Shown one piece after another: positions 1-64,000 of a stretch of 64,000 nucleotides of DNA. Positions within the stretch are counted from its first letter, which is position 1; every line of letters begins with the position of its first letter. The notes below the pieces were generated by a model. That model had not been told where the DNA came from. It made no database searches and worked only from the letters and a program-made list of their open reading frames with translations. Location: assembly GCF_041435055.1 (NCBI RefSeq), contig NZ_CP108002.1, positions 1,674,001-1,738,000 of the forward strand, in the 5' to 3' direction. The position numbers and the translations under genes were made by a program. This DNA comes from Streptomyces sp. NBC_00341 (GTDB lineage: Bacteria; Actinomycetota; Actinomycetes; Streptomycetales; Streptomycetaceae).

Positions 1-34
1 CGGGGCCGGACGCGGAGAAATCGGAGGCGGTGGT

Positions 35-835
35 TCAGCCGTCGATCCGGTTGCGCTCCCCCGCCTCGACGGCGAACGGGAGGGTGTTGCCGGGCGGCGG
101 GAAGGGGCAGATGAAGTGGTCCGCGAAGGCACAGGGCGGCAGCAGCGCACGGTTCAGGTCGACCGTCACGCTGCCGTCGGCGGCCGGGGCGGCGGGCCGC
201 AGGAACCGGAAGCGGTAGCTGCTGTGCCCGCTGGTGGCGTCGGCGAAGACCGCCCAGAGCGAGCCGTCCTGCTCCACGGCGACCTGGAGCGTGTGCTCGG
301 CACCGTCCAGCTCGAAGGCGATCTCCCCGCCGAGGCCGAGCCCGCGCTCGACCCCGTCGGCGTTCTCGACCCGGACGGTGCGGGAGGTGTCGTAGGGGCG
401 GAAGGTGCCGGGCAGCGACCAGCGCGGGTCGTACGGCGTGGCCTCGATGGCGCGGAAGGCCCGCCGCGCCGCCGAGCCCGGGTCGAAGTCGCGCACGGCC
501 CAGAGCCCTTCGCGGCTCAGCACGAACAGCCGCCGCTCCCCGTGCGCGACCCGTGACCCGTCGATCGGACCCCGGTCGGCGCCGAGCCCGACCTGTCCGG
601 TGAACGGCTTGCCGTCCACGGTCAGCCCGTCCGCGGCCCCGGCGGTGAGCTCCAGCTCGTCACCGTCCTCCCGCCAGTGCCCGGGAATGGCCGGAATTCG
701 GCCTTCCGGGTAGTCGGAGAGCCAGTGCGTGCCGGTGAGGGAGAGCGGTCCGTACGGTGCCGAGACCGTGCCGGTGCGCTCCTCGTGCCAGCGGTCCCAG
801 TCCTGCGCTGCCTGCTGCTGTGCGTCCGTGCTCAT
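35..835 (-). CDS. DUF1684 domain-containing protein
   Basis: A 266-aa cytoplasmic protein with the DUF1684 hallmark near its C terminus (CPFPPPGNTLPFAVEAGER) and the preceding YRFRFLRP and LNRALLPPCAF stretches. The biochemical function of the family is not established. The start chosen is the ATG at 833-835 (MSTDAQQQAAQDW); the frame is open further upstream but that part lies inside the neighbouring monooxygenase gene. It is the last gene of the leftward operon, 4 bp after the stop of the DmoA/NtaA-type monooxygenase, so it is probably co-transcribed with the sulfur/flavin monooxygenase genes. No signal peptide or membrane segment is seen. The family call is firm; any role in organosulfur use is inferred from context only. 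Confidence 0.85.
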   Translation of the reverse strand: MSTDAQQQAAQDWDRWHEERTGTVSAPYGPLSLTGTHWLSDYPEGRIPAIPGHWREDGDELELTAGAADGLTVDGKPFTGQVGLGADRGPIDGSRVAHGERRLFVLSREGLWAVRDFDPGSAARRAFRAIEATPYDPRWSLPGTFRPYDTSRTVRVENADGVERGLGLGGEIAFELDGAEHTLQVAVEQDGSLWAVFADATSGHSSYRFRFLRPAAPAADGSVTVDLNRALLPPCAFADHFICPFPPPGNTLPFAVEAGERNRIDG

Positions 836-839
836 GGGC

Positions 840-2141
840 TCAACCTTTCCATACGGGCTCCGCGAGCCCGAGGTGCGACCGGAGTGTGGAACCGGTGTAC
901 GCCGAGCGGAAGACCCCGCGTTCCTGGAGGAGCGGGACGACCCGGTCGACGAAGTCGTCGAGTCCGCCCGGGGTGAGATTCGGTACGAGGATGAAGCCGT
1001 CGGCCGCTCCGGCGGCGACGAATTCGGCCAGCTCCGCCGCGACGGTCCCGGGGCTGCCGACGAACGACTGCCGGGTGGTCGCCTCGATGACCGTCTGCCG
1101 GATGGAGAGCCCCTTCTGCCGGGACAGGGCGCGCCAGCGGGCCGCGACGGCGAGCGGGTCACCGAGGCGCACCCGGCCCTGGACCAGCTCCGAATCGGGG
1201 ACCGGATCGGCCTCGGGGAGCGGCCCGTCCGGGTCGTAGGAGGAGAGGTCCCGGCCCCAGACCTGCTCCAGGGCGAGCATCGCGTTCTGCGGCGAGACCT
1301 GCTGGAGACGGAGTGCGGCGGCCTTCTCCCGCGCTTCGGCGTCGGTGTCCCCGAGCACGAAGCCGACGCCGGGCATGATCTTCAGCTCGTCGGGCTCCCG
1401 GCCGTACTTCGCCAGCCGTCCCTTGACGTCCACGTAGAAGGCGCGGCCCGCCTCCAGGGTGCCGTGCCGGGTGAAGATGACGTCGGCGGCGGAGGCGGCG
1501 AACTCGCGGCCCTCGGCGGAGTCACCGGCCTGGATGACCACAGGATGGCCCTGCGGGCAGCGCGGCAGGGTGAACTCGCCCTCGACGGAGAAGTGCTCGC
1601 CGTGGTGGGCGAAGGGGCGCGGGGTGCCGTCCGGGGTCCAGGAGTCCCACAGCTCGCGGGCGGTGGCGACGAACTCGGCGGCCCGGGTGTATCTCGCGGC
1701 CCGGTCCAGGTAGCCGCCCCGGCGGAAGTTCTCCCCGGTGAAGGCGTCGGACGAGGTGACGACGTTCCACCCGGCCCGGCCTTCGCTGAGGTGGTCGAGG
1801 GTGGCGAGCCTGCGGGCCAGCTCGAAGGGCTCGTTGAAGGTGGCGTTGACGGTGGCGGCGAGGCCGAGCCGGTCCGTGACGGCGGCCAGCGCGTTCAGCA
1901 CGGTGAGGGACTCGGGGCGGCCGACCACGTCCAGGTCGTGGATCAGCCCGTTGTGCTCGCGCAGCCGCAGGCCCTCGGCGAGGAAGAAGAAGTCGAACAG
2001 GCCGCGTTCCGCCGTGCGCGCCAGATGTTCGAAGGAGGAGAAGTCGATCTGGCTGCCGGAGCGGGGGTCCGCCCAGACGGTGGTGTTGTTCACCCCCGGG
2101 AAGTGTGCGGCGAGGTGCAGCTGTTTCGGTGCGGTCGTCAT
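840..2141 (-). CDS. NtaA/DmoA-family FMN-dependent monooxygenase
   Basis: A 433-aa class C flavin-dependent monooxygenase of the NtaA/SnaA/DszA/DmoA branch of the bacterial luciferase superfamily. Such enzymes use FMNH2 from a separate reductase and O2 to oxidise small heteroatom compounds: sulfides, aminopolycarboxylates and sulfones. Visible family features are the N-terminal LHLAAHFPGVNNTTVWADP, the FFFLAEGLRLRE strand, the GRAGWNVVTS motif and the late VIQAGDSAEGREFAA flavin-phosphate loop. The ATG at 2139-2141 overlaps the upstream monooxygenase stop by 4 bp, indicating translational coupling. The substrate cannot be read from sequence. Its place in an operon with an amino-acid-type transporter under a Cys-type leader favours a sulfur compound. 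Confidence 0.88.
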   Translation of the reverse strand: MTTAPKQLHLAAHFPGVNNTTVWADPRSGSQIDFSSFEHLARTAERGLFDFFFLAEGLRLREHNGLIHDLDVVGRPESLTVLNALAAVTDRLGLAATVNATFNEPFELARRLATLDHLSEGRAGWNVVTSSDAFTGENFRRGGYLDRAARYTRAAEFVATARELWDSWTPDGTPRPFAHHGEHFSVEGEFTLPRCPQGHPVVIQAGDSAEGREFAASAADVIFTRHGTLEAGRAFYVDVKGRLAKYGREPDELKIMPGVGFVLGDTDAEAREKAAALRLQQVSPQNAMLALEQVWGRDLSSYDPDGPLPEADPVPDSELVQGRVRLGDPLAVAARWRALSRQKGLSIRQTVIEATTRQSFVGSPGTVAAELAEFVAAGAADGFILVPNLTPGGLDDFVDRVVPLLQERGVFRSAYTGSTLRSHLGLAEPVWKG

Positions 2142-3217
2142 GCCCGTTCTCCTCGAAGGACGTGGTCCCGGGCGTACCGGTTGGCCGGGCGGGCCAGGCC
2201 CAGGTGCTCGCGGAGGGTTCCGCCGGGGTGGAAGGTGCGGAAGAGGCTGCGGTGCTGGAGCAGGGCAACCGTGCCGTTGACGATCCGTTCGAGATCGCGG
2301 CCGGGCGTGATCGGGGTGAGGTGGAAGCCGTCCACCGCCCCGGCGCGGTGCCACCGGCCGATCAGATCGGCGAGGTCCACCGGGCCGCCCCGGTAGTACG
2401 TACCGTGCGCGGCGAGCGGCGGACCGCTCGCCAGCCCGGGTTCCGGGGCGGATTCGGCGTCCCCGAGGTCCACGGTGAGCGCGGCGAGCACCCGGAGGGT
2501 GTCGGGGTGGCGGCCGTGGGCCTCGGCGCGGCGGCGCACGTCGTCGCGGATCCTGGCGGTCCGCTCGGGCGTGGTGGCCCGGACGAGGACGACGTCGGCG
2601 TGGCGCGCCGCGGTCTGTCTGGCCGGTTCCGCCGTGCCGTCGATGACGACGACCGGGCGGCCCTGCGGGGGCCTCGGCACGATGGCCGGTCCGCGGACAC
2701 GGAACGTGGCGCCCTCGAAGTCGACGTAGTGCAGCTTGTCCCGGTCGACGAACCGCCCGGTGGCGGTGTCCCTGATCTCGGCGTCGTCCTCCCAGCTGTC
2801 CCAGAGCCGCGCGCCCACGTCCGCCACCTCGCCGGCCTCGCGCCAGAGTTCGGCGGCGGGTGCGGCCGGGCGGCGGCCGAACAGCCGGGCCTCCGCGCCG
2901 GTCGTCGACACGTCCGCCTGCCAGCCCGCCCGGCCCCGGCTCACCCAGTCCAGGGTGGCCACGGCGGACGACACGTGGAACGGCTCGGTGTGGGTGGTGG
3001 TGACCGTCGGCACGAGCCCGATCCGGCGGGTGGCCGGCGCCACCCGGGACAGCACGGCGAGGGCGTCGGGTCCCGGCCGGGCGAACGAGTCGCCGAGGGT
3101 GACGAAGTCGAGGGCGCCCTGCTCCGCGAGCCGGGCCAGGGCGGTGTAGTGCTCCGGCTCGTAACGGGGTGGACCACCGATTTCGGCGGCGAGGTGGAGG
3201 GGGCGGATCGGAGGCAT
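2138..3217 (-). CDS. LLM class flavin-dependent oxidoreductase
   Basis: A 359-aa luciferase-like monooxygenase (TIM barrel, FMN-dependent). Seen are LHLAAEIGG at the N terminus, LDFVTLGDSF, GRAGWQADVSTTGAEARLFG (the family's substrate/flavin loop) and VVIDGTAEPARQTAARHADVV. It is a paralogue of the gene immediately downstream but belongs to the shorter group. It starts at ATG 3215-3217 and its stop overlaps the next start (ATGA). Two such monooxygenases side by side are typical of gene sets that desulfurise or deaminate organosulfur or polyamino acids. Both would need a flavin reductase, and none is encoded in this window next to them. Confidence 0.87.
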   Translation of the reverse strand: MPPIRPLHLAAEIGGPPRYEPEHYTALARLAEQGALDFVTLGDSFARPGPDALAVLSRVAPATRRIGLVPTVTTTHTEPFHVSSAVATLDWVSRGRAGWQADVSTTGAEARLFGRRPAAPAAELWREAGEVADVGARLWDSWEDDAEIRDTATGRFVDRDKLHYVDFEGATFRVRGPAIVPRPPQGRPVVVIDGTAEPARQTAARHADVVLVRATTPERTARIRDDVRRRAEAHGRHPDTLRVLAALTVDLGDAESAPEPGLASGPPLAAHGTYYRGGPVDLADLIGRWHRAGAVDGFHLTPITPGRDLERIVNGTVALLQHRSLFRTFHPGGTLREHLGLARPANRYARDHVLRGERA

Positions 3218-3288
3218 GTACGGGCCCTTTCGGCACGGTTCGGGTCAGGTTCCGGAGCCGGCCGACGCTCCACCGGCCGGATCCCGGG

Positions 3289-4110
3289 TCACAGGACCTT
3301 GGAGAGGAAGGCGCGGGTGCGCTCGTGCCGGGGGCGGTCGAGCACCTCGGCGGGCGGGCCCTGTTCGACGATGCGTCCCTCGTCCATGAAGACCACGGTG
3401 TCGGCGGCCTCGCGCGCGAACCCGATCTCGTGGGTGACGACGATCATCGTGGTGCCCCGGTCCGCCAGGTCCTTGATGACGTCGAGGACCTCACCGACCA
3501 GTTCGGGGTCGAGCGCGGAGGTGGGTTCGTCGAAGAGCAGCAGCTTCGGTTCCAGGGCGAGCGCGCGGGCGATGGCGACGCGCTGCTGCTGGCCGCCGGA
3601 GAGCTGCCGGGGGTAGGCGTGCGCCTTGTCGGCCAGGCCGACCCGGTCCAGGAGTTCGTGCGCGGTGGCGGCGGCCCGCTCCTTGGGGCGGCCGAGCGCG
3701 GCGACCGGGGCCTCCGTGATGTTCTCCAGGACCGTGAGGTGCGGGAAGAGGTGGAAGTTCTGGAAGACGAAGCCGATCCGGGTGCGGCGGCGCAGCACCT
3801 CGCGCTCGGGGAGTTCGTACAGCTTGTCGCCCTTGCGGCGGTAGCCGACGTAGTCGCCGTCCACGGTGATCGAGCCGCGGTCCGCCTTCTCCAGGTGGTT
3901 GACGGTGCGCAGCAGGGTGGACTTCCCGGAGCCGGAGGGGCCGAGGATCACGGTCACCTCGCCGGGGCGCACGGACAGGTCGATTCCGCGGAGCACGTGC
4001 AGGGCGCCGAAGCTCTTGTGTACGCCCCGGATCTCCACCATGGCCTCGGCCTGTCCCCGGTCGCGGTCGGCGGCCGGTTCGGTCTTCGGTGGGCGGCTGG
4101 TCGTCGTCAT
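3289..4110 (-). CDS. amino-acid-type ABC transporter ATP-binding protein
   Basis: A 273-aa ATPase of the polar amino acid uptake (GlnQ/TcyC-like) family. Walker A GPSGSGKST is at about residues 57-65, followed by the Q-loop FVFQNFHLFPHLTVLENIT, the signature LSGGQQQRVAIARAL, Walker B LLLFDEPTSALD and the switch histidine VVTHE. The start was set at ATG 4108-4110 (MTTTSRPPK) because an AGAGGAA ribosome site sits just upstream; an earlier in-frame ATG at 4158 lacks one. With the permease at 6001-6867 and the divergent lipoprotein at 7433-8374 it makes a complete importer. Cystine or another sulfur-containing amino acid is the most likely class of substrate, by context. Confidence 0.93.
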   Translation of the reverse strand: MTTTSRPPKTEPAADRDRGQAEAMVEIRGVHKSFGALHVLRGIDLSVRPGEVTVILGPSGSGKSTLLRTVNHLEKADRGSITVDGDYVGYRRKGDKLYELPEREVLRRRTRIGFVFQNFHLFPHLTVLENITEAPVAALGRPKERAAATAHELLDRVGLADKAHAYPRQLSGGQQQRVAIARALALEPKLLLFDEPTSALDPELVGEVLDVIKDLADRGTTMIVVTHEIGFAREAADTVVFMDEGRIVEQGPPAEVLDRPRHERTRAFLSKVL

Positions 4111-4162
4111 GGGTTCCTCTGGCGGTTCGTGGCGGAGGTGCGCGGGCCGGTCGGTCAACGGT

Positions 4163-6004
4163 TCAGCCGTCGCTGCCGGTGAGTTCGCGCAGGAGGGTGA
4201 GGGCGGCGCGCGCGGTGGCGTCGTTCTGCCGGAAGGCCGGGCCGCCGGTGCGCGGCCGGGTGAACGCGCCGCTGGTGCGGGCGGCGGTGTGCGGGCCGAG
4301 TGCGAAGCGGCGCGGGTGCGGGAGGCCTTCGCGGTCCAGGATCCGGCCGTCGTCGGGGTCGACGGCGAGCAGTCCGGTGGCGGTGGCGGCGGCCCCGTCC
4401 CGGTGCAGGGTGCGCAGCAGGGTGGAGCGGGTGCGTTCCGGCGCGGGGTCGGGCAGCCGGGCCTCGACGAGCGCGCGGGCCTCGATCCGTTCGCCGGGCA
4501 CGGTGGCGCTGCCGGCCCGGAAGACGCCGTGCCGTTCGTCGGTCTCGACGGTGATCCCGGCGCCGAGGAAGCGGACGACGCCGGCCCGGGAGAGCGCCAG
4601 CAGCTGCCGCAGCCGGGGGCCGGGCGGACCGGAGGCGAGGTAGCTGAAGAAGCCGTGCCACCAGTCCCCGATGTCGCCGAACCGGATCAGCTGGCCGTAG
4701 GCGGAGAGCAGTCCGAGGAAGACCGCGAGGTCCTCGCTGTGCCCGGGGTCGTGCCGGCGGTCGAGGTCGGCGGCGATGTGGTCGCGGGTCGCCTCCTGGA
4801 GGGCGTCGTACGAGGGGTGCCGTACGCCGTCCAGCGGGCGGTCGAGTGCCTGGATGTCGAGCCGGTCGGCCGGGTCGGGGACGGCGGCGGCGATCAGGGC
4901 CCGCAGGTCGTCGCTGCCCGGCTCCGCGACCGCGTACTTCTCCTCGAAGGCGGTCCGGTCCGAGGTGGTGCGTTCGGCGTGGGCGGTGAAGAGCCGGTGG
5001 TAGTGGGCGAACCCGAGCTCTTTGTCGATATGTGGCCAGATATCGCGGTGGAAGTCGGGCGGCTCCGTCCGGCCGAGCAGCTCCTCGGTGCGCTCGGGGC
5101 CGAGGAACCGGGGCAGCGGTGGCCGTTCGCCCTGCCAGCCGTATCCGATCTTGGAGCGGTACGGGACGCCGCGCCGCGATCCGACGTACAGGACGGGCTC
5201 CCGGCCCGACGGCAGGTAGGCGCCGTTCTCGTACCGTCCGCCGCGGCCCTCCGTGAGCAGCACCATGAGGTCGATGAAGGCGAGTCCGAAGCCCCGGACG
5301 ATGACGGGTTCGCCCGCGGGCAGAGCGGTGAGGTCGCTGTCGGCGGTGAAGTCGGGCGGCAGATGGACGAGGCCGTGCCGGCCGGCGAAGGCGGAGAGGG
5401 CCTGCTGTCCGGCGTCCGGTTCGGCGTCCAGGTGGCCGATGGTCAGGACCACCAGGTCCGCGAGCAGCGGTTCGGCGCGGCCCTCCAGCCGGACGCGCTG
5501 GGGTCCGTCGGGCGGACCGGTGACGTCCAGCGCCCGGTCCCGGTGTTCGTGGACGGTGACCGAGGGCGGGAGGGCCGCCACGGACTGCTCGTACACCCAG
5601 CGCAGATAGGCGCCCTGGAGCCGCCGGCTCGGGAAGTCCTGCCCCCGCAGCGCCTCGATCTCGGCGCGGAGTCCGGGCTCGGCCGCGTCGTCGGATGGCT
5701 GGATCCGGCCCTCGCGCACGTCCACCGCCCAGGCGTCCAGCGCCGGCCCCGGTCTTATGGGCCCGTCCTGGCGGACGGTCTCGTCGGTGAACATGGTGAC
5801 GTCCTCGGCCATGGAGTTCATCCACAGCAGCGGCGACTGGTCGTGGCGCCAGATCCGCCCGGCGCCGGGCGGGTACGGGTCGACGAGGTGCAGGTCCAGC
5901 GGCCGGTGCCCGTACAGCTCCGGGGCGTTGGCTGCGAGGCGCTCGATCAGGCCGGTGCCGCGCGGTCCGGCGCCTATGACGACCAGCGAGGGGCGGCCGT
6001 TCAC
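4163..6004 (-). CDS. FAD/NAD(P)-binding protein
   Basis: A 613-aa protein that opens with a Rossmann dinucleotide motif (VVIGAGPRGTGLIERL, residues about 8-23) followed by DPYPPGAGRIWRHDQSP. This resembles the FAD-NAD(P)-binding group of flavoproteins related to N-hydroxylating monooxygenases and HI0933-like proteins. Further blocks are VVLTIGHLDAEP, VIVRGFGLAFIDLMVLLTEGRGGRYE and a C-terminal LGPHTAARTSGAFTRPRTGGPAFRQND. The start is GTG at 6002-6004, overlapping the permease stop (GTGA). It lies between the permease and ATPase genes, an arrangement that ties it to the imported substrate. It may supply redox chemistry for the two monooxygenases, but no reaction can be assigned. Confidence 0.85.
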   Translation of the reverse strand: MNGRPSLVVIGAGPRGTGLIERLAANAPELYGHRPLDLHLVDPYPPGAGRIWRHDQSPLLWMNSMAEDVTMFTDETVRQDGPIRPGPALDAWAVDVREGRIQPSDDAAEPGLRAEIEALRGQDFPSRRLQGAYLRWVYEQSVAALPPSVTVHEHRDRALDVTGPPDGPQRVRLEGRAEPLLADLVVLTIGHLDAEPDAGQQALSAFAGRHGLVHLPPDFTADSDLTALPAGEPVIVRGFGLAFIDLMVLLTEGRGGRYENGAYLPSGREPVLYVGSRRGVPYRSKIGYGWQGERPPLPRFLGPERTEELLGRTEPPDFHRDIWPHIDKELGFAHYHRLFTAHAERTTSDRTAFEEKYAVAEPGSDDLRALIAAAVPDPADRLDIQALDRPLDGVRHPSYDALQEATRDHIAADLDRRHDPGHSEDLAVFLGLLSAYGQLIRFGDIGDWWHGFFSYLASGPPGPRLRQLLALSRAGVVRFLGAGITVETDERHGVFRAGSATVPGERIEARALVEARLPDPAPERTRSTLLRTLHRDGAAATATGLLAVDPDDGRILDREGLPHPRRFALGPHTAARTSGAFTRPRTGGPAFRQNDATARAALTLLRELTGSDG

Positions 6005-6867
6005 CGGGGGTCCGCCGAGCCGCGGGCGTAGTGCCGTTCGACGTAGTGCTGGCCGACGCTGAGCACCGAGGTCACCACGACGTACCAGAGGGTGGCGACC
6101 AGCAGCAGCGGGATGACCTGGTAGGTGCGGTGGTAGACGAGCTGGACGGAGTACAGCAGGTCCTGCACGGCGATGATGCTGACGATCGAGGTGCCCTTGA
6201 GCGTGCCGATCAGCATGTTCCCGGCGGGCGGCACGATGGAGCGCATCGCCTGGGGCAGCACGATCCGGCGCAGCCGCCGCCACGGACCGAGGCCCAGCGA
6301 CTGGGCGGCCTCCAGCTGTCCGCGTTCCACCGAGAGGATGCCGCCGCGTACGACCTCCGCCGCGTAGGCGGCCTCGTGGAGCGTCAGTCCGATGACGGCG
6401 ACGGTGACGGGGCCGAGGAGGTTCACCGTGCGGACGCCGAGGATCTCCGGGTAGAGGGCGCCGATGTTGAACCAGAACAGCAGCTGGACCAGGATCGGGG
6501 TGGACCTGAAGAGCCAGACGTATCCCCAGCCGACGGCCTGGAGAACGCGGTTGGCGGAGAGCCTCAGGACGGCGAGCAGGGTGCCGAGCGCGAAGCCGAG
6601 CACCATGACGAGCGCGGTGAGCCAGAGGGTGAGCCAGAGACCGCGCAGCACGGCGGTGGTCAGGAAGTAGTCGCCCACGACGTCCCACTGGAAGGCGTCG
6701 TTGCGGATGACCGAGTTCAGCGCGAGGGCCAGCAGGACGAGTACGGCGACGGCGGCGGTCCACTGACCGGTCCGGCGGGCCGGGACGATGCGCAGCCGGT
6801 CGGCGGCGTCGTCCTTGAGCGGTGGGGCCGGGCGGGCCGGCGGGAGGGTGTCTGTCTGTGCGGACAT
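6001..6867 (-). CDS. amino acid ABC transporter permease
   Basis: A 288-aa membrane permease of the His/Glu/Gln/Arg/opine (HisM/TcyB) family. Hydrophobic segments start at about residue 35. The region ALGFALGTLLAVLRLSANRVLQ and the EAA-loop-like EAAYAAEVVRGGILSVERGQLEAAQSLGL are diagnostic of the family. The start was set at ATG 6865-6867 (MSAQTDTLPP). It is the first gene of the leftward operon. Upstream lie a TTGACA box at 7031-7036 and three 15-bp direct repeats (6918-6962). One permease gene suffices for a homodimeric transporter of this family. Confidence 0.92.
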   Translation of the reverse strand: MSAQTDTLPPARPAPPLKDDAADRLRIVPARRTGQWTAAVAVLVLLALALNSVIRNDAFQWDVVGDYFLTTAVLRGLWLTLWLTALVMVLGFALGTLLAVLRLSANRVLQAVGWGYVWLFRSTPILVQLLFWFNIGALYPEILGVRTVNLLGPVTVAVIGLTLHEAAYAAEVVRGGILSVERGQLEAAQSLGLGPWRRLRRIVLPQAMRSIVPPAGNMLIGTLKGTSIVSIIAVQDLLYSVQLVYHRTYQVIPLLLVATLWYVVVTSVLSVGQHYVERHYARGSADPR

Positions 6868-6917
6868 GCGAGGGCTCCGTGGATGCGGTGATCGAACACG
6901 GGGCGTGCCCTCGGCAC

Positions 6918-6962
6918 GGAAACACGACAGCTGGAAACACAGCAGCCGGGAACGCGACAGCT
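6918..6962. repeat. three tandem 15-bp repeats in the permease 5' leader
   Basis: Three contiguous imperfect copies of a 15-bp unit: GGAAACACGACAGCT (6918-6932), GGAAACACAGCAGCC (6933-6947) and GGGAACGCGACAGCT (6948-6962). They lie between the putative leftward promoter and the permease start, so within its 5' untranslated region if the promoter call is right. They could be iteron-like binding sites or an RNA element; no regulator is known from sequence alone. Confidence 0.6.
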
Positions 6963-7006
6963 CGCGCAACGATACGGACCGGGCCCCTCAGCGCGATCCG
7001 CCTCCG

Positions 7007-7036
7007 AGGTAAGCGCTGTTCACAACGGGATGTCAA
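7007..7036 (-). promoter_or_regulatory. putative leftward promoter of the sulfur operon
   Basis: On the minus strand a perfect TTGACA -35 hexamer (7031-7036) is followed after 18 nt by TTACCT (7007-7012), a partial match to the vegetative -10. It would start transcription of the permease operon near position 7000. It lies back to back with the rightward promoter at 7073-7101. Confidence 0.45.
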
Positions 7037-7072
7037 GCCTGTCCACACTGTGAGCCGTACACACAGGGCCAG

Positions 7073-7101
7073 TTGACGGACTACCGGATGCCTGTTCCAC
7101 T
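7073..7101 (+). promoter_or_regulatory. putative rightward promoter of leader peptide and lipoprotein
   Basis: TTGACG (7073-7078) is followed after 17 nt by TCCACT (7096-7101), a weak -10. This spacing puts the transcription start at or within a base or two of the leader-peptide ATG (7108). No ribosome site precedes that ATG, so a leaderless leader peptide is plausible. Confidence 0.4.
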
Positions 7102-7107
7102 TGGGCC

Positions 7108-7179
7108 ATGCATTCGCAGAAATGGCTGGTCAAGCGCTCCCACATCGACTTCGGTCGCGTGTGGTCCTGTTCCTGTTGA
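7108..7179 (+). CDS. cysteine-type leader peptide (attenuation)
   Basis: A 23-codon open frame, ATG 7108 to TGA 7177-7179, encoding a peptide that begins MHSQKWLVKR and ends SHIDFGRVWSCSC. The 'R-x-HID-xx-RV-x-S-x-x-C' pattern matches the small leader peptides found in Streptomyces and other actinobacteria upstream of sulfur assimilation and transport genes. The two Cys codons placed immediately before the stop are what an attenuator sensing charged tRNA-Cys needs. It lies 253 nt upstream of the substrate-binding lipoprotein gene. Hairpins follow at 7209-7224 and 7361-7385. The peptide family call is good; the control mechanism is inference. Confidence 0.82.
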   Translation: MHSQKWLVKRSHIDFGRVWSCSC

Positions 7180-7208
7180 GCTGACCCCGCTGCGTTCCCG
7201 CCCTTCTC

Positions 7209-7224
7209 GCGCCGTGAGCGGCGC
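7209..7224 (+). promoter_or_regulatory. stem-loop in the leader downstream of the leader peptide
   Basis: GCGCCG (7209-7214), loop TGAG, CGGCGC (7219-7224): a perfect 6-bp GC stem about 30 nt after the leader-peptide stop. It is a candidate component of the attenuator; no U-tract follows it directly. Confidence 0.35.
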
Positions 7225-7360
7225 CTGAGCCTTTCCCTCTGTGTGCCCTCGTGCACGCGACAGCGCTCCACCCTCCCCTCGTCACCACACCGTGCCCCGC
7301 GACGCCGCGGCACGTCTTCCTCCGTCCCGGCCGCGGACTGCCTCGTGCTGCCCCGGTGCG

Positions 7361-7385
7361 GTGACCGGCAGAGCCTGCCGGTCAC
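7361..7385 (+). promoter_or_regulatory. stem-loop upstream of the lipoprotein start
   Basis: GTGACCGGCAG (7361-7371), loop AGC, CTGCCGGTCAC (7375-7385): a perfect 11-bp stem ending 47 nt before the lipoprotein ATG. It could be the termination or anti-termination arm of a Cys attenuator or simply stabilise the leader. Confidence 0.45.
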
Positions 7386-7432
7386 GACACCCGCATCCGT
7401 CCTCGGCCGCCGAAAACTGGAGACCTTCCCTG

Positions 7433-8374
7433 ATGCCCCGTACCCGGCACACCGCTGCCTTCGCGCTGATCACCGCGGCCATGCTGGCTCTCACCGCGTG
7501 CGGTTCCGGCGATCCGGCGACCGCCCCCGCCGGCGCGGCCGGTCCGGCCGCGGAGCACGCGATCCCCACGGCCGACGTCGTGTCGGGGGTGAAGCGGAAC
7601 AAGGCCGCGGCCGACCTGCTGCCGGCCGCCGTCCGCTCCTCCGGGACCCTGAACGTCGCCTCCAGCGTCGGAACCCCGCCCGGAGCCACCTATCTGGCCG
7701 ACGGCAAGACCCTGGCCGGCACCGACATCGACTTCGCGGACGCCGTCGCCAGGGTGCTCGGCCTGAAGCCGAAGCGGGAGGTCGCCGCGTTCGAGGCGAT
7801 CCTGCCCGCGCTCGGCAGCGGGAAGTACGACGTGGGCACCGGAAACTTCGGGGTCACCGACGAGCGCCGGAAGACGATCGACTTCGTCACCTACCTCAAC
7901 GACGGCCAGGGCTTCGCGGTCCGCGACGACAGCAAGCTGGCCAAGGTCACCGATCTGACCCAGCTCTGCGGTCTGACGGTGGGCACCGCCGCGGGCACCA
8001 CGTTCGAGGTGACGCTGGAGGAGAACAAGCACCGGTGCGCCGACGCCGGCAAGAAGCCGTACGACGTGAAGACGTACTCGGACCTGGCCGCGGTCTGGAG
8101 CTCGCTCCAGCAGGGGCGGACCGACATCGTGATGTCGACCATCAACGGGCTTCGGTACGCGGTGAAGCAGCAGGAGGGTGTCCGCTTCCTCAACGAGTTC
8201 GCGCGTCTCGACGTCGGCTTCGCGTTCAAGAAGGGCACTCCGCTGGCGCCCGCGTTCCAGGCCGCGGTCAGCGCCCTCAAGGCGGACGGCACCTACGACC
8301 GGATCCTGAAGAAGTGGGGCATCGACGAGTCGGCGATCGAGACCTCGCAGATCTCGCCGCCCGAGATCAGCTGA
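7433..8374 (+). CDS. amino-acid-type ABC transporter substrate-binding lipoprotein
   Basis: A 313-aa extracellular solute-binding protein of family 3. The N terminus is a lipoprotein signal: Arg/His-rich start, hydrophobic core and lipobox LTAC with Cys23, followed by GSG. The mature part shows the family pattern: GTLNVASSVGTPPGATY, AGTDIDFADAVARVLGLK, KYDVGTGNFGVTDERRKTIDFVTY and a C-terminal AVSALKADGTYDRILKKWGI. The start is ATG 7433 (MPRTRHTAAF) with GGAGA upstream. It diverges from the permease/ATPase operon and is preceded by a Cys leader peptide. It presumably captures a sulfur-containing amino acid or related compound for the importer; the exact ligand is unknown. Confidence 0.92.
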   Translation: MPRTRHTAAFALITAAMLALTACGSGDPATAPAGAAGPAAEHAIPTADVVSGVKRNKAAADLLPAAVRSSGTLNVASSVGTPPGATYLADGKTLAGTDIDFADAVARVLGLKPKREVAAFEAILPALGSGKYDVGTGNFGVTDERRKTIDFVTYLNDGQGFAVRDDSKLAKVTDLTQLCGLTVGTAAGTTFEVTLEENKHRCADAGKKPYDVKTYSDLAAVWSSLQQGRTDIVMSTINGLRYAVKQQEGVRFLNEFARLDVGFAFKKGTPLAPAFQAAVSALKADGTYDRILKKWGIDESAIETSQISPPEIS

Positions 8375-8387
8375 CGCCGGGACTCCG

Positions 8388-8404
8388 CGTGACGCGGCGT
8401 CACG
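8388..8404. terminator. short hairpin between convergent genes
   Basis: CGTGACG (8388-8394), loop CGG, CGTCACG (8398-8404) lies just after the lipoprotein stop and before the convergent DUF5685 gene end. It may serve as a terminator, but no clear T-run follows. Confidence 0.4.
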
Positions 8405-8434
8405 GACGTGACACAGATGGCGGGTGACGCCGCA

Positions 8435-9712
8435 TCAGCAGCTGCAGTCACACCCGCAGTCGCAGCAGTCGCACCCGTCACAGCAGTCGCCGCAGTTGCT
8501 GCAGCAGTCGCAGCCGTCGCAGCAGTCACCGCAATCGCAGTCGTTGCACAGCCCCTCGCGGCGCTGCCGGGTCCACGGATCGTCGAAGGTGCCGCAGCAC
8601 ATCTGGCAGGTGCAGGCGAGCCCGGCCCACACCAGGCACCCCACGACGAGCCCACGGCGGTCGCGCGGCGGCTCCGGCGGCGGCTGCGGCGGGCCGAAGG
8701 GTGCGCCGGGGCCGGAGGGCGCGTACGGGTTGCCCGGCGGCGGTCCGAACGACGCCGTGTGAAGGGTTCCTGACGGGTGATCGGCTGACGGGCGGCCGGC
8801 TCCGTCCGGGCCGGCGGGTCCCGCGGTCAGCAGGCCGCCCGACCGATGGGAACAGACGTCCGTGGCGAAGGCCCGGTCCACCGAGCGCCGCAGTTCGTGC
8901 GCCAGCAGCACGTGGGCCAGCTTGCCGTCGGTGAACTCCGCGTCGCGCAGCGCCAGCCGTACGCCGCGCAGCGCGTCGTCGCACAGCCGGCGGGCCTCGG
9001 CGCGCGAGGTGCCGGTCGCGGTGAGCGGGTTCCAGGCACCCGACGCGGCGTCAGCTTCCTGGTCCTCCACGGCATCCAGCAGATGTGCGAGGCGCCCGAA
9101 GAGGCGCCCGGCCTCGGCCAGCGGCTCGGCGTTCCCCGGCTTGCCCGCGAGTACGGCGGTGTGCGCGAAGGCCGCCGCGGTGGCCGTCTCGGTGGGCTCC
9201 GTGACCGTCAGCAGCGGGGTGCCGGGGCCCGCGAGCAGCTCGATGCCGGTCTGCCGGTCGACGGCGTCGACGAGCAACGCCGTGTCGAAGCCGAGCTGTG
9301 CGCCGGTCCGCGCGCCGGCGCGGTCCCAGCCCGCCGCCACCCTGCGCGCCGCCGCCGCCACCGGGCGCCGCTTCAACAGCCCGTCCCGGTCCGCGACGTG
9401 GTCGCGCACCTTGGCCGACGCCAGCACCAGCGAGACGGCGGCCGCCAGCCTGGCCCCCTCGCCCCGCGCGACCGGGGCGGTCCGCATGGCGCGCAGCGGG
9501 CAGGGGCCCGCCGTGCGGCGCTGTGCGGGGGTGCGTTCGGTCTGAGCCTCCGTCAGGACCGAGACGATCAGGCCGTCATAGTTCGTGACGATCCGAGCGA
9601 ACTGTCCGTGATCGGACCGAAGTGCCAGACAGAGCCCGCAGAGATGGGCCATCCACTCGGCCCTGAGCCCGTCCGACAGTCGGTGGACGCAGGGCCTGAC
9701 TATTCCGAACAC
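8435..9712 (-). CDS. DUF5685 family protein with Cys-rich tail
   Basis: A 425-aa protein beginning MFGIVRPCVHRL, the conserved opening of the DUF5685 family, followed by WMAHLCGLCLALRSDHGQ and many conserved Cys and His. The start is GTG at 9710-9712; in-frame codons further upstream lack family similarity. Residues about 330-375 are Pro/Gly-rich, then GLVVGCLVWAGLACTCQMCC forms a short hydrophobic Cys-rich segment. The last roughly 38 residues hold about 18 cysteines in Asp/Gly/Cys repeats and end CDCGCDCSC. Function is unknown. The tail looks metallothionein-like or like a cluster/zinc-binding appendage. It converges with the lipoprotein gene. Confidence 0.82.
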   Translation of the reverse strand: MFGIVRPCVHRLSDGLRAEWMAHLCGLCLALRSDHGQFARIVTNYDGLIVSVLTEAQTERTPAQRRTAGPCPLRAMRTAPVARGEGARLAAAVSLVLASAKVRDHVADRDGLLKRRPVAAAARRVAAGWDRAGARTGAQLGFDTALLVDAVDRQTGIELLAGPGTPLLTVTEPTETATAAAFAHTAVLAGKPGNAEPLAEAGRLFGRLAHLLDAVEDQEADAASGAWNPLTATGTSRAEARRLCDDALRGVRLALRDAEFTDGKLAHVLLAHELRRSVDRAFATDVCSHRSGGLLTAGPAGPDGAGRPSADHPSGTLHTASFGPPPGNPYAPSGPGAPFGPPQPPPEPPRDRRGLVVGCLVWAGLACTCQMCCGTFDDPWTRQRREGLCNDCDCGDCCDGCDCCSNCGDCCDGCDCCDCGCDCSC

Positions 9713-10019
9713 GACGATCCCCCGGGTGTCGTTCAGCTGTGCGCCGCGCTCGGGCGAGGGCGCGCCGTGCATCGTACCGAGCGCCCCGTTCACCCGTACG
9801 TCCCCCATGTCACCCGTACGGCCCGGAGCATCATATTTTCTTTCTTCAGGGCCCTTAAGCAGGAGGAACCTTGACGAATCGCCACATCCTCTGCACCAGT
9901 ACCGTCACGAATGGCCTGCGCGCCGCCTATCCCCTTGGCGCACGATCCGCATCATGGACGACCATAGGGATACGAAAGAGATGCGGAACGCCAAGGAACC
10001 GCGGTGAGAGGAGGCGTCC
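9713..10019. other. intergenic region upstream of the SflA-like gene
   Basis: A 307-bp divergent intergenic region between the DUF5685 and SepF-like genes. It has an AT-rich patch at about 9830-9850 and a strong GAGAGGAGG ribosome site (about 10003-10013) for the SepF-like gene. No RNA gene is recognised. A TTG-initiated frame at 9871 was considered and not accepted. Confidence 0.5.
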
Positions 10020-10463
10020 ATGGGATCGGTGCGCAAGGCGAGTGCCTGGCTGGGCCTCGTAGAGGACAACGACGAGCGGTACTACGACGACGACGAGTAC
10101 TCCGAGGGTGCACGGACCGGGACCGGACAGGCCTGGGTGACCGATCCGCGGGTGCGGGTGGTGTCCGAGGCGGCCGAGGAGACGGGCCGCCGGATCGCCA
10201 CCGTGACCCCGGACAGCTTCCGGGACGCCCGGAGCATCGGTGAGCTCTTCCGGGACGGCGTCCCGGTGATCATGAACCTCACCTCCATGGACTCCGCCGA
10301 CGCCAAGCGCGTGGTGGATTTCGCCGCAGGGCTGATCTTCGGGCTGCGCGGGTCCATCGACCGCGTCGCCACCCGGGTCTTCCTGCTGACCCCCGCCGAC
10401 ACCCAGGTCGTCAACGGCGAAGCCGCCGGCCGGCCGGCCGACGGCTTCTTCAACCAGAGCTGA
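10020..10463 (+). CDS. sflA: SepF-like cell division protein (SflA-type)
   Basis: A 147-aa SepF-family protein. The N terminus ([17 protein letters not shown]) is the short amphipathic start typical of SepF, followed by an acidic linker with YYDDDEY. The SepF domain spans about residues 55-135 ([32 protein letters not shown], then [21 protein letters not shown], then FLLTP). Streptomyces has one SepF in the ftsZ cluster and two SepF-like proteins, SflA and SflB, that influence polar growth and Z-ring behaviour. Position next to this acyl-CoA dehydrogenase and upstream of der fits SflA as I recall it. The ATG has GAGAGGAGG upstream. The family is certain; the paralogue label is probable. Confidence 0.85.
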
Positions 10464-10501
10464 CGAGGCGCTCACCGAATCGGCCGGGCCGTTGTTCCGG
10501 A

Positions 10502-11713
10502 CTACCGGAACGCGTCCAGGCCGGTGAGCGCCTTGCCCAGCACCAGCTGGTGCATCTCCACGGTTCCCTCGTAGGTGAGCACCGATTCCAGATTGGTCGC
10601 GTGCCGCATCACCGGGTACTCCAGCGAGATCCCGTTGGCGCCGAGGATCGTGCGTGAGGTGCGGCAGATCTCGATGGCCTCCCGCACGTTGTTCAGCTTG
10701 CCGAAGCTGACCTGTTCCGGGCGGAGCCTGCCCGCGTCCATCCGGCGGCCCAGGTGGTGGGCGAGCAGGATGCCCTTGTGGAGCTCGACGGCCATGTCCG
10801 CGAGCTTGGCCTGGGTGAGCTGGAAGCCGCCGATCGGCTTGCCGAACTGCTCCCGGGTCCGGGCGTAGTCGACGGCCGCCTCGAAGCTGGCCCGTGCGGC
10901 ACCCATGGCTCCCCAGACGATTCCGTAGCGGGCGTGGCTGAGGCAGCTGAGCGGCCCGCGCAGGCCGGTGGCTCCGGGCAGCACCGCGTCGGCGGGCAGC
11001 CGTACCTCGTCGAGGATCAGCTCGCTGGTGACCGAGGCGCGCAGGGACCACTTGTGCCTGATCTCGGGTGCGGAGAAGCCGGGCGCGTCGGTGGGCACGA
11101 CGAATCCGCGGATGCCGGTGCCGGCGGAGCCGTCGTCGGTCTGCGCCCAGACGACGGCGACCCCGGCGACCGAGCCGTTGGTGATCCACATCTTGCGGCC
11201 GCTGAGCACCCAGTCCTCGCCGTCGCGCTTGGCGTACGTGCGCATGCCGGCCGGGTCCGAGCCGTGGTCCGGCTCGGTCAGGCCGAAGCAGCCGATGATC
11301 TCGCCTGCCGCCATGCCCGGCAGCCACCGCTGCTTCTGCTCCTCGGAGCCGAAGCGGTGGATCGCGTACATGGCGAGGGAGCCCTGTACGGAGACGAGTG
11401 AGCGGATGCCGGAGTCGGCCGCTTCGAGCTCCAGGCAGGCCAGCCCGTACTGCACGGCGGTGGCGCCCGCGCAGCCGTAGCCCTGCAGGGACATGCCGAG
11501 GGCGCCGAGCGAGCCGAGTTCGCGGGCCAGCTCGCGGATGCCGGGCAGTTCGCCGTCCTCGTACCACTGCGCGATGTGCGGCAGGACGCGGTCGGCGGCC
11601 CAGGCCCGGACGGTGTCGCGGATCGCGAGGTCCTCGGGGCTCAGGAGGTCGTCGATGCCGATGGGGTCGCGGGGGTCGAAGGGCGGGAGCTTCGAGGACG
11701 GAGCGGTGGACAT
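10502..11713 (-). CDS. acyl-CoA dehydrogenase (glutaryl-CoA dehydrogenase-like)
   Basis: A 403-aa flavoprotein dehydrogenase. Seen are the N-terminal helical domain (LSPEDLAIRDTVRAWAADRVLP), the FAD-contact block GCFGLTEPDHGSDPAGM, the WITNGSVAGVAVVWAQ strand, and the C-terminal QLTQAKLADMAVELHKG and YEGTVEMHQLVLGKALTG, where YEGT places the catalytic Glu region. Length and the 'PFDPRDP' start are like glutaryl-CoA dehydrogenases, so lysine/tryptophan catabolism is a fair guess. The start is ATG 11711-11713 (MSTAPSSKLPP) with AGGCGCATCCTC upstream. It is monocistronic as far as visible; the upstream region carries a 52-bp imperfect tandem repeat. Confidence 0.9.
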   Translation of the reverse strand: MSTAPSSKLPPFDPRDPIGIDDLLSPEDLAIRDTVRAWAADRVLPHIAQWYEDGELPGIRELARELGSLGALGMSLQGYGCAGATAVQYGLACLELEAADSGIRSLVSVQGSLAMYAIHRFGSEEQKQRWLPGMAAGEIIGCFGLTEPDHGSDPAGMRTYAKRDGEDWVLSGRKMWITNGSVAGVAVVWAQTDDGSAGTGIRGFVVPTDAPGFSAPEIRHKWSLRASVTSELILDEVRLPADAVLPGATGLRGPLSCLSHARYGIVWGAMGAARASFEAAVDYARTREQFGKPIGGFQLTQAKLADMAVELHKGILLAHHLGRRMDAGRLRPEQVSFGKLNNVREAIEICRTSRTILGANGISLEYPVMRHATNLESVLTYEGTVEMHQLVLGKALTGLDAFR

Positions 11714-11765
11714 GAGGATGCGCCTCCGGCGGCTCGCAACGGTACGGAGAGGTCGGTACGGGACG

Positions 11766-11864
11766 CCGGAAACCAGCAGAGTGGGATACGGCGTCGTGCC
11801 GACGTTACGGCCCGGCACCGGAAACTAGCAGTGTTAGTTACGGGCGTCGTGCCGACGTTACGGC
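11766..11864. repeat. imperfect 52-bp tandem repeat upstream of acyl-CoA dehydrogenase
   Basis: Two adjacent copies, 11766-11811 and 11818-11864, share CCGGAAACYAGCAG at their left ends and an exact GCGTCGTGCCGACGTTACGGC (11791-11811 and 11844-11864) at their right ends. The second copy also contains the half-palindrome CTAGCAGTGTTAG. They fill the gap between the MFS gene stop and the dehydrogenase promoter region. They could be a duplicated operator or a simple duplication. Confidence 0.65.
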
Positions 11865-13592
11865 TCAGCGTGCCGTGCGTCCAGAGCCGGTCGCCTCCGC
11901 TGCCCGCCGCGCGCCCGGCAGCGGGAGCAGGGCCCCCGGCCGGTCCGCCGCCGGCGCTTCGTGGCCCCGGTGACCGCGGGAATCCCCGGCCTCCGGCACC
12001 TCGGCGGCCCGGCGGCCGTCCGGGGAATCATCCGGCTCGCACAGCGGCGGCGGGCACTCCATCACCCGGGGCAGCCGGAGCGCGGCGAGCGCCCCGAGCA
12101 GCAGCAGGGCGGCGCTGACCAGGAGCGTGACGTGCAGCCCGTGGATGAAGGCGTGCCGGGCCGTGGACCGCAGCACCCCGCCGAGCGGTCCTCCCAGTCG
12201 CGCGGCCACCTGATAGGCCTCACCGAGCGAGTGGGAGGCGGCGGCACCGGCGGAGGCGGGGACGCCCGCTTCGGGGAGCCGCGCGAGGCCCGGGGTGTAC
12301 GCGGCGTTCATGACGCTGCCGAGCAGCGCGATCCCCATGCCCGCGCCCAGCTGGTACGAGGTCTCACCGATCGCGGCCGCCCCGCCGGCGCGGTCCGCGG
12401 GGGCCTCGCTGAGCATCGACTCGTACGCGCCGAAGAGCGTGGACTGGAGGCCGAAGCCGAGCACGACGAAGGACACCGTGAGCAGGCCGGGCCGGTCGTG
12501 CTGCCCCATCACGGTCAGCATCAGCACCGCGACGGCGGTCAGTACGAAGCCAAGGCCGACCATCCGGCGGGGCCCGACCCGGCGCAGGGTGTACGAACCG
12601 GTGGCGCCCGCCGCCATCGCGGCGAAGGTGAGCGGCAGCAGCCGCAGGCCGGTCTCCAGCGGGCTGAGCCCCAGGACGAGCTGGAGGTACTGGACGGCGA
12701 TCAGCTCCAGGCCGACCAGGGCCAGCATGGCGAGGACGATGCAGCCCACCGCGGTGGAGAAGGCCGGCCTGGCGAACATGCCCATGTCGATCAGCGGGTG
12801 CGTGCGCCGCTTCTGACGGCGGACGAACGCGACGAGCAGCGCGGCCCCGATCAGCAGGGGCGCCAGCGTCGCCGGTCCGAGGACACCCTCGCCGGTACCC
12901 GCCCGCTTGACGCCCAGCACCACTCCGAGCACGCCGGCCGCGGCCATCAGCGCGCCGAGTACGTCCCAGGGGCCGTCGTCGCTGCCCCTGGACTCCGGGA
13001 GCAGCAGTCGGCCGACCGGGAGGAGCAGCGCCATCAGCGGGATGTTGATCAGGAAGACCGATCCCCACCAGAAGTGCTCGACGAGGAAGCCGCCGATGAC
13101 CGGTCCGGTGGCGGCGCCGACCGCGGCGACCGCGGACCACACTCCGATCGCCACGGCCCGTTCGCGCCGGTCGGGAAAGACCTGCCGGAGGATCGACAGG
13201 GTGGCCGGCATGATCATCGCGCCGCCGACGCCGAGCAGGGCCCGCGCCGCGATCAGCACACCCGCGCTGTCGGCCATCGCGGCGACGGCGGAGGCGACCC
13301 CGAAGAGGGCGTAGCCGAGCAGGAGGACGCGCCGCCGCCCGACCCGGTCACCGAGGGTGCCGAAGAGGATCAGCAGCGAGGCGCAGACCAGCGGATACGC
13401 GTCCACGATCCAGAGCAGGCCGACGGCGCTGGGCCGCAGGTCCTCGGTGACGGCCGGGACGGCGACATGCAGCACCGTCGCGTCGAGCGCCACGAGCAGC
13501 AGACTGAGGCAGAGGACGACCAGGACGACCCATCGGTTGGCACCGTCGGCGGCTGCGCGCAGGCGGGCTCGGGCTGTGGTCGTCCCGGACAT
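11865..13592 (-). CDS. MFS drug/proton antiporter, DHA2 (14-TM) family
   Basis: A 575-aa EmrB/QacA-type efflux protein. Motif A (GTLGDRVGRRRVLLLGY) lies after TM2, motif C-like GPVIGGFLVEHFWWGSVFLINIP around TM5, and there are about 14 hydrophobic segments between residues 18 and 515. The N terminus is cytosolic and Arg-rich; the last about 60 residues are polar (PPPLCEPDDSPDGRRAAE), a soluble tail. The start is ATG 13590-13592. Its stop lies exactly at the edge of the tandem repeat before the dehydrogenase gene. The substrate is unknown. No TetR or MarR partner is adjacent. Confidence 0.92.
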   Translation of the reverse strand: MSGTTTARARLRAAADGANRWVVLVVLCLSLLLVALDATVLHVAVPAVTEDLRPSAVGLLWIVDAYPLVCASLLILFGTLGDRVGRRRVLLLGYALFGVASAVAAMADSAGVLIAARALLGVGGAMIMPATLSILRQVFPDRRERAVAIGVWSAVAAVGAATGPVIGGFLVEHFWWGSVFLINIPLMALLLPVGRLLLPESRGSDDGPWDVLGALMAAAGVLGVVLGVKRAGTGEGVLGPATLAPLLIGAALLVAFVRRQKRRTHPLIDMGMFARPAFSTAVGCIVLAMLALVGLELIAVQYLQLVLGLSPLETGLRLLPLTFAAMAAGATGSYTLRRVGPRRMVGLGFVLTAVAVLMLTVMGQHDRPGLLTVSFVVLGFGLQSTLFGAYESMLSEAPADRAGGAAAIGETSYQLGAGMGIALLGSVMNAAYTPGLARLPEAGVPASAGAAASHSLGEAYQVAARLGGPLGGVLRSTARHAFIHGLHVTLLVSAALLLLGALAALRLPRVMECPPPLCEPDDSPDGRRAAEVPEAGDSRGHRGHEAPAADRPGALLPLPGARRAAEATGSGRTAR

Positions 13593-14148
13593 GCATCTAC
13601 CTCCCAGAAGGTCCCTCGCGCTCGGCAGGCCCCCTGGGGATTCAGCGTCCGCTGTCCCTCCGGGCCCGGCATCGACGGGCGAGTGATGCGTCAGCGTACG
13701 CGAGTTCGGGAGGGCTACACGTGGCCCATCTCATACCGCCAACGGCCTCCGACTGTGGTGTACGCCATTGCCCGCGGCCTCGTCGACCTGCCTGGAGACC
13801 CCTCCCGACCTGCGCGGACCGGCTGTCCGGCGGTGCGCGGGACGGGCCCCGGGAGCGGTGCGGAGCGCTTGCCGAACGGCGGATGAAGGCGTCGAGTAAC
13901 CGGATCGATACCGTCCGTTCCACCCCTCCGGGGCTCCCGGTACATGCACTTCGATATCCCGTGCGCTTTTACGTCAATATCCAAAAACCTCTCCGGCGCG
14001 AGTACCGAAGTAATAGAACGGAAGGAATCCAGGATTCTCCGGAGGGTCAGAAAAAACGACCGCACTGAGACATAGTCCACATCACATCGTCATCACAAAG
14101 CAGCCGGATCGACCAGGTCACCCACTCACTCGCTGTAACGTCGATTGG
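13593..14148. other. intergenic region, no gene recognised
   Basis: A 556-bp divergent gap between the MFS and PAP2 genes. Possible frames on both strands show no family resemblance and poor codon pattern. Bases about 13950-14110 are unusually AT-rich for this genome and probably carry the PAP2 promoter. Confidence 0.5.
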
Positions 14149-15201
14149 GTGCGTACCGACATCTTTGCCCGCCTGGACCGGGAGCCGGAACCGCCGAAGA
14201 TAGAGACACCGCGGATGAGCCGTCACCGCATCGCTCTCTTCGGCGGGACGTTGGCGTTCTATCTCGCCATCGTCATTGCCGTGCTCATGTCGTCCTGGCT
14301 GGTGACCCTGGACTGGAAGGTCATGCTCTTCCGGCCCTACCAGCAGTGGCCCCAGATCCATGCCTTCCTCGACTACTACGTCGTACTCGGTCAGCGTGGC
14401 CCCACCGCCGTCATGGTCGCCTGCTGGCTCGGGTGGCGCTCCTGGCGGCAGCACACCCTGCGCCCCCTGCTGACGCTGGGCGCCTCACTGCTGCTGCTCA
14501 ACGTGACGGTGGGAGCGGTCAAGTACGGCCTCGGCCGGCTCGGCCCGCACTACGCGACCCAGATCGGATCGGCCGAGCTCTTCGCCGGCGGCGATATATT
14601 TCCGTCCGGGCACACCGCCAACGCGGTCGTGACCTGGGGCATCCTCGCCTATCTGGCCGCCACCCCGCGGGCCAGGCGCTATCTCTCCGCGATGTCCGCG
14701 GTCGTGTCGCTCGGGGTCGGCCTGACGACCGTCTACCTCGGTACGCACTGGCTCAGCGACGTGGTGCTCGGCTGGGCGGCGGGGCTGCTGATCCTGCTCG
14801 GCCTGCCGTGGTGCGAGCCGATGATCACCCGGGCGGAGGACTGGATCTTCGCGGCCCGGGAGCGGCTCAGCGCCCGCAGCAGGCTCGTACCGGCCCCGCC
14901 CGTCGCGGCGGGCGACCGCCAGCCGGTTCCGGCCGGACAGCCGGCGGCTGCGGCGGTGGAGGCGACACAGGGCCAGGTCCGCCCGCCCGTCGCCACGGGC
15001 AGCCATCCGGCGGCGGTGGCGGTGGTCACGACGGCCACCGGCAGCCGCCCGCGCGCCCACACCACGCCCCCCGCGCACCAGGGCCACCCGGCCCGCTCGG
15101 AACGCACCCCGGTCACCCCGGCGGGCAGCCGCCGCCCCCCGCACGCGGACCGCACACCGCGCGGCGGCACGGCCCCGGCCCGGCCGGTGGCGGGCGGCTG
15201 A
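14149..15201 (+). CDS. PAP2-family membrane phosphatase
   Basis: A 350-aa integral membrane phosphatase of the PAP2/phosphatidic acid phosphatase type 2 group. About six transmembrane segments lie between residues 27 and 235. The three active-site motifs are visible: KYGLGRLGP (a variant of KxxxxxxRP), GDIFPSGHTAN and TVYLGTHWLSDV, whose His would be the nucleophile. The start is GTG at 14149. The C-terminal about 110 residues are a disordered Ala/Pro/Arg/His tail. Likely substrates are lipid phosphates such as undecaprenyl pyrophosphate or phosphatidic acid; sequence does not tell which. Confidence 0.9.
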   Translation: MRTDIFARLDREPEPPKIETPRMSRHRIALFGGTLAFYLAIVIAVLMSSWLVTLDWKVMLFRPYQQWPQIHAFLDYYVVLGQRGPTAVMVACWLGWRSWRQHTLRPLLTLGASLLLLNVTVGAVKYGLGRLGPHYATQIGSAELFAGGDIFPSGHTANAVVTWGILAYLAATPRARRYLSAMSAVVSLGVGLTTVYLGTHWLSDVVLGWAAGLLILLGLPWCEPMITRAEDWIFAARERLSARSRLVPAPPVAAGDRQPVPAGQPAAAAVEATQGQVRPPVATGSHPAAVAVVTTATGSRPRAHTTPPAHQGHPARSERTPVTPAGSRRPPHADRTPRGGTAPARPVAGG

Positions 15202-15226
15202 CCGGGACGCGCAGACGCACTCCCCG

Positions 15227-15268
15227 CATGGGTGAAGGCCCCGACTCCGGTCGGGGCCTTCACCCATG
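15227..15268. terminator. perfect 19-bp hairpin after the PAP2 gene
   Basis: Arms 15227-15245 and 15250-15268 are exact reverse complements with loop TCCG. It sits 25 bp after the PAP2 stop and before the convergent I78 gene end, so it can act as a bidirectional terminator. No long T-run follows, as is usual in Streptomyces. Confidence 0.8.
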
Positions 15269-15334
15269 TGTGCGGCGGGTACGGCCCCGCACCGGGCCGC
15301 AGGGGGCTGTACGGGGAGCTCGATTACGGGGAGC

Positions 15335-15550
15335 TCAGCCCACCCAGCAGCGCTTCACGACGCCGCCGTCGACCTCGAAGTTGATGCGGCCGCCCAGGAA
15401 CTCCATGGTGATGACGGTGCCCGGCGGCAGAGCTCTGACCGTGGTCCAGCCTCGCTCCCGGGCCCTGCGCTCCGCGGTCTCGGCGCCGAGACCGACATAT
15501 GCGCCGGGTGTGTCGTCGGGCTGGGCGGAAGGGGTCGGTATGGGTGCCAT
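15335..15550 (-). CDS. I78-family peptidase inhibitor
   Basis: A 71-aa protein of the potato-inhibitor-like I78 fold. After a Pro-rich start (MAPIPTPSAQ) comes AYVGLGAETAERRARERGW, then RALPPGTVITMEFLGGRINFEVD and the end VVKRCWVG, the family's typical R-N-x-x-x-D and terminal Cys pattern. The start is ATG 15548-15550. No signal peptide is present, so it would act in the cytoplasm unless exported another way. The target protease is unknown. Small size and lone position make it easy to overlook. Confidence 0.82.
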   Translation of the reverse strand: MAPIPTPSAQPDDTPGAYVGLGAETAERRARERGWTTVRALPPGTVITMEFLGGRINFEVDGGVVKRCWVG

Positions 15551-16208
15551 ACCTCCCACCGTAGGCGGCCCGGGACGGCGGCGGAAGCCGGGGCGCCACC
15601 GGTCGCACGGCATCCTCACGTCCCTCACCGGTCACGCTTGTGTCACAGGATCACCACACCCGTTCCCGCCTTGCTCCGTCACCCGATCGCGCGATTCGGA
15701 ACCGGACGCACAGTAATCACACAGGCCGGAAAACGATCGGCGAAGAGGCCTGCGAAACGGGCTGGATTTCCTTCGCCGGACGCCGTTGATTTCCCTCCCG
15801 AATATCCTCCCGTAAGCGAGAGACCCATCAGGAATTCATCCTTCCTTATCGCACCCTTATCTCATGCTCACAATATCCACACCATCGCACCGGGTCCGGC
15901 CGCGTGGTTCCGGCCGTATAGCCGACGGCCCGAATCACCCCGCTTTCCGACGCCGGAGCACCCGCTCCGGGCACCGGTACGACGGGGCGGCACGGGCGGG
16001 GTTCCCGTGGGCGCCCGGCGCCGTCCGGTCCGGGGCAGGGCCACGATCGAGCGCCACGATTTCCCGACTTGTCGGCGTATCACCGACCGGTCGGCTCCCC
16101 GGTTCGATTCCGTTCGCATTCTCGCGTGACCCCGGCAGCGGCTCACCCGTTGTCTTCTTCATGAGCCGGGAACCGCCCGGCGCACGTACCGAGTTCGAGG
16201 AGCCACCC
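15551..16208. other. intergenic region, no gene recognised
   Basis: A 658-bp divergent gap between the I78 inhibitor and the next hypothetical gene. It contains an AT-rich stretch (about 15700-15880) with several T/A runs. Open frames through it on either strand resemble no known family. Probably promoters for both flanking genes. Confidence 0.45.
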
Positions 16209-16991
16209 GTGCCGCGCATGCTCGACGTCAGCGAGGACGTACGCGCCGAGATCGGCGACGCCGAAGCCGACCGGCTGCTCGTCGGCGACAACGCCCCCGG
16301 CAGTTACGACTGCACCTCCTGCCGCACCCCCGGCGACTCCGAGCAGGAACGCACCAGCACGGTGCTGTTCGTCGGTGACGAGACCGCGGTCCTCGCCTTC
16401 GCCCACGCGACCTGCATCCCCTCCCAGGTCGTCCAGGTGGCCGAGGAACAGCTGCAGGGCGCCGTGCGCAGCATCACCGGGAGCGAGCAGGACGTCCAGG
16501 GCGGGCCGAACCCCGAGCAGGCCGTGCTGGGGATCACCAGCGGCCTCGTCCTGATCGACGACGAACTCCACCCGGCCCTGGTCGTCGAACCGACCGGGGC
16601 GATCGCCCGGCCCGGCACGGACGGCAGCGGCGGCGACGAGTTCCTGCAACTGCTGCTGGAGCAGGGATTCCACCCGGTCCAGCGGATGGATCAGGTCCCC
16701 GAGGTACTGCACGGCTGGTCGATCCTGCTCGCCATGGGTCAGCTGCACGCGGTGCTCCAGCCGGGCACCGGCGGTGGCTCACCGGTGGCCTGGTGGCAGG
16801 CGCACGCGCCGCTCCAGGTGACCGAGGGCTGGCGGACCGCGGCCAACAAGTCGCAGACCGTGCTCGTCTACGCGGCCCCGGCCGGCTCGATCGGCCAGCA
16901 GCCCCGCGAGGACCTGCTGCGCGACGCCCTGGAGAAGGCCTCGGCGGGCGGCGTCCTGGTCGCCGCGGCGATGCCGCTGGCCGGTACCTGA
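16209..16991 (+). CDS. conserved hypothetical protein (actinobacterial)
   Basis: A 260-aa soluble protein. The start was set at GTG 16209 because GAGGAG lies 6 nt before it; an in-frame ATG at 16161 has no ribosome site. Visible are a CTSCRTPGD motif near residue 35 and FAHATCIPSQV, giving a possible Cys/His metal site, and alternating strand patterns such as GLVLIDDELHPALVVEPTGAIA and VLVYAAPAGSIGQ. It resembles conserved Streptomyces proteins of unknown function. No membrane segment is seen. It lies alone upstream of the small hypothetical gene at 17081. Confidence 0.7.
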   Translation: MPRMLDVSEDVRAEIGDAEADRLLVGDNAPGSYDCTSCRTPGDSEQERTSTVLFVGDETAVLAFAHATCIPSQVVQVAEEQLQGAVRSITGSEQDVQGGPNPEQAVLGITSGLVLIDDELHPALVVEPTGAIARPGTDGSGGDEFLQLLLEQGFHPVQRMDQVPEVLHGWSILLAMGQLHAVLQPGTGGGSPVAWWQAHAPLQVTEGWRTAANKSQTVLVYAAPAGSIGQQPREDLLRDALEKASAGGVLVAAAMPLAGT

Positions 16992-17080
16992 CCGTGTCCG
17001 GGCACTCCGGGGCCCCCGGGCGAACAGCTATTTCTCCGGCGCGCCCGCATCTCACGGGCGGCGGGGTCGTTGGCACATAC

Positions 17081-17476
17081 GTGCACTCATACGACCCCTC
17101 CCACCAGCGTCCGAGCCCGATCCCTGCCATGCGTCCCGCGCAGGACCCATCGGGTGGCCCGTCCCGCACCCCGATCTACGACGCGCTGTACTCCGAGTAC
17201 CGCCGGTCGTTCAGGGCGTTGCCGGGTGACCGGACCGGGGAGGAGAGCATGGGGCTCCCGAGTTTCGGCAGCGGGTTCTTCGGCTCCCGCGCCCCGCTGA
17301 GCGGCCACTCGGGCCATGGCGGCGCGGGCGGCGCGTCCGGTGGCACGGGCTCGGCCGCCGGGCACGGCAGCGGCAGCCCCGGTACGCACACCGGGAGCCT
17401 GGGCTCCTGGCAGCGCGTGGGACGGCACGCGGGGCGGGTACAGGCCGCGCTGCCACCGGGCTCCCGGGGAGCCTGA
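17081..17476 (+). CDS. small hypothetical protein, Gly/Ser-rich C terminus
   Basis: A 131-aa frame from GTG 17081, or 115 aa if ATG 17129 is used. The most gene-like part is MRPAQDPSGGPSRTPIYDAL followed by YSEYRRSFRALPGDRTGEES, which looks like a folded N-terminal segment. The C-terminal half is low complexity (GHGGAGGASGGTGSAAGHGS). No convincing ribosome site marks either start. It ends just before a 23-bp terminator hairpin, which supports a transcribed gene. The product is unknown. Confidence 0.5.
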   Translation: MHSYDPSHQRPSPIPAMRPAQDPSGGPSRTPIYDALYSEYRRSFRALPGDRTGEESMGLPSFGSGFFGSRAPLSGHSGHGGAGGASGGTGSAAGHGSGSPGTHTGSLGSWQRVGRHAGRVQAALPPGSRGA

Positions 17477-17480
17477 GCGT

Positions 17481-17531
17481 ACGACTGAGCCCCGTACCAC
17501 TCGTTCTGCGAGTGGTACGGGGCTCAGTCGT
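17481..17531. terminator. perfect 23-bp hairpin between convergent genes
   Basis: Arms 17481-17503 and 17509-17531 are exact reverse complements around a TTCTG loop. It separates the small hypothetical gene from the convergent der gene and can stop transcription in both directions. Confidence 0.85.
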
Positions 17532-17595
17532 GTCCGGGGGCTCAGCGGCGCGGCCGGGGCGCTCCCGCGCCGGGGCCGTGCCGCCCGTCCGTCGG

Positions 17596-19065
17596 CTACT
17601 TGTTGCGGCCGCGCTTCTCGCGGACCCGCACCGAGATGTGGATCGGGGTGCCCTCGAAGCCGAACTCCTCGCGCAGCCGGCGCTCGACGAAGCGCCGGTA
17701 GCCGTGCTCCAGGAAGCCCGAGGCGAAGAGCACGAAGCGCGGCGGCTTGGTGCCCGCCTGGGTGCCGAAGAGGATACGGGGCTGCTTGCCGCCGCGGATC
17801 GGGTGCGGGTGCGAGGCGACGATCTCGCCGAGGAACGCGTTCAGCCGGCCCGTCGGAACGCGGGTCTCCCAGCCGTCCAGCGCGGTCTCGATCGCCGGGA
17901 CCAGCTTCTCCATGTGGCGGCCGGTGAGCGCCGAGACGTTGACCCGCGGGGCCCACGCGACCTGCGCGAGCTCCGTCTCGATCTCGCGCTCCAGGTAGTA
18001 GCGGCGCTCCTCGTCGAGGGTGTCCCACTTGTTGAAGGCCACGACGATCGCACGCCCGGCCTCGACGGCCATGGTCACGATGCGCTGGTCCTGGACGCTG
18101 ATCGACTCGCTGGAGTCGATCAGGATCACTGCGACCTCGGCCTTCTCCACGGCGGCGGCGGTACGCAGCGAGGCGTAGTAGTCCGCGCCCTCCTGGAGGT
18201 GGACCCGGCGCCGGATACCGGCCGTGTCGATGAACTTCCAGGTGATGCCGCCGAGCGTGATCAGCTCGTCGACCGGGTCACGGGTGGTGCCGGCCAGCTC
18301 GTTGACGACGACCCGGTCCTCGTTGGCCACCTTGTTCAGCAGCGAGGACTTGCCGACGTTCGGGCGGCCGATCAGCGCGATGCGGCGCGGTCCGCCGACC
18401 GCGGTGCCGAACGACTGGGCCGGGGCCTCGGGGAGCGCGTCCAGGACGGCGTCCAGCATGTCGCCGGTGCCCCGGCCGTGCAGCGAGGAGACCGGGTGCG
18501 GCTGCCCGAGCCCGAGCGACCAGAGCGCGGTGGCGTCCGCTTCGCCGCTCTGCCCGTCGACCTTGTTGGCGCAGAGCACGACGGGCTTCTTGGCCCGGCG
18601 CAGCAGCTTGACGACGGCCTCGTCGGTGTCGGTGGCGCCGACGGTGGAGTCGACCACGAAGACGACCGCGTCGGCCGTCTCGATGGCGTACTCGGCCTGG
18701 GCGGCGACGGAGGCGTCGAGCCCCAGCACGTCCTGCTCCCAGCCGCCGGTGTCGACGACCTTGAAGCGGCGGCCCGCCCATTCGGCCTCGTAGCTGACGC
18801 GGTCACGGGTGACGCCGGGCTTGTCCTGGACGACGGCCTCACGGCGGCCGATGATCCGGTTCACCAGCGTCGACTTGCCGACGTTGGGGCGGCCGACGAC
18901 GGCGAGCACGGGAAGCGGTCCGTGACCGGCCTCACCGATCGCGCCCTCGACGTCCTCCGGGTCGAACCCCTCCTGCGCGGCGAGCTCCATGAACTCCGCG
19001 TACTCGGCATCGCCAAGCGCTCCGTGCTCGTGGTCCGAGCCGCCGGAGTGAATCTGGTCGTTCAT
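17596..19065 (-). CDS. der: ribosome biogenesis GTPase Der (EngA)
   Basis: A 489-aa protein with two tandem GTPase domains. The first G1 is GRPNVGKST at about residues 58-66, with DTGGW as G3 and NKVD as G4. The second G1 is GRPNVGKSS, with DTAGI and NKWD. A C-terminal KH-like domain ends [16 protein letters not shown]. Der binds the 50S subunit and is essential for its assembly. An acidic N-terminal extension of about 50 residues precedes the first G domain, as in other actinobacteria. The start is ATG 19063-19065. It is the last gene of the aroH-tyrA-cmk-acyltransferase-der cluster. Confidence 0.97.
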
Positions 19066-19129
19066 GAAGTCCGTTCCTCTTTGCATCATCATCGATGGAC
19101 CACGCAGCACGCGGTCCACTACTCAAGTC

Positions 19130-19837
19130 TTACCCAGTGCGCCCGGTGAGGCGTCTGGCCTGCTCCAGGTGGCCGGTCAGCCGGCCCTGGATCCGCACGG
19201 TCGCCTCGTCGAGCGCCTTGCGCGTGCGCCGCCCGCTGCCGCCCACCCGTCGCCCACCGCCACCCGTATACGAGCTTCGCACGCCCTCTTGCGCGTCAAA
19301 CGCCTCGCCGAAGACGACATCGACGCGGCTGCGCAGCGGCGGCAGTGCTGATATCAACCGTCCGCGGCGCTCCGTGCTTCCCAGTACGGCCACGGGCACG
19401 ATCGGCGCCCCGCTGCGTACCGCGAAGTACGCGAGCCCGGCGCGCAGCGAGGCGAAGTCTCCCTCGCCCCGGGTGCCCTCGGGGAAGATCCCGAGCACCC
19501 CGCCGTCCCCCAGCACGCCGAGGGCGTGGGTGATGGCGGTGCGGTCGGCGGTCGTACGGTCCACCTTCAGCTGACCGATTCCGCGCAGGAACGGGTCCAG
19601 GGGGCCGACGAACGCCTCTTTCTTGATCAGGAAGTGGACGGGCCTGGGCGCGGTGCCCATCAGCATCGGACCGTCGACGTTGTGCGAATGGTTCACCGCG
19701 AGTATGACGGGTCCCGAGGCTGGCACCCGCCACGCGCCGAGCACACGGGGCCTGAACAGCCCGTACATCAGCCCGATCCCGATGGAGCGCCCGACCGCCG
19801 CTCCGCGCAGCGTGGGCGCGCCCGCGGCTGGGCTCAC
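19130..19837 (-). CDS. lysophospholipid acyltransferase (PlsC family)
   Basis: A 235-aa 1-acyl-glycerol-3-phosphate acyltransferase-type enzyme. Motif I NHSHNVD (HX4D), the substrate-binding block FPEGTRGEGDF and the late VPVAVLGST motif are all present. The start is GTG at 19835-19837, overlapping the cmk stop (GTGA). This cmk-plsC-der order is common in actinobacteria. The N terminus is only weakly hydrophobic (GIGLMYGLFRPRVLG). It likely acylates lysophosphatidate in phospholipid synthesis. Confidence 0.92.
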   Translation of the reverse strand: MSPAAGAPTLRGAAVGRSIGIGLMYGLFRPRVLGAWRVPASGPVILAVNHSHNVDGPMLMGTAPRPVHFLIKKEAFVGPLDPFLRGIGQLKVDRTTADRTAITHALGVLGDGGVLGIFPEGTRGEGDFASLRAGLAYFAVRSGAPIVPVAVLGSTERRGRLISALPPLRSRVDVVFGEAFDAQEGVRSSYTGGGGRRVGGSGRRTRKALDEATVRIQGRLTGHLEQARRLTGRTG

Positions 19838-20538
19838 TTCGCCGCCTGCTTCTCCCCGACGAGGGTGACGACGCACTCGATGACCTGCTTGAGGGTCAGC
19901 TCGGTGGTGTCCACCTCCACGGCGTCGGCCGCCTTGGCGAGCGGAGACGTCTTGCGGCCGGAGTCGGCGGCGTCCCGCTTGATCAGCGCCTCCTTCGTGG
20001 CGGCCAGATCGGAGCCCTGCACCTCTCCACTGCGGCGGGCGGCGCGCGCCTCTGGCGAAGCGGTCAGGAAGATCTTGATGTCGGCGTCGGGCAGCACGGT
20101 CGTGCCGATGTCCCGGCCCTCGACCACGATGCCCTTCTCCGCGTCCCTGGCGATGGTGCGCTGCAGCTCGGTGATCAGGGTGCGCACCTCGGGGACGGCG
20201 CTGACGGCGCTGACCTTGGAGGTGACCTCCTGGGTGCGGATCGGGCCGGAGGCGTCCTCGCCGTCGACGGTGATCGTGGGGCCGGCGGGGTCGGTGCCGG
20301 AGACGATGACGGGCTTGGCGGCCGCGGTGGCCACCTCCAGCGCGTCGTGCACGTCGATGCCGTTGTTCAGCATCCACCAGGTGATCGCCCGGTACTGGGC
20401 ACCGGTGTCCAGATAGCTCAGGCCGAGCTGGGCGGCGACGGCCTTGGACGTGCTGGACTTGCCGGTGCCGGAGGGCCCGTCGATGGCGACGATCACTGCG
20501 GCCGGGGCGGTCCGGGCGGCGGCGCTTACGGTTTCCAC
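19834..20538 (-). CDS. cmk: cytidylate kinase
   Basis: A 234-aa (d)CMP kinase. The P-loop is DGPSGTGKSSTS (about residues 20-31), then SYLDTGAQYRAIT, the GRDIGTTVLPDADIKIFLTAS block and RRSGEVQGSD follow the family. The preferred start is GTG 20536-20538 (METVSAAART); a GTG at 20548-20550 is the alternative but its ribosome site would be too close. It converts CMP/dCMP to diphosphates. The downstream acyltransferase is translationally coupled. Confidence 0.94.
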   Translation of the reverse strand: METVSAAARTAPAAVIVAIDGPSGTGKSSTSKAVAAQLGLSYLDTGAQYRAITWWMLNNGIDVHDALEVATAAAKPVIVSGTDPAGPTITVDGEDASGPIRTQEVTSKVSAVSAVPEVRTLITELQRTIARDAEKGIVVEGRDIGTTVLPDADIKIFLTASPEARAARRSGEVQGSDLAATKEALIKRDAADSGRKTSPLAKAADAVEVDTTELTLKQVIECVVTLVGEKQAAK

Positions 20539-20665
20539 GGTGGTGGACACCTTCCTGGTACACGGGGTGGGCGGGACGGGACGCGCGAACCCGCCCCGCA
20601 CAAGGTTACCGAGTGTCGGCGCGGGCCCGACCACCCCTGTGGACAACCGCCTCCCGGCCCTTGGG

Positions 20666-21751
20666 CTACTGGCGGATCGACCAGCCGCGCTCGCGCAGTG
20701 CCGCGCTGAGGCCGGGGGCGGCGCTCGGCTCGACCATGAGCTGCACGAGGCCCGCCTGCTGGCCGGTGGCGTGCTCGATGCGCACGTCCTCGACGTTGAC
20801 CCCGGCCCGGCCCGCGTCCGCGAAGATCCCGGCCAGCTCGCCCGGCCGGTCGCTGATCAGGACGGCCACGACCTCGTACGAGGCGGGGGCCGCCCCGTGC
20901 TTGCCGGGCACCCTGACCCGGCCGGCGTTGCCCCGGCGCAGCACGTCCTGGATGCCCTCGGTGCCCGCGCGGCGTTTGTCCTCGTCGGCGGACTGCAGCC
21001 CGCGCAGTGCGGTGACGGTCTCGTCCAGGTCGGCGGCGACCCCGGCGAGGACGTCGGCGACCGGTCCGGGGTTGGCGGAGAGGATGTCCACCCACATCCG
21101 GGGATCGGACGCGGCGATCCTGGTGACGTCCCTGATGCCCTGCCCGCAGAGGCGTACCGCGGTCTCGTCGGCCTCCTCCAGCCGGGCGGCGACCATCGAG
21201 GAGATCAGCTGCGGGGTGTGGGAGACGAGCGCGACGGCCCGGTCGTGGGCGTCGGCGTCCATGACGACCGGCACGGCCCGGCAGAGCGCGACCAGCTCCA
21301 GGGCGAGGTTGAGGACCTCGGTGTCGGTGTCTCGGGTCGGTGTGAGGACCCAGGGGCGGCCCTCGAAGAGGTCCGCGGTGCCGGCGAGCGGACCGGAGCG
21401 CTCCTTGCCGGCCATCGGGTGCGTGCCGATGTACGGGGCGAGGTCGACGCCGAGTGCCTCCAGCTCGCGGCGCGGGCCGCCCTTGACGCTGGCCACGTCG
21501 AGGTAGCCGCGGGCGACGCCCTCGCGCATGGCGGTGGCGAGCACGGACGCGGTGTGGGCTGGCGGCACGGCGACGATCGCCAGGTCGACCGGGCCCTCGG
21601 GGGCCTCGTCGATGCCCGCGCCGAGCGCGGCCGCCGTCCGGGCCGACTCCGGGTCGTGGTCGACGAGGTACACCGTGATGCCCCGTCCGGCGAGGGCGAG
21701 GGCCGCGGAGGTGCCGACGAGGCCTGTTCCGATGACAACGGCGTTTCTCAC
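20666..21751 (-). CDS. tyrA: prephenate dehydrogenase
   Basis: A 361-aa NAD(P)-dependent prephenate dehydrogenase for tyrosine synthesis. The dinucleotide motif GTGLVG is at residues 8-13; GTHPMAGKERSG, with the catalytic His region, and LVSHTPQLISSMVAARL follow. The last about 75 residues (VAVLISDRPGELAGIFADAGRAGVNVEDVRIEH) form an ACT domain, so feedback control by an aromatic amino acid is likely. The start is GTG 21749-21751, overlapping the aroH stop. Confidence 0.95.
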   Translation of the reverse strand: MRNAVVIGTGLVGTSAALALAGRGITVYLVDHDPESARTAAALGAGIDEAPEGPVDLAIVAVPPAHTASVLATAMREGVARGYLDVASVKGGPRRELEALGVDLAPYIGTHPMAGKERSGPLAGTADLFEGRPWVLTPTRDTDTEVLNLALELVALCRAVPVVMDADAHDRAVALVSHTPQLISSMVAARLEEADETAVRLCGQGIRDVTRIAASDPRMWVDILSANPGPVADVLAGVAADLDETVTALRGLQSADEDKRRAGTEGIQDVLRRGNAGRVRVPGKHGAAPASYEVVAVLISDRPGELAGIFADAGRAGVNVEDVRIEHATGQQAGLVQLMVEPSAAPGLSAALRERGWSIRQ

Positions 21752-22110
21752 TGGGCGATGTCCTTGCGCAGGGCGGCGGTGGCGCCGAGGTAGACGTGAG
21801 CGATCTCGGACTTGGGGAGATAGGTCTCGATGTGGGCGAGGATCCGGACCACCCGGGGCATCGACCCCTCGATGTCCAGCTCCTGGGCGCAGATCAGCGG
21901 TACGTCGACGATACCGATCCCGCGCGCGGCGGCGGCCGGAAAGTCGCTGTGCAGGTCGGTGGTGGCCGTGAACCAGATGCTGATCAGGTCGTCCGGGACG
22001 AGGCTGTTGCGCTCCAGGACGGCTGTCAGGAGAGCGCCGACCTGCTCGCCCATGTGCCCGGCCTCGTCCCGCTCCAGCTGGACGGCTCCCCGGACCGCTC
22101 GTACCGCCAC
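21748..22110 (-). CDS. aroH: chorismate mutase, AroH type
   Basis: A 120-aa monofunctional chorismate mutase of the trimeric Bacillus AroH fold. The N-terminal VRAVRGAVQLERDE carries the active-site Arg, and CAQELDIEGSMPRVVRILAHI carries the Glu and the second Arg that bind chorismate. The start is GTG 22108-22110. It is directly coupled to tyrA, so the pair makes prephenate and oxidises it toward tyrosine. Confidence 0.95.
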   Translation of the reverse strand: MAVRAVRGAVQLERDEAGHMGEQVGALLTAVLERNSLVPDDLISIWFTATTDLHSDFPAAAARGIGIVDVPLICAQELDIEGSMPRVVRILAHIETYLPKSEIAHVYLGATAALRKDIAQ

Positions 22111-22286
22111 GTCGTGCTCCTCGCTTGTCCGTACCGCTTCGTGCTCTGCGTGCGCCGCCTGTGTGTTCCGGCTGTTTCAGCGTAGAGGGCCGGTGGGGTC
22201 CCGCGCCGGGCCGCCCTGTCCGTGAGACGCGTCGGTGGCGCCGGGTCCCGGAGCGGCCGTCCCGGGCTCTCGCGTACCCTCCCCGC

Positions 22287-22997
22287 ATGATCAGTCCGTC
22301 CGACGAGGCGCTGGTGCGCGACCACACCGTCTACTCCTGTGTGATGGGCTCACGCGCCTTCGGACTGGCCACGGACGGCAGCGACACCGACCTGCGGGGG
22401 GTCTTCCTCGCACCGACCCCGTTGTTCTGGCGGTTCGAGAAGCCGCCGGCCCATGTCGAGGGGCCGGCCGACGAACAGTTCTCCTGGGAGCTGGAACGCT
22501 TCTGCGAACTGGCGCTGCGGGCCAACCCCAACGTGCTGGAGTGCCTGCACTCACCGCTGGTCGAACACGCCGACGCGACCGGCCGGGAGCTCCTCTCGCT
22601 GCGCGGCGCGTTTCTCTCCCGGCGGGCGCACGGAACCTTCGTCCGATACGCGATGGGCCAGCGCAGGAAGCTGGAAGCGGACGTACGCCAGCACGGGGAG
22701 CCGCGCTGGAAGCACGCCATGCACCTGCTGCGGCTGCTGACGAGCGGCCGGGACCTGCTGCGTACGGGCGAACTCACGATCGACGTGGGCGCGGCCCGCG
22801 ACGGACTGCTCGCGGTCAGGCGGGGCGAGGTGCCGTGGCCGGAGGTGGAGCGGCGCATGAACAGGCTGGCCGAGGAGAACGACGCGGCGGCCGCCGACTC
22901 CCCGCTGCCGGCCGAGCCGGACCGGGCGCGGATCGAGGACTTCCTGATCCGCACCCGGCGGGCGTCGGCACTGGCCGGGGACGGTTCAGCCGGCTGA
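22287..22997 (+). CDS. RlaP-type nucleotidyltransferase (first copy)
   Basis: A 236-aa protein of the RNA-repair-associated nucleotidyltransferase family (RlaP/YcgL, polymerase beta fold). MGSRAFGLATDGSDTDLRG gives the GS and DxD metal site, and the all-helical C-terminal half has LECLHSPLVE and RWKHAMHLLRLL. The start is ATG 22287. These proteins often sit next to RNA ligase and repair genes; their exact substrate is unknown. It is transcribed toward a second RlaP gene that ends inside it. Confidence 0.85.
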   Translation: MISPSDEALVRDHTVYSCVMGSRAFGLATDGSDTDLRGVFLAPTPLFWRFEKPPAHVEGPADEQFSWELERFCELALRANPNVLECLHSPLVEHADATGRELLSLRGAFLSRRAHGTFVRYAMGQRRKLEADVRQHGEPRWKHAMHLLRLLTSGRDLLRTGELTIDVGAARDGLLAVRRGEVPWPEVERRMNRLAEENDAAAADSPLPAEPDRARIEDFLIRTRRASALAGDGSAG

Positions 22998-23574
22998 CGC
23001 CGCGTCGAACCGCGCCCGCACCACCAGTCAGATGGGCCAGCACCTCGGCGCTGCGCATCAGATGGATGCCGGTGAGCAGCGCCCGGAAGGTGTAGAGCAG
23101 CGGTTTGAGCTCACCGGTCTTCTCGAAGAGCCGCCACTGGGTGTTGGCGAATCCGCGGTAGTGGTGCGCGTGGTTACGGGTGAGGACGGCCGGGGCGAGA
23201 GCCACCAGCTCCGCGTGCGCCGCGCTGGTGTGCGCGACCAGCGGGGAGAGCAGCTGCTCCAGTACGTAGCCGTTCGGCTTCAGCATCAGCCGGACGAACT
23301 TCCGCAGGTCGTGGGTGACCAGATCCATCTCCACGCCGTCCTGGTCCCACATCCTCGATCGGGTCTCCTCGGGCTCGCGCAGGCCGAGGAGATCGGCCGC
23401 GGGCAGGAGGTGGACCCCCCGCAGGTCCACATCCGAGTCCTTGGAGGGGAACCCGTACAGATGCGCCCCGGAGACCGTCGCGAACAGCAGCGGGTGGCGT
23501 TCCCCTGCGACGACCGGGCCGAGGTCTGTGACCGGCAGCCCGGCTTCCTTGAGACGCGTCATGTCCGTAGCCAT
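22816..23574 (-). CDS. RlaP-type nucleotidyltransferase (second copy, C-terminally altered)
   Basis: A 252-aa frame whose first about 180 residues are a good RlaP domain: VSGAHLYGFPSKDSDVDLRG (GS...DxD), DLVTHDLRKFVRLMLKPNG, LEQLLSPLV, and FRALLTGIHLMRSAEVLAHL. After this the sequence turns into Arg/Pro/Ala-rich nonsense because it reads the opposite strand of the first copy (overlap 22816-22997). The expected last helices of the domain are missing, so the gene seems truncated by a deletion near 23000-23030. It starts 3 bp after the ADP-ribosylglycohydrolase stop, as the last gene of that operon. It may still be expressed. Confidence 0.75.
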   Translation of the reverse strand: MATDMTRLKEAGLPVTDLGPVVAGERHPLLFATVSGAHLYGFPSKDSDVDLRGVHLLPAADLLGLREPEETRSRMWDQDGVEMDLVTHDLRKFVRLMLKPNGYVLEQLLSPLVAHTSAAHAELVALAPAVLTRNHAHHYRGFANTQWRLFEKTGELKPLLYTFRALLTGIHLMRSAEVLAHLTGGAGAVRRGVSRLNRPRPVPTPAGCGSGSPRSAPGPARPAAGSRRPPRRSPRPACSCAAPPPATAPRPA

Positions 23575-23577
23575 GGC

Positions 23578-24600
23578 TCAGGAGTCCCAGAGCGCCCCCA
23601 GGGACAGCAGGTCGCTCCGGTACTCGATCCGCTCCGACCACTCCTTGGGCCAGGCTCCCGAGCCCAGGTGCGCCCCGGCGAGCGCGCCGGTCAGGCAGCC
23701 GAGCGAGTCCGAGTCGCCCCGGGTGCAGGCGGCGCGGCGCAGGGCGGTGACCGGTTCGCCGGGGAAGAGCAGGAAGCAGTGCAGGGCCGTGGCCAGGGCT
23801 TCCTCGGCGATCCAGCCGTCGCCGGTCGCCTCACAGGGATCGGTCTCCGGGGACGGGTCGCGCAGGGCGTCCTGGACGCGCTCCAGTGCGGTGAGGCACT
23901 CCTCCCAGCCCCGCTGGATGTAGAGCTCGGGCGAGGAGTCCCCGGCGTAGCGCCAGAGGTCCCCGAGCCAGCGGGTGAGGTAGGTCCCGCTGTTCTCGTA
24001 CGCGTAGCTGCGCAGCTGCCCGATCAGTCCGACCGGCTCCGCGCCCTGCGCCAGCAGGTACACCGCGCGGGCCATCAGGTCGGAGGCGGCGAGTGCGGTG
24101 GGGTGTCCGTGGGTGAGGGCCGCCTGCAGCTGGGCGGCTCCGGCGCGCTGTTCGTCGCTGAGTCCGGGGACGAGTCCGATGGGGGCGACCCGCATGTTGG
24201 CACCGCAGCCCTTGGAGCCGGTCTGGCTGGCCTCCTGCCAGACGCGGTCGCTGTCGAGCATCCGGCAGGCGGTCATGCAGGTGCGGCCGGGGGCGCGGTT
24301 GTTGTCGGGCGAGTGGTACCAGTCGACGAACTCCTCGCGCACCGGGCGCACCAGCCGCATCGGGGTGAGCAGTCCCCGGTCCATGGCGGACCGGATGCCG
24401 CGCCCCAGGGCGAGGGTCATCTGGGTGTCGTCGCTGACGACCGCGGGCTTCGGCAGCCGCATCTGGCGCCACGGCCCGCACTTGGCGAGGATCGAGGGAA
24501 CGTTGTTGAACTCGGTCGGGAAGCCCAGCGCGTCGCCGAGCGCGAGCCCGGTCAGCGCGCCGGTGGCGGCCTGTTTGGTGATGGTCCTGGTCACGATCAC
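23578..24600 (-). CDS. ADP-ribosylglycohydrolase
   Basis: A 340-aa enzyme of the DraG/ARH family that removes ADP-ribose from modified targets. Metal-binding motifs are visible: GLALGDALG near the N terminus, VVSDDTQMTLAL (the SDDT site), GCGANMRVAPIG and the late CTRGDSDSLGCLTGALAGAHLG (GDxDS). The start is GTG 24598-24600 with GGAAGGAAG upstream, overlapping the Nudix gene stop. In this NAD-related operon it could act on ADP-ribosylated protein or RNA ends. Confidence 0.92.
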   Translation of the reverse strand: MIVTRTITKQAATGALTGLALGDALGFPTEFNNVPSILAKCGPWRQMRLPKPAVVSDDTQMTLALGRGIRSAMDRGLLTPMRLVRPVREEFVDWYHSPDNNRAPGRTCMTACRMLDSDRVWQEASQTGSKGCGANMRVAPIGLVPGLSDEQRAGAAQLQAALTHGHPTALAASDLMARAVYLLAQGAEPVGLIGQLRSYAYENSGTYLTRWLGDLWRYAGDSSPELYIQRGWEECLTALERVQDALRDPSPETDPCEATGDGWIAEEALATALHCFLLFPGEPVTALRRAACTRGDSDSLGCLTGALAGAHLGSGAWPKEWSERIEYRSDLLSLGALWDS

Positions 24601-25331
24601 GTGCTTCTTCCTTCCGGTCGCAGCAGTGGGGGGTGCAGGGCGGTCGCGGCACCCGCCCGGTAGAGGGCGGCCGGTTTTCCCCGTCCGCCGGTACGGCGCG
24701 GTGACCCCTGTGCCGCCTGGACGAAGCCGGGCGTGGTGAGGACCTTGCGCCTGAAGTTGGGCCGGTCCAGCTCGACGCCCCAGACCGTCTCGTACACCTG
24801 CTGGAGCTCTCCCAGGGTGAATTCGGGCGGGCAGAACGCGGTGGCCAGGCAGGTGTATTCGAGTTTGGCGCCGATCCTGATCTGTGCGTCGGCGAGGATG
24901 CGGTCGTGGTCGAAGGCGAGCGCGCCGAGCTCTCCGGCGTCCCACCATCCGGCGCTGGCCGCGTCGCCGCCGCCGTGCGGTTCCGGCAGATCCGGTACGA
25001 GCGCGGCGTAGGCGACGGAGACCACGCGCATCCTCGGATCGCGGTCCGGGTCGCTGTACGTCGCGAGCTGTTCCAGGTGGAGGGCCGAGACGGTGTCCTC
25101 GCTCAGCCCGGTCTCCTCGGCCAGCTCCCGGCGGGCCGCGTCCTCGGCGGACTCGCGGGGCAGGACGAAGCCGCCGGGCAGCGCCCACCGGCCCTTGTAC
25201 GGGTCCTCGCCCCGCTCGACGAGCAGGACGTGCAGCTGGGTGTCGCGGACCGTGAAGACGGCCAGGTCCACGGTGACGGCGAACGGTTCGAAGGCGTGCG
25301 GGTCGTAGCCCTCTGGCGCGGCGCCGCTCAT
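24597..25331 (-). CDS. NrtR-like Nudix transcriptional regulator/hydrolase
   Basis: A 244-aa two-domain protein. An N-terminal Nudix domain has an intact box (GX5E then RELAEETGL), and a C-terminal winged-helix region has FTLGELQQVYETVWGVELDRPNFRRKVL. This layout is that of NrtR, a repressor of NAD genes that senses ADP-ribose. The Nudix box is complete, so hydrolase activity cannot be excluded. The start is ATG 25329-25331, overlapping the nadR stop. The palindrome at 26548-26564 in front of the operon is a natural candidate for its operator. Confidence 0.85.
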   Translation of the reverse strand: MSGAAPEGYDPHAFEPFAVTVDLAVFTVRDTQLHVLLVERGEDPYKGRWALPGGFVLPRESAEDAARRELAEETGLSEDTVSALHLEQLATYSDPDRDPRMRVVSVAYAALVPDLPEPHGGGDAASAGWWDAGELGALAFDHDRILADAQIRIGAKLEYTCLATAFCPPEFTLGELQQVYETVWGVELDRPNFRRKVLTTPGFVQAAQGSPRRTGGRGKPAALYRAGAATALHPPLLRPEGRST

Positions 25332-26407
25332 CGCCGCTCCGGAAGGGGGTCGGCGAAGTGCCAGCCCCTGGCCAGCAGGGCGTCGACCGCCTCGACAGCC
25401 GTGGCCAGGCGCTGTTGGCGGCTTCCGGTGACTTCGATGAAGTTCCTTCCTGTTCGGGTGAGTTCGGCTCGGAGACGGTCGGTCATCAAGGGCCGCGGCT
25501 CCTCGCTGTGGCGCAGTCCGTCGTCCTCGAAGGCGACGCCCTCGTGGTCGGTCAGCAGCCACAGGTGAGGGGCCGGCCGGTCGGCCGCGCGCTCGACGAG
25601 CGGGTTGCGGCCACCGGCGTACCGCTCGTGCCGGACGGTGGCGGCGAAGGAGTCGGTGTCGCAGACGAGCACCGGGGATCCGGTGCGGGCGGCCGCCTCC
25701 TCCCGGGCGTTCCGGGCCTCTGCCATCAGCGGTAAGTCGTCGGTGGTGAAGGCGACGTCCTCCCGCTGGGCGCGGGGCCACCGGGCGCGCGGCGCGGCCG
25801 GCTTCTGTTCGCGGAACTCGCGCCCGTACCCGGCGACGTACCCGGTGAGCGCCCAGACACCACCGCGCCTGCGGTACTGGGCGGCCAGCGCGCGGGCCAG
25901 GGTGGTGGTGCCGGTGGACTCGGCGCCCAGGACGACGACCCGGCGGGCCAGCGCGGCCCGGACCGGCGGTTCGAGGAAGTCCCAGTAGCCCGCCGGGTCC
26001 GCGCGCACCGCGGTGCCGGAGACCGGGAAGACCGTGCGGTCCGGGTCGACGGCGACGGGTTCGGCGCCCAAGCGGCGGGCCAGCTCGTCCCCGTACGGCT
26101 CCGAGGTGAAGACGGCGTCCACGGGCTCGGGCACGGCCGCGGTGAAGAGCGCCGTGCGGGCGTCCCGGACCGCCGGGTCGCGGAGATCCGTCCGGGTGTC
26201 GTCGACGGCGCCGGCCACCGTCACGTCCGGGTGCACCTCGCGCATCCAGGCGACCCGGTCGGCGAGCGGGACGGATTCCGCCGAGGCGGCGCGGACCAGC
26301 ACGGTCAGCCGCTCGCAGCGGTCCTGCGCGGTGCGGACGAGATGGTGGTGACCGGCGTGCGGCGGGTAGAACCTGCCGAGCACCAGGCCGTGCGCGAAGC
26401 GTTTCAT
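25328..26407 (-). CDS. NadR-like NMN adenylyltransferase / ribosylnicotinamide kinase
   Basis: A 359-aa bifunctional-type protein. The N-terminal adenylyltransferase domain has GRFYPPHAGHHHLV (the (T/H)xGH nucleotide site) and VFPVSGTAVRADPAGYW with the SxTxxR-like signature. The C-terminal kinase has the P-loop GAESTGTTTLARAL at about residue 160 and VLVCDTDSFAA. It lacks the helix-turn-helix of enterobacterial NadR. The start ATG 26405-26407 overlaps the stop of the upstream small gene. Codon 225 is TTA (25733-25735), rare in Streptomyces and decoded by the bldA tRNA. It makes NAD from salvaged nicotinamide riboside or NMN. Confidence 0.9.
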   Translation of the reverse strand: MKRFAHGLVLGRFYPPHAGHHHLVRTAQDRCERLTVLVRAASAESVPLADRVAWMREVHPDVTVAGAVDDTRTDLRDPAVRDARTALFTAAVPEPVDAVFTSEPYGDELARRLGAEPVAVDPDRTVFPVSGTAVRADPAGYWDFLEPPVRAALARRVVVLGAESTGTTTLARALAAQYRRRGGVWALTGYVAGYGREFREQKPAAPRARWPRAQREDVAFTTDDLPLMAEARNAREEAAARTGSPVLVCDTDSFAATVRHERYAGGRNPLVERAADRPAPHLWLLTDHEGVAFEDDGLRHSEEPRPLMTDRLRAELTRTGRNFIEVTGSRQQRLATAVEAVDALLARGWHFADPLPERR

Positions 26408-26535
26408 GCCGCGTCCTCCGTGGACTCCCCCGGCCGGACGGCGCGACCGTGCCGCCGCTCGCGCAGGCCGGCCGGGGTTCCCGGGACCGTCACCAGGGGC
26501 TGCCGCAGGGGATCGAGGACGTTCGCGAGACTCAC
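26404..26535 (-). CDS. 43-aa small protein, first gene of the NAD operon
   Basis: A 43-codon frame from GTG 26533-26535 to TGA 26404-26406. The product begins MSLANVLDPLRQPLVTVPG, has RERRHGRAVRPG in the middle and ends ESTEDAA. Support for a real gene: AAGGAGG (26540-26546) 4 nt before the start, and a stop that overlaps the nadR ATG (ATGA), as at every other junction in this operon. It resembles no family I know. It may be a small protein, or a leader whose translation couples nadR expression. Confidence 0.65.
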   Translation of the reverse strand: MSLANVLDPLRQPLVTVPGTPAGLRERRHGRAVRPGESTEDAA

Positions 26536-26547
26536 ACCGCCTCCTTA

Positions 26548-26564
26548 ATAGTCATTCTGACTAT
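26548..26564. promoter_or_regulatory. palindromic operator, probable NrtR box
   Basis: ATAGTCATTCTGACTAT: two 7-bp arms around TTC, immediately upstream of the ribosome site of the NAD operon. It is the only clear operator-like palindrome there and the operon encodes an NrtR-like regulator, so autoregulation is likely. The assignment is by context. Confidence 0.6.
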
Positions 26565-26588
26565 AAAGGTCGAACGCAGGTAGCAAAA

Positions 26589-26642
26589 GGCCCGCGGCCG
26601 GTTCCTGTCCGAAATTCGGAATCCAGGAACCGGCCGCGGGCC
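26589..26642 (-). terminator. rho-independent terminator of the rluB operon
   Basis: 19-bp arms 26589-26607 and 26624-26642 with an inner palindrome in the loop. On the minus strand the hairpin is followed by a T-run (TTTT at 26588-26585). It lies 20 bp after the rluB stop and isolates it from the NAD operon promoter. Confidence 0.85.
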
Positions 26643-26662
26643 GTGAGCGGTGGAACGGAGGT

Positions 26663-27925
26663 CTACAGACCGACCTCGCGCATCAGCATGCCCACTTCGG
26701 TGTTGGTGAGCCGGCGCAGCCAGCCCGACTTCTGGTCGCCCAGCGGGATCGGGCCGAACGACGTCCGCACGAGCCGCTCGACCGGGAAGCCGGCCTCGGC
26801 CAGCATCCGGCGGACGATGTGCTTGCGGCCCTCGTGGAGGGTCACCTCGACCAGGTAGTTCTTGCCGGTGTTCTCGACGACTCGGAAGTGGTCGGCGCGG
26901 GCGTACCCGTCCTCCAGCTGGATGCCGTCCTTGAGCCGCTTGCCCAGGTCGCGCGGGAGCGGGCCCTGGATGGCGGCCAGGTAGGTCTTCTTCACGCCGT
27001 ACTTGGGGTGGGTGAGACGGTGGGCCAGCTCACCGTGGTTGGTGAGCATGATGATGCCCTCGGTCTCGGTGTCCAGCCGGCCGACGTGGAAGAGCCGCGT
27101 CTCACGGTTGGTGACGTAGTCGCCGAGGCACTGGCGCCCGTCCGGGTCCTCCATGGAGGAGACGACACCGGCCGGCTTGTTCAGCGCGAAGAACAGGTGC
27201 GACTGGGTGGCGACGGTCAGACCGTCGACCTTGATCTCGTCGTGGTTCACGTCGACGCGCATGCCCTGCTCGACGACGATCTCACCGTTGACCTCGACGC
27301 GGGACTGCTCGATGAGCTCCTCGCAGGCGCGGCGTGAGCCCATGCCGGCCCTGGCGAGGATCTTCTGCAGCCGCTCGCCCTCCTGCTCGGCGCCCGGGTG
27401 GGTCTTCGGCGTCGAGATCTCGGGCTTGTTCGCGTACCGGTCGCGGTTGCGCTGCTCGATCTTGGCGTCGAGCTCGCGCGGGCGGGCGGGGGCGCCGTAC
27501 GGGGCACGCCGGCCGCTGCTCTTCGAGCCGCCGGAGGCCGCCTTCGGGCCGCCCTTGGCGCCGCCGCGGGCCGCCGCGCCGCGGCCCTTGCGGGTGCCGC
27601 CGTCGCCGCCCGGCTTGTCGTTGCCCACGTCGTAGCGGCGCTCCTCCGGGCGGGGCCGGCGGGGACGCTGCTCCTGCTTGTCCTCGCGCTCGGAGCCGGA
27701 GACCCGGGGGTTCGGGTTGGTGTTCCGGCCGGTGCCGATGTTGTTCCGGCCGCCGCTGCCACCGCTCCTGGCTCCGCCGCTGCTCCTGCCGCCGCTGCTC
27801 CTGCCGCCGGCTCCGCCGCCACTCCTGCCGCCGCCGCTGCTGGCTCCGCCGCTCCTGCCGCCGGCTCCGCCGCCGCTCCTGCCGCCGCCGCTGCCGCTTC
27901 CGCTGTTCCTGCCACTGCTTCGCAT
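26663..27925 (-). CDS. rRNA large-subunit pseudouridine synthase RluB-type
   Basis: A 420-aa RsuA/RluB-family enzyme. The N-terminal about 60 residues are Gly/Ser/Arg repeats (GGRSGGGAGGRSGG), then a basic linker with GAAARGGAKGGPKAASGG. An S4 RNA-binding domain (LQKILARAGMGSRRACEELI) precedes the catalytic domain with GRLDTETEGIIMLTNHGE, which contains the active Asp, and a C-terminal RHIVRRMLAEAGFPVERLVR. The start is ATG 27923-27925, sharing one base with the scpB stop. It pseudouridylates 23S rRNA. The Gly-rich extension is much longer than in E. coli RluB. Confidence 0.92.
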   Translation of the reverse strand: MRSSGRNSGSGSGGGRSGGGAGGRSGGASSGGGRSGGGAGGRSSGGRSSGGARSGGSGGRNNIGTGRNTNPNPRVSGSEREDKQEQRPRRPRPEERRYDVGNDKPGGDGGTRKGRGAAARGGAKGGPKAASGGSKSSGRRAPYGAPARPRELDAKIEQRNRDRYANKPEISTPKTHPGAEQEGERLQKILARAGMGSRRACEELIEQSRVEVNGEIVVEQGMRVDVNHDEIKVDGLTVATQSHLFFALNKPAGVVSSMEDPDGRQCLGDYVTNRETRLFHVGRLDTETEGIIMLTNHGELAHRLTHPKYGVKKTYLAAIQGPLPRDLGKRLKDGIQLEDGYARADHFRVVENTGKNYLVEVTLHEGRKHIVRRMLAEAGFPVERLVRTSFGPIPLGDQKSGWLRRLTNTEVGMLMREVGL

Positions 27926-28572
27926 CAAAATTCCGTCTTGTCGTCTGCGTGAGTATCCGGGGTGTCCGGTGCGTCCGGATCGAACGACGGCACACCCTCT
28001 AGCGTCTCAGCCTCGATCGCGTCCGCCTCCGGTAGGAAGGGCGCGAGCTCCGGGAGCTCGTCCAGGCCACGCAGGCCCATTCGCTCCAGAAAGTAGTTCG
28101 TCGTCCTGTACAGGATCGCACCTGTTTCGGGTTCCGCGCCCGCTTCCTCGACCAGGCCCCTCTGGAGCAGGGTCCGCATGACCCCGTCGCAGTTCACGCC
28201 GCGCACCGCGGAGACCCTGGAACGGCTCACCGGCTGCCGGTACGCGACGACCGCGAGGGTCTCCAGCGCCGCCTGGGTGAGACGGGCGTGCTGGCCGTCC
28301 AGGACGAAGCCCTCGACCGCCGCCGCGTACTGCGGCCGGGTGTAGAACCGCCAGCCTCCCGCGACCAGCCTCAGGTCGAAGCCGCGGCGCTGCTCGGTGT
28401 ACTCGTCGGCCAGCTCCCGCAGCGCGTCCGCGACGGCCCGCCGGGGCCGCTCCAGCACCTTGGCCAGGTGCTCCTCGGTGGCGGGCTCGTCGACGACCAT
28501 CAGCACGGCCTCCAACGCGGGCTTCAGGTCGAGGCCCGCGACGGCCGGTCCGGTGACGTCCTGCTCACTCAT
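27925..28572 (-). CDS. scpB: segregation and condensation protein B
   Basis: A 215-aa ScpB with two winged-helix domains: LKPALEAVLMVVDEPATEEHLA at the N terminus, then YAAAVEGFVLDGQHARLTQAALETLAVVAYRQPVSR and VRGVNCDGVMRTLLQRGLVEE. With ScpA and SMC it forms the bacterial condensin. The C-terminal tail is acidic. ATG 28570-28572 overlaps the scpA stop. Confidence 0.96.
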   Translation of the reverse strand: MSEQDVTGPAVAGLDLKPALEAVLMVVDEPATEEHLAKVLERPRRAVADALRELADEYTEQRRGFDLRLVAGGWRFYTRPQYAAAVEGFVLDGQHARLTQAALETLAVVAYRQPVSRSRVSAVRGVNCDGVMRTLLQRGLVEEAGAEPETGAILYRTTNYFLERMGLRGLDELPELAPFLPEADAIEAETLEGVPSFDPDAPDTPDTHADDKTEF

Positions 28573-29642
28573 GCCTTCACGTCCTGCCGCTCGTCCCGCA
28601 TGTCCGGTGCCTCCTGGTCGAACTCGTCCGTGACGACCGGCTCGGCCCCTTGCTCGCCGGCCCAGCGCACCATCAGCTCCCCCAGCGCCTCGTCCTGGTC
28701 CAGGACGACGGCCTTCTCCCGGTAGAGCTCCAGCAACGCGAGGAACCGGGCGACGACGGTGAGGGTGTCCTGGGCGTCCCCGGCCAGCTCCCGGAAGCTC
28801 ATCTCCCCCGCCTCCCGGAGCCGGGCCATCACGATCCCGGCCTGCTCCCGCACGCTGACCAGCGGGGCGTGGATGTGGTCGACGTAGACCTGCGGCCGGG
28901 GCTTGGGCTGCATCGCCTTCACGGCCAGCTTCGCGAAGCCCTCGGCCCCGATGCTGATCACCACGTCGGGCAGCAGCTCCGCGTGGTGCGGCTCCAGCCC
29001 GACGGTACGGGGGAAGCGGCGGCCCTCCGATTCGAGCCGCTCGCTGAAGATCTCCGCGATGCGCTTGTACGCGCGGTACTGCAGCAGCCTCGCGAAGAGC
29101 AGGTCCCTGGCCTCCAGCAGCGCCAGGTCCCCCTCGTCCTCCACCTCCGCGGTGGGCAGCAGCCGGGCCGCCTTGAGGTCCAGGAGGGTCGCCGCGACGA
29201 CGAGGAACTCGGTGGTCTGGTCCAGGTCCCAGTCCGGCCCCATGGCCCGGATGTGGACCATGAACTCGTCGGTGACCTTGGACAGGGCCACCTCGGTCAC
29301 GTCCAGCTTGTGCTTGGAGATGAGCTGCAGCAGCAGGTCGAACGGCCCCTCGAAGTTCGCCAGCCGCACGGTGAACCGACCGTCGTCGGCCTCCGGGGCG
29401 GGAGCGGGGACGGGGACGGGGACGGGGACGGGGACGGCCGCAGGGTCCGGTACGGGAACGGGCGCGGGTTCGGGCTCCGGTACGGGGACAGGCATCGGAT
29501 CGGGCGCAGGGACCGGATCGGGTTCAAGCACCGGATCGGCTTCAAGCACCGGATCGGGGACAGGCACCGGCACGGGCCCGCCGCCCGGCCCGCGGCCCAG
29601 TGGGCGGCGGGAGGTGCGGGCGGGCTCGTCGGGTGAGGGCAT
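28569..29642 (-). CDS. scpA: segregation and condensation protein A
   Basis: A 357-aa kleisin ScpA. The folded part starts at about residue 86 with FTVRLANFEGPFDLLLQLI and runs through TTEFLVVAATLLDLKAARLLP to a C-terminal winged helix (DTLTVVARFLALLELYREKAV). The first 85 residues are unusual: strings of Pro-Val, Pro-Asp and Pro-Glu dipeptides (for example PVPVPVPVPAPAPE). ATG 29640-29642 is the start. It bridges SMC heads in the condensin complex. Confidence 0.95.
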   Translation of the reverse strand: MPSPDEPARTSRRPLGRGPGGGPVPVPVPDPVLEADPVLEPDPVPAPDPMPVPVPEPEPAPVPVPDPAAVPVPVPVPVPAPAPEADDGRFTVRLANFEGPFDLLLQLISKHKLDVTEVALSKVTDEFMVHIRAMGPDWDLDQTTEFLVVAATLLDLKAARLLPTAEVEDEGDLALLEARDLLFARLLQYRAYKRIAEIFSERLESEGRRFPRTVGLEPHHAELLPDVVISIGAEGFAKLAVKAMQPKPRPQVYVDHIHAPLVSVREQAGIVMARLREAGEMSFRELAGDAQDTLTVVARFLALLELYREKAVVLDQDEALGELMVRWAGEQGAEPVVTDEFDQEAPDMRDERQDVKA

Positions 29643-29720
29643 GGGGATCCAGGGTGCGGCGGGACACGGGCGGGCGGACGGCGGCCCGCCCTCCGGGGCA
29701 GGCTACCGGCGCCGGGCCCG

Positions 29721-30317
29721 TCAGCGGCCGCGCAGCCGCCGTACGAGGATGCTCGCGTCGCCCCGGGACTCCAGGTCGGCCAGGACGACGGCGACCGCCT
29801 CACGGACGATCCTGCCCCGGTCGATGGCGAGCCCGTGCTCGCCGCGCAGCACCAGCCGCGCGTGTTCGAGGTCCATCAGCTCCTCGGCGGAGACGTAGAC
29901 CGTGATCTTCTCGTCGTGGCGCTCCCGGCCGCTGGGCCGCCGGTTCGCGCCGCGCCCGCCACCGCGTCTGCGCTGCTGCTGGACCACGGGCGCCGGAACC
30001 GGCTCCTGCGAGGACGGCGGCTGCGGACGGCGCCCGGCCTGTGCGGCCACCGCCATCCGGTCGTTCTCACCGCCGCGGCTGCGCGAATCGCCGGCGTCGG
30101 CCCTGGCCGCCGAGTGCTCCTCCTGCGCGGAGGGGGCGGCCGGGGCCTCTGAGCCTGGCGCCGGGGCGTCGGCCCCGGAGTCGTTCTCGCCGCCGGCCGG
30201 TGCGGGCACCCGGGCGGCCTCGCCGTTCGCCTTGCGCCGCCGTTCCGCGGGGGACGAGGACTGCAGCCCCATCCCCCCGGTGGTACGGAACAGTTCGTCG
30301 GCCCCCGGCAGACTCAC
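29721..30317 (-). CDS. ParA-associated protein with C-terminal ribbon-helix-helix-like domain
   Basis: A 198-aa protein beginning MSLPGADELFRTTGGMGLQS. The middle is disordered (Ala/Pro/Glu and an Arg/Gly-rich stretch QQQRRRGGGRGANRRPSGR). The last about 60 residues, KITVYVSAEELMDLEHARLV then HGLAIDRGRIVREAVAVVLADL, look like a ribbon-helix-helix DNA-binding fold. The start is GTG 30315-30317, overlapping the parA stop (GTGA). It is likely the partner of the orphan ParA, as RHH proteins are for plasmid ParA systems. The domain call is by pattern. Confidence 0.7.
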   Translation of the reverse strand: MSLPGADELFRTTGGMGLQSSSPAERRRKANGEAARVPAPAGGENDSGADAPAPGSEAPAAPSAQEEHSAARADAGDSRSRGGENDRMAVAAQAGRRPQPPSSQEPVPAPVVQQQRRRGGGRGANRRPSGRERHDEKITVYVSAEELMDLEHARLVLRGEHGLAIDRGRIVREAVAVVLADLESRGDASILVRRLRGR

Positions 30318-31474
30318 TCGGCGTGACACCGGGCGAGCACCTCCCTGGCGAGCTGGCGATAGGCGGCGGCACCGACCGAGTTGGAGGCGTACGTGGTGAT
30401 GGGCTCGCCGGCGACCGTGGTCTCCGGGAAGCGGACCGTGCGCCCGATGACCGTGTGGTACACGTGATCGTCGAAGGCCTCGACGACACGCGCGAGGACC
30501 TCGCGGCTGTGCACCGTACGGGAGTCGTACATGGTGGCGAGGATGCCGTCGAGCTCCAGTTCCGGGTTGAGCCGCTCCTGGACCTTCTCGATGGTCTCGG
30601 TGAGCAGGGCCACACCTCGCAGCGCGAAGAACTCGCATTCGAGCGGCACTATCACCTTGTGCGCGGCGGTCAGCGCGTTCACGGTGAGCAGGCCCAGCGA
30701 GGGCTGGCAGTCGATCACGATGTAGTCGTAGTCGGCCATCAGCGGCTTCAGGGCGCGCTGCAGGGTGGATTCCCGGGCCACCTCGCTGACCAGCTGGACC
30801 TCGGCGGCCGACAGGTCGATGTTGCTCGGCAGCAGGTCCATGTTGGGCACGGCGGTCTTCAGGAGGACCTCGTCGGCCGCCATGCCCCGCTCCATGAGCA
30901 GGTTGTAGACGGTGAGGTCGAGCTCCATCGGGTTCACGCCGAGACCGACCGACAGGGCTCCCTGCGGGTCGAAGTCGACGAGCAGGACCCGCCGCCCGTA
31001 CTCCGCGAGCGCGGCACCCAGGTTGATGGTCGACGTGGTCTTGCCGACGCCGCCCTTCTGGTTGCACATCGCGATGATCTTGGCGGGGCCGTGATCGGTC
31101 AGCGGGCCCGGGATCGGGAAGTACGGCAGGGGCCGGCCGGTCGGGCCGACTCGCTCGCGGCGCTGCCGGGCGGCGTCGGGCGCGAGCGTGGCCGCGTACT
31201 CCGGATCGGGCTCGTACTCGGCGTCGGGGTCGTAGAAGCGCCCCTGGGGCGCCTCGTCGAAGTCGGCGAAGTGGGCGGTGTCCCGGCCACTCTCGTTGCC
31301 GGCCATGGCGTTCACGTGTAGGCCGTCCATCATCTGGGGGGCTGTCGTCATGTGCTGGTGGGTGGCGAAGGTGCGGACAGCGACGGAGCCGACAGCCTCC
31401 AGCCCGTTCGGGCCCTGGCCCCGTGCAGGCATCCCTGGTTGAACACCCCCGGGAGTAAATGTCGACTCATTCAC
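30314..31474 (-). CDS. ParA-family ATPase
   Basis: A 386-aa MinD/ParA-type ATPase. A polar N-terminal extension of about 130 residues precedes CNQKGGVGKTTSTINLGAAL, the deviant Walker A (KGGVGKT, about 140-146). VLLVDFDPQGALSVGLGVNP and DYIVIDCQPSLGLLTVNAL (Walker B) and VPLECEFFALRGVALL follow. The start is GTG 31472-31474 with AAGGAGGT upstream. It is not the oriC-proximal parAB (no parB beside it) but the second ParA found with scpAB in Streptomyces. Confidence 0.92.
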   Translation of the reverse strand: MNESTFTPGGVQPGMPARGQGPNGLEAVGSVAVRTFATHQHMTTAPQMMDGLHVNAMAGNESGRDTAHFADFDEAPQGRFYDPDAEYEPDPEYAATLAPDAARQRRERVGPTGRPLPYFPIPGPLTDHGPAKIIAMCNQKGGVGKTTSTINLGAALAEYGRRVLLVDFDPQGALSVGLGVNPMELDLTVYNLLMERGMAADEVLLKTAVPNMDLLPSNIDLSAAEVQLVSEVARESTLQRALKPLMADYDYIVIDCQPSLGLLTVNALTAAHKVIVPLECEFFALRGVALLTETIEKVQERLNPELELDGILATMYDSRTVHSREVLARVVEAFDDHVYHTVIGRTVRFPETTVAGEPITTYASNSVGAAAYRQLAREVLARCHAE

Positions 31475-31799
31475 AAGTCGTCTTACCTCCTTGGACGTGA
31501 CCAGGAAACTTATCGATAGGTCAGCGTGGCACCATGCCGACGATTGGCGACTCTATGGCGTGTCACCGGTTCGCAGCAACACAATCCGCCGGACCCGGCC
31601 CGATGTGTCGGCAATCGAACACCCCGCTGTCAAGGGCGCGCAGCCCTCCGGGCGTACTTTTCGCGGGTGCACGAATCGGTTAAAGGGTTACGTTCGAGGC
31701 GAGTTGCGCGGGGTCCGACAGGGGCCCGGCATGCGTCCGGCCGGACCTTGCTCGGCAAGGTCCGGCCGGATGCGCGAGGTTGACGGGAGGGGTTGACCC
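31475..31799. other. intergenic region between parA and ald
   Basis: A 325-bp gap. It contains the parA ribosome site, an 8-bp palindrome TATCGATA (31511-31518), and at its far end the ald terminator hairpin. No gene is recognised. Confidence 0.5.
31736..31770 (-). terminator. hairpin downstream of ald
   Basis: Arms 31736-31750 and 31756-31770 are perfect 15-bp complements with loop CTCGG, 29 bp past the ald stop. Confidence 0.75.
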
Positions 31800-32924
31800 T
31801 CAGCCGAGAAGCGTGCTCAGTTCGACGTGGTCGAGGCCGTGCGCCTCCGCCACCTCACGGTAAACGACCTGCCCGTCATGGGTGTTGAGCCCCTTGGCGA
31901 GTGCGGCGTCACGGCGCAGCGCCTCGGCCCAGCCCCGGTTCGCGAGCTCCACGATGTAGGGAAGCGTCGCGTTGGTGAGGGCGTACGTGGAGGTGTTCGG
32001 CACCGCGCCGGGCATGTTGGCGACGCAGTAGAAGACCGAGTCGTGAACCATGAAGGTCGGCTCGGCGTGCGTCGTCGGGTGGGAGTCCTCGAAGCAGCCA
32101 CCCTGATCAATTGCAATGTCGACAAGTACACTTCCGGGCTTCATCTTGGCGACGAGCTCGTTGGTGACCAGCTTCGGGGCCTTCGCGCCGGGGATGAGTA
32201 CGGCGCCGACGACGAGGTCCGCCTCGACGACGGCCTTCTCCAGCTCGAAGGCGTTGGAGACGACCGTCTGCACCTTGGTGCCGAAGATCCGGTCGGCCTC
32301 GCGGAGCTTGTTGATGTCCTTGTCGAGCAGCGTGACGTGGAAGCCGAGACCGACGGCGATCTGGGTGGCGTTCCAGCCGGAGACGCCGCCGCCGATGATG
32401 ACGGCCCGCCCGGCCGCCGTACCCGGGACGCCGCCGGGCAGCACACCGCGGCCGCCGACCGAGCGCATCAGGTGGTACGCGCCGACCTGCGGGGCCAGCC
32501 GGCCCGCGACCTCGGACATCGGGGCGAGCAGCGGCAGCGCGCGGTTCGCGGTCTCGACGGTCTCGTACGCGATGGCGGTGGTGCCGGACTCCAGCAGCGC
32601 GTCCGTGCAGGCGCGGGAGGCGGCGAGGTGGAGATAGGTGAAGAGGGTCTGACCCTTGCGAAGGCGGTGGTACTCCTCCGCGACCGGCTCCTTGACCTTC
32701 AGCAGCAGGTCGGCGGTGGCCCAGACCTCGTCGGCGGTGGGCAGGATCCGCGCCCCGGCCGCGACGTACTCCTCGTCCGTGATGGACGAGCCGGCGCCGG
32801 CGCTCTCCTCGACGACGACCTGGTGGCCGTGGCGGACGAGCTCGTGCACACCGGCAGGCGTGATCGCCACGCGGAACTCGTTGTTCTTGACTTCGCGGGG
32901 GATGCCGACCTTCACGTCGATCAC
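31800..32924 (-). CDS. ald: alanine dehydrogenase
   Basis: A 374-aa NAD-dependent alanine dehydrogenase interconverting alanine and pyruvate plus ammonia. KVGIPREVKNNEFRVAITPAGV opens the protein; LFTYLHLAASR and YETVE follow, then the NAD motif IIGGGVSGWNATQIAVGLGF and DIAIDQGGCFEDSHPTTH, the end of the active-site loop. Start choices are GTG 32922-32924 (adds MID) or GTG 32913-32915 (MKVGIPREV); I used the first. It stands alone and its 136-bp upstream region probably holds the promoter. Confidence 0.95.
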   Translation of the reverse strand: MIDVKVGIPREVKNNEFRVAITPAGVHELVRHGHQVVVEESAGAGSSITDEEYVAAGARILPTADEVWATADLLLKVKEPVAEEYHRLRKGQTLFTYLHLAASRACTDALLESGTTAIAYETVETANRALPLLAPMSEVAGRLAPQVGAYHLMRSVGGRGVLPGGVPGTAAGRAVIIGGGVSGWNATQIAVGLGFHVTLLDKDINKLREADRIFGTKVQTVVSNAFELEKAVVEADLVVGAVLIPGAKAPKLVTNELVAKMKPGSVLVDIAIDQGGCFEDSHPTTHAEPTFMVHDSVFYCVANMPGAVPNTSTYALTNATLPYIVELANRGWAEALRRDAALAKGLNTHDGQVVYREVAEAHGLDHVELSTLLG

Positions 32925-33059
32925 GGTCCTTGACTCAGAGGGGTCACCCGGGCATAGCAATACATACCCGGATAGACGCAGCATAAATGGAGACACCGCG
33001 AACACCCGCGGCAGAGCCAGTCTAATGAAGGGCTTCCCGCTGTCTAGCCTTACAAAGCA

Positions 33060-35123
33060 TTAATTTTCCGTCGCCGGACTACGGATTTCGTAGGCTGCGC
33101 TCCCCTCACCCAGCAATCTGTCGGCTGTACCCCGGTGCAGCCCCGCGGCTGCGGGGTCACCGAGCCGGTCCAGCGTGTCGGCCAGCCGCAGCTCAAGGGC
33201 GGCCTGCAGCCGTACGTCCTTGGCCTGCCGCGCCCACTGCACGGCCTCCCGGCAGGTCTGCAGCGACTCCTGCGGACGGCCCGCGTACTCCTGGACCCGG
33301 GCGACCTCGCTGAGCGCCCGCGCCTGGGCGGGCAGGTCACCGAGCCTGCGGTAGCCGGCCGCCGCGGCGCGCCAGTTCCGCAGCGCCTCGCCGTACCGCC
33401 CGGCGTAGGTGTGGACCGTGCCCAGGCGCCCGTAGAGCCGTGCCTCGTCGGCCTTCTCCCCCGCGGTGAGCCGCTGCGCGAGCGCCCGGCCGTACCAGTC
33501 GGAGGCCCGGTGGAAGTCGCCCAGCTCCGCGTAGGCGCCGCCCACGGATTCCATCGCCCGCCCGGTGGCGTACGGGTCCTTCGCGGCCCGTCCGGCATCC
33601 AGCGCGGCCCGGTAGCGGGCCAGCGCCTCCCGGGTCCGGCCGGTCCCGGCGTCCAGGTCCGCGAGGTTGAGCAGGGCGGCGGCCCGCTCGCGCGGCAGCT
33701 CGCGCCGCTCCGCGACGGCCAGTACCAGACCGTGCAGTCCGTACAGCTCGGGCGCGGCCGCCTCCGTACCCTCGTGCACCGCCAGCGCCCGCACCAGTGC
33801 GGCCACCAACCGCCTTGCGAGCGTGTCGAGTTCGCCGTCCTGCACGGCGATCCGGGCGGAGGCGAGCAGGGCCGGGCGGCGGATCCGCAGCCATTCGGCG
33901 GCGGCCTCGGGGCCGGGGAAGCGCAGGGAGCGCGGCAGCCCGGCGAGCCTGCGCCGGGCCGGGGAGCCCTCGGGTTCGGTGACCGCGCGGCAGGACTGGA
34001 GCAGGCGCACGGTCCGCTCCAGCATCCTCGCCTGCGCGAGCTGGATCTCGGCCGGGCGGTCCCGGTCCTCCAGCAGCGCCCGCAGCAGCGGGGCAAGGCA
34101 GCCGGGCACCTCGTACAGCGGCCGGCCCGCCCCGTTGCTCCGCAGCACGCCGAGGCGCACGAAGTCGTCGAGCGTGGTCTGGGCGGCCGAGACGGAGCAG
34201 CCGGCCAGCGCGGACGCGGTGTGGGCGTCGGCGAGTCCGGCGGGGGCCAGCGAGAGCAGTCGCAGTATCCGGGCGGCGGTCGGCGGCAGCGAGTCGTGGA
34301 TCAGCCGGAAGGCGCGGGCCAGCGGACGGGCGCCGGTGGACTGTTCGGCGTCGTCCGGCAGTTCCCGCAGCTGCTTGGTGACGTCGGCCACCGAGGCCGT
34401 GGGGTGCGCGGCCAGCCAGCCCCCGACCATCACGAGTGCGGCGGGCTGGCCGCCGCACTCCTCGGCCAGGGTCTCGGCGGTCCGCGGGTCGACGGTGATG
34501 CGGACCTGCCCGATGGTGCGGGCGAGCAGCTGGACCGCGGGGCCCGCCTCCAATCCGCCGATGGTGCAGGGCCGGACGCCGGGGATGCCGGTCAGCGGGC
34601 CCTGTGCGGTGGCGACGACCAGGCAGTCCGGGTTGTCCGGGAGCAGCGGGTCGACCTGTTCGGCGTCCGGCACGTCGTCGATCAGCAACAGGACCCGGCG
34701 TACGGCGAGGGCCTCGCGCACCATCTCGGACAGCTCGTCCTCGTCCGCGCCGGGCGGCCCCGCCACGTCGAGCTGGCCGAGGAGGTCCCGGGCGGCGCGC
34801 TCGGTGGGGACCGGGGCACCGCCGGGTTCGGTGAGCCGGACGCGGAGCAGGCCGTCGGGATAGTCGCCGGTGCCGAGCAGTCGCCGGGTGAGCTCGCCGG
34901 CCAGCGCGGTGCGGCCGGAGCCGGGGCGGCCGGCGATCAGCAGGACCCGGGCCCGGCCGCTCTTGCGACCGGCCATGGTGTCCAGTCCGGCCCGTTCGAT
35001 GTCGGCCCGGAGTTCCTTCAACTCGCGCTCGCGCCCGAAGAATTGGGATGGCTCGACGGTGGCCGGCTCCTCGGTCCCCGCAGCCTCGGCCGGGTCGCTG
35101 GTGTCCACCGCCTGATCCGTCAC
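33060..35123 (-). CDS. STAND-type NTPase with TPR repeats
   Basis: A 687-aa regulatory-type protein. SQFFGRERELKELRADIERAG leads into an NTPase domain with LLIAGRPGSGRTALAGEL as Walker A (Arg replaces the usual Lys) and VLLLIDDVPDAEQV as Walker B. A winged-helix-like middle (RILRLLSLAPAGLADAHTASALAG) is followed from about residue 430 by TPR repeats such as AALLNLADLDAGTGRTREALARYRAAL. It resembles the AfsR/SARP C-terminal half but has no N-terminal DNA-binding domain. A signalling or scaffold role is likely; the partner is unknown. Confidence 0.85.
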   Translation of the reverse strand: MTDQAVDTSDPAEAAGTEEPATVEPSQFFGRERELKELRADIERAGLDTMAGRKSGRARVLLIAGRPGSGRTALAGELTRRLLGTGDYPDGLLRVRLTEPGGAPVPTERAARDLLGQLDVAGPPGADEDELSEMVREALAVRRVLLLIDDVPDAEQVDPLLPDNPDCLVVATAQGPLTGIPGVRPCTIGGLEAGPAVQLLARTIGQVRITVDPRTAETLAEECGGQPAALVMVGGWLAAHPTASVADVTKQLRELPDDAEQSTGARPLARAFRLIHDSLPPTAARILRLLSLAPAGLADAHTASALAGCSVSAAQTTLDDFVRLGVLRSNGAGRPLYEVPGCLAPLLRALLEDRDRPAEIQLAQARMLERTVRLLQSCRAVTEPEGSPARRRLAGLPRSLRFPGPEAAAEWLRIRRPALLASARIAVQDGELDTLARRLVAALVRALAVHEGTEAAAPELYGLHGLVLAVAERRELPRERAAALLNLADLDAGTGRTREALARYRAALDAGRAAKDPYATGRAMESVGGAYAELGDFHRASDWYGRALAQRLTAGEKADEARLYGRLGTVHTYAGRYGEALRNWRAAAAGYRRLGDLPAQARALSEVARVQEYAGRPQESLQTCREAVQWARQAKDVRLQAALELRLADTLDRLGDPAAAGLHRGTADRLLGEGSAAYEIRSPATEN

Positions 35124-35290
35124 GGGCCACGCTCCACTTCGCTGCACGCGTCGCCCGCCGGGACTCCGGTCAGGGCATTCCGAGCGTAGTTCAGGCGGGT
35201 GGGCGAATCCGGTGGAGCGCGGCGGACAGGTCCCCCGATCGGATCAGCGTTTTTTCCGACCGGGGGCCATTCCGGTTCCCCGACGTGCCG

Positions 35291-35917
35291 TCAGGCCTCG
35301 AACGGCCGGGCGGGCCAGGGCGCCTCTGCGGGCCGCAGCGATTCGACGCCGTCGCCCGCGAGCGCCGCGGCGAGCGAGAGCACTCCCACCACCAGGCAGC
35401 TGTTGTGCAGATCCCCGGCGAGCACACCGCGTACGAGGTCCTGGAGCGGCACCCGGGCCAGCTCCATGTCCGCCTCCTCCTCCGCGACCTCGAAACGCTC
35501 GCCGTCCGCCTCGGAGATGTTCCGGGCGAGGAAGATCCGTACGGCTTCGTCGCAGCCGCCGGGCGTGGTGTAGACGTCGGTCAGCACCCGCCAGTCCTCG
35601 GCCTTGACGTACGCCTCCTCGTACAGCTCGCGCTGCGCGGCGTGCAGCGGGTTCTCACCGGGGACGTCGAGCAGTCCGGCCGGGATCTCCCACAGCTTCT
35701 GGCGCACCGGGTGGCGGTACTGGCGCAGCACCAGGACGCGGCCCGCGTCGTCGAGTGCGAGCACGGCGACCGAGCCGGGGTGCACCTGGTAGTCGCGGCC
35801 GTGGACGGATCCGTCGGGCATCACCACCTGGTCGGTGCGGACGCTGGTCTTGTTGCCCCGGAACGGCGTCTCGGTCGCGGTGACCGGCCATTCCTCGGGC
35901 GTGTCCTGGAAACCCAT
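35291..35917 (-). CDS. Nudix hydrolase (ADP-ribose pyrophosphatase-like)
   Basis: A 208-aa enzyme with the Nudix box GLLDVPGEN then AAQRELYEEAYVKAEDW, the variant in which the last Gly is replaced, as in ADP-ribose pyrophosphatases. The upstream strand VLVLRQYRHPVRQKLWEIPAG is typical of that branch. The start is ATG 35915-35917. It lies between pyrG and the STAND gene on the same strand, after the pyrG terminator, so it has its own promoter in the short gap. It hydrolyses ADP-ribose or a related nucleoside diphosphate. Confidence 0.9.
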   Translation of the reverse strand: MGFQDTPEEWPVTATETPFRGNKTSVRTDQVVMPDGSVHGRDYQVHPGSVAVLALDDAGRVLVLRQYRHPVRQKLWEIPAGLLDVPGENPLHAAQRELYEEAYVKAEDWRVLTDVYTTPGGCDEAVRIFLARNISEADGERFEVAEEEADMELARVPLQDLVRGVLAGDLHNSCLVVGVLSLAAALAGDGVESLRPAEAPWPARPFEA

Positions 35918-35940
35918 CTACGTCCTCCCACAAAAAACAG

Positions 35941-35981
35941 TGACCGGGGTACCCGTCCTCGAAGGACGCGTACCCCGGTCA
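35941..35981 (-). terminator. rho-independent terminator of pyrG
   Basis: 12-bp outer arms 35941-35952 and 35970-35981 plus an inner GTCCT/AGGAC stem. On the minus strand it runs into TGTTTTTTGT (about 35940-35931). Located 24 bp after the pyrG stop. Confidence 0.88.
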
Positions 35982-36005
35982 ACCGTAACGCCTGCGGAGG
36001 TGCCG

Positions 36006-37679
<1,674 letters not shown>

Positions 37680-38062
37680 AGCCAAAGGGGGCTCCCGTGG
37701 TCGCGATCGTGAGGTGCGTACCGGCTTTGCCGTCCGGAGATTCCGGAGGCGCCGTCGCTGCGGTTCGGGGGCCTCGTCTGCTGTTGCCAGACGACCACCG
37801 GTCCACGGGCTACCAGGGTATCAGCGACCAGGGGAGCCTGCTTCCGGCCACTCCGGGCACAGTCACCACACATGTTCCCCGCATGTCTCTCACGCCCCAC
37901 CCGTTCGGCTCATCTCTCTTGCCGGGACCGTCGCGCGGATCACCCAGGTGCGTCGTATCCTGCTCGGACACTCGCTCCGGGCGAGGTATGAACGCGCAGA
38001 TTCCCCCACCTCAACCCCTAGCAACGACCTCTTGACCCGCAGTAAGGGCCCTACGGGGCGAC
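37680..38062. other. divergent promoter region pyrG / GH15
   Basis: A 383-bp gap between two divergent genes. It has a Gly-poor, mixed-composition centre and no recognisable coding or RNA signal. It presumably holds both promoters. Confidence 0.45.
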
Positions 38063-39886
38063 ATGGCCGTTCGACTGGAGATGCACGTGGCCGGGCGCAT
38101 CGAGGATTACGCACTCATCGGAGACATGCAGACCGCTGCCCTGGTCTGCCGGGACGGTACAGCCGACTGGCTGTGCCTGCCCCGCTTCGATTCACACGCC
38201 GTGTTCGCCGGCCTTCTGGGCACCGAGGAGCACGGCTTCTGGCGCCTCGGGCCCCGCGCCGAGGGCGAACAGCCGCTCCCGGCCGACCGGCGCCGATACC
38301 GCGGGGACTCACTGATCCTCGAATCGGAGTGGGACACGCCGCGCGGCACGGTCCGGGTGACCGACTTCATGCCGCCGCGTGACGGTGCCCCGCAGCTGAT
38401 CAGGATCGTGGAGGGCGTCAGCGGCCGGGTGCCGATGCGCTCGGAGCTGCGCATGCGGTTCAGCTACGGGCGGGTCACCCCGTGGGTGCACAAGGTGGAC
38501 GGCCGCACGGTCGCCGTCGCGGGCCCCGACTCGGTCTGGCTGGACACCACGGCCGAGACGTTCGGCGAGAACCTCACGACGTACTCGGACTTCACCGTCG
38601 CCCCGGGTGACCGGATCGCGTTCACGATCAGCTGGCAGCCCTCGCACCGCGAACCGCCCGCGCTCCCGGACCCGGAGGGTTCGCTGGAGGCGACCGCGGA
38701 CTTCTGGCGCGAGTGGGTCGAGCAGTGTACGTACCACGGCCCCTACCGCGAGGCCGTGGTCCGCTCGCTGATCACGCTCAAGGCCCTGACCTACGCCCCG
38801 ACCGGCGGCATCGTCGCCGCGCCCACCACCTCGCTGCCCGAGGACATCGGCGGCTCCCGCAACTGGGACTACCGGTACACCTGGCTGCGCGACGCCGCGA
38901 TCACGCTGTCCTCGCTGCTGCGCACCGGCTACCGCGAGGAGGCCCGTGCCTGGCGCGAGTGGCTCCTCAGGGCGGTCGCGGGCGACCCCGAGAACCTGCA
39001 GATCATGTACGGGATCGCGGGCGAACGGGAGCTGGGCGAGGCCGAGCTGGAGTGGCTGCCGGGTTACGAGCAGTCGGGCCCGGTCCGGGTCGGCAACGGC
39101 GCCGCGGGCCAGCTCCAGCTGGACGTGTACGGCGAGGTCACCGAGGCCCTGCACCTCGCGCACATGACCGGCCTGACCCGCAACGACTACGCCACCGGGC
39201 TCCAGCTCAAGCTGATCGAGTACCTGGAGAAGCACTGGGAGGAGCCGGACGAGGGCATCTGGGAGGTGCGCGGGCCGCGTCGGCACTTCGTGCACTCCAA
39301 GGTGATGGCCTGGGTGGCGGTCGACCGGACGATCAAACTGATCGAGGCCGGGGACGCGGAAGGGCCGCTGGAGAAGTGGCGCGATCTGCGCGACGACATC
39401 CACCGCGACGTCTGCGAACGCGGGTACGACAAGGAGCGCAACACCTTCACCCAGTCGTACGGGTCGAAGGAGCTGGACGCCTCCCTCCTGCTGATCCCCC
39501 AGATGGGATTCCTGCCGCCCGACGACAAGCGGGTCATCGGCACGATCGAGGCGATCCAGCGGGAGCTGTCCACGGAGGACGGCTTCGTGCTCCGCTACCC
39601 CACGACCGGCGGGGACGCCGGTGTGGACGGTCTGGAGGGCGACGAGGGCGCGTTCCTGGCGTGCTCGTTCTGGCTGGCCGACGACCTGGCGATGATCGGC
39701 CGGGTCGACGAGGCCCGCCAGCTCTTCGAACGGCTGCTGTCCCTGCGCAACGACCTGGGCCTGCTGGCCGAGGAGTGGGACTCCCGGCTGCAGCGCCAGG
39801 TGGGGAACTTCCCGCAGGCCTTCAGCCACGTGCCGCTGATCGACACGGCACTGCGGCTGACGGCGAGCGGGGCGTACGTGGGCTGA
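38063..39886 (+). CDS. glycoside hydrolase family 15 protein
   Basis: A 607-aa GH15 (glucoamylase/trehalase-like) protein without a signal peptide, hence intracellular. IEDYALIGDMQTAALVCRDGTADWLCLPRFDS is the conserved start of this bacterial subgroup. GGSRNWDYRYTWLRDAA and the EEWD near the C terminus (LGLLAEEWDSRLQRQVGNFPQAFSH) are the acid/base regions. ATG 38063 is used; ATG 38081 is possible. Actinobacterial members act as trehalases or alpha-glucosidases. Divergent from pyrG. Confidence 0.92.
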   Translation: MAVRLEMHVAGRIEDYALIGDMQTAALVCRDGTADWLCLPRFDSHAVFAGLLGTEEHGFWRLGPRAEGEQPLPADRRRYRGDSLILESEWDTPRGTVRVTDFMPPRDGAPQLIRIVEGVSGRVPMRSELRMRFSYGRVTPWVHKVDGRTVAVAGPDSVWLDTTAETFGENLTTYSDFTVAPGDRIAFTISWQPSHREPPALPDPEGSLEATADFWREWVEQCTYHGPYREAVVRSLITLKALTYAPTGGIVAAPTTSLPEDIGGSRNWDYRYTWLRDAAITLSSLLRTGYREEARAWREWLLRAVAGDPENLQIMYGIAGERELGEAELEWLPGYEQSGPVRVGNGAAGQLQLDVYGEVTEALHLAHMTGLTRNDYATGLQLKLIEYLEKHWEEPDEGIWEVRGPRRHFVHSKVMAWVAVDRTIKLIEAGDAEGPLEKWRDLRDDIHRDVCERGYDKERNTFTQSYGSKELDASLLLIPQMGFLPPDDKRVIGTIEAIQRELSTEDGFVLRYPTTGGDAGVDGLEGDEGAFLACSFWLADDLAMIGRVDEARQLFERLLSLRNDLGLLAEEWDSRLQRQVGNFPQAFSHVPLIDTALRLTASGAYVG

Positions 39887-39908
39887 CGGTCCTGTGGGAT
39901 CCCAGATC

Positions 39909-39918
39909 CCGTGTCCTC
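39909..39918. repeat. candidate left end of accessory island
   Basis: CCGTGTCCTC. Its exact inverse complement lies at 43728-43737, so the two could be ends of the 3.8-kb island between the GH15 and rhodanese genes. No target duplication was found. Confidence 0.35.
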
Positions 39919-40097
39919 GTCCCAGCGGTGGTGTCCACCGCGTGGCCAATAGGACAGGGGGCTGGGATTCATGCTCCGTGAGCCCCTCTTTGTGTACAGG
40001 ACCGCCCCGGTCGGCGTCTGCGTACGCGGCCGGGGCAGGACCTCGGCGTCCGGCGGCCAGTGGGGCCGCCTCGGAACGCGCGGGGTTGATGGTCCGA

Positions 40098-40635
40098 TGG
40101 GTACAGCGGTGGCCACGCCGGTACGGCTGAGTGTCCGGCGTGGTGACGAGTCCGTGGTGGAGGACCTGGAGTGGCCATCGGTGCCGCTCGGGCTGCTGCG
40201 GCAGGCCCGGCCGTGGCGGACGTTCCGCTGGTTCAAGGGGCAGCAGCACTATTCGGGCACGTATTGGTCGGCGACCGTGGGCGATCATCTGATCTACGAG
40301 TCGCGGCTGGAGCTGGGGCGGCTGTTGTCGCCGGCTTCGCTCCCGAGGTGCGGCAAATCGTCGCCCAGCCGTTCCTGCTCAAGGCCGGCGTTGATGGCAA
40401 GGTCCGCAAGCACATCCCGGACTATCTGCTGCTGACGGATGACGGTCCGGTGGTCGTGGACGTCAAGCCGCGGCACCGACTTGAGAAGCCGGAAGTCGCT
40501 TTCACCTTCGCCGGGACGCAGGAGGCCGTGACTTCGCGCGGATGGCAGTACGAGGTGTGGAGCGAGCCGGATCCGCACGTGCTGGAAAACGTGGATCAGC
40601 TCGGCGCGATCGCAAGTCAGCAGCTCGCGCAGTGA
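40098..40635 (+). pseudogene. TnsA-like transposase endonuclease subunit, frameshifted
   Basis: The first part, in the frame containing 40098, reads RPWRTFRWFKGQQHYSGTYW, ATVGDHLIYESRLELGRLL. From about 40328 the homology jumps to the next frame: GFAPEVRQIVAQPFLLKAGV, KVRKHIPDYLLLTDDGPVVV, DVKPRHRLEKPEVAFTF and WQYEVWSEPDPHVLENV to TGA 40633-40635. Together they make a complete TnsA-like endonuclease of the type found in Streptomyces Tn7-like elements: E in YESRLE, D in IPDYLL, VDVKP. One base appears lost near 40325-40332. No TnsB, TnsC or TniQ gene follows. It is either a dead gene or a sequencing error. Confidence 0.75.
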
Positions 40636-40691
40636 CATCCTGGCCAGCCGGTCGCGCCCGTCCTTGAGGACGACCTCACGATAGGTCGGGC

Positions 40692-40874
40692 CCGTCTGCC
40701 GCCGATGACGAGGACCTCGCGGCCCGCACGGCCCTGATCACGAGAGTTGGAAGACTGCGTCGCGAGATCGGACACCCACTTCTCACTCGTACAACCACGG
40801 CATCACCGATGAAACTGACCCAGATCGGTGAAGCCGTAGTCGCTGCGATCCACGCCACGGGGCCACGGAACCAA
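40692..40874 (+). pseudogene. winged-helix fragment fused to an IS remnant
   Basis: In one frame this reads DDEDLAARTALITRVGRLRR, EIGHPLLTRTTTASPMKLTQ, IGEAVVAAIHATGPRN, like the helix-turn-helix of LysR-like or Tn7-element-associated regulators, and then runs straight into the IS remnant at 40875. No start codon with a ribosome site is evident, so it is a fragment. Confidence 0.4.
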
Positions 40875-40910
40875 GGATGGCTGCGTGCCGACCTACGGGA
40901 CAGCCCTTAG
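40875..40910 (+). mobile_element. 3' end remnant of an IS transposase gene
   Basis: Encodes GWLRADLRDSP and a stop, matching the last residues of the transposase fragment at 43310-43531 (WLRADLQDTP). The DNA shares TGGCTGCGTGCCGACCTAC with that copy, in the same orientation. Confidence 0.65.
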
Positions 40911-40921
40911 CTCGGCCCGGC

Positions 40922-41836
40922 TCAGCTTCCGGCCATGGCGATGACCAGTTTGCCGCCCTTCGGGCGCTGCTCGCGCTCCAGCTCCGTCAGGGCGGGAATC
41001 GCCTCGGCCAACGGGACCGTACGGGCGATGGGCAGGCGCAGGGTCCGGGCCACCTCCTCCAGGTCGGCGGTCACCGGCCGGCCCATCATCGCCCGGAACG
41101 GGCCGGGCAGTGCGCTTCTGATCATTTTGGCCGGGGTCGGGACGATGTCGACGATGGTTCCGCCGGGCTTCAGCAGCGTTCGGGCCGCAGCGAAGGGAAG
41201 CATGCCGGGCGTGTCGAGGACGAGATCGAACCGTTCCGCGAGGGCGGCCGGGTCGAAGCCGAAACCCACGACCGGCTCGACGCCGAGCTCGTGGGCCTCG
41301 TCGGCCGCAGGGTTGCGGCAACTGCCGGCGACCGAGGCTCCCCGCGCCCGGGCGAACTGGACGGCGGCCCGGCCCACCCCGCCCAGGCACCCGTTGACGA
41401 AGACCGCCTGCCCGGGACGGACCTCCGCCGTGGCCTGGTAGGCGGTCACGCCCACGGTCGGCAGCGCGGCGGCCTGCTCGTACGAAAGGTCCACCGGTTT
41501 GAGCACGACCGCCTTCTCCGGGACCGTCACCATCTCGGCGAACGCCCCCGCCTGCCGGAAACGAGCCCCGCCGAGTACCGCGTCGCCGGCCTTCAAGCGG
41601 GTGACGCCGGCGCCGACCGCCTCGACGACTCCGGCGAAGTCGTGCCCCATCGCCCGGGGAAAGGAGCGACCGGTCATCAACTTCATCTCGCCGTTGCGCA
41701 TCTTCCAGTCCAGCGCGTTGGAAGCCGCCGCTCGGACGCGGACGAGAACCTCATCCGGACCCGGGCGTGGTGGCTCGAACTCAGCGAGCCGCATCACCTC
41801 CGGGCCGCCGTAGCAGTCGTATTGAAGGCGCTTCAC
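40922..41836 (-). CDS. NAD(P)-dependent zinc-less alcohol dehydrogenase / quinone oxidoreductase
   Basis: A 304-aa MDR-family oxidoreductase. MKRLQYDCYGGPEVMRLAEF opens it, then SNALDWKMRNGE, the FPRAMGHDFAGVVEAVGAGV core and the cofactor motif VFVNGCLGGVGRAAVQFARARGA (GxxGxxG). No structural zinc Cys cluster is present, so it belongs to the quinone-reductase branch (enoyl or enone reduction with NADPH). The ATG 41834-41836 overlaps the cupin stop, giving an operon AraC-cupin-oxidoreductase. It lies between IS remnants. Confidence 0.9.
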   Translation of the reverse strand: MKRLQYDCYGGPEVMRLAEFEPPRPGPDEVLVRVRAAASNALDWKMRNGEMKLMTGRSFPRAMGHDFAGVVEAVGAGVTRLKAGDAVLGGARFRQAGAFAEMVTVPEKAVVLKPVDLSYEQAAALPTVGVTAYQATAEVRPGQAVFVNGCLGGVGRAAVQFARARGASVAGSCRNPAADEAHELGVEPVVGFGFDPAALAERFDLVLDTPGMLPFAAARTLLKPGGTIVDIVPTPAKMIRSALPGPFRAMMGRPVTADLEEVARTLRLPIARTVPLAEAIPALTELEREQRPKGGKLVIAMAGS

Positions 41837-42294
41837 GAGGCGTATTCGTTCGAGATCTCGGTGGCGTAATTCTTCCAGAGCGGTTGCATGGTCTCGGCGT
41901 TGACCGGCTGCCCGGAATCGATCATGGCCTTGAAGTCGCGGAAGTACTGCACATACAGGTCCGGCGTGAAGGTGTTCAGCATGACCGCGTTCTCGTCGCC
42001 GACGTTGGCGAACGTGTGCGGCGCCCCGGTCGGCACGATGACCCAGGTGCCCGGCCCTGCGTCGTATTGGTCCTCGCCGACGGTGAACCGGAAAGTTCCC
42101 GCCAGCACGTAGAAGCCCTCGTCATGCTGGGCGTGGCGATGCTGCAACGGGCTCGGGGTGCCCGGCGGAATGGTGACCTCGGCGAACCCCAGCCGGTGGT
42201 CGGTGTGCTCGCCGTTCTCCAGGATGCGGATCTGCTGCGCCCCGCTGCCGAGGATCTCGCCCTCACCGGGGCGGACGATGTTTACCTTCGCCAC
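41833..42294 (-). CDS. cupin-domain protein
   Basis: A 153-aa single cupin. PLQHRHAQHDEGFYVLAGTFRF contains the HxH...E metal motif 1 and HTFANVGDENAVML motif 2. It resembles quercetinase-like or sugar-binding cupins, but the substrate is unknown. The start is GTG 42292-42294. It lies 14 bp after the AraC regulator gene and is coupled to the oxidoreductase gene. Confidence 0.88.
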   Translation of the reverse strand: MAKVNIVRPGEGEILGSGAQQIRILENGEHTDHRLGFAEVTIPPGTPSPLQHRHAQHDEGFYVLAGTFRFTVGEDQYDAGPGTWVIVPTGAPHTFANVGDENAVMLNTFTPDLYVQYFRDFKAMIDSGQPVNAETMQPLWKNYATEISNEYAS

Positions 42295-42308
42295 GACTTC
42301 TCCTATTG

Positions 42309-43262
42309 CTATTGCCTGCCTTGGTCACCACCATCCTTGTCCGGGCCGGCTGTGCGCGTCTTGGTCGTCTGTGCACGGTTGCTGGTTACCAGTGCACGGG
42401 CGTTGTAGCCGTACGTCGCCTTGAAGAGCTTGCTGAAATGGGTGGGATCGGGGAATCCCCACCGGGCGGCCACGGCGGTGACCGTACGTCCGCTTCCGGT
42501 CAGCTCGGCCCGGCAGCGCTCCAGGCGGCGACGGCGGATCAGGGCCGCGACGGTGAGCGGCTGGTCCTCGAACAGCTTGTGCAGCCGGCGTACGGATATG
42601 TTGTGGGTGGCGGCGATGCCAGGCGGGGACAGATCGGGATCGGCCAGCCGGGTCTCGATGTAGCCGGCGATCCGGCTCCGCAGCCACTCGTCCGCGGCCG
42701 GTTGTTCGTCGCCGAGCCGGGCCTCCAGTGCGACCGCGATCAGCTCGACGACGGCCGCCGCCGACCGCAGCGCCTCCGCCTCGCGGAACTCGGTCGCCGA
42801 CCACGCCGACTGCCGGGCCAGCACGGAGACGAGAGCGCCCGGGCCGTGGCTGCCGTCGATGCGTACGCCGATGAGCCGGTCGATCTGCGCGGGCCGGATC
42901 CGAAGCTCCCGGCGCGGAACCAGGATGGTGACGTGCGCCGAGGCGGTGCTCTCGAACCGGAGCGTACGCGTGGGATCGAGCAGTACCAGGTCGGTCGGCC
43001 CGAGTTCGGCGTCGCCGCGCCCTTGCTCGATCCGCGTCCGGCCCCGGGTCATCACCTTGACCGCCAGGTTCTCGCCGTCGGAGGCGTCGCGCTCCCGCCC
43101 GATGCAGGCGCTCTCGGGCGTGTCGAGGGAGACCAGCCGCAGCGGCCCGAGGTCACGGGTGGCGATCCTGCCCCGGAAGCCGGCCCCAGCCAGCTTGTTG
43201 ATCAGCGGCGGAAACCCGCTGGCGGCCAGTTCGTCCTGGAACGACTCAAGGTTGCCGGTCAC
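42309..43262 (-). CDS. AraC-family transcriptional regulator
   Basis: A 317-aa regulator with an AraC-binding-like N-terminal half (GRGDAELGPTDLVLLDPTRTLRFES) and a C-terminal AraC domain: SPPGIAATHNISVRRLHKLF for the first helix-turn-helix and VTAVAARWGFPDPTHFSKLFKATYGYNARAL for the second. The start is GTG 43260-43262. It heads the operon with the cupin and oxidoreductase genes and most likely controls it. Confidence 0.9.
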   Translation of the reverse strand: MTGNLESFQDELAASGFPPLINKLAGAGFRGRIATRDLGPLRLVSLDTPESACIGRERDASDGENLAVKVMTRGRTRIEQGRGDAELGPTDLVLLDPTRTLRFESTASAHVTILVPRRELRIRPAQIDRLIGVRIDGSHGPGALVSVLARQSAWSATEFREAEALRSAAAVVELIAVALEARLGDEQPAADEWLRSRIAGYIETRLADPDLSPPGIAATHNISVRRLHKLFEDQPLTVAALIRRRRLERCRAELTGSGRTVTAVAARWGFPDPTHFSKLFKATYGYNARALVTSNRAQTTKTRTAGPDKDGGDQGRQ

Positions 43263-43309
43263 CGGTCAATGATAACGGCGACGCTTCTGCTCAGGCACGG
43301 TGTTCGGCG

Positions 43310-43531
43310 GGGGGTTACAGCGGCGCCGGCCCGCATCTGCTCTACCAGGCTCTGGTGCGCGCGGTGGACCGCTACACCGGCCGCAACGTCGTCGAGCGCT
43401 GCTTCAATCGACTCAAACAGTTCCGCGCGATCGCCACCCGCCACTCCAAACGCGTCACCTGCTACCGCTCAGAAATCATCATCGCCGCCATCGTGTTATG
43501 GCTGCGTGCCGACCTACAGGACACGCCCTAA
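43310..43531 (+). mobile_element. C-terminal fragment of an IS5-type transposase gene
   Basis: An open frame ending TAA 43529-43531 encodes LLYQALVRAVDRYTGRNVVE, RCFNRLKQFRAIATRHSKRV, TCYRSEIIIAAIVLWLRADL, QDTP. NVVERCFNRLKQFRAIATR with its Glu is the last catalytic region of DDE transposases of the Streptomyces IS5 group. The N-terminal two thirds are absent. It contains a TTA codon. Confidence 0.8.
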
Positions 43532-43802
43532 GGGCTGGCCTCATCTAGAGGTTCAAGGTCAATGACCAGCGGCTGCGGCGTCACGGGCCGAGGCCCGCCG
43601 ACTGGAGCCGCCATCAGTGAGCGGCCGTTGGCTCTTCCGTTCGCTGAGGAAAATGACACGAAAGCGGGACTGTGTCACTGACACGACCGCAGAATCCGGC
43701 CTGAAAGTGCAAGTCACTGCAGTTCCAGAGGACACGGCTCACCGGAACCTACAGGTCCGGACCGCGGCGCGCCCCGTCGGGGGCTCGCCGCACCGGTGCC
43801 GT
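43532..43802. other. non-coding region with TGACAC/GTGTCA repeats
   Basis: A 271-bp gap with TGACACGA at 43654-43661 and 43679-43686, the palindrome GTGTCACTGACAC (43672-43684) and GAGGACACGG at 43728-43737. The pattern resembles transposase-binding ends. No gene is seen. Confidence 0.45.
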
Positions 43803-44660
43803 TCAGCCGCCCGTGACGACCGGGCGGTTCTCCGAGGGCAGTCCCCATTCGCTCCAGGAGCCGTCGTAGACCGCGGACTCCCCGCGGCCGGCCAGGGTGG
43901 CGGCCAGCGCGGGCACACAGGCGGTGACGCCCGATCCGCAGCTGAACAGCAGTCGGCCCCGGCCCGGGGCGAGTGCCTCGAACAGGGCCCGCAGCTCGGC
44001 CGCCGGGCGCATCCGGCCCTCCTGCTGGACCTCGGTGAAGGGCAGGTTCACCGCCCCGGGCATATGGCCGCCGCGCAGCCCCTGGCGTGGTTCGGGCGCC
44101 GTGCCGCCGAAGCGCTCCCGGGACCGGGCGTCGAACACGACGGCCGCCGGATCGGTGAGCGCGGCCGCCACCTCGTCGGCGTCCACGAACATCCCGGGGC
44201 GCGGCGTCGCCGTGAAGTCCCCGCGCGCGGGGAGGCCGTCGGGGGCGCCCTCCCGGGTCGGCAGTCCGGCCGCCGTCCAGCCGGGCAGCCCGCCGTCGAG
44301 CACCGCCACCCGGTCGAGGCCCATCGCCCGGAGCATCCACCAGGCCCGTGCGGCGGAGTAGAGGCCCACCGCGTCGTAGACCACGACCGTGTCGCCGTCG
44401 TGGAGGCCGAGCGCGCGCATCTCCTCGGTGAACCGGGCCGCGTCGGGCATGGTGTGCGGCAGCGGTCCGCCGGGCTCGGACAGTGCGCCGTCTAGGTCGA
44501 AGGGGCGGGCCCCGGGGATCCGTACGGGGGCTTCCCGGTGGGCGCCGACCGAGGCGTCGAAGACCCGCAGTCCGGGCCGGCCGAGCCGGGCGGCGAGCCA
44601 GTCCGGGCCCACGAGCGGGCCCGGCGGGCCGTCCTCGCGGGCAGGTGCCGCGTCGTCCAT
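43803..44660 (-). CDS. sulfurtransferase (rhodanese, SseA-like)
   Basis: A 285-aa tandem rhodanese. The N-terminal inactive domain has LRVFDASVGAH, GARPFDLDG and YDAVGLYSAARAWWML; the C-terminal active domain has VFDARSRERFGG, GHMPGAVNLPF and the loop LFSCGSGVTAC with the catalytic Cys (CGSGVTA is the mercaptopyruvate-type loop). The start is ATG 44658-44660 with GGGAGG upstream. It transfers sulfane sulfur from mercaptopyruvate or thiosulfate. Confidence 0.94.
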   Translation of the reverse strand: MDDAAPAREDGPPGPLVGPDWLAARLGRPGLRVFDASVGAHREAPVRIPGARPFDLDGALSEPGGPLPHTMPDAARFTEEMRALGLHDGDTVVVYDAVGLYSAARAWWMLRAMGLDRVAVLDGGLPGWTAAGLPTREGAPDGLPARGDFTATPRPGMFVDADEVAAALTDPAAVVFDARSRERFGGTAPEPRQGLRGGHMPGAVNLPFTEVQQEGRMRPAAELRALFEALAPGRGRLLFSCGSGVTACVPALAATLAGRGESAVYDGSWSEWGLPSENRPVVTGG

Positions 44661-44833
44661 GGGTCCTCCCCCGTGCCGGTGCCGAAGGGTCAAGATCGCA
44701 GCGGGGCCCCAGCCTGTCAACGGCCCGCCGCCCCGGCGGTGCCTCCGGCGCTCCGGGCCGGTACCTTCCTGACCAGGGCGTCGGCAAGTGTGCGCGCCCG
44801 GTCCGAACGAAGCGAAGCGCGAGGCCCTAGTCC

Positions 44834-46459
44834 ATGGAGACCCAAGGCGGCATCACCGTGCAGCGTGCCCTGGAGCTGCCAGGACTGCGCGGCGGGCTCC
44901 CCGAGGTGGTGTCCGGCGCCGACCGGCTCAGCCGTACGGTGCGCTGGGTGCACGCGGGCGAGGTCCCCAACATCGCCTCGCTGCTCAAGGGCGGCGAGCT
45001 GCTCCTGACCACCGGTCTGGGGCTCGGTACCCGCCCGGCCGAGCAGCGCGCGTTCGTCCGCAGGCTCGCCGACCGGGGCATCGCCGCCCTGGTGGTCGAG
45101 CTCGGTCCGCGATTCAGCAGGCTGCCCGCCTCGATAGTGGACGCCGCCCGCGCCGCCGGGCTGCCGCTGGTCCAGCTGCACCGCGAGGTGCCGTTCGTGA
45201 CGGTGACCGAGGAGGTCCACACCGAGATCGTCAACGGTCACTACGCGCTGCTCCAGCAGGCCGAGGAGGTCCACCGGCGCTGCACCCAGGCGCTGCTCGG
45301 CGGCGGCGGAGTGCCCCAGGTGCTGGGCATCCTGGCGGACTTCACCGCGAACCCGGTGTTCCTGGAGACGGCCGACGGCCAGCTCCTGTACGCGGCCGGT
45401 ACCGAGTCCGGGCCGGTCTCCGCCGATCCGCTCCAGGTCTGGGACGGGATGCGCGGCGGCCGGGCTGCCCGCGAGTCGCCGCCCGTCGGCGCGGTGCTGG
45501 CGGATGTGCCGGGCGGCGGTCCGGGAACCGGTTCGGTACGGGCCAGGCTGGTGCTGCTGGCCGTGGACGGTCCGCTGGTGACGGTGCACCGGATGGCGGC
45601 GGAACGCGCGGCGGGCCTGCTCGCCGTGGTGCTGATGCAGGCCCGGCAGGAGGAGGAGCTCGCGGCGCGCGGCCGAGGCGACTTCCTCACCGATCTGGCG
45701 GAGGGCCGGATCGCCCCGGAGGACGCCCCGGCCCAGGCCCGGGTGCTGGGCTTCAAGCCGGGCGAGATGCCGGTGCTGCCCGTGGTGATGCGGCTGGCCC
45801 CCGAGCTGTCCCCGTCCGGCAACTGGGCGCTGCTGGCCCGCGCGGTCCTGGAGGAGCTGTCCTCCGTGGGGGTGCCGGTCCTGCTCGGGGTGCGGCCGGT
45901 GGAGGGCCGGGTGCCGCTGCTGCTGGCGCTGCGGACCGAGACGGAGCGTACGGCGGTGGCCGACCGGGTCGCCGCGGCGCTGCGGGCCGGAGTGGAGCGG
46001 GCCGGGCTCGAACGGGCGGGTTCCCATCCCCCGGTCGTGGTCGTCGGGGTGGCGGGCAGCTGGGCGACCGTCGGCGCGGGGCTCCGGCACGCGGCGGAGA
46101 CGGCCACGGCCGCACAGGGGCTCGGCGACCGGCCCTGGTACGACGCCCGGCGCCTCGATATCGATCTGCTGCTCTGGCGGCTGCGGGACCACCCGGATCT
46201 GGCGGCGTTCGTCGAGCGGGCGATCGGCCCGCTGCGCGATCACGACCGCACCTCGCGCCCGCCGCTGCTGCCCACCCTTGAGACCTACCTCGCGCACGCG
46301 GGCCGCAAGGCGGAGACGGCGCGCGAGCTGCATCTGAACCGGCAGACGCTCTACAACCGGCTCGCTCGTATCGGTGAACTTCTCGGCACCGATCTGGACG
46401 ACCCGCAGGCGGTCCTGGCCCTGAGCCTGGCCCTGCGCGCCCGCCGCCACACGGTCTGA
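44834..46459 (+). CDS. PucR-family transcriptional regulator
   Basis: A 541-aa regulator with an N-terminal PucR domain (ITVQRALELPGLRGGLPEVV, then VHAGEVPNIASLLKGGELLLTTG), a GGDEF-like middle and a C-terminal helix-turn-helix (AHAGRKAETARELHLNRQTLYNRLARIGELLG). PucR proteins control purine, amino acid or polyamine catabolism. The start is ATG 44834. It is divergent from the rhodanese gene. The target is not visible. Confidence 0.92.
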   Translation: METQGGITVQRALELPGLRGGLPEVVSGADRLSRTVRWVHAGEVPNIASLLKGGELLLTTGLGLGTRPAEQRAFVRRLADRGIAALVVELGPRFSRLPASIVDAARAAGLPLVQLHREVPFVTVTEEVHTEIVNGHYALLQQAEEVHRRCTQALLGGGGVPQVLGILADFTANPVFLETADGQLLYAAGTESGPVSADPLQVWDGMRGGRAARESPPVGAVLADVPGGGPGTGSVRARLVLLAVDGPLVTVHRMAAERAAGLLAVVLMQARQEEELAARGRGDFLTDLAEGRIAPEDAPAQARVLGFKPGEMPVLPVVMRLAPELSPSGNWALLARAVLEELSSVGVPVLLGVRPVEGRVPLLLALRTETERTAVADRVAAALRAGVERAGLERAGSHPPVVVVGVAGSWATVGAGLRHAAETATAAQGLGDRPWYDARRLDIDLLLWRLRDHPDLAAFVERAIGPLRDHDRTSRPPLLPTLETYLAHAGRKAETARELHLNRQTLYNRLARIGELLGTDLDDPQAVLALSLALRARRHTV

Positions 46460-46547
46460 GATCCGGACCGCCCACGCCCGCCGCCACACGGCCCGAGCAC
46501 CGGACCACACGCCACCGGCTCAACGGTCCGAACCGCAAGCCACCGGC

Positions 46548-47645
46548 TCAGCGGTTCCGGGCCACCGCCAGCGGCTGCGCCAACTCGTCGTACACGCTCA
46601 GCACTTGGGCGATCGTGTCGTCCTCGGTCGGCCAGCTCGCAGCCTGCGCGATCCCCGCGGCGGCCAGCCGGTCCCGTTCCGCCGGGTCCCCGAGCAGCCG
46701 GGCCACCGCGCGGGCGAGCGCCTCCGCGTTCCCGTACGGCACGAGTTCCGCGGCCTCACCCACGAGTTCGGGCACTCCGCCGACCGAGGTGGCCACCAGC
46801 GGCACGCCGATCCGCAGCGCGTCCTGGGCCAGCAGCGAGCGGGCCTCCCAGCGGCTGGGCAGCACGGCCAGGTCGGCGGCGGCCAGCAGCTCGGCGACAT
46901 CGGTCCTGCTGCCGATCAGCGCGACGGGCAGGTCCTCGGCCTTGATCCGCCGCTGCAGAGCCGCCCGCTCGCGCCCCTCGCCCGCGATGACCAGCAGGGG
47001 TACGGTGTCGAGCCGCCGCCACGCGCGCGCCGCGTCGAGCAGCGTGCCGAACCCGTGATGCGGCACCAGGCTGCCGACCGCCACGATCAACGGCCGTTCC
47101 ACGGCGCCGAGTTCGGCCCGCACCTTGTCGTCGGACAGTGTGGCGGGGATCAGCGGCGGCGGAGTGGCGACGGGCGCGAGCCGGGCGTCGCGCGCACCGC
47201 GCCGACGGGCCCGGTCGACCAGGTCGGAGGAGGCGCCGAGCACAACGGCCGCCGCGCGGGCGGCCCTTCGCTCCAGCAGGTGCAGCAGCCGGCGGCGGGC
47301 GCCCTCGGCGTGGGACCGGGTGTGCCAGGTGACGACCAGCGGGACGCGGCGGCCGCCGAGCGCCAGGGCGGCCCGTACGGCGGCGTGCAGTCCGTGCGCG
47401 TGGACCACGTCCGCACCCGCGCAGGCACCCCGCAGCGCGGCGACGGCGGCGGGATCACTGCGCCTGGGTACGGGCGCGAAGTGCGCCCCGGTCGCGGAGA
47501 AGTCGTAGGTGCGGTCCAGCCCCGCGGGCGCGCAGACCGTGACCTGCACGCCTCGCGCGACGAGTCCGGCGGCCAGCGAGCCGACATGGGCGCTGCTTCC
47601 CGCACTGCCTCCGCCCAGCACTTGGACCGTACGCAGCTGTGACAC
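46548..47645 (-). CDS. glycosyltransferase family 4
   Basis: A 365-aa GT-B glycosyltransferase. GGGSAGSSAHVGSLAAGLVARG is the N-terminal donor/acceptor loop, DVVHAHGLHAAVRAAL follows, and the C-terminal half has AVGSLVPHHGFGTLLDA and the E-x7-E-like region WEARSLLAQDALRIGVPLVATSVGGVPELV. The start is GTG 47643-47645 with GGGAG upstream. Located next to recN in the conserved core. Likely transfers a sugar from UDP or GDP donor to a lipid or glycan; acceptor unknown. Confidence 0.92.
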   Translation of the reverse strand: MSQLRTVQVLGGGSAGSSAHVGSLAAGLVARGVQVTVCAPAGLDRTYDFSATGAHFAPVPRRSDPAAVAALRGACAGADVVHAHGLHAAVRAALALGGRRVPLVVTWHTRSHAEGARRRLLHLLERRAARAAAVVLGASSDLVDRARRRGARDARLAPVATPPPLIPATLSDDKVRAELGAVERPLIVAVGSLVPHHGFGTLLDAARAWRRLDTVPLLVIAGEGRERAALQRRIKAEDLPVALIGSRTDVAELLAAADLAVLPSRWEARSLLAQDALRIGVPLVATSVGGVPELVGEAAELVPYGNAEALARAVARLLGDPAERDRLAAAGIAQAASWPTEDDTIAQVLSVYDELAQPLAVARNR

Positions 47646-47841
47646 GTTGAATGGCTCCCGGGGCTGCCGAGTCGGCGGTGTGTACACCGCCAAGGATGCC
47701 AGTCCGTACGCACGTTCCGGCACGACGGGACCGTAACTCCGGTGCGCACCGGAACAAACCGGGCGTGGCGTACCACTCGCACGGGTGAAGATCGCGGGGC
47801 TGCGACGCCGGGATCGGCGCCCAGGACCCCGCGACCCGCCG

Positions 47842-49587
47842 CTATCCGTCCGTCCGTGCCGTGGCGAGGAGCTCCTCCGCGTGGGCGCGGGCCGTCTCGG
47901 AGTCCTCCTGGCCCGCGAGCATCCGGGACAGCTCCCGTACCCGCTCCTCGCCCTCCAGGACGGTGACGCCGCTCCGGGTCACCGAGCCGTCCACGGTCTT
48001 CTCGACCAGCAGCTGCCGGTCGGCGAACGCGGCGACCTGGGGCAGGTGGGTCACGACGACCACCTGGGCGGACCTGGCGAGCTTCGCCAGCCGCCGCCCG
48101 ACCTCGACGGCCGCCTTGCCGCCGACGCCCGCGTCGACCTCGTCGAAGAGGTAGGTGGGTACCGGGTCGGAACCGGCGAAGACCACCTCGACGGCGAGCA
48201 TCACCCGGGACAGCTCACCGCCGGAGGCGCCCTTGGCGATCGGGCGTGGCTGGGCGCCGGGGTGCGGGGCCAGCAGCAGTTCGACCTCGTCGGCGCCGGA
48301 CGGCCCGTAGCCCACGCTGCGTCCGCCGATGTCGATGCCTGACGCCTCGTCGGGCGCCTCGGTCTGCCGGATGTCGAAGGAGACCCGGGCGTGCGGCATC
48401 GCGAGGGAGGCGAGCTCCGCGGTGACCGCCTCCGCGAAGAGCGCCGCCGCCGCCGTCCGGGCGTCGGTCAGCGCCTGGCCGAGTCCGGAGAGCTCGCCGC
48501 GCAGCGCGTCCCGCTCCGCGGTCAGTTCACCGATCCGGTCGTCGTCGCTCTCCAGCTCCATGAGGCGCGCGGCCCCGTCCTCGGCCCAGGCCAGCACGGC
48601 GGTGATGTCGTCGCCGTACTTGCGGGTGAGTCCGGTGAGCGCGGCGCGCCGCTCCTCGACCGCGGCGAGCCGGAGCGGGTCGGAGTCCAGCTGGTCGGCG
48701 TAGCCCGCGAGTTCGCCCGCGACGTCGGAGAGCAGGATGGAGATCTCGCCGACCCGGTCCGCGAGTGCGGCGAGCGCCGGGTCGTGGGCCCGTACCCCTT
48801 CCAGCGCCTGACCGGCCGCCGCGACGACGGTCGTCGCGTCGACCGCCTCCTGGTCCTCCGGGTTTCCTGCCAGCGCGGTGTGCGCGAGGGCGGCGGCGGA
48901 GGCGAGGGCGTCCGCGTGGCCGAGCCGCTGGGCCTCCGCGGCGAGCTCGGTGTCCTCACCGGGCAGCGGTTCGACAGCGGCGATCTCGTTCAGCCCGAAG
49001 CGCAGCAGGTCGGCTTCCTGGGCCCGTTCGCGGGCGCGCGTGGTCAGCTCGTCGAGTTCTCCGGCGACCTCGCGCAGCCGCCGGTAGGCCGCCGCGTAGG
49101 TGGCGTGCGGTACGGCGACACCGTCGCCCGCGTACCGGTCCAGGGCCTGCCGCTGCCTGGCCGGCTTGAGCAGCCCCTGCTGGTCGGTCTGGCCGTGCAC
49201 GGCGACGAGTTCGTCGGCCAGCTCGGCCAGCACGCCCACCGGCACGGATCTGCCGCCCAGATGCGCGCGGGAGCGCCCCTCCGCGGAAACGGTACGGCTG
49301 ATCAGCAGCGCACCGTCCTCGATCTCCGCACCGGCCTCCTCGGCCCGCAGCGCCGCCGCGTCGCCCTCGGACACCGTGATCCGGCCCTCGACGACCGCCG
49401 CCTTGGCGCCGATCCGTACGAGGGCGGGGTCGGCACGTCCGCCGAGCAGCAGCCCGAGGCTGGTGACGACCATGGTCTTGCCCGCGCCGGTCTCACCGGT
49501 CACGGCGGTGAAACCGGGTGACAGCTCCACCACCGCGTCGTCGATGACTCCGAGCGACCGTATCCGCATCTCCTCCAACACGGTCAT
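47842..49587 (-). CDS. recN: DNA repair protein RecN
   Basis: A 581-aa SMC-like ATPase. EEMRIRSLGVIDDAVVELSPGF and Walker A TGETGAGKTMVV open it, coiled coil and AALRAEEAGAEIEDGALLISRTV follow, and the C-terminal half has ELSRVMLAVEVVF, the signature and YLFDEVDAGVGGKAAVEVGRRL as Walker B. It acts in double-strand break repair. Several starts are possible (ATG 49593, ATG 49587, GTG 49581); I used 49587. It precedes nadK and tlyA, a conserved order. Confidence 0.95.
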   Translation of the reverse strand: MTVLEEMRIRSLGVIDDAVVELSPGFTAVTGETGAGKTMVVTSLGLLLGGRADPALVRIGAKAAVVEGRITVSEGDAAALRAEEAGAEIEDGALLISRTVSAEGRSRAHLGGRSVPVGVLAELADELVAVHGQTDQQGLLKPARQRQALDRYAGDGVAVPHATYAAAYRRLREVAGELDELTTRARERAQEADLLRFGLNEIAAVEPLPGEDTELAAEAQRLGHADALASAAALAHTALAGNPEDQEAVDATTVVAAAGQALEGVRAHDPALAALADRVGEISILLSDVAGELAGYADQLDSDPLRLAAVEERRAALTGLTRKYGDDITAVLAWAEDGAARLMELESDDDRIGELTAERDALRGELSGLGQALTDARTAAAALFAEAVTAELASLAMPHARVSFDIRQTEAPDEASGIDIGGRSVGYGPSGADEVELLLAPHPGAQPRPIAKGASGGELSRVMLAVEVVFAGSDPVPTYLFDEVDAGVGGKAAVEVGRRLAKLARSAQVVVVTHLPQVAAFADRQLLVEKTVDGSVTRSGVTVLEGEERVRELSRMLAGQEDSETARAHAEELLATARTDG

Positions 49588-49683
49588 GACCATACGAGGT
49601 TTCGTGGCCGCCGCGCACACGGGCCGCTGCCGGGGCACCGGATCGGGTGGGTACGGCGGACTCCCCGGGTGCCCGGTCCGGCG

Positions 49684-50585
49684 TCAGTGCGGCGCGCCCC
49701 GCCACCCCGACACCGGCAGCGCGAACTTGGCCACCAGCCGGTCCGTGAAGGAGGCCTGGTGCAGCCGGGCCAGCCGGACGGGAACCGTGCCGCGCCGCAC
49801 CTCGACCCGGGCGCCGGGGGGCAGCTCGACCGTCCTGCGCCCGTCGCACCACAGCACCCCCTGCGGGGTGTGCGGCTGGACCTCCACGGCCAGCACCGAC
49901 GTGGGCGAGGTCACCAGCGGCTTGGCGAACAGCGCGTGGGCGCCGATCGGGACCATCAGCAGGGCCTCCACCTCGGGCCACACGACGGGCCCCCCGGCCG
50001 AGAAGGCGTACGCGGTCGAGCCGGTGGGCGTCGCGCAGACGATGCCGTCGCAGCCGAACCCGGTCACCGGACGGCCGTCGATCTCCAGTACGACCTCCAG
50101 CATCCGCTCGGGCGACACCTTCTGCACGGCCGCCTCGTTGAGCGCCCAGTCGGTGTGGACGACGGTGCCGTTGCTGTGCACGACGACGTCGATCGTCATG
50201 CGTTCCTCAACGGTGTACGCCCGGGTGACGACCCGGTCGACGACGTTGTCCAGGTCGTCGCGCTCCGCCTCCGCGAGGAAGCCGACCCTGCCCAGGTTGA
50301 CGCCGAGCATCGGCACCCCGGAGGCGCGCGAGAGCTCCGCGCCGCGCAGCAGCGTCCCGTCCCCGCCGAGCACGATGAGCAGCTCGCAGCCGTTCACCGG
50401 CTCCGGGGTGGCGTCGGTGACCGTCTCGACGGACGGCGGCAGCGGCAGGTCGGCCGCCTCCGTCGCCAGCACCCGTACGCCCAGACCGCTGCGCAGCAGG
50501 CCCTGGACCACCAGCTCGGCGCTGCGGATCGCGGCCGGCCGGCCGGTGTGCGCCAGAAGAAAGACTGTTCGTGCCGTATTCGTCG

Positions 50586-50589
<4 letters not shown>
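49684..50589 (-). CDS. nadK: NAD kinase
   Basis: A 301-aa ATP-NAD kinase making NADP. The signature LLIVLGGDGTLLRGAELSR, the NE/DxxGS motif ALNEAAVQKVS, and FGCDGIVCATPTGSTAYAFSAGGP (GSTAY) are present. The start is TTG 50587-50589, chosen because it overlaps the tlyA stop (TTGA). It lies between tlyA and recN. Confidence 0.96.
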
Positions 50590-51401
<812 letters not shown>

Positions 51402-51435
51402 GTTCGGTTCAGCTCCTGTTGTTGTACGAGTCGTT

Positions 51436-51762
51436 CTACGAGTTGTTGTACGGCTTGTCGTCCGCGGGCCCCGGGACGGGCGCGGGCCCCGCGTCCAGTG
51501 CGGTCAGCGCGTCGCGCAGGCCACGGTGTACATCCTCGTACACCTCGATGTGGCCGCTCGCCGGGAGGCGGTCGGCGTCGGCCAGCCGTTCCAGTCGCGC
51601 GTCCACCCCCGCGTTGCCGGTGGGGGTGCGGACGACGCCGAGGGGCGCGGGGGCCGCCGGGTCGGGCCGGTCCGCCCGGGGCGGCTCCTGCGGTGCGTCC
51701 TGCGGGATCTCCCCGGGCGCGGTTCCGGCGGCCGTCCCCGGCCCCGGCGTCGAGTCGCTCAT
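51436..51762 (-). CDS. small conserved hypothetical protein
   Basis: A 108-aa protein starting MSDSTPGPGTAAGTAPGEIP. The first half is Pro/Ala-rich and disordered; the second half, TGNAGVDARLERLADADRLP then GHIEVYEDVHRGLRDALTAL, looks helical and conserved. It ends DDKPYNNS. It is 34 bp upstream of tlyA on the same strand and is likely its operon partner, as in other Streptomyces. Function unknown. Confidence 0.75.
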   Translation of the reverse strand: MSDSTPGPGTAAGTAPGEIPQDAPQEPPRADRPDPAAPAPLGVVRTPTGNAGVDARLERLADADRLPASGHIEVYEDVHRGLRDALTALDAGPAPVPGPADDKPYNNS

Positions 51763-51805
51763 GCGGGAAACGCTACCCCGAGGCGCTGCGGTACCGTCGA
51801 TCACG

Positions 51806-52153
51806 ATGGCGACCATGGCGGAGTGCCGCAGCGCACTCGACAGACTTTCGGACAACCTCGCGGGGGCCGACGGCGACGTGCGCAGCGCGGCGTCCCTGGA
51901 CCGTTCGCTGAGCTGCCACATCAAGGACCTCGACGTCACGTTCACCGGCCGGCTGGCCGGCGGCCGGATCCAGGTCCTGGACACCGTCGAGGGGCCGCCT
52001 GCGGAAAAGGCGGAGATACGTCTCGCGATGACCGGGGACGATCTGGTGGCCCTGGTCAACGGCGAGCTGAACTTCGCGAAGGCCTGGGGCTCCGGCCGGG
52101 TACGCCTGGAAGCCGGCTTCCGCGACCTCCTGAAACTCAGATCCCTGCTGTAA
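51806..52153 (+). CDS. SCP2 sterol-binding domain protein
   Basis: A 115-aa protein with an SCP2-like fold: MAECRSALDRLSDNLA, then FTGRLAGGRIQVLDTVEGPP, AEIRLAMTGDDLVALVNGEL and ending DLLKLRSLL. SCP2 domains carry or bind lipids. ATG 51806 or ATG 51815 may be the start. It diverges from the small gene at 51436-51762. Confidence 0.85.
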   Translation: MATMAECRSALDRLSDNLAGADGDVRSAASLDRSLSCHIKDLDVTFTGRLAGGRIQVLDTVEGPPAEKAEIRLAMTGDDLVALVNGELNFAKAWGSGRVRLEAGFRDLLKLRSLL

Positions 52154-52300
52154 CCAGCCCAGACCAAGCCCTGCCCGGCCAATCAATGCCGCCCGGCCAA
52201 ACCAAGCCCGTCCGGCGATTGAGGACAAGGCGTGGCCGAAGGTCACGCGCCCCACCCACCGCGCCCCACCCACCGCACCGCACCCACCGCACCGCACCCC

Positions 52301-53203
52301 CTAAACCGGCGCGCCCCGCGCCCCCCGCACCCGCGCGGCCGGCACCACCAGCGGGGTCCCCGTCTCCGGATCGGAGATCACCTGGCACCGCAGCCCGAAC
52401 ACCCGCTCCACCAGCTCCGCGGTGACGATCTCCCCGGGCGCGCCCTCCGCGACGATCTCGCCCTCCCGCATCGCGATGAGGTGCGTGGCGTACCGTGCGG
52501 CGTGGTTCAGGTCGTGCAGGACGGCGACCAGCGTGCGCCCCCGCGTCTCGTGCAGTTCCGCGCACAGGTCGAGCACATCGATCTGGTGCTGGATGTCGAG
52601 GTACGTCGTCGGCTCGTCCAGCAGCAGCAGCGGCGTCTGCTGCGCGAGCGCCATCGCGATCCAGACCCGCTGACGCTGACCGCCGGACAATTCATCGACA
52701 TAGCGATCACCGAGTTCACCGACGCCGGTCGACGCCATCGATTCCTCGACAATGCGTTCGTCCTCCGGCGACCACTGCCGCAGCAGCCCCTGGTGCGGGT
52801 AGCGCCCTCTGGCCACCAGATCCGCCACGGTGATGCCGTCCGGGGCGATCGAGGACTGGGGCAGCAGCCCCAGTGTCCTGGCGACCTTCTTCGCGGGCAT
52901 CCGGTGAATGGCCTGCCCGTCCAGCAGCACCTGGCCCCTGCTCGGCCTGAGCATCCGGGACAGCGCACGCAGCAATGTCGACTTGCCGCAGGCGTTCGGG
53001 CCGACGATCACGGTGAACGAGTGGTCGGGTATCTCGACCGAGAGGTTCTCCGCGATGACCCGCTGGTCGTAGCCGAGGGTCACCGAGTCCGCGGTGAGGC
53101 GCTGCATGGTCGTACTCCGTGGGTCGGTCGGGGCGCTGGAGGAAGGCGGAGCGGGGGAAGGCGGGGCGGGTGAGGGCTTCGGGTGCCCGGTGCCGGATGT
53201 CAT
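52301..53203 (-). CDS. siderophore-type ABC transporter ATP-binding protein
   Basis: A 300-aa FecE/FhuC-like ATPase. Walker A VGPNACGKSTLLRAL, the Q-loop LGLLPQSS, the signature VDELSGGQRQRVWIAMALAQ, Walker B LLLLDEPTTYLD and the H-loop AVLHDLNHA are clear. The start ATG 53201-53203 (MTSGTGHPK) overlaps the permease stop (ATGA); an internal ATG at 53107 (MQRLTADSV) with a GGAG site is a possible alternative and is the true domain start. It supplies energy to the two permeases upstream. Confidence 0.93.
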   Translation of the reverse strand: MTSGTGHPKPSPAPPSPAPPSSSAPTDPRSTTMQRLTADSVTLGYDQRVIAENLSVEIPDHSFTVIVGPNACGKSTLLRALSRMLRPSRGQVLLDGQAIHRMPAKKVARTLGLLPQSSIAPDGITVADLVARGRYPHQGLLRQWSPEDERIVEESMASTGVGELGDRYVDELSGGQRQRVWIAMALAQQTPLLLLDEPTTYLDIQHQIDVLDLCAELHETRGRTLVAVLHDLNHAARYATHLIAMREGEIVAEGAPGEIVTAELVERVFGLRCQVISDPETGTPLVVPAARVRGARGAPV

Positions 53204-54312
53204 ATGCGGCCCGCCTTGCGCTCGGACACCAGGAGCCACAGCAGGTAGCAGCCGCCGAGCACGCCGGTCACCACGCCCACGGGCAGCTGCCGGTCACCGA
53301 AGGCGTCGAGCGCGACCCAGTCCGCGACGAGCAGCAGGGCGGCGCCCATGAAGGTCGCGGCCACCAGGTTGGGGCCGGTCGAGCGGGTCAGCCGGCGGGC
53401 CACCTGCGGGGCGCTGAGCGAGACGAACGCGATCGGCCCGGCGGCGGCCGTGGCGACGGCGACGAGCAGCACGGCGACGCCCAACAGGACGAGCCGGGTG
53501 CGCTCGACCCGTACCCCGAGGGCGTACGCGGCGTCGTCGCCCATCTCCATCACCCGCAGGGCCCGGCCGTGCCCGAAGACCAACGGCAGCAGCACCGCGC
53601 AGACCGCCAGCAGGGGCCAGACCTGGGCCCAGTCCCGCCCGTCGAGCGAGCCGGTCATCCAGACGACGGCCCGGGTGGCGTCCACCAGGTCGGCCTTGGT
53701 GATCAGGTACTGGGTCACGGCGGTCAGCATGGCGGCGGCGCCGATCCCGACCAGCACGAGCCGGAAGCCGTGCACCCCGCGCTTCCACGCCAGCAGATAG
53801 ACGGCGACCCCGGTCAGCAGACCGCCGGCCACCGCACCACCCGCGACCGCCGTCGCCCCGCCCTGGAACACCACGATCACGGTCAGCGCGCCGACCGTCG
53901 CGCCCTGGCCGAAGCCCAGCACGTCGGGGCTGCCGAGGGGGTTGCGCGAGATGGTCTGGAAGACGGCGCCGCCGGCCCCCAGCGCCGCGCCCACCAGGAG
54001 CCCCACCAGCACCCTCGGCAGCCGCAGGTCCGTGACGATGAACTCCTGCTGGAACGTGCCGTGCCCGAACAGCGTCGTGACGACCTCGCCCGGGGTCATG
54101 GAGAAGTCTCCGCTGCCGATGAGGACGACCCCGGCCGCCGCCACCACGGCGGCGAGCAGTACCACCACCAGGGAGGCCCGGACGTTCATCCGGAACGAGT
54201 ACCCGCCGGCCGTCCGCACGGCCTTCACAGAGCGGGCCGTCCCCGCCGTCCCCGCCTGCCGTGCCGCTCCCGCCGCTCCCGTCGCTTCCGTCGTCTCCTT
54301 CGTGGCCTTCAC
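53200..54312 (-). CDS. iron-siderophore ABC permease, FecCD family
   Basis: A 370-aa permease with about nine transmembrane helices. FecCD hallmarks are GAGGAVFQTISRNPLGSPDVLGFGQGA and APQVARRLTRSTGPNL. About 45 polar Ala/Thr residues precede the first helix. The start GTG 54310-54312 overlaps the upstream permease stop (GTGA). Confidence 0.92.
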   Translation of the reverse strand: MKATKETTEATGAAGAARQAGTAGTARSVKAVRTAGGYSFRMNVRASLVVVLLAAVVAAAGVVLIGSGDFSMTPGEVVTTLFGHGTFQQEFIVTDLRLPRVLVGLLVGAALGAGGAVFQTISRNPLGSPDVLGFGQGATVGALTVIVVFQGGATAVAGGAVAGGLLTGVAVYLLAWKRGVHGFRLVLVGIGAAAMLTAVTQYLITKADLVDATRAVVWMTGSLDGRDWAQVWPLLAVCAVLLPLVFGHGRALRVMEMGDDAAYALGVRVERTRLVLLGVAVLLVAVATAAAGPIAFVSLSAPQVARRLTRSTGPNLVAATFMGAALLLVADWVALDAFGDRQLPVGVVTGVLGGCYLLWLLVSERKAGRI

Positions 54313-55370
54313 AGCTGGGACATCCTCTTGCGTCGTACGAGATGGATGAAGACCGGCCCGCCGATCAGCGCGGTGACGATGCCGACCTGGAGTTCGGACG
54401 GCCGGGCGACGATCCGGCCCACCACGTCCGCGCCGAGCAGCAGCACCGGGGAGAGCACGGCCGCGTACGGCAGGATCCACCGCATGTCGGGCCCGGTGAT
54501 CGTGCGCACCAGGTGCGGGATCATCAGCCCGATGAAGACGATCGGCCCGCACGCGGCGGTCGCCGCCCCGCACAGCAGGGTGACGGCGAGCATGGCCAGC
54601 ACCCGGGTCCTGGTCAGATGGGCGCCGAGCGCCCGCGCGGTGTCGTCGCCCATCTCCAGGGCGTTGAGCGGACGGGCGATGAGCAGGGTCAGCAGGACGC
54701 CGATCGCGATGAACGGCCACACCTTGCCGACGGTCTCCGTATTCGCGGAGGCCAGCGACCCGACGGTCCAGAACCGCAGCCGGTCCAGCGCCGCCGAGTC
54801 CAGCAGCTGTACGGCGTTGACGTACCCGTACAGGGCCGCGGTGACCGCCGTACCGGCGAGCGCGAGCCGTACCGGGGTGGCGGACCGGCTGCCCCCGAGC
54901 AGGTACACGGCCACCGAGACGATCGCGGCGCCGGCGAAGGCGAACCAGACGTACCCGGTCAGCGAGGTGACACCGAAGAAGCTGATCGCGGAGACGACCG
55001 CCGCGGACGCCCCCGCGTTGACACCCAGCAGTCCGGGCTCGGCCAGCGGGTTACGGGTGAGGGCCTGCATCACCGCCCCGGCGAGGCCGAGCGCGCTGCC
55101 GACGATCAACCCGAGCACGGTCCGGGGAATCCGCACCTTCCGTACCAGGACGTCGTCGCTGCTCCCGGCGTAGTGGAACAGGCCGTGCCAGACGTCGGCG
55201 AGGGGCAGCGCCTTGGCGCCGATCCCGATACTCGCCAGGCACACCAGCACCAGGAGCGCCAACGCCACCAGGAGCCCTGCAGCGCGAACCGCATGGCGCC
55301 TGGGGGGCGCGGGATGGGCCGGTGCGGCTGTCGGGCCTGCACTCGGTTCCGGGGGACTCTCAACGAACAC
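54309..55370 (-). CDS. iron-siderophore ABC permease, FecCD family
   Basis: A 353-aa permease. GLAGAVMQALTRNPLAEPGLLGVNAGAS, VFIGLMIPHLVRTITGPDMRW and PSELQVGIVTALIGGPVFI are the family blocks. The start is GTG 55368-55370; only 5 bp separate it from an iron box, so translation may be leaderless or start further in. Together with the second permease it makes a heterodimer. No periplasmic-binding lipoprotein is encoded beside it. Confidence 0.9.
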   Translation of the reverse strand: MFVESPPEPSAGPTAAPAHPAPPRRHAVRAAGLLVALALLVLVCLASIGIGAKALPLADVWHGLFHYAGSSDDVLVRKVRIPRTVLGLIVGSALGLAGAVMQALTRNPLAEPGLLGVNAGASAAVVSAISFFGVTSLTGYVWFAFAGAAIVSVAVYLLGGSRSATPVRLALAGTAVTAALYGYVNAVQLLDSAALDRLRFWTVGSLASANTETVGKVWPFIAIGVLLTLLIARPLNALEMGDDTARALGAHLTRTRVLAMLAVTLLCGAATAACGPIVFIGLMIPHLVRTITGPDMRWILPYAAVLSPVLLLGADVVGRIVARPSELQVGIVTALIGGPVFIHLVRRKRMSQL

Positions 55371-55375
55371 GCCGG

Positions 55376-55394
55376 TTAGGTTAGCCTACCCTCC
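55376..55394. promoter_or_regulatory. iron box (DmdR/IdeR-type operator)
   Basis: TTAGGTTAGCCTACCCTCC matches the actinobacterial DmdR1/IdeR/DtxR operator consensus at about 15 of 19 positions, including the whole left half. It sits directly in front of the siderophore permease start and overlaps the azoreductase stop codon (55386-55388). Confidence 0.8.
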
Positions 55395-56177
55395 TGTGAC
55401 CTCGATCCGGGCTCCCGCCGACCCCGGCCGGGACGCCTGGCCGGGCCCGGACGCCTGGCCGGGCCCGGACGCCTGCTCCTGTTCGGACTCGCGCCCCGGC
55501 CGGGACGCCGCCGCGATCACCTCCGCCCGCGCCTCGGCCAGCGAGCTCGCCGCCGCCGAACGGAAAGGGGCCAGTCCGGGCACCAGCCCTGCCATGGTCA
55601 GCTCGGCGCTGACGAAACACAGGTCCTCCGGCGCCACCCCCTTCTCACCGAAGTACGCCCGCAGGTAGGGCGTCTGGAAGTCCCAGCCCTCCCGAGGGGT
55701 TCCGGGGCCATAGGCACCGCCCCGCGCGCTGATCACCACGACGCGCTTCCCCCGGAGGAGGCCCTCACCCGTGTCCGGCTCTGTGAGCGCGCCGGGGAAT
55801 CCGACCCGGTCGATCCATGCCTTCAGCGAGGCGGAGACCGCGTAGTTGTACATCGGGGCGCCGACCAGCACGGTGTCGGCCGCCAGCAGTTCAGTGATCA
55901 GCGGGCGGGTCAGCGACCACTCCCGCCGCTCGGCCTCGCTCCCGATCAGCGCGTCCACGCCGTCCGGCGGGACGAGGCCGGTCCGCTCCGCCCTCCGGCC
56001 GAGCGTGCAGTAAGCGGTGTCCAGCGGGGGCACCGGGTCTGCGGCCAGGTCCCGGTACCGGTATCCGGCCGGGCCGTGCACGGTCCGCCAGGTATGGGCA
56101 AACAGTGCGGTCAGCTGCCTGCTGACCGACTCCTCCGAGCGGTTGGCGCTGGAATCCAGATGCAGCAAGGACGTCAT
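55386..56177 (-). CDS. FMN-dependent NADH:quinone oxidoreductase (azoreductase)
   Basis: A 263-aa flavodoxin-fold protein. LLHLDSSANRSEESVSRQLT is the FMN phosphate loop, APMYNYAVSASLKAWIDRVG and VVISARGGAYGPG follow, all typical of AzoR. The C-terminal about 45 residues are an appended low-complexity tail with GPGQASGPGQASRPG, due to an 18-bp repeat in the DNA at about 55435-55480. ATG 56175-56177 is the start. It diverges from the ECF sigma gene and is a likely target of it. Confidence 0.9.
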   Translation of the reverse strand: MTSLLHLDSSANRSEESVSRQLTALFAHTWRTVHGPAGYRYRDLAADPVPPLDTAYCTLGRRAERTGLVPPDGVDALIGSEAERREWSLTRPLITELLAADTVLVGAPMYNYAVSASLKAWIDRVGFPGALTEPDTGEGLLRGKRVVVISARGGAYGPGTPREGWDFQTPYLRAYFGEKGVAPEDLCFVSAELTMAGLVPGLAPFRSAAASSLAEARAEVIAAASRPGRESEQEQASGPGQASGPGQASRPGSAGARIEVTGG

Positions 56178-56189
56178 CGACTGCTCTCC

Positions 56190-56216
56190 TGTCACTTCGG
56201 TTACGTTGCGTTCGTC
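56190..56216 (+). promoter_or_regulatory. ECF41-type promoter in front of the sigma gene
   Basis: TGTCACT (56190-56196), a 16-nt spacer and CGTC (56213-56216) match the TGTCACA/CGTC promoter described for ECF41 sigma factors. It lies 37 bp upstream of the sigma start, suggesting autoregulation. Confidence 0.65.
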
Positions 56217-56253
56217 AGGAGGGGTGACGGAACAGCACGGCGAAAGGTGACCG

Positions 56254-57135
56254 GTGGACGAGCGCGAGGCACTGGCGGAACGCTTCGAGGCGCAGCGCGC
56301 TCTGCTGCGCGCGGTGGCCCACCGCATGCTCGGTTCGCTGGACGAGGCGGAGGACGCGGTCCAGGAGACCTGGCTGCGCCTGTGCCGGGTCGACGCCGGC
56401 GAACTGGACAACCTGACCGGCTGGCTGCGGACGGTGGTGACCCGCATCTGCCTCGACATGCTGCGTACCCGAAGGTCGCGCAGGGAGGACCTGGCCGAGC
56501 AGGAGGTTCTCGACCAGGTCGCCGGGTCCGCCCAGGGCAGTCCGCCGGAGGACGAGGCGCTGCTGGCCGACTCGGTGAGCCGGGCGCTGCTCGTGGTGCT
56601 GGACACGCTGGACCCCGTCGAGCGGATCGCGTTCGTGCTGCACGACATGTTCGCCGTACCGTTCAGCGAGATCGCGACCGTCGTGGAGCGCACACCGGGC
56701 GCCACGAAGAAGATCGCCAGCCGTGCGCGTCACAAGGTGCGGGGCACTCCCGTGGTCCCGGCGGCCGAACTCGCCCGGCAGCATCAGGTCGTCTCGGCGT
56801 TCCTGGCCGCCGCGCGGGCCGGTGACCTCACCGCGGTCCTCGCGGTACTGGCCCCCGATGTGGTGCGGCGCGCCGACCCCGTCGCGGTGCCGCCGGGCGG
56901 CGCGGCCGAGGCCCGCGGCGCGCGAGCCGTCGCGGAGGGCACGGCGGCCCTGGCCCACCGGTCACGACTGGCCGAGCCTGCCCTGGTCAACGGCAGGGTG
57001 GGGGTCGTCGTGGCCCCGCGCGGCCGCCTGCTGTTCGCGCTCACCTTCACCATCGAGGACGACCTGATCACCGAGTACGACGTGATCGCGGACCCGGCAC
57101 GCCTGCGCCGCCTCGACCTCGCCGTCCTCGGCTGA
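56254..57135 (+). CDS. ECF41-type RNA polymerase sigma factor (SigJ-like)
   Basis: A 293-aa sigma factor. Region 2 is RHRMLGSLDEAEDAVQETWLR-like (AHRMLGSLDEAEDAVQETWL), region 4 is FVLHDMFAVPFSEIATVVER with TPGATKKIASRARHKVR. The C-terminal about 115 residues form a SnoaL-like domain (VSAFLAAARAGDLTAVLAVLAPDVV) characteristic of ECF41, which works without an anti-sigma factor and uses this domain for control. The start is GTG 56254 with AAAGG upstream. Its neighbour across the divergent promoter is an oxidoreductase, as usual for ECF41. Confidence 0.92.
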   Translation: MDEREALAERFEAQRALLRAVAHRMLGSLDEAEDAVQETWLRLCRVDAGELDNLTGWLRTVVTRICLDMLRTRRSRREDLAEQEVLDQVAGSAQGSPPEDEALLADSVSRALLVVLDTLDPVERIAFVLHDMFAVPFSEIATVVERTPGATKKIASRARHKVRGTPVVPAAELARQHQVVSAFLAAARAGDLTAVLAVLAPDVVRRADPVAVPPGGAAEARGARAVAEGTAALAHRSRLAEPALVNGRVGVVVAPRGRLLFALTFTIEDDLITEYDVIADPARLRRLDLAVLG

Positions 57136-57270
57136 CGCGGAGGCGGACGCGGAGGCTGACGCCGATGCTGACGTGGCCGCGGGCCCGGGAACGCCGGTCC
57201 GCCCGGTCACGGGCGGCGCCGGCAGCCGGCCCGTCCGCTGGGTGCGGGGCCACCGGCCGAACCGCCGCCG

Positions 57271-58299
57271 CTACAGCCCGAGCCTGGCCACGGCCTTCCC
57301 CGCGTCCAGCCCGCACGAACCCGCTCCGGCGTGCGACCACGCCGCCCCGCACAGCGCCCGCAGACCGTCGAGCGCCTCCCCGTCACCCTCCAGCACGAGC
57401 TGCTCGTCCCGGACGGACGCCGTCCAGCCGCCGCAGCCGAAGCCCTCGCCCACCGGCGTCACCTCGGGCTGTCCGGTCAGCAGCCCCCGCAGATCGGCGG
57501 CCACGTAGGTCGGCCGGTGCTCCGGCTTCGCGGCCAGCAGCTGCGCCGCGTCCGCCACCCCGGTCAGCACCAGCAGCGAGTCGACACCGCCGTTGAACGC
57601 CCCCTCGATGTCCGTGTCCAGGCGGTCCCCGACCACCAACGGCCGTTCGGCACCGGTCCGCAGCACCGTCTCCCGGTGCATCGGCGGCAGCGGCTTCCCG
57701 GCCACCTGCGGCTCGGCACCGGTCGCGATCCGTACGACCTCCACGGCCGCCCCGTTGCCGGGCGCGATGCCCCGGGCGCTCGGAATGGTCAGATCCGTGT
57801 TGGACGCGAACCACGGCAAACCGCGATTGACCGCATGGGCGGCCTCGGCGAACCGGCCCCACGTCATATCGGGCCCGCCGTACCCCTGCGCGACCGCCAC
57901 CGGCTCGTCATCCGCCGACTCCACCGGCCGCAGCCCGCGTTCCCGCAGCGCCACCCGCAGCCCCTCGCCCCCGATCACCAGCACCCGGGCCCCGGCAGGC
58001 AGCTGATCGGCGATCAGCCGGGCCACGGCCTGCGCCGAAGTGATCACGTCGGCGGGTTCGGCCGGCACTCCCAGCTCGGTCAGATGCTCCGCCACCGCGT
58101 CCGGTGTCCGCAGCGCGTTGTTGGTGACGTACGCCAGGTGCATCCCGCCGTCCCGCGCCGTGCCGAGCGCCTCGACCGCGTGGTCGATCGCCTGCCCGCC
58201 CGCGTACACCACCCCGTCGAGATCGAGCAGAGCCGTGTCGTACGCCTCACTCAACGCGGTGCCGGTCCCGCTCGGCCTGGTCCTGCTCGCCTGACTCAT
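57271..58299 (-). CDS. HAD-IIA family hydrolase
   Basis: A 342-aa NagD/phosphoglycolate-phosphatase-like enzyme. YDTALLDLDGVVYAGGQAID carries the DxDGV nucleophile motif, VTNNALRTP motif II, VAGKPLPPMHRETV motif III (Lys) and VVGDRLDTDIEGAFNGGVDSLLVLTGV motif IV. ATG 58297-58299 is the start. Substrates may be phosphoglycolate, sugar phosphates or nucleotides. Confidence 0.93.
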   Translation of the reverse strand: MSQASRTRPSGTGTALSEAYDTALLDLDGVVYAGGQAIDHAVEALGTARDGGMHLAYVTNNALRTPDAVAEHLTELGVPAEPADVITSAQAVARLIADQLPAGARVLVIGGEGLRVALRERGLRPVESADDEPVAVAQGYGGPDMTWGRFAEAAHAVNRGLPWFASNTDLTIPSARGIAPGNGAAVEVVRIATGAEPQVAGKPLPPMHRETVLRTGAERPLVVGDRLDTDIEGAFNGGVDSLLVLTGVADAAQLLAAKPEHRPTYVAADLRGLLTGQPEVTPVGEGFGCGGWTASVRDEQLVLEGDGEALDGLRALCGAAWSHAGAGSCGLDAGKAVARLGL

Positions 58300-58364
58300 A
58301 TCCTGCGCTCCTCAATGCCTGGGTCTCCCCCGATCATCGCGCATCCACGAACCGCACATACGAT

Positions 58365-58667
58365 GCAGAATTGGTTCCAGACCATGTTGCGTACGGTCAG
58401 GTCCTCAATCACGATCGTTTGGTTTTCACGAACGGCCCGCTTCTGCCAGAAGCTCGCGAACGCGCTCTACAGATGCCGCCGCGTCTGCTGCAACGGCACC
58501 GACGACACCTCGGACAGGAAGGCCAGTTCCTCGGACCGTGCGGCGAGCGCCAGGTCGTAGACCTTGCGAACGCACCCGAACGTGCGCGACAGCTCCGCCG
58601 CCTGCGAATCAGTCGGGTAGAAGCGGTACTTGAAGGCCCGCTTCACCTGCTTCGTGGCCACGCTCAC
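58365..58667 (-). pseudogene. decayed TnpB (IS200/IS605 family) gene
   Basis: Reading leftward from GTG 58665-58667: MSVATKQVKRAFKYRFYPTD then SQAAELSRTFGCVRKVYDLA, a clear TnpB N terminus. The next residues, ELAFLSEVSSVPLQQTRRHL, jump over about 25 expected residues; then a stop codon (TAG, 58464-58466 region), then SAFASFWQKRAVRENQTIVI, EDLTVRNMV, a piece of the RuvC core after a larger internal deletion. Only about 100 of 400 residues survive. No IS ends or omega-RNA structure were recognised. Confidence 0.85.
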
Positions 58668-58815
58668 AAACCGGCGAGCCCGCGATTTACGATCAAACCT
58701 GCGGGTCACATCACTGTGAACCGCCCTGGCGGCGAATCCCAGCTCGTTGCCCTGCTCCGCAGGAGCTGTGTTTCCGCTCCGAGCCAACGCACGGGGCATC
58801 CAAACAGGAGGAAAG

Positions 58816-60093
58816 ATGAACTCACGAGGCCCTGCGGACCAGGGACTGCGGCTGATTCCGTTCCGTGGACTGCGCTACGTCCCCGAGCTGGTCGGCAGTC
58901 TCTCCGCGGTGACCTCGCCCCCGTACGACGTCGTCGTACGGCCCGACGGACTGCTCCATCTGGAATCGGCGGACCCGCACAACATCGTGCGCCTGATCCT
59001 CCCGCAGGCCGACACCGCTGCCGCCCGCCACGAACAGGCCGCCGCGACCCTGAACCGCTGGCTGGCCGAGGGAATCCTCGCCCCCGACGCCGAGCCCGCG
59101 CTCTACGTGTACGAGCAGCGCAACGGCGACATGCTCCAGCGCGGCGTCATCGGCGCGCTGGCCCTCTCCGACCCTGCCGACGGCATCGTGCTCCCGCACG
59201 AGGACGTGATGGCCGATGTCGTCGAGGACCGCGCCGACCTGATGCGGACCGCGGAGGCCCATCTCGAACCCCTGCTCCTGACCTACCGCAGCGATGGCCA
59301 CGCCACCGGGGCGGCCGGCGTCATCGAGCGGACGATCCACCGCCCGCCGCTGCTCGCCACCACCACGGAGGACGGCTTCAGCCACCGGCTCTGGGCACTC
59401 ACCGACGCGGCAGAACGGTCGGTGGTGGAGGCGGATCTGGCCCATCGCCAGGCCCTGATCGCCGACGGCCACCACCGCTGGGCCACCTATCTCAGACTCC
59501 AGCGGGAACACACAGAGCCCGGCCCGTGGGACTTCGGCCTGGTCCTCCTGGTCGACACGGCCAGGTACCCGCTCCGGGTACGGTCCATCCACCGGCTGCT
59601 GCACGGACTGCCCGTCACCGACGCGCTCGCCGCGCTGGCCGGCCTCTTCCGCGTCCGCCAGGTCGAAGGTCCGCTCCCCCGGGCCCTGGACGCCCTGGCC
59701 GGGGCGGCGGCCGAGGGCAATGCCTTCCTGCTCGCGGGCGACGGCGGATTCCACCTGGTCGACCGCCCCGACGATGCCCTGCTGGCCCGCACCGTCCCGG
59801 CCGACCGGCCGGATGCCTGGCGCACCCTCGACGCGACAGTCCTGCATTCGGCGCTGCTCGACCATGTCTGGCGGATCCCGGACGACCCGGCGCACATCGC
59901 GTACATCCACGACACCGCAGCCGCCGTCGAACAGGCCGAACGCCACAACGCCACAGCGGTGCTGATGCATCCGGTACGCGAGGAAGTCGTCCGGGACCTG
60001 GCCCGCCAGGGCGTCACCATGCCCCGCAAGTCGACCTCCTTCGGCCCCAAGCCGGCCACGGGGCTGGTCCTGCGCAGCCTCCCCCTCGGCTGA
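58816..60093 (+). CDS. DUF1015 domain-containing protein
   Basis: A 425-aa protein of the DUF1015 family. It opens LRLIPFRGLRYVPELVG, then SLSAVTSPPYDVV and SADPHNIVRLILP, and has LIADGHHRWATYLRLQRE in the middle, the family's signature HH. C-terminal MPRKSTSFGPKPATGLVLRSL. Function is not established, though members near serine and phosphatase genes have been suggested as kinases. The ATG 58816 has AGGAGGAAAG upstream. It lies right after the TnpB wreck. Confidence 0.88.
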   Translation: MNSRGPADQGLRLIPFRGLRYVPELVGSLSAVTSPPYDVVVRPDGLLHLESADPHNIVRLILPQADTAAARHEQAAATLNRWLAEGILAPDAEPALYVYEQRNGDMLQRGVIGALALSDPADGIVLPHEDVMADVVEDRADLMRTAEAHLEPLLLTYRSDGHATGAAGVIERTIHRPPLLATTTEDGFSHRLWALTDAAERSVVEADLAHRQALIADGHHRWATYLRLQREHTEPGPWDFGLVLLVDTARYPLRVRSIHRLLHGLPVTDALAALAGLFRVRQVEGPLPRALDALAGAAAEGNAFLLAGDGGFHLVDRPDDALLARTVPADRPDAWRTLDATVLHSALLDHVWRIPDDPAHIAYIHDTAAAVEQAERHNATAVLMHPVREEVVRDLARQGVTMPRKSTSFGPKPATGLVLRSLPLG

Positions 60094-60116
60094 CCCCGGC
60101 CCCGGCCCCGGCACGC

Positions 60117-60156
60117 AGAAGAGGGCGGCACCCCGCATGGGGTGCCGCCCTCTTCT
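60117..60156. terminator. perfect 18-bp hairpin between convergent genes
   Basis: Arms 60117-60134 and 60139-60156 with loop GCAT. It lies between the DUF1015 gene and the convergent TPR-repeat gene. Confidence 0.82.
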
Positions 60157-60162
60157 CAAGCG

Positions 60163-62382
60163 TTACGCCTTGACCGGACCGTCCTCGTCATCCTCGTCGT
60201 CCTCGTCGTCTTCGTCATCCTCTTCATCGAGGTCGCCCGAGACGGCGGGTGCGGCTGCGGACGGAGTGGCGGCGTCCTCGTCATCGTCGCCGAGGGCATC
60301 GACGAACTCGACACCGTCCAGCTCGGCAAGGCGGTCCGACGCGTCGGTCGAGCCGTCCTTGTCGGCCTCCAGGGCTTTCCCGAACCACTCGCGCGCCTCG
60401 TCCTCGCGACCGGCGGCCAGCAGCGCGTCCGCGTACGCGTAGCGCAGTCGCGGCGTCCACGGGTGGACGGCGCTGGAGGCCAGCTCGGAGCTCTGCAGGG
60501 TCACGATGGCGGCATCGATCTGCCCCATGTCGCGACGGGCCCCGGCAGCGACCAGCCGCATCTCGACCTGTCCGGCCTTGTCCAGCTTCTGCACCTCGGG
60601 CTCACCGGCCATGGCCATCGCCCGCTCCGGCCGCCCGAGTCCGCGCTCGCAGTCGGCCATGACCGGCCACAGCTCCACGGATCCGGTCATCCGACGGGAC
60701 GCCCGGAACTCCGCGAGCGCCTCGGCGTACTTCTGCGTCGCGTAGGCGGCGAAGCCCGCCGCCTCACGAACGGCGGCGACCCGCGAGGCCAGTCGCAGGG
60801 CGATGCGCGAGTACGCGTACGCCTGCTCGGGGTCCTCGTCGAGCAGCCGGGCCACCATGACCAGGTTCCGGGCGACATCCTCGGCCAGGGTCTTGGGCAG
60901 GCTCATCAGCTCCTGCCGGACATCCTTGTCGATCTCGTGGCCGGTGACCTCGTCGGGGATGGGAAGCCGCTTGATCGGCTCGCGCTCACGCTCGTCCCGC
61001 CGCTCGTACCCACCACGGTCGTCGCGGCCGCGGTAGCCACCCCGGTCGCCCTCATCGCGCCGACCACGGAAACCGCCGGAAGCGCCTCCCCGGCTGTCGT
61101 CACGCCGAGGCGCACGATCCCGGTCACCACGGTTGTCGTCGCGGCGGAAGTTGCCGCCACCACTGCTGGGCCGGCTGTCGTCCCGACGGAACCCACCACC
61201 GGAAGAGCCACCACGGCTGTCGTCCCGACGGAACCCACCACCGGAGGAGCCACCACGACTGTCGTCCCGACGGAACCCACCACCGGAGGAGCCACCACGA
61301 CTGTCGTCCCGACGGAACCCACCACCGCTGGAACCACCACGACTGTCGTCCCGACGGAAGCTGCCGCCGGTGGAACCGCCACGGTTGTCGTCGTCGCGAC
61401 GCGGCCCACGGGGGCGGTCGTCACGACGCTCGAACCCACCGCCCGAACGCCCACCACGGTCATCATCCCGACGCGGAGCCCGATCATCACGACGGAACCC
61501 ACCACCGGACGAACCACCACGGCTGTCGTCCCGACGGAACCCACCACCAGTGGAACCGCCACGGTTGTCGTCGTCGCGACGCGGCCCACGGGGGCGGTCG
61601 TCACGACGCTCGAACCCACCGCCCGAACGCCCACCACGGTCATCATCCCGACGCGGAGCCCGATCATCACGACGGAACCCACCACCGGACGAACCACCAC
61701 GGCTGTCATCGCGACGGAACCCACCACCAGTGGAACCACCACGATTGTCGTCGCGGCGGAAGTTGCCGCCACCACTGCTGGGCCGGCTGTCGTCCCGACG
61801 GAACCCACCACCGGAGGAGCCACCACGGCTGTCGTCGCGCCGGGGGCCACCACCGCTGGAACCGCCACGATTGTCGTCCCGACGGAAGCCACCGCCGGTG
61901 CTGCTGCCGCCACGGGGGCGGTCGTCACGACGCTCGAACCCACCGCCCGAACGCCCACCACGGTCATCATCCCGACGCGGAGCCCGATCATCACGGCGGA
62001 ACCCACCACCAGAGGAACCACCACGGCTGTCATCGCGACGGAACCCGCCACCAGCGGAACCGCCACGGCTGTCGTCCCGGCGGAAGCCACCACCGGACGA
62101 ACCACCACGGCTGTCGTCACGCCGAGGCGCACGATCCCGGTCACCGCGGTTGTCGTCGCGACGGAAGTTGCCGCCACCGCTGCTGGGCCGGCTGTCGTCG
62201 CGGCGGAAGCCGCCGCCGCTGTTGGTGGGCCGGCGGTCGTCACGCCGGTCCGCCCCGCGGTCGTTGTCCCGACGCTGGCCGCCTGACCGGTCGTCACGAC
62301 CACCGCTGAAGCCGCCCCGGTCACCGCCGTCGCGGCGACGCGGCTCGCGCTCCGAACGATCGTCGGGAGAGTTGGTGGACAT
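60163..62382 (-). CDS. TPR protein with long Arg/Asp/Gly-rich repeat region
   Basis: A 739-aa protein. Residues about 10-420 are built from RRDDSRGGSSGGGF-like repeats with RDDDRGGRSGGGFERRDDRP variants, a disordered RGG-like region. The C-terminal about 300 residues (EVTGHEIDKDVRQELMSLPK, TLAEDVARNLVMVARLLDED, AYAYSRIALRLASRVAAVRE) form helical repeats of the tetratricopeptide type, followed by an acidic tail (EEDDEDDEDDEDDEDD). ATG 62380-62382 is the start with CAGGAG upstream. The layout suggests an RNA- or ribosome-associated factor. It lies directly beside the rRNA operon end. Confidence 0.88.
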   Translation of the reverse strand: MSTNSPDDRSEREPRRRDGGDRGGFSGGRDDRSGGQRRDNDRGADRRDDRRPTNSGGGFRRDDSRPSSGGGNFRRDDNRGDRDRAPRRDDSRGGSSGGGFRRDDSRGGSAGGGFRRDDSRGGSSGGGFRRDDRAPRRDDDRGGRSGGGFERRDDRPRGGSSTGGGFRRDDNRGGSSGGGPRRDDSRGGSSGGGFRRDDSRPSSGGGNFRRDDNRGGSTGGGFRRDDSRGGSSGGGFRRDDRAPRRDDDRGGRSGGGFERRDDRPRGPRRDDDNRGGSTGGGFRRDDSRGGSSGGGFRRDDRAPRRDDDRGGRSGGGFERRDDRPRGPRRDDDNRGGSTGGSFRRDDSRGGSSGGGFRRDDSRGGSSGGGFRRDDSRGGSSGGGFRRDDSRGGSSGGGFRRDDSRPSSGGGNFRRDDNRGDRDRAPRRDDSRGGASGGFRGRRDEGDRGGYRGRDDRGGYERRDEREREPIKRLPIPDEVTGHEIDKDVRQELMSLPKTLAEDVARNLVMVARLLDEDPEQAYAYSRIALRLASRVAAVREAAGFAAYATQKYAEALAEFRASRRMTGSVELWPVMADCERGLGRPERAMAMAGEPEVQKLDKAGQVEMRLVAAGARRDMGQIDAAIVTLQSSELASSAVHPWTPRLRYAYADALLAAGREDEAREWFGKALEADKDGSTDASDRLAELDGVEFVDALGDDDEDAATPSAAAPAVSGDLDEEDDEDDEDDEDDEDGPVKA
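61130..62280. repeat. tandem coding repeats in the TPR gene
   Basis: Dozens of imperfect copies of a 27-42 bp unit, each encoding roughly FRRDDSRGGSSGGG, with larger duplicated blocks (the block around 61360-61500 recurs around 61540-61680). Such arrays change copy number by slippage or recombination. Confidence 0.85.
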
Positions 62383-62457
62383 CGGTGGTGCTCCTGTCAT
62401 CGGGTACTACAGACATTCTTGCGCAGCCGGACACCCGACGCGCTTCGACAAAACAAA

Positions 62458-62502
62458 AAGGACCCTTGGTCCCAGCGTTGAACGCTGGGACCAAGGGTCC
62501 TT
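62458..62502 (-). terminator. rRNA operon terminator
   Basis: A near-perfect 22-bp stem (62458-62479 with 62481-62502) 9 bp downstream of 5S rRNA, followed on the minus strand by a T-rich run (TTTGTTTTG). It is the rho-independent terminator of the rRNA operon. Confidence 0.93.
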
Positions 62503-62510
62503 CAAAGATT

Positions 62511-62629
62511 GTTCGGCGGCGTCCTACTCTCCCACAGGGTCCCCCCTGCAGTACCATCGGCGCTGAAAGGCTTAGCTTCCGGGTTCGGAATGTAACCGGG
62601 CGTTTCCCTAACGCAATGACCACCGAAAC
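62511..62629 (-). rRNA. rrf: 5S ribosomal RNA
   Basis: Read on the minus strand it begins GTTTCGGTGGTCATTGCG and ends GTAGGACGCCGCCGAAC, the standard Streptomyces 5S sequence, about 119 nt. The ends pair (5'-GTTTCGG with CCGAAC-3'). It follows the 23S gene after a spacer of about 110 bp and precedes the terminator. Confidence 0.95.
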
Positions 62630-62737
62630 CCTATCGGGTTCTAGCGAACAAGCACACTTTTCAATTAAGTAGTGAAGCTGTTCAACCGGTGCGATAACTG
62701 TTCGCAACCCGGGAACAACACAGTGGACGCGAGCAAC

Positions 62738-64000
<1,263 letters not shown>

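Follow-up and report, generated by a model that had tools for sequence, protein, structure and literature searches.

A conserved leader frame with an invariant UGU codon as a candidate cysteine-responsive leader peptide upstream of an amino-acid-binding lipoprotein gene in Streptomyces

The leader frame and its surroundings

Within the window (the whole 64,000-nt stretch of Streptomyces sp. NBC_00341 DNA analyzed here), a solute-binding lipoprotein gene is preceded on its own strand by a frame of 23 codons, and diverges from a minus-strand operon for a permease, an FAD-NAD(P)-binding protein, an ATPase, and a monooxygenase. The features on which the argument draws are given below, with counts referring to the 80 lipoprotein loci compared.

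2138–3217, minus strand: luciferase-like FMN monooxygenase of NtaA/DmoA type (match below cut-off), 34/80 loci
3289–4110, minus strand: ABC ATPase, 71/80 loci, some of them partial
4163–6004, minus strand: FAD-NAD(P)-binding protein (PF13454), exact start uncertain, 79/80 loci
6001–6867, minus strand: divergent ABC permease of polar amino acid type, on the minus strand in 80/80 loci
7031–7036, minus strand: TTGACA, probable −35 box of the divergent permease operon
7073–7078, plus strand: TTGACG, −35 box starting 35 nt 5′ of the leader ATG
7096–7101, plus strand: TCCACT, −10-like hexamer read from the sequence, 17-nt spacer, 6 nt before the ATG
7108–7179, plus strand: 23-codon leader peptide reading MHSQKWLVKRSHIDFGRVWSCSC, stop TGA
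7174–7176, plus strand: TGT (Cys), codon 23 and proposed sensor codon, directly 5′ of the stop
7433–8374, plus strand: family-3 solute-binding lipoprotein of an amino-acid ABC transporter, 313 aa (PF00497, E 4e-26)

The leader frame ends 253 nt 5′ of the lipoprotein ATG at 7433, the length that the initial annotation had given for this stretch, and the gene has a Shine-Dalgarno sequence, GGAG, at 7419–7422. Of 180 lipoprotein relatives found, the best 80 loci were used, and in 79 of these the leader lies upstream of the gene, on the same strand and within 2500 nt (76/80 in a stricter first scan limited to 1200 nt); with the window, these make 80 leader rows. In Kutzneria (L080), the lipoprotein gene is present and two scans did not find the leader. 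In 75 of the 80 rows, the peptide ends S-[SAC]-S-C with TGA following at once, and across these rows H, I, D, G, R, V, W, S, and the last C are invariant; in four others (L013, L048, L070, and L072), the frame continues beyond the Cys, and in L008, the Cys is gone through a frame change. Conservation starts ~77 nt 5′ of the ATG, spans the frame, and is gone ~20 nt past the stop. The comparison thus presents a real, strongly conserved, and translated-looking frame, as first proposed, its reality being borne out further by a match to the NCBIfam model NF042936 (E 5e-6, below). The two Cys codons originally noted before the stop fare differently: the last, codon 23, is conserved, whereas the position two codons before it holds Cys in only 16 of the 75 rows (window included), with Ser in 51 and Ala in 8.

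The first T of the TTGACG box is present in 75/75 rows and the other letters of TTGAC are in place in ~87% of the 75. The −10-like hexamer, which begins 12 nt 5′ of the ATG, is weak, and a strict sigma-70 consensus scan found no promoter at the leader. The 65 distinct paralogous leaders that have an ATG show TANNNT 23 times in the upstream 60 nt, with 17 at −12/−13; TTGAC is present upstream 28 times, and 22 of these lie at −35 to −38. From this spacing, we infer that the transcript would start at the leader ATG itself (7108), leaving no 5′ leader; this promoter geometry fits the original suggestion of leaderless translation, which comparison supports as probable, with TTGACG 35 nt upstream in the window and similar spacing in the paralogues. 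The minus-strand TTGACA falls in a conserved stretch at −77 to −72 relative to the leader ATG, such that 7031–7078 holds two −35 boxes facing away from one another with a conserved stretch in between, which may be the site of a shared regulator. For the divergent permease operon, a both-strand motif scan over 1200 nt in search of a second leader gave plus-strand frames only.

Models that name a ligand for the transporter parts are below cut-off throughout and mutually inconsistent. For the binding protein, none of the 17 NCBIfam matches reaches cut-off; the top one is to a kinase model that includes a fused binding domain (134 of 900 bits), with lysine/arginine/ornithine at 112 of 256 bits and cystine at 95 of 312, and the nearest solved chains are glutamine-type. 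The permease matches EhuC (ectoine; 158 of 197 bits) and a cystine model (155 of 300), both below cut-off, and the best NCBIfam match of the ATPase is L-cystine TcyN (318 of 406 bits, below cut-off). The leader and the monooxygenase suggest a sulfur amino acid as the possible substrate, and a sulfur-type role of the lipoprotein gene is plausible. Convergent to the lipoprotein gene lies a DUF5685 protein (8435–9808, minus strand) that contains 29 Cys, of which many belong to a tail of the CDCGDCCDGCDCC type; its relatives sit on the minus strand near the lipoprotein gene in 63/80 loci. At the far end of the window, 62511–64000 (minus strand) holds 5S and partial 23S ribosomal RNA genes.

Related leaders and their cysteine codon

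The nearest model to the window peptide is NF042936 (“Ms4527A family Cys-rich leader peptide”), matched at 26 bits, E 5e-6, under its 45-bit cut-off. NF042934 (“cis_reg_atten”, the Streptomyces type, cut-off 27 bits) did not report the window peptide up to E 10, and the peptide is not among the 20 matches of that model in its own genome. It has the same motif and spacing, and differs in that Phe replaces Leu and Trp follows the motif Val. Nearest model, core motif, spacing, and conservation support the proposed kinship with actinobacterial cysteine leader peptides; of the traits of this kind of short conserved frame, motif, spacing, and conservation are observed here, and a sulfur role of this gene is presumed. 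NF042934 itself matches all 31 sampled Streptomyces genomes at E ≤0.01, the matches numbering 4 to 16 per genome; at E 0.01, the 14 control genomes gave no match (permissive own-genome searches, at E up to 10, also matched 9 and 10 of the 14 controls, below cut-off). In a phylum-wide sample, 9/119 genomes match at E 0.001; the family is therefore far from universal in the phylum.

The window's own genome contains eleven further leaders with the Cys. Downstream of these lie a cysteine synthase (TIGR01136, over cut-off), a sulfite/nitrite reductase (PF01077, which leaves open which of the two), metY (O-acetylhomoserine/O-acetylserine sulfhydrylase; NF005872, over cut-off), an SsuC-like permease, a sulfurtransferase, an NtaA/DmoA-like monooxygenase, a sodium:dicarboxylate-type symporter, a family-5 binding protein, a flavin reductase, a cysteine dioxygenase (PF05995), and a ROK-type regulator. 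In a set of 93 leaders, 68 have a relative of one of those genes downstream and 25 do not, and leaders before the same gene mostly have near-identical motifs. Cysteine dioxygenase follows 19 of the 93 (L095, L131, L139, and L140 among them; named by Pfam in L095, and in the others by similarity to the L095 gene), and all 19 of these leaders carry R-Y-A-G-C-x-C, as does a twentieth with no dioxygenase match. A leader before a cysteine-degrading enzyme does not fit a plain rule by which starvation turns the gene on: oxidizing cysteine while it is short would serve little purpose, which leaves either a reversed sign before this gene or a signal other than simple shortage.

In the family of the window peptide, the last codon is TGT in 75/75 rows ending S-x-S-C (window included) and the Cys codon is also TGT in the four rows that continue past it; counted by position, the Cys 11 residues past the motif His is TGT in 78/78 orthologues of the window peptide with Cys there. 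Cys in the lipoprotein genes is TGC 230/230, and in eight window genes TGC 38 times and TGT 4. The Streptomyces paralogues keep the distance from motif His to Cys constant at 11 residues, and that Cys is TGT in 91/91 leaders (93 read, two having Ser there), which comprise 48 different 12-residue motifs; the other Cys codons in these frames, counted from the match start, are TGC 84 and TGT 11 (84/95 TGC). The Fisher p of 4e-41 for this difference (first 91 leaders) is only descriptive because the rows are related. A larger set, sampled among the matches listed (60 fetched besides the loci already given), gives TGT in 113/113 Streptomyces leaders with Cys there (116 read). The remaining three are L195 and L198, with Ser at the Cys position, and L099 (G000:C1:8464689-8464733), a leader-like frame that ends HIDLLRVSSAY and stops just 5′ of the Cys position, for which reason it was excluded from the 93.

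The same codon recurs outside Streptomyces. In the mycobacterial-type family (whose genomes we take to be mycobacterial, the Ms4527A model being over cut-off in 8/31), 22 of the 24 leaders read have Cys there, 21 of them as TGT, with other Cys codons TGT 24 and TGC 31; of seven further non-Streptomyces leaders with Cys there, six have TGT and one (L208) TGC. The window's genome has two tRNA-Cys genes among 67 tRNA matches, both with anticodon GCA, and UGU would therefore be read by wobble. A fixed UGU, where other Cys codons of the Streptomyces leaders are mostly UGC, argues for a single sensor codon and not a tally of cysteines.

How the leader may sense and switch

Our preferred reading, to which we give a probability of roughly three in four on comparative evidence, is that the frame at 7108–7179 encodes a leaderless, cysteine-responsive leader peptide controlling the downstream amino-acid-binding lipoprotein gene, the ligand of which is possibly cystine or another sulfur amino acid. 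Transcription would begin at the leader ATG, and the ribosome translating the frame would meet UGU at codon 23, readable only by tRNA-Cys(GCA) through wobble, with the nascent H-I-D-F-G-R-V-W-S-x-S by then in the upper exit tunnel and probably aiding the pause. When Cys-tRNA is scarce, the ribosome would stay parked on UGU-UGA and roughly the first dozen nt past the stop; with Cys-tRNA in ample supply, it would terminate and depart. The parked ribosome would keep the downstream gene on, most likely by blocking Rho (or a weak hairpin terminator) from the naked C-rich leader, with Shine-Dalgarno masking as the alternative switch. The sensing half of the proposal is well supported by comparison, including cysteine as the sensed amino acid, as had been suggested; the charging of tRNA-Cys would be what is read, and the switching half is a guess. 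Counting against the proposal, a single Cys codon would by classical logic be a weak counter of starvation.

The region between leader and gene holds the following features.

7180–7194, plus strand: conserved box past the stop, GCTGACCCC-CTGCG
7180–7432, plus strand: C-rich, G-poor leader–gene region, possible Rho loading region
7206–7229, plus strand: bulged GC hairpin, CTC-GCGCCG-TGAG-CGGCGC-CT-GAG
7361–7385, plus strand: perfect hairpin of the initial annotation, 11 bp with a 3-nt loop, not conserved

Because the Cys codon adjoins the stop, stalled and terminating ribosomes would cover nearly the same RNA and differ in dwell time, which favors a kinetic competition, for example with Rho loading, more than a mechanism built on two alternative folds. 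The first 130 nt past the stop have a C/G ratio of 1.9, reached by 0.6% of 130-nt segments of the window on both strands; across 64 rows, the same interval has C 0.48, G 0.23, and a median C/G of 2.19 (vs 1.03 in the coding region), with a median of 2.05 in 100 nt of leader RNA and 1.77 in the paralogues (39 tested), which are likewise C-rich. C-rich, G-poor RNA past the frame, as in Rho-dependent control of the tnaC type, is thus present, a feature that is necessary and not sufficient for such control. An intrinsic terminator was rejected, no terminator-like site being found in 6850–7450, nor the hairpin with U run of a classical attenuator.

Past the stop, GAGC(Y)GAY is found at the stop in 63/80 rows, displaced in 5, and not found in 12. 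Of the two hairpins first described in this stretch, the one at 7209–7224 exists and forms part of the bulged hairpin at 7206–7229, which has counterparts in relatives: post-stop hairpins of ≥7 pairs (one 2-nt bulge allowed, within 70 nt) occur in 28/80 rows against 3.8 expected, and of ≥9 pairs in 12 rows against 0.6, although 52/80 rows lack a hairpin of at least 7 pairs, and in a 16-row alignment, one of five pairs is changed on both sides. The other, at 7361–7385, exists but was rejected as a conserved element, since the closest relative (L001) retains only 7 bp of it and L002 has no perfect hairpin of ≥7 bp in that gap. A strong post-stop fold in the paralogues was likewise rejected, there being only a small effect over the first 50 nt (mean z −0.48) and ~0 beyond. 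The gap between leader and gene exceeds 450 nt in 16 loci, and in the four of these examined (L017, L028, L030, and L079), an acetyltransferase-like gene (called by eye, without a model) lies between the two. With conservation fading ~20 nt past the stop and the gap varying in length, no fixed switching structure is seen.

Two other readings also involve the leader peptide. The first is an arrest peptide, in which nascent H-x-D-x-x-R...S-x-x-C would stall the ribosome on cysteine or a related metabolite rather than on Cys-tRNA charging; in its favor are the His–Cys spacing fixed over those 48 motifs, where the other codons vary between motif types and UGU is constant, and the cysteine dioxygenase leaders, which would suit a signal of plenty. 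A purely peptide sensor nevertheless leaves the UGU requirement unexplained, and the extra Cys codons often carried by mycobacterial-type leaders are a better fit to charging; we hold this reading to be unlikely, though not negligible. Of similarly low probability is translation attenuation, by which leader RNA would mask the lipoprotein ribosome-binding site and a stalled ribosome would free it. Attenuation of this type is reported for cysteine leaders of M. smegmatis (PMC9031893, PMC13236596), and in predicted folds, the Shine-Dalgarno stretch is mostly paired (mean 0.85, 30 rows). Its predicted partner, however, is not the frame end: masking by that element was rejected, with a mean pairing of 0.055 among the 30 of 64 rows with a Shine-Dalgarno site (>0.3 in 3/30, and 0.0 in the window). 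Single-sequence folds had also offered a pairing between the post-stop box and the frame's first half, which was rejected as standing at the level of dinucleotide shuffles (mean z −0.12, with 2/80 rows below z −2), and the long gaps, with a gene intervening in the four examined, argue further against such a switch.

The frame also contains a potential RNA structure.

7140–7164, plus strand: in-frame RNA hairpin, 6 bp + 4 bp, UUCG loop, one-base bulge at 7158

This hairpin, CCACAU-CGAC-UUCG-GUCG-N-GUGUGG, encodes the leader motif, and its bulge is the third base of Arg codon 17. Throughout the His-to-Val codons, every paired position is fixed in 80/80 rows, synonymous variation being confined to the bulge (C 40, A 25, T 12, and G 3); GGT, on which one pair depends, occurs in 80/80 rows, as opposed to 180/2490 Gly codons in the lipoprotein genes. 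In 7/8 tested, the predicted fold is more stable than that of synonymous recodings, at z −2.2 to −2.6, and in the eighth it is so by 1.3 s.d. Consensus folding of the frame detects almost no covariation because the stem never varies, and what argues for the putative hairpin is the conservation of synonymous sites. As a family-wide feature, it was rejected, none of 93 paralogues having z below −2. That the frame is kept mainly as DNA or RNA (operator, hairpin), with translation incidental, would accord with this invariant stem, its fixed synonymous sites, and the conserved block reaching 77 nt upstream, but is very improbable given paralogues that have the peptide and no hairpin, and frame lengths that differ in 3-nt steps (22- and 23-codon forms).

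Comparison with known systems and wider meaning

Mycobacterial polycysteine leaderless short ORFs, reportedly described by Canestrari et al. in 2020, and the NF042936 Ms4527A family resemble the window peptide in the core R-x-H-[IV]-D-x-x-R-V, and the polycysteine leaders have the leaderless position and downstream sulfur genes that we propose for the window leader; Ms4527A-model leaders also have the UGU 11 residues past the His, in the proportion given above. The window leader differs in having one conserved Cys, as its last codon, instead of a Cys run, and in the putative hairpin inside the frame. E. coli TnaC, encoded by tnaC, is likewise a short peptide with fixed residues at fixed spacing, and has the stall at the stop and the Rho-dependent control proposed here; unlike the reading preferred here, it senses tryptophan plenty and turns on degradation.

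In the available part of PMC1262725, which names tnaC, cysteine leader peptides are predicted in Mycobacterium, Propionibacterium, and Bifidobacterium, and polypyrimidine (Rho-like) stretches are proposed, with Rho-type control for the mycobacterial cys leaders; the predicted leaders are short frames with Cys near the stop and no terminator, as in the window, but have runs of Cys codons, and Streptomyces is not among the cys cases in that part. Several leaderless leader peptides are described in S. lividans TK24, likewise a Streptomyces (PMC8079986), and the eight leaders assigned in the part available (Leu, Trp, Ala, Ile, Met, and Thr) include none for Cys. The metL leader before metNIQ is read there as Met-dependent and ends ARCMCRRMCAF, a tail with three Cys beside two Met. 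The Rhodobacterales cysS leader uORFC-8-2 similarly senses Cys codons in a short upstream frame, but uses an intrinsic terminator and tandem Cys codons that are mostly UGC and some UGU (PMC8632094). For synonymous codon choice deciding a starvation response, as proposed here, the B. subtilis sinR serine codon sensor offers a parallel (PMC3862929), although that sensor lies within a regulator gene and involves no leader peptide.

The rule that the Cys 11 residues past the motif His is UGU appears, from these comparisons, to be new here. UGU, TGT, UGC, and TGC are absent from the main texts of PMC4633059, PMC1262725, and PMC9094748, and in PMC13236596, UGU occurs only within an author name; the literature searched, a scope outside which the 2020 mycobacterial leader paper falls, has no mention of a codon rule, and that paper may contain it.

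We tentatively extend the proposal, at somewhat less than even odds, to leaders across Actinobacteria as one type of sensor, with a single critical UGU 11 residues past H-[IVM]-D-[LF]-x-R and both peptide and codon needed. If so, the peptide would slow or hold the ribosome and the wobble-read UGU would tie that hold to Cys-tRNA, with the polycysteine runs of mycobacteria as embellishments around that UGU. The loose description of cysteine-rich leader peptides would then become a precise claim, namely that a single synonymous change of UGU to UGC should weaken or break the sensor, and in at least two actinobacterial groups, leader peptides would sense through codon identity, beyond amino-acid identity. 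In each Streptomyces genome, uptake, assimilation, and also cysteine oxidation, the last through a distinct R-Y-A-G-C-x-C peptide, would be divided among operons that are each sensed separately (4 to 16 model matches per genome in the 31 sampled). The sensed set would extend to transporters and cysteine dioxygenase in soil bacteria for which, as producers of antibiotics, sulfur supply is important.
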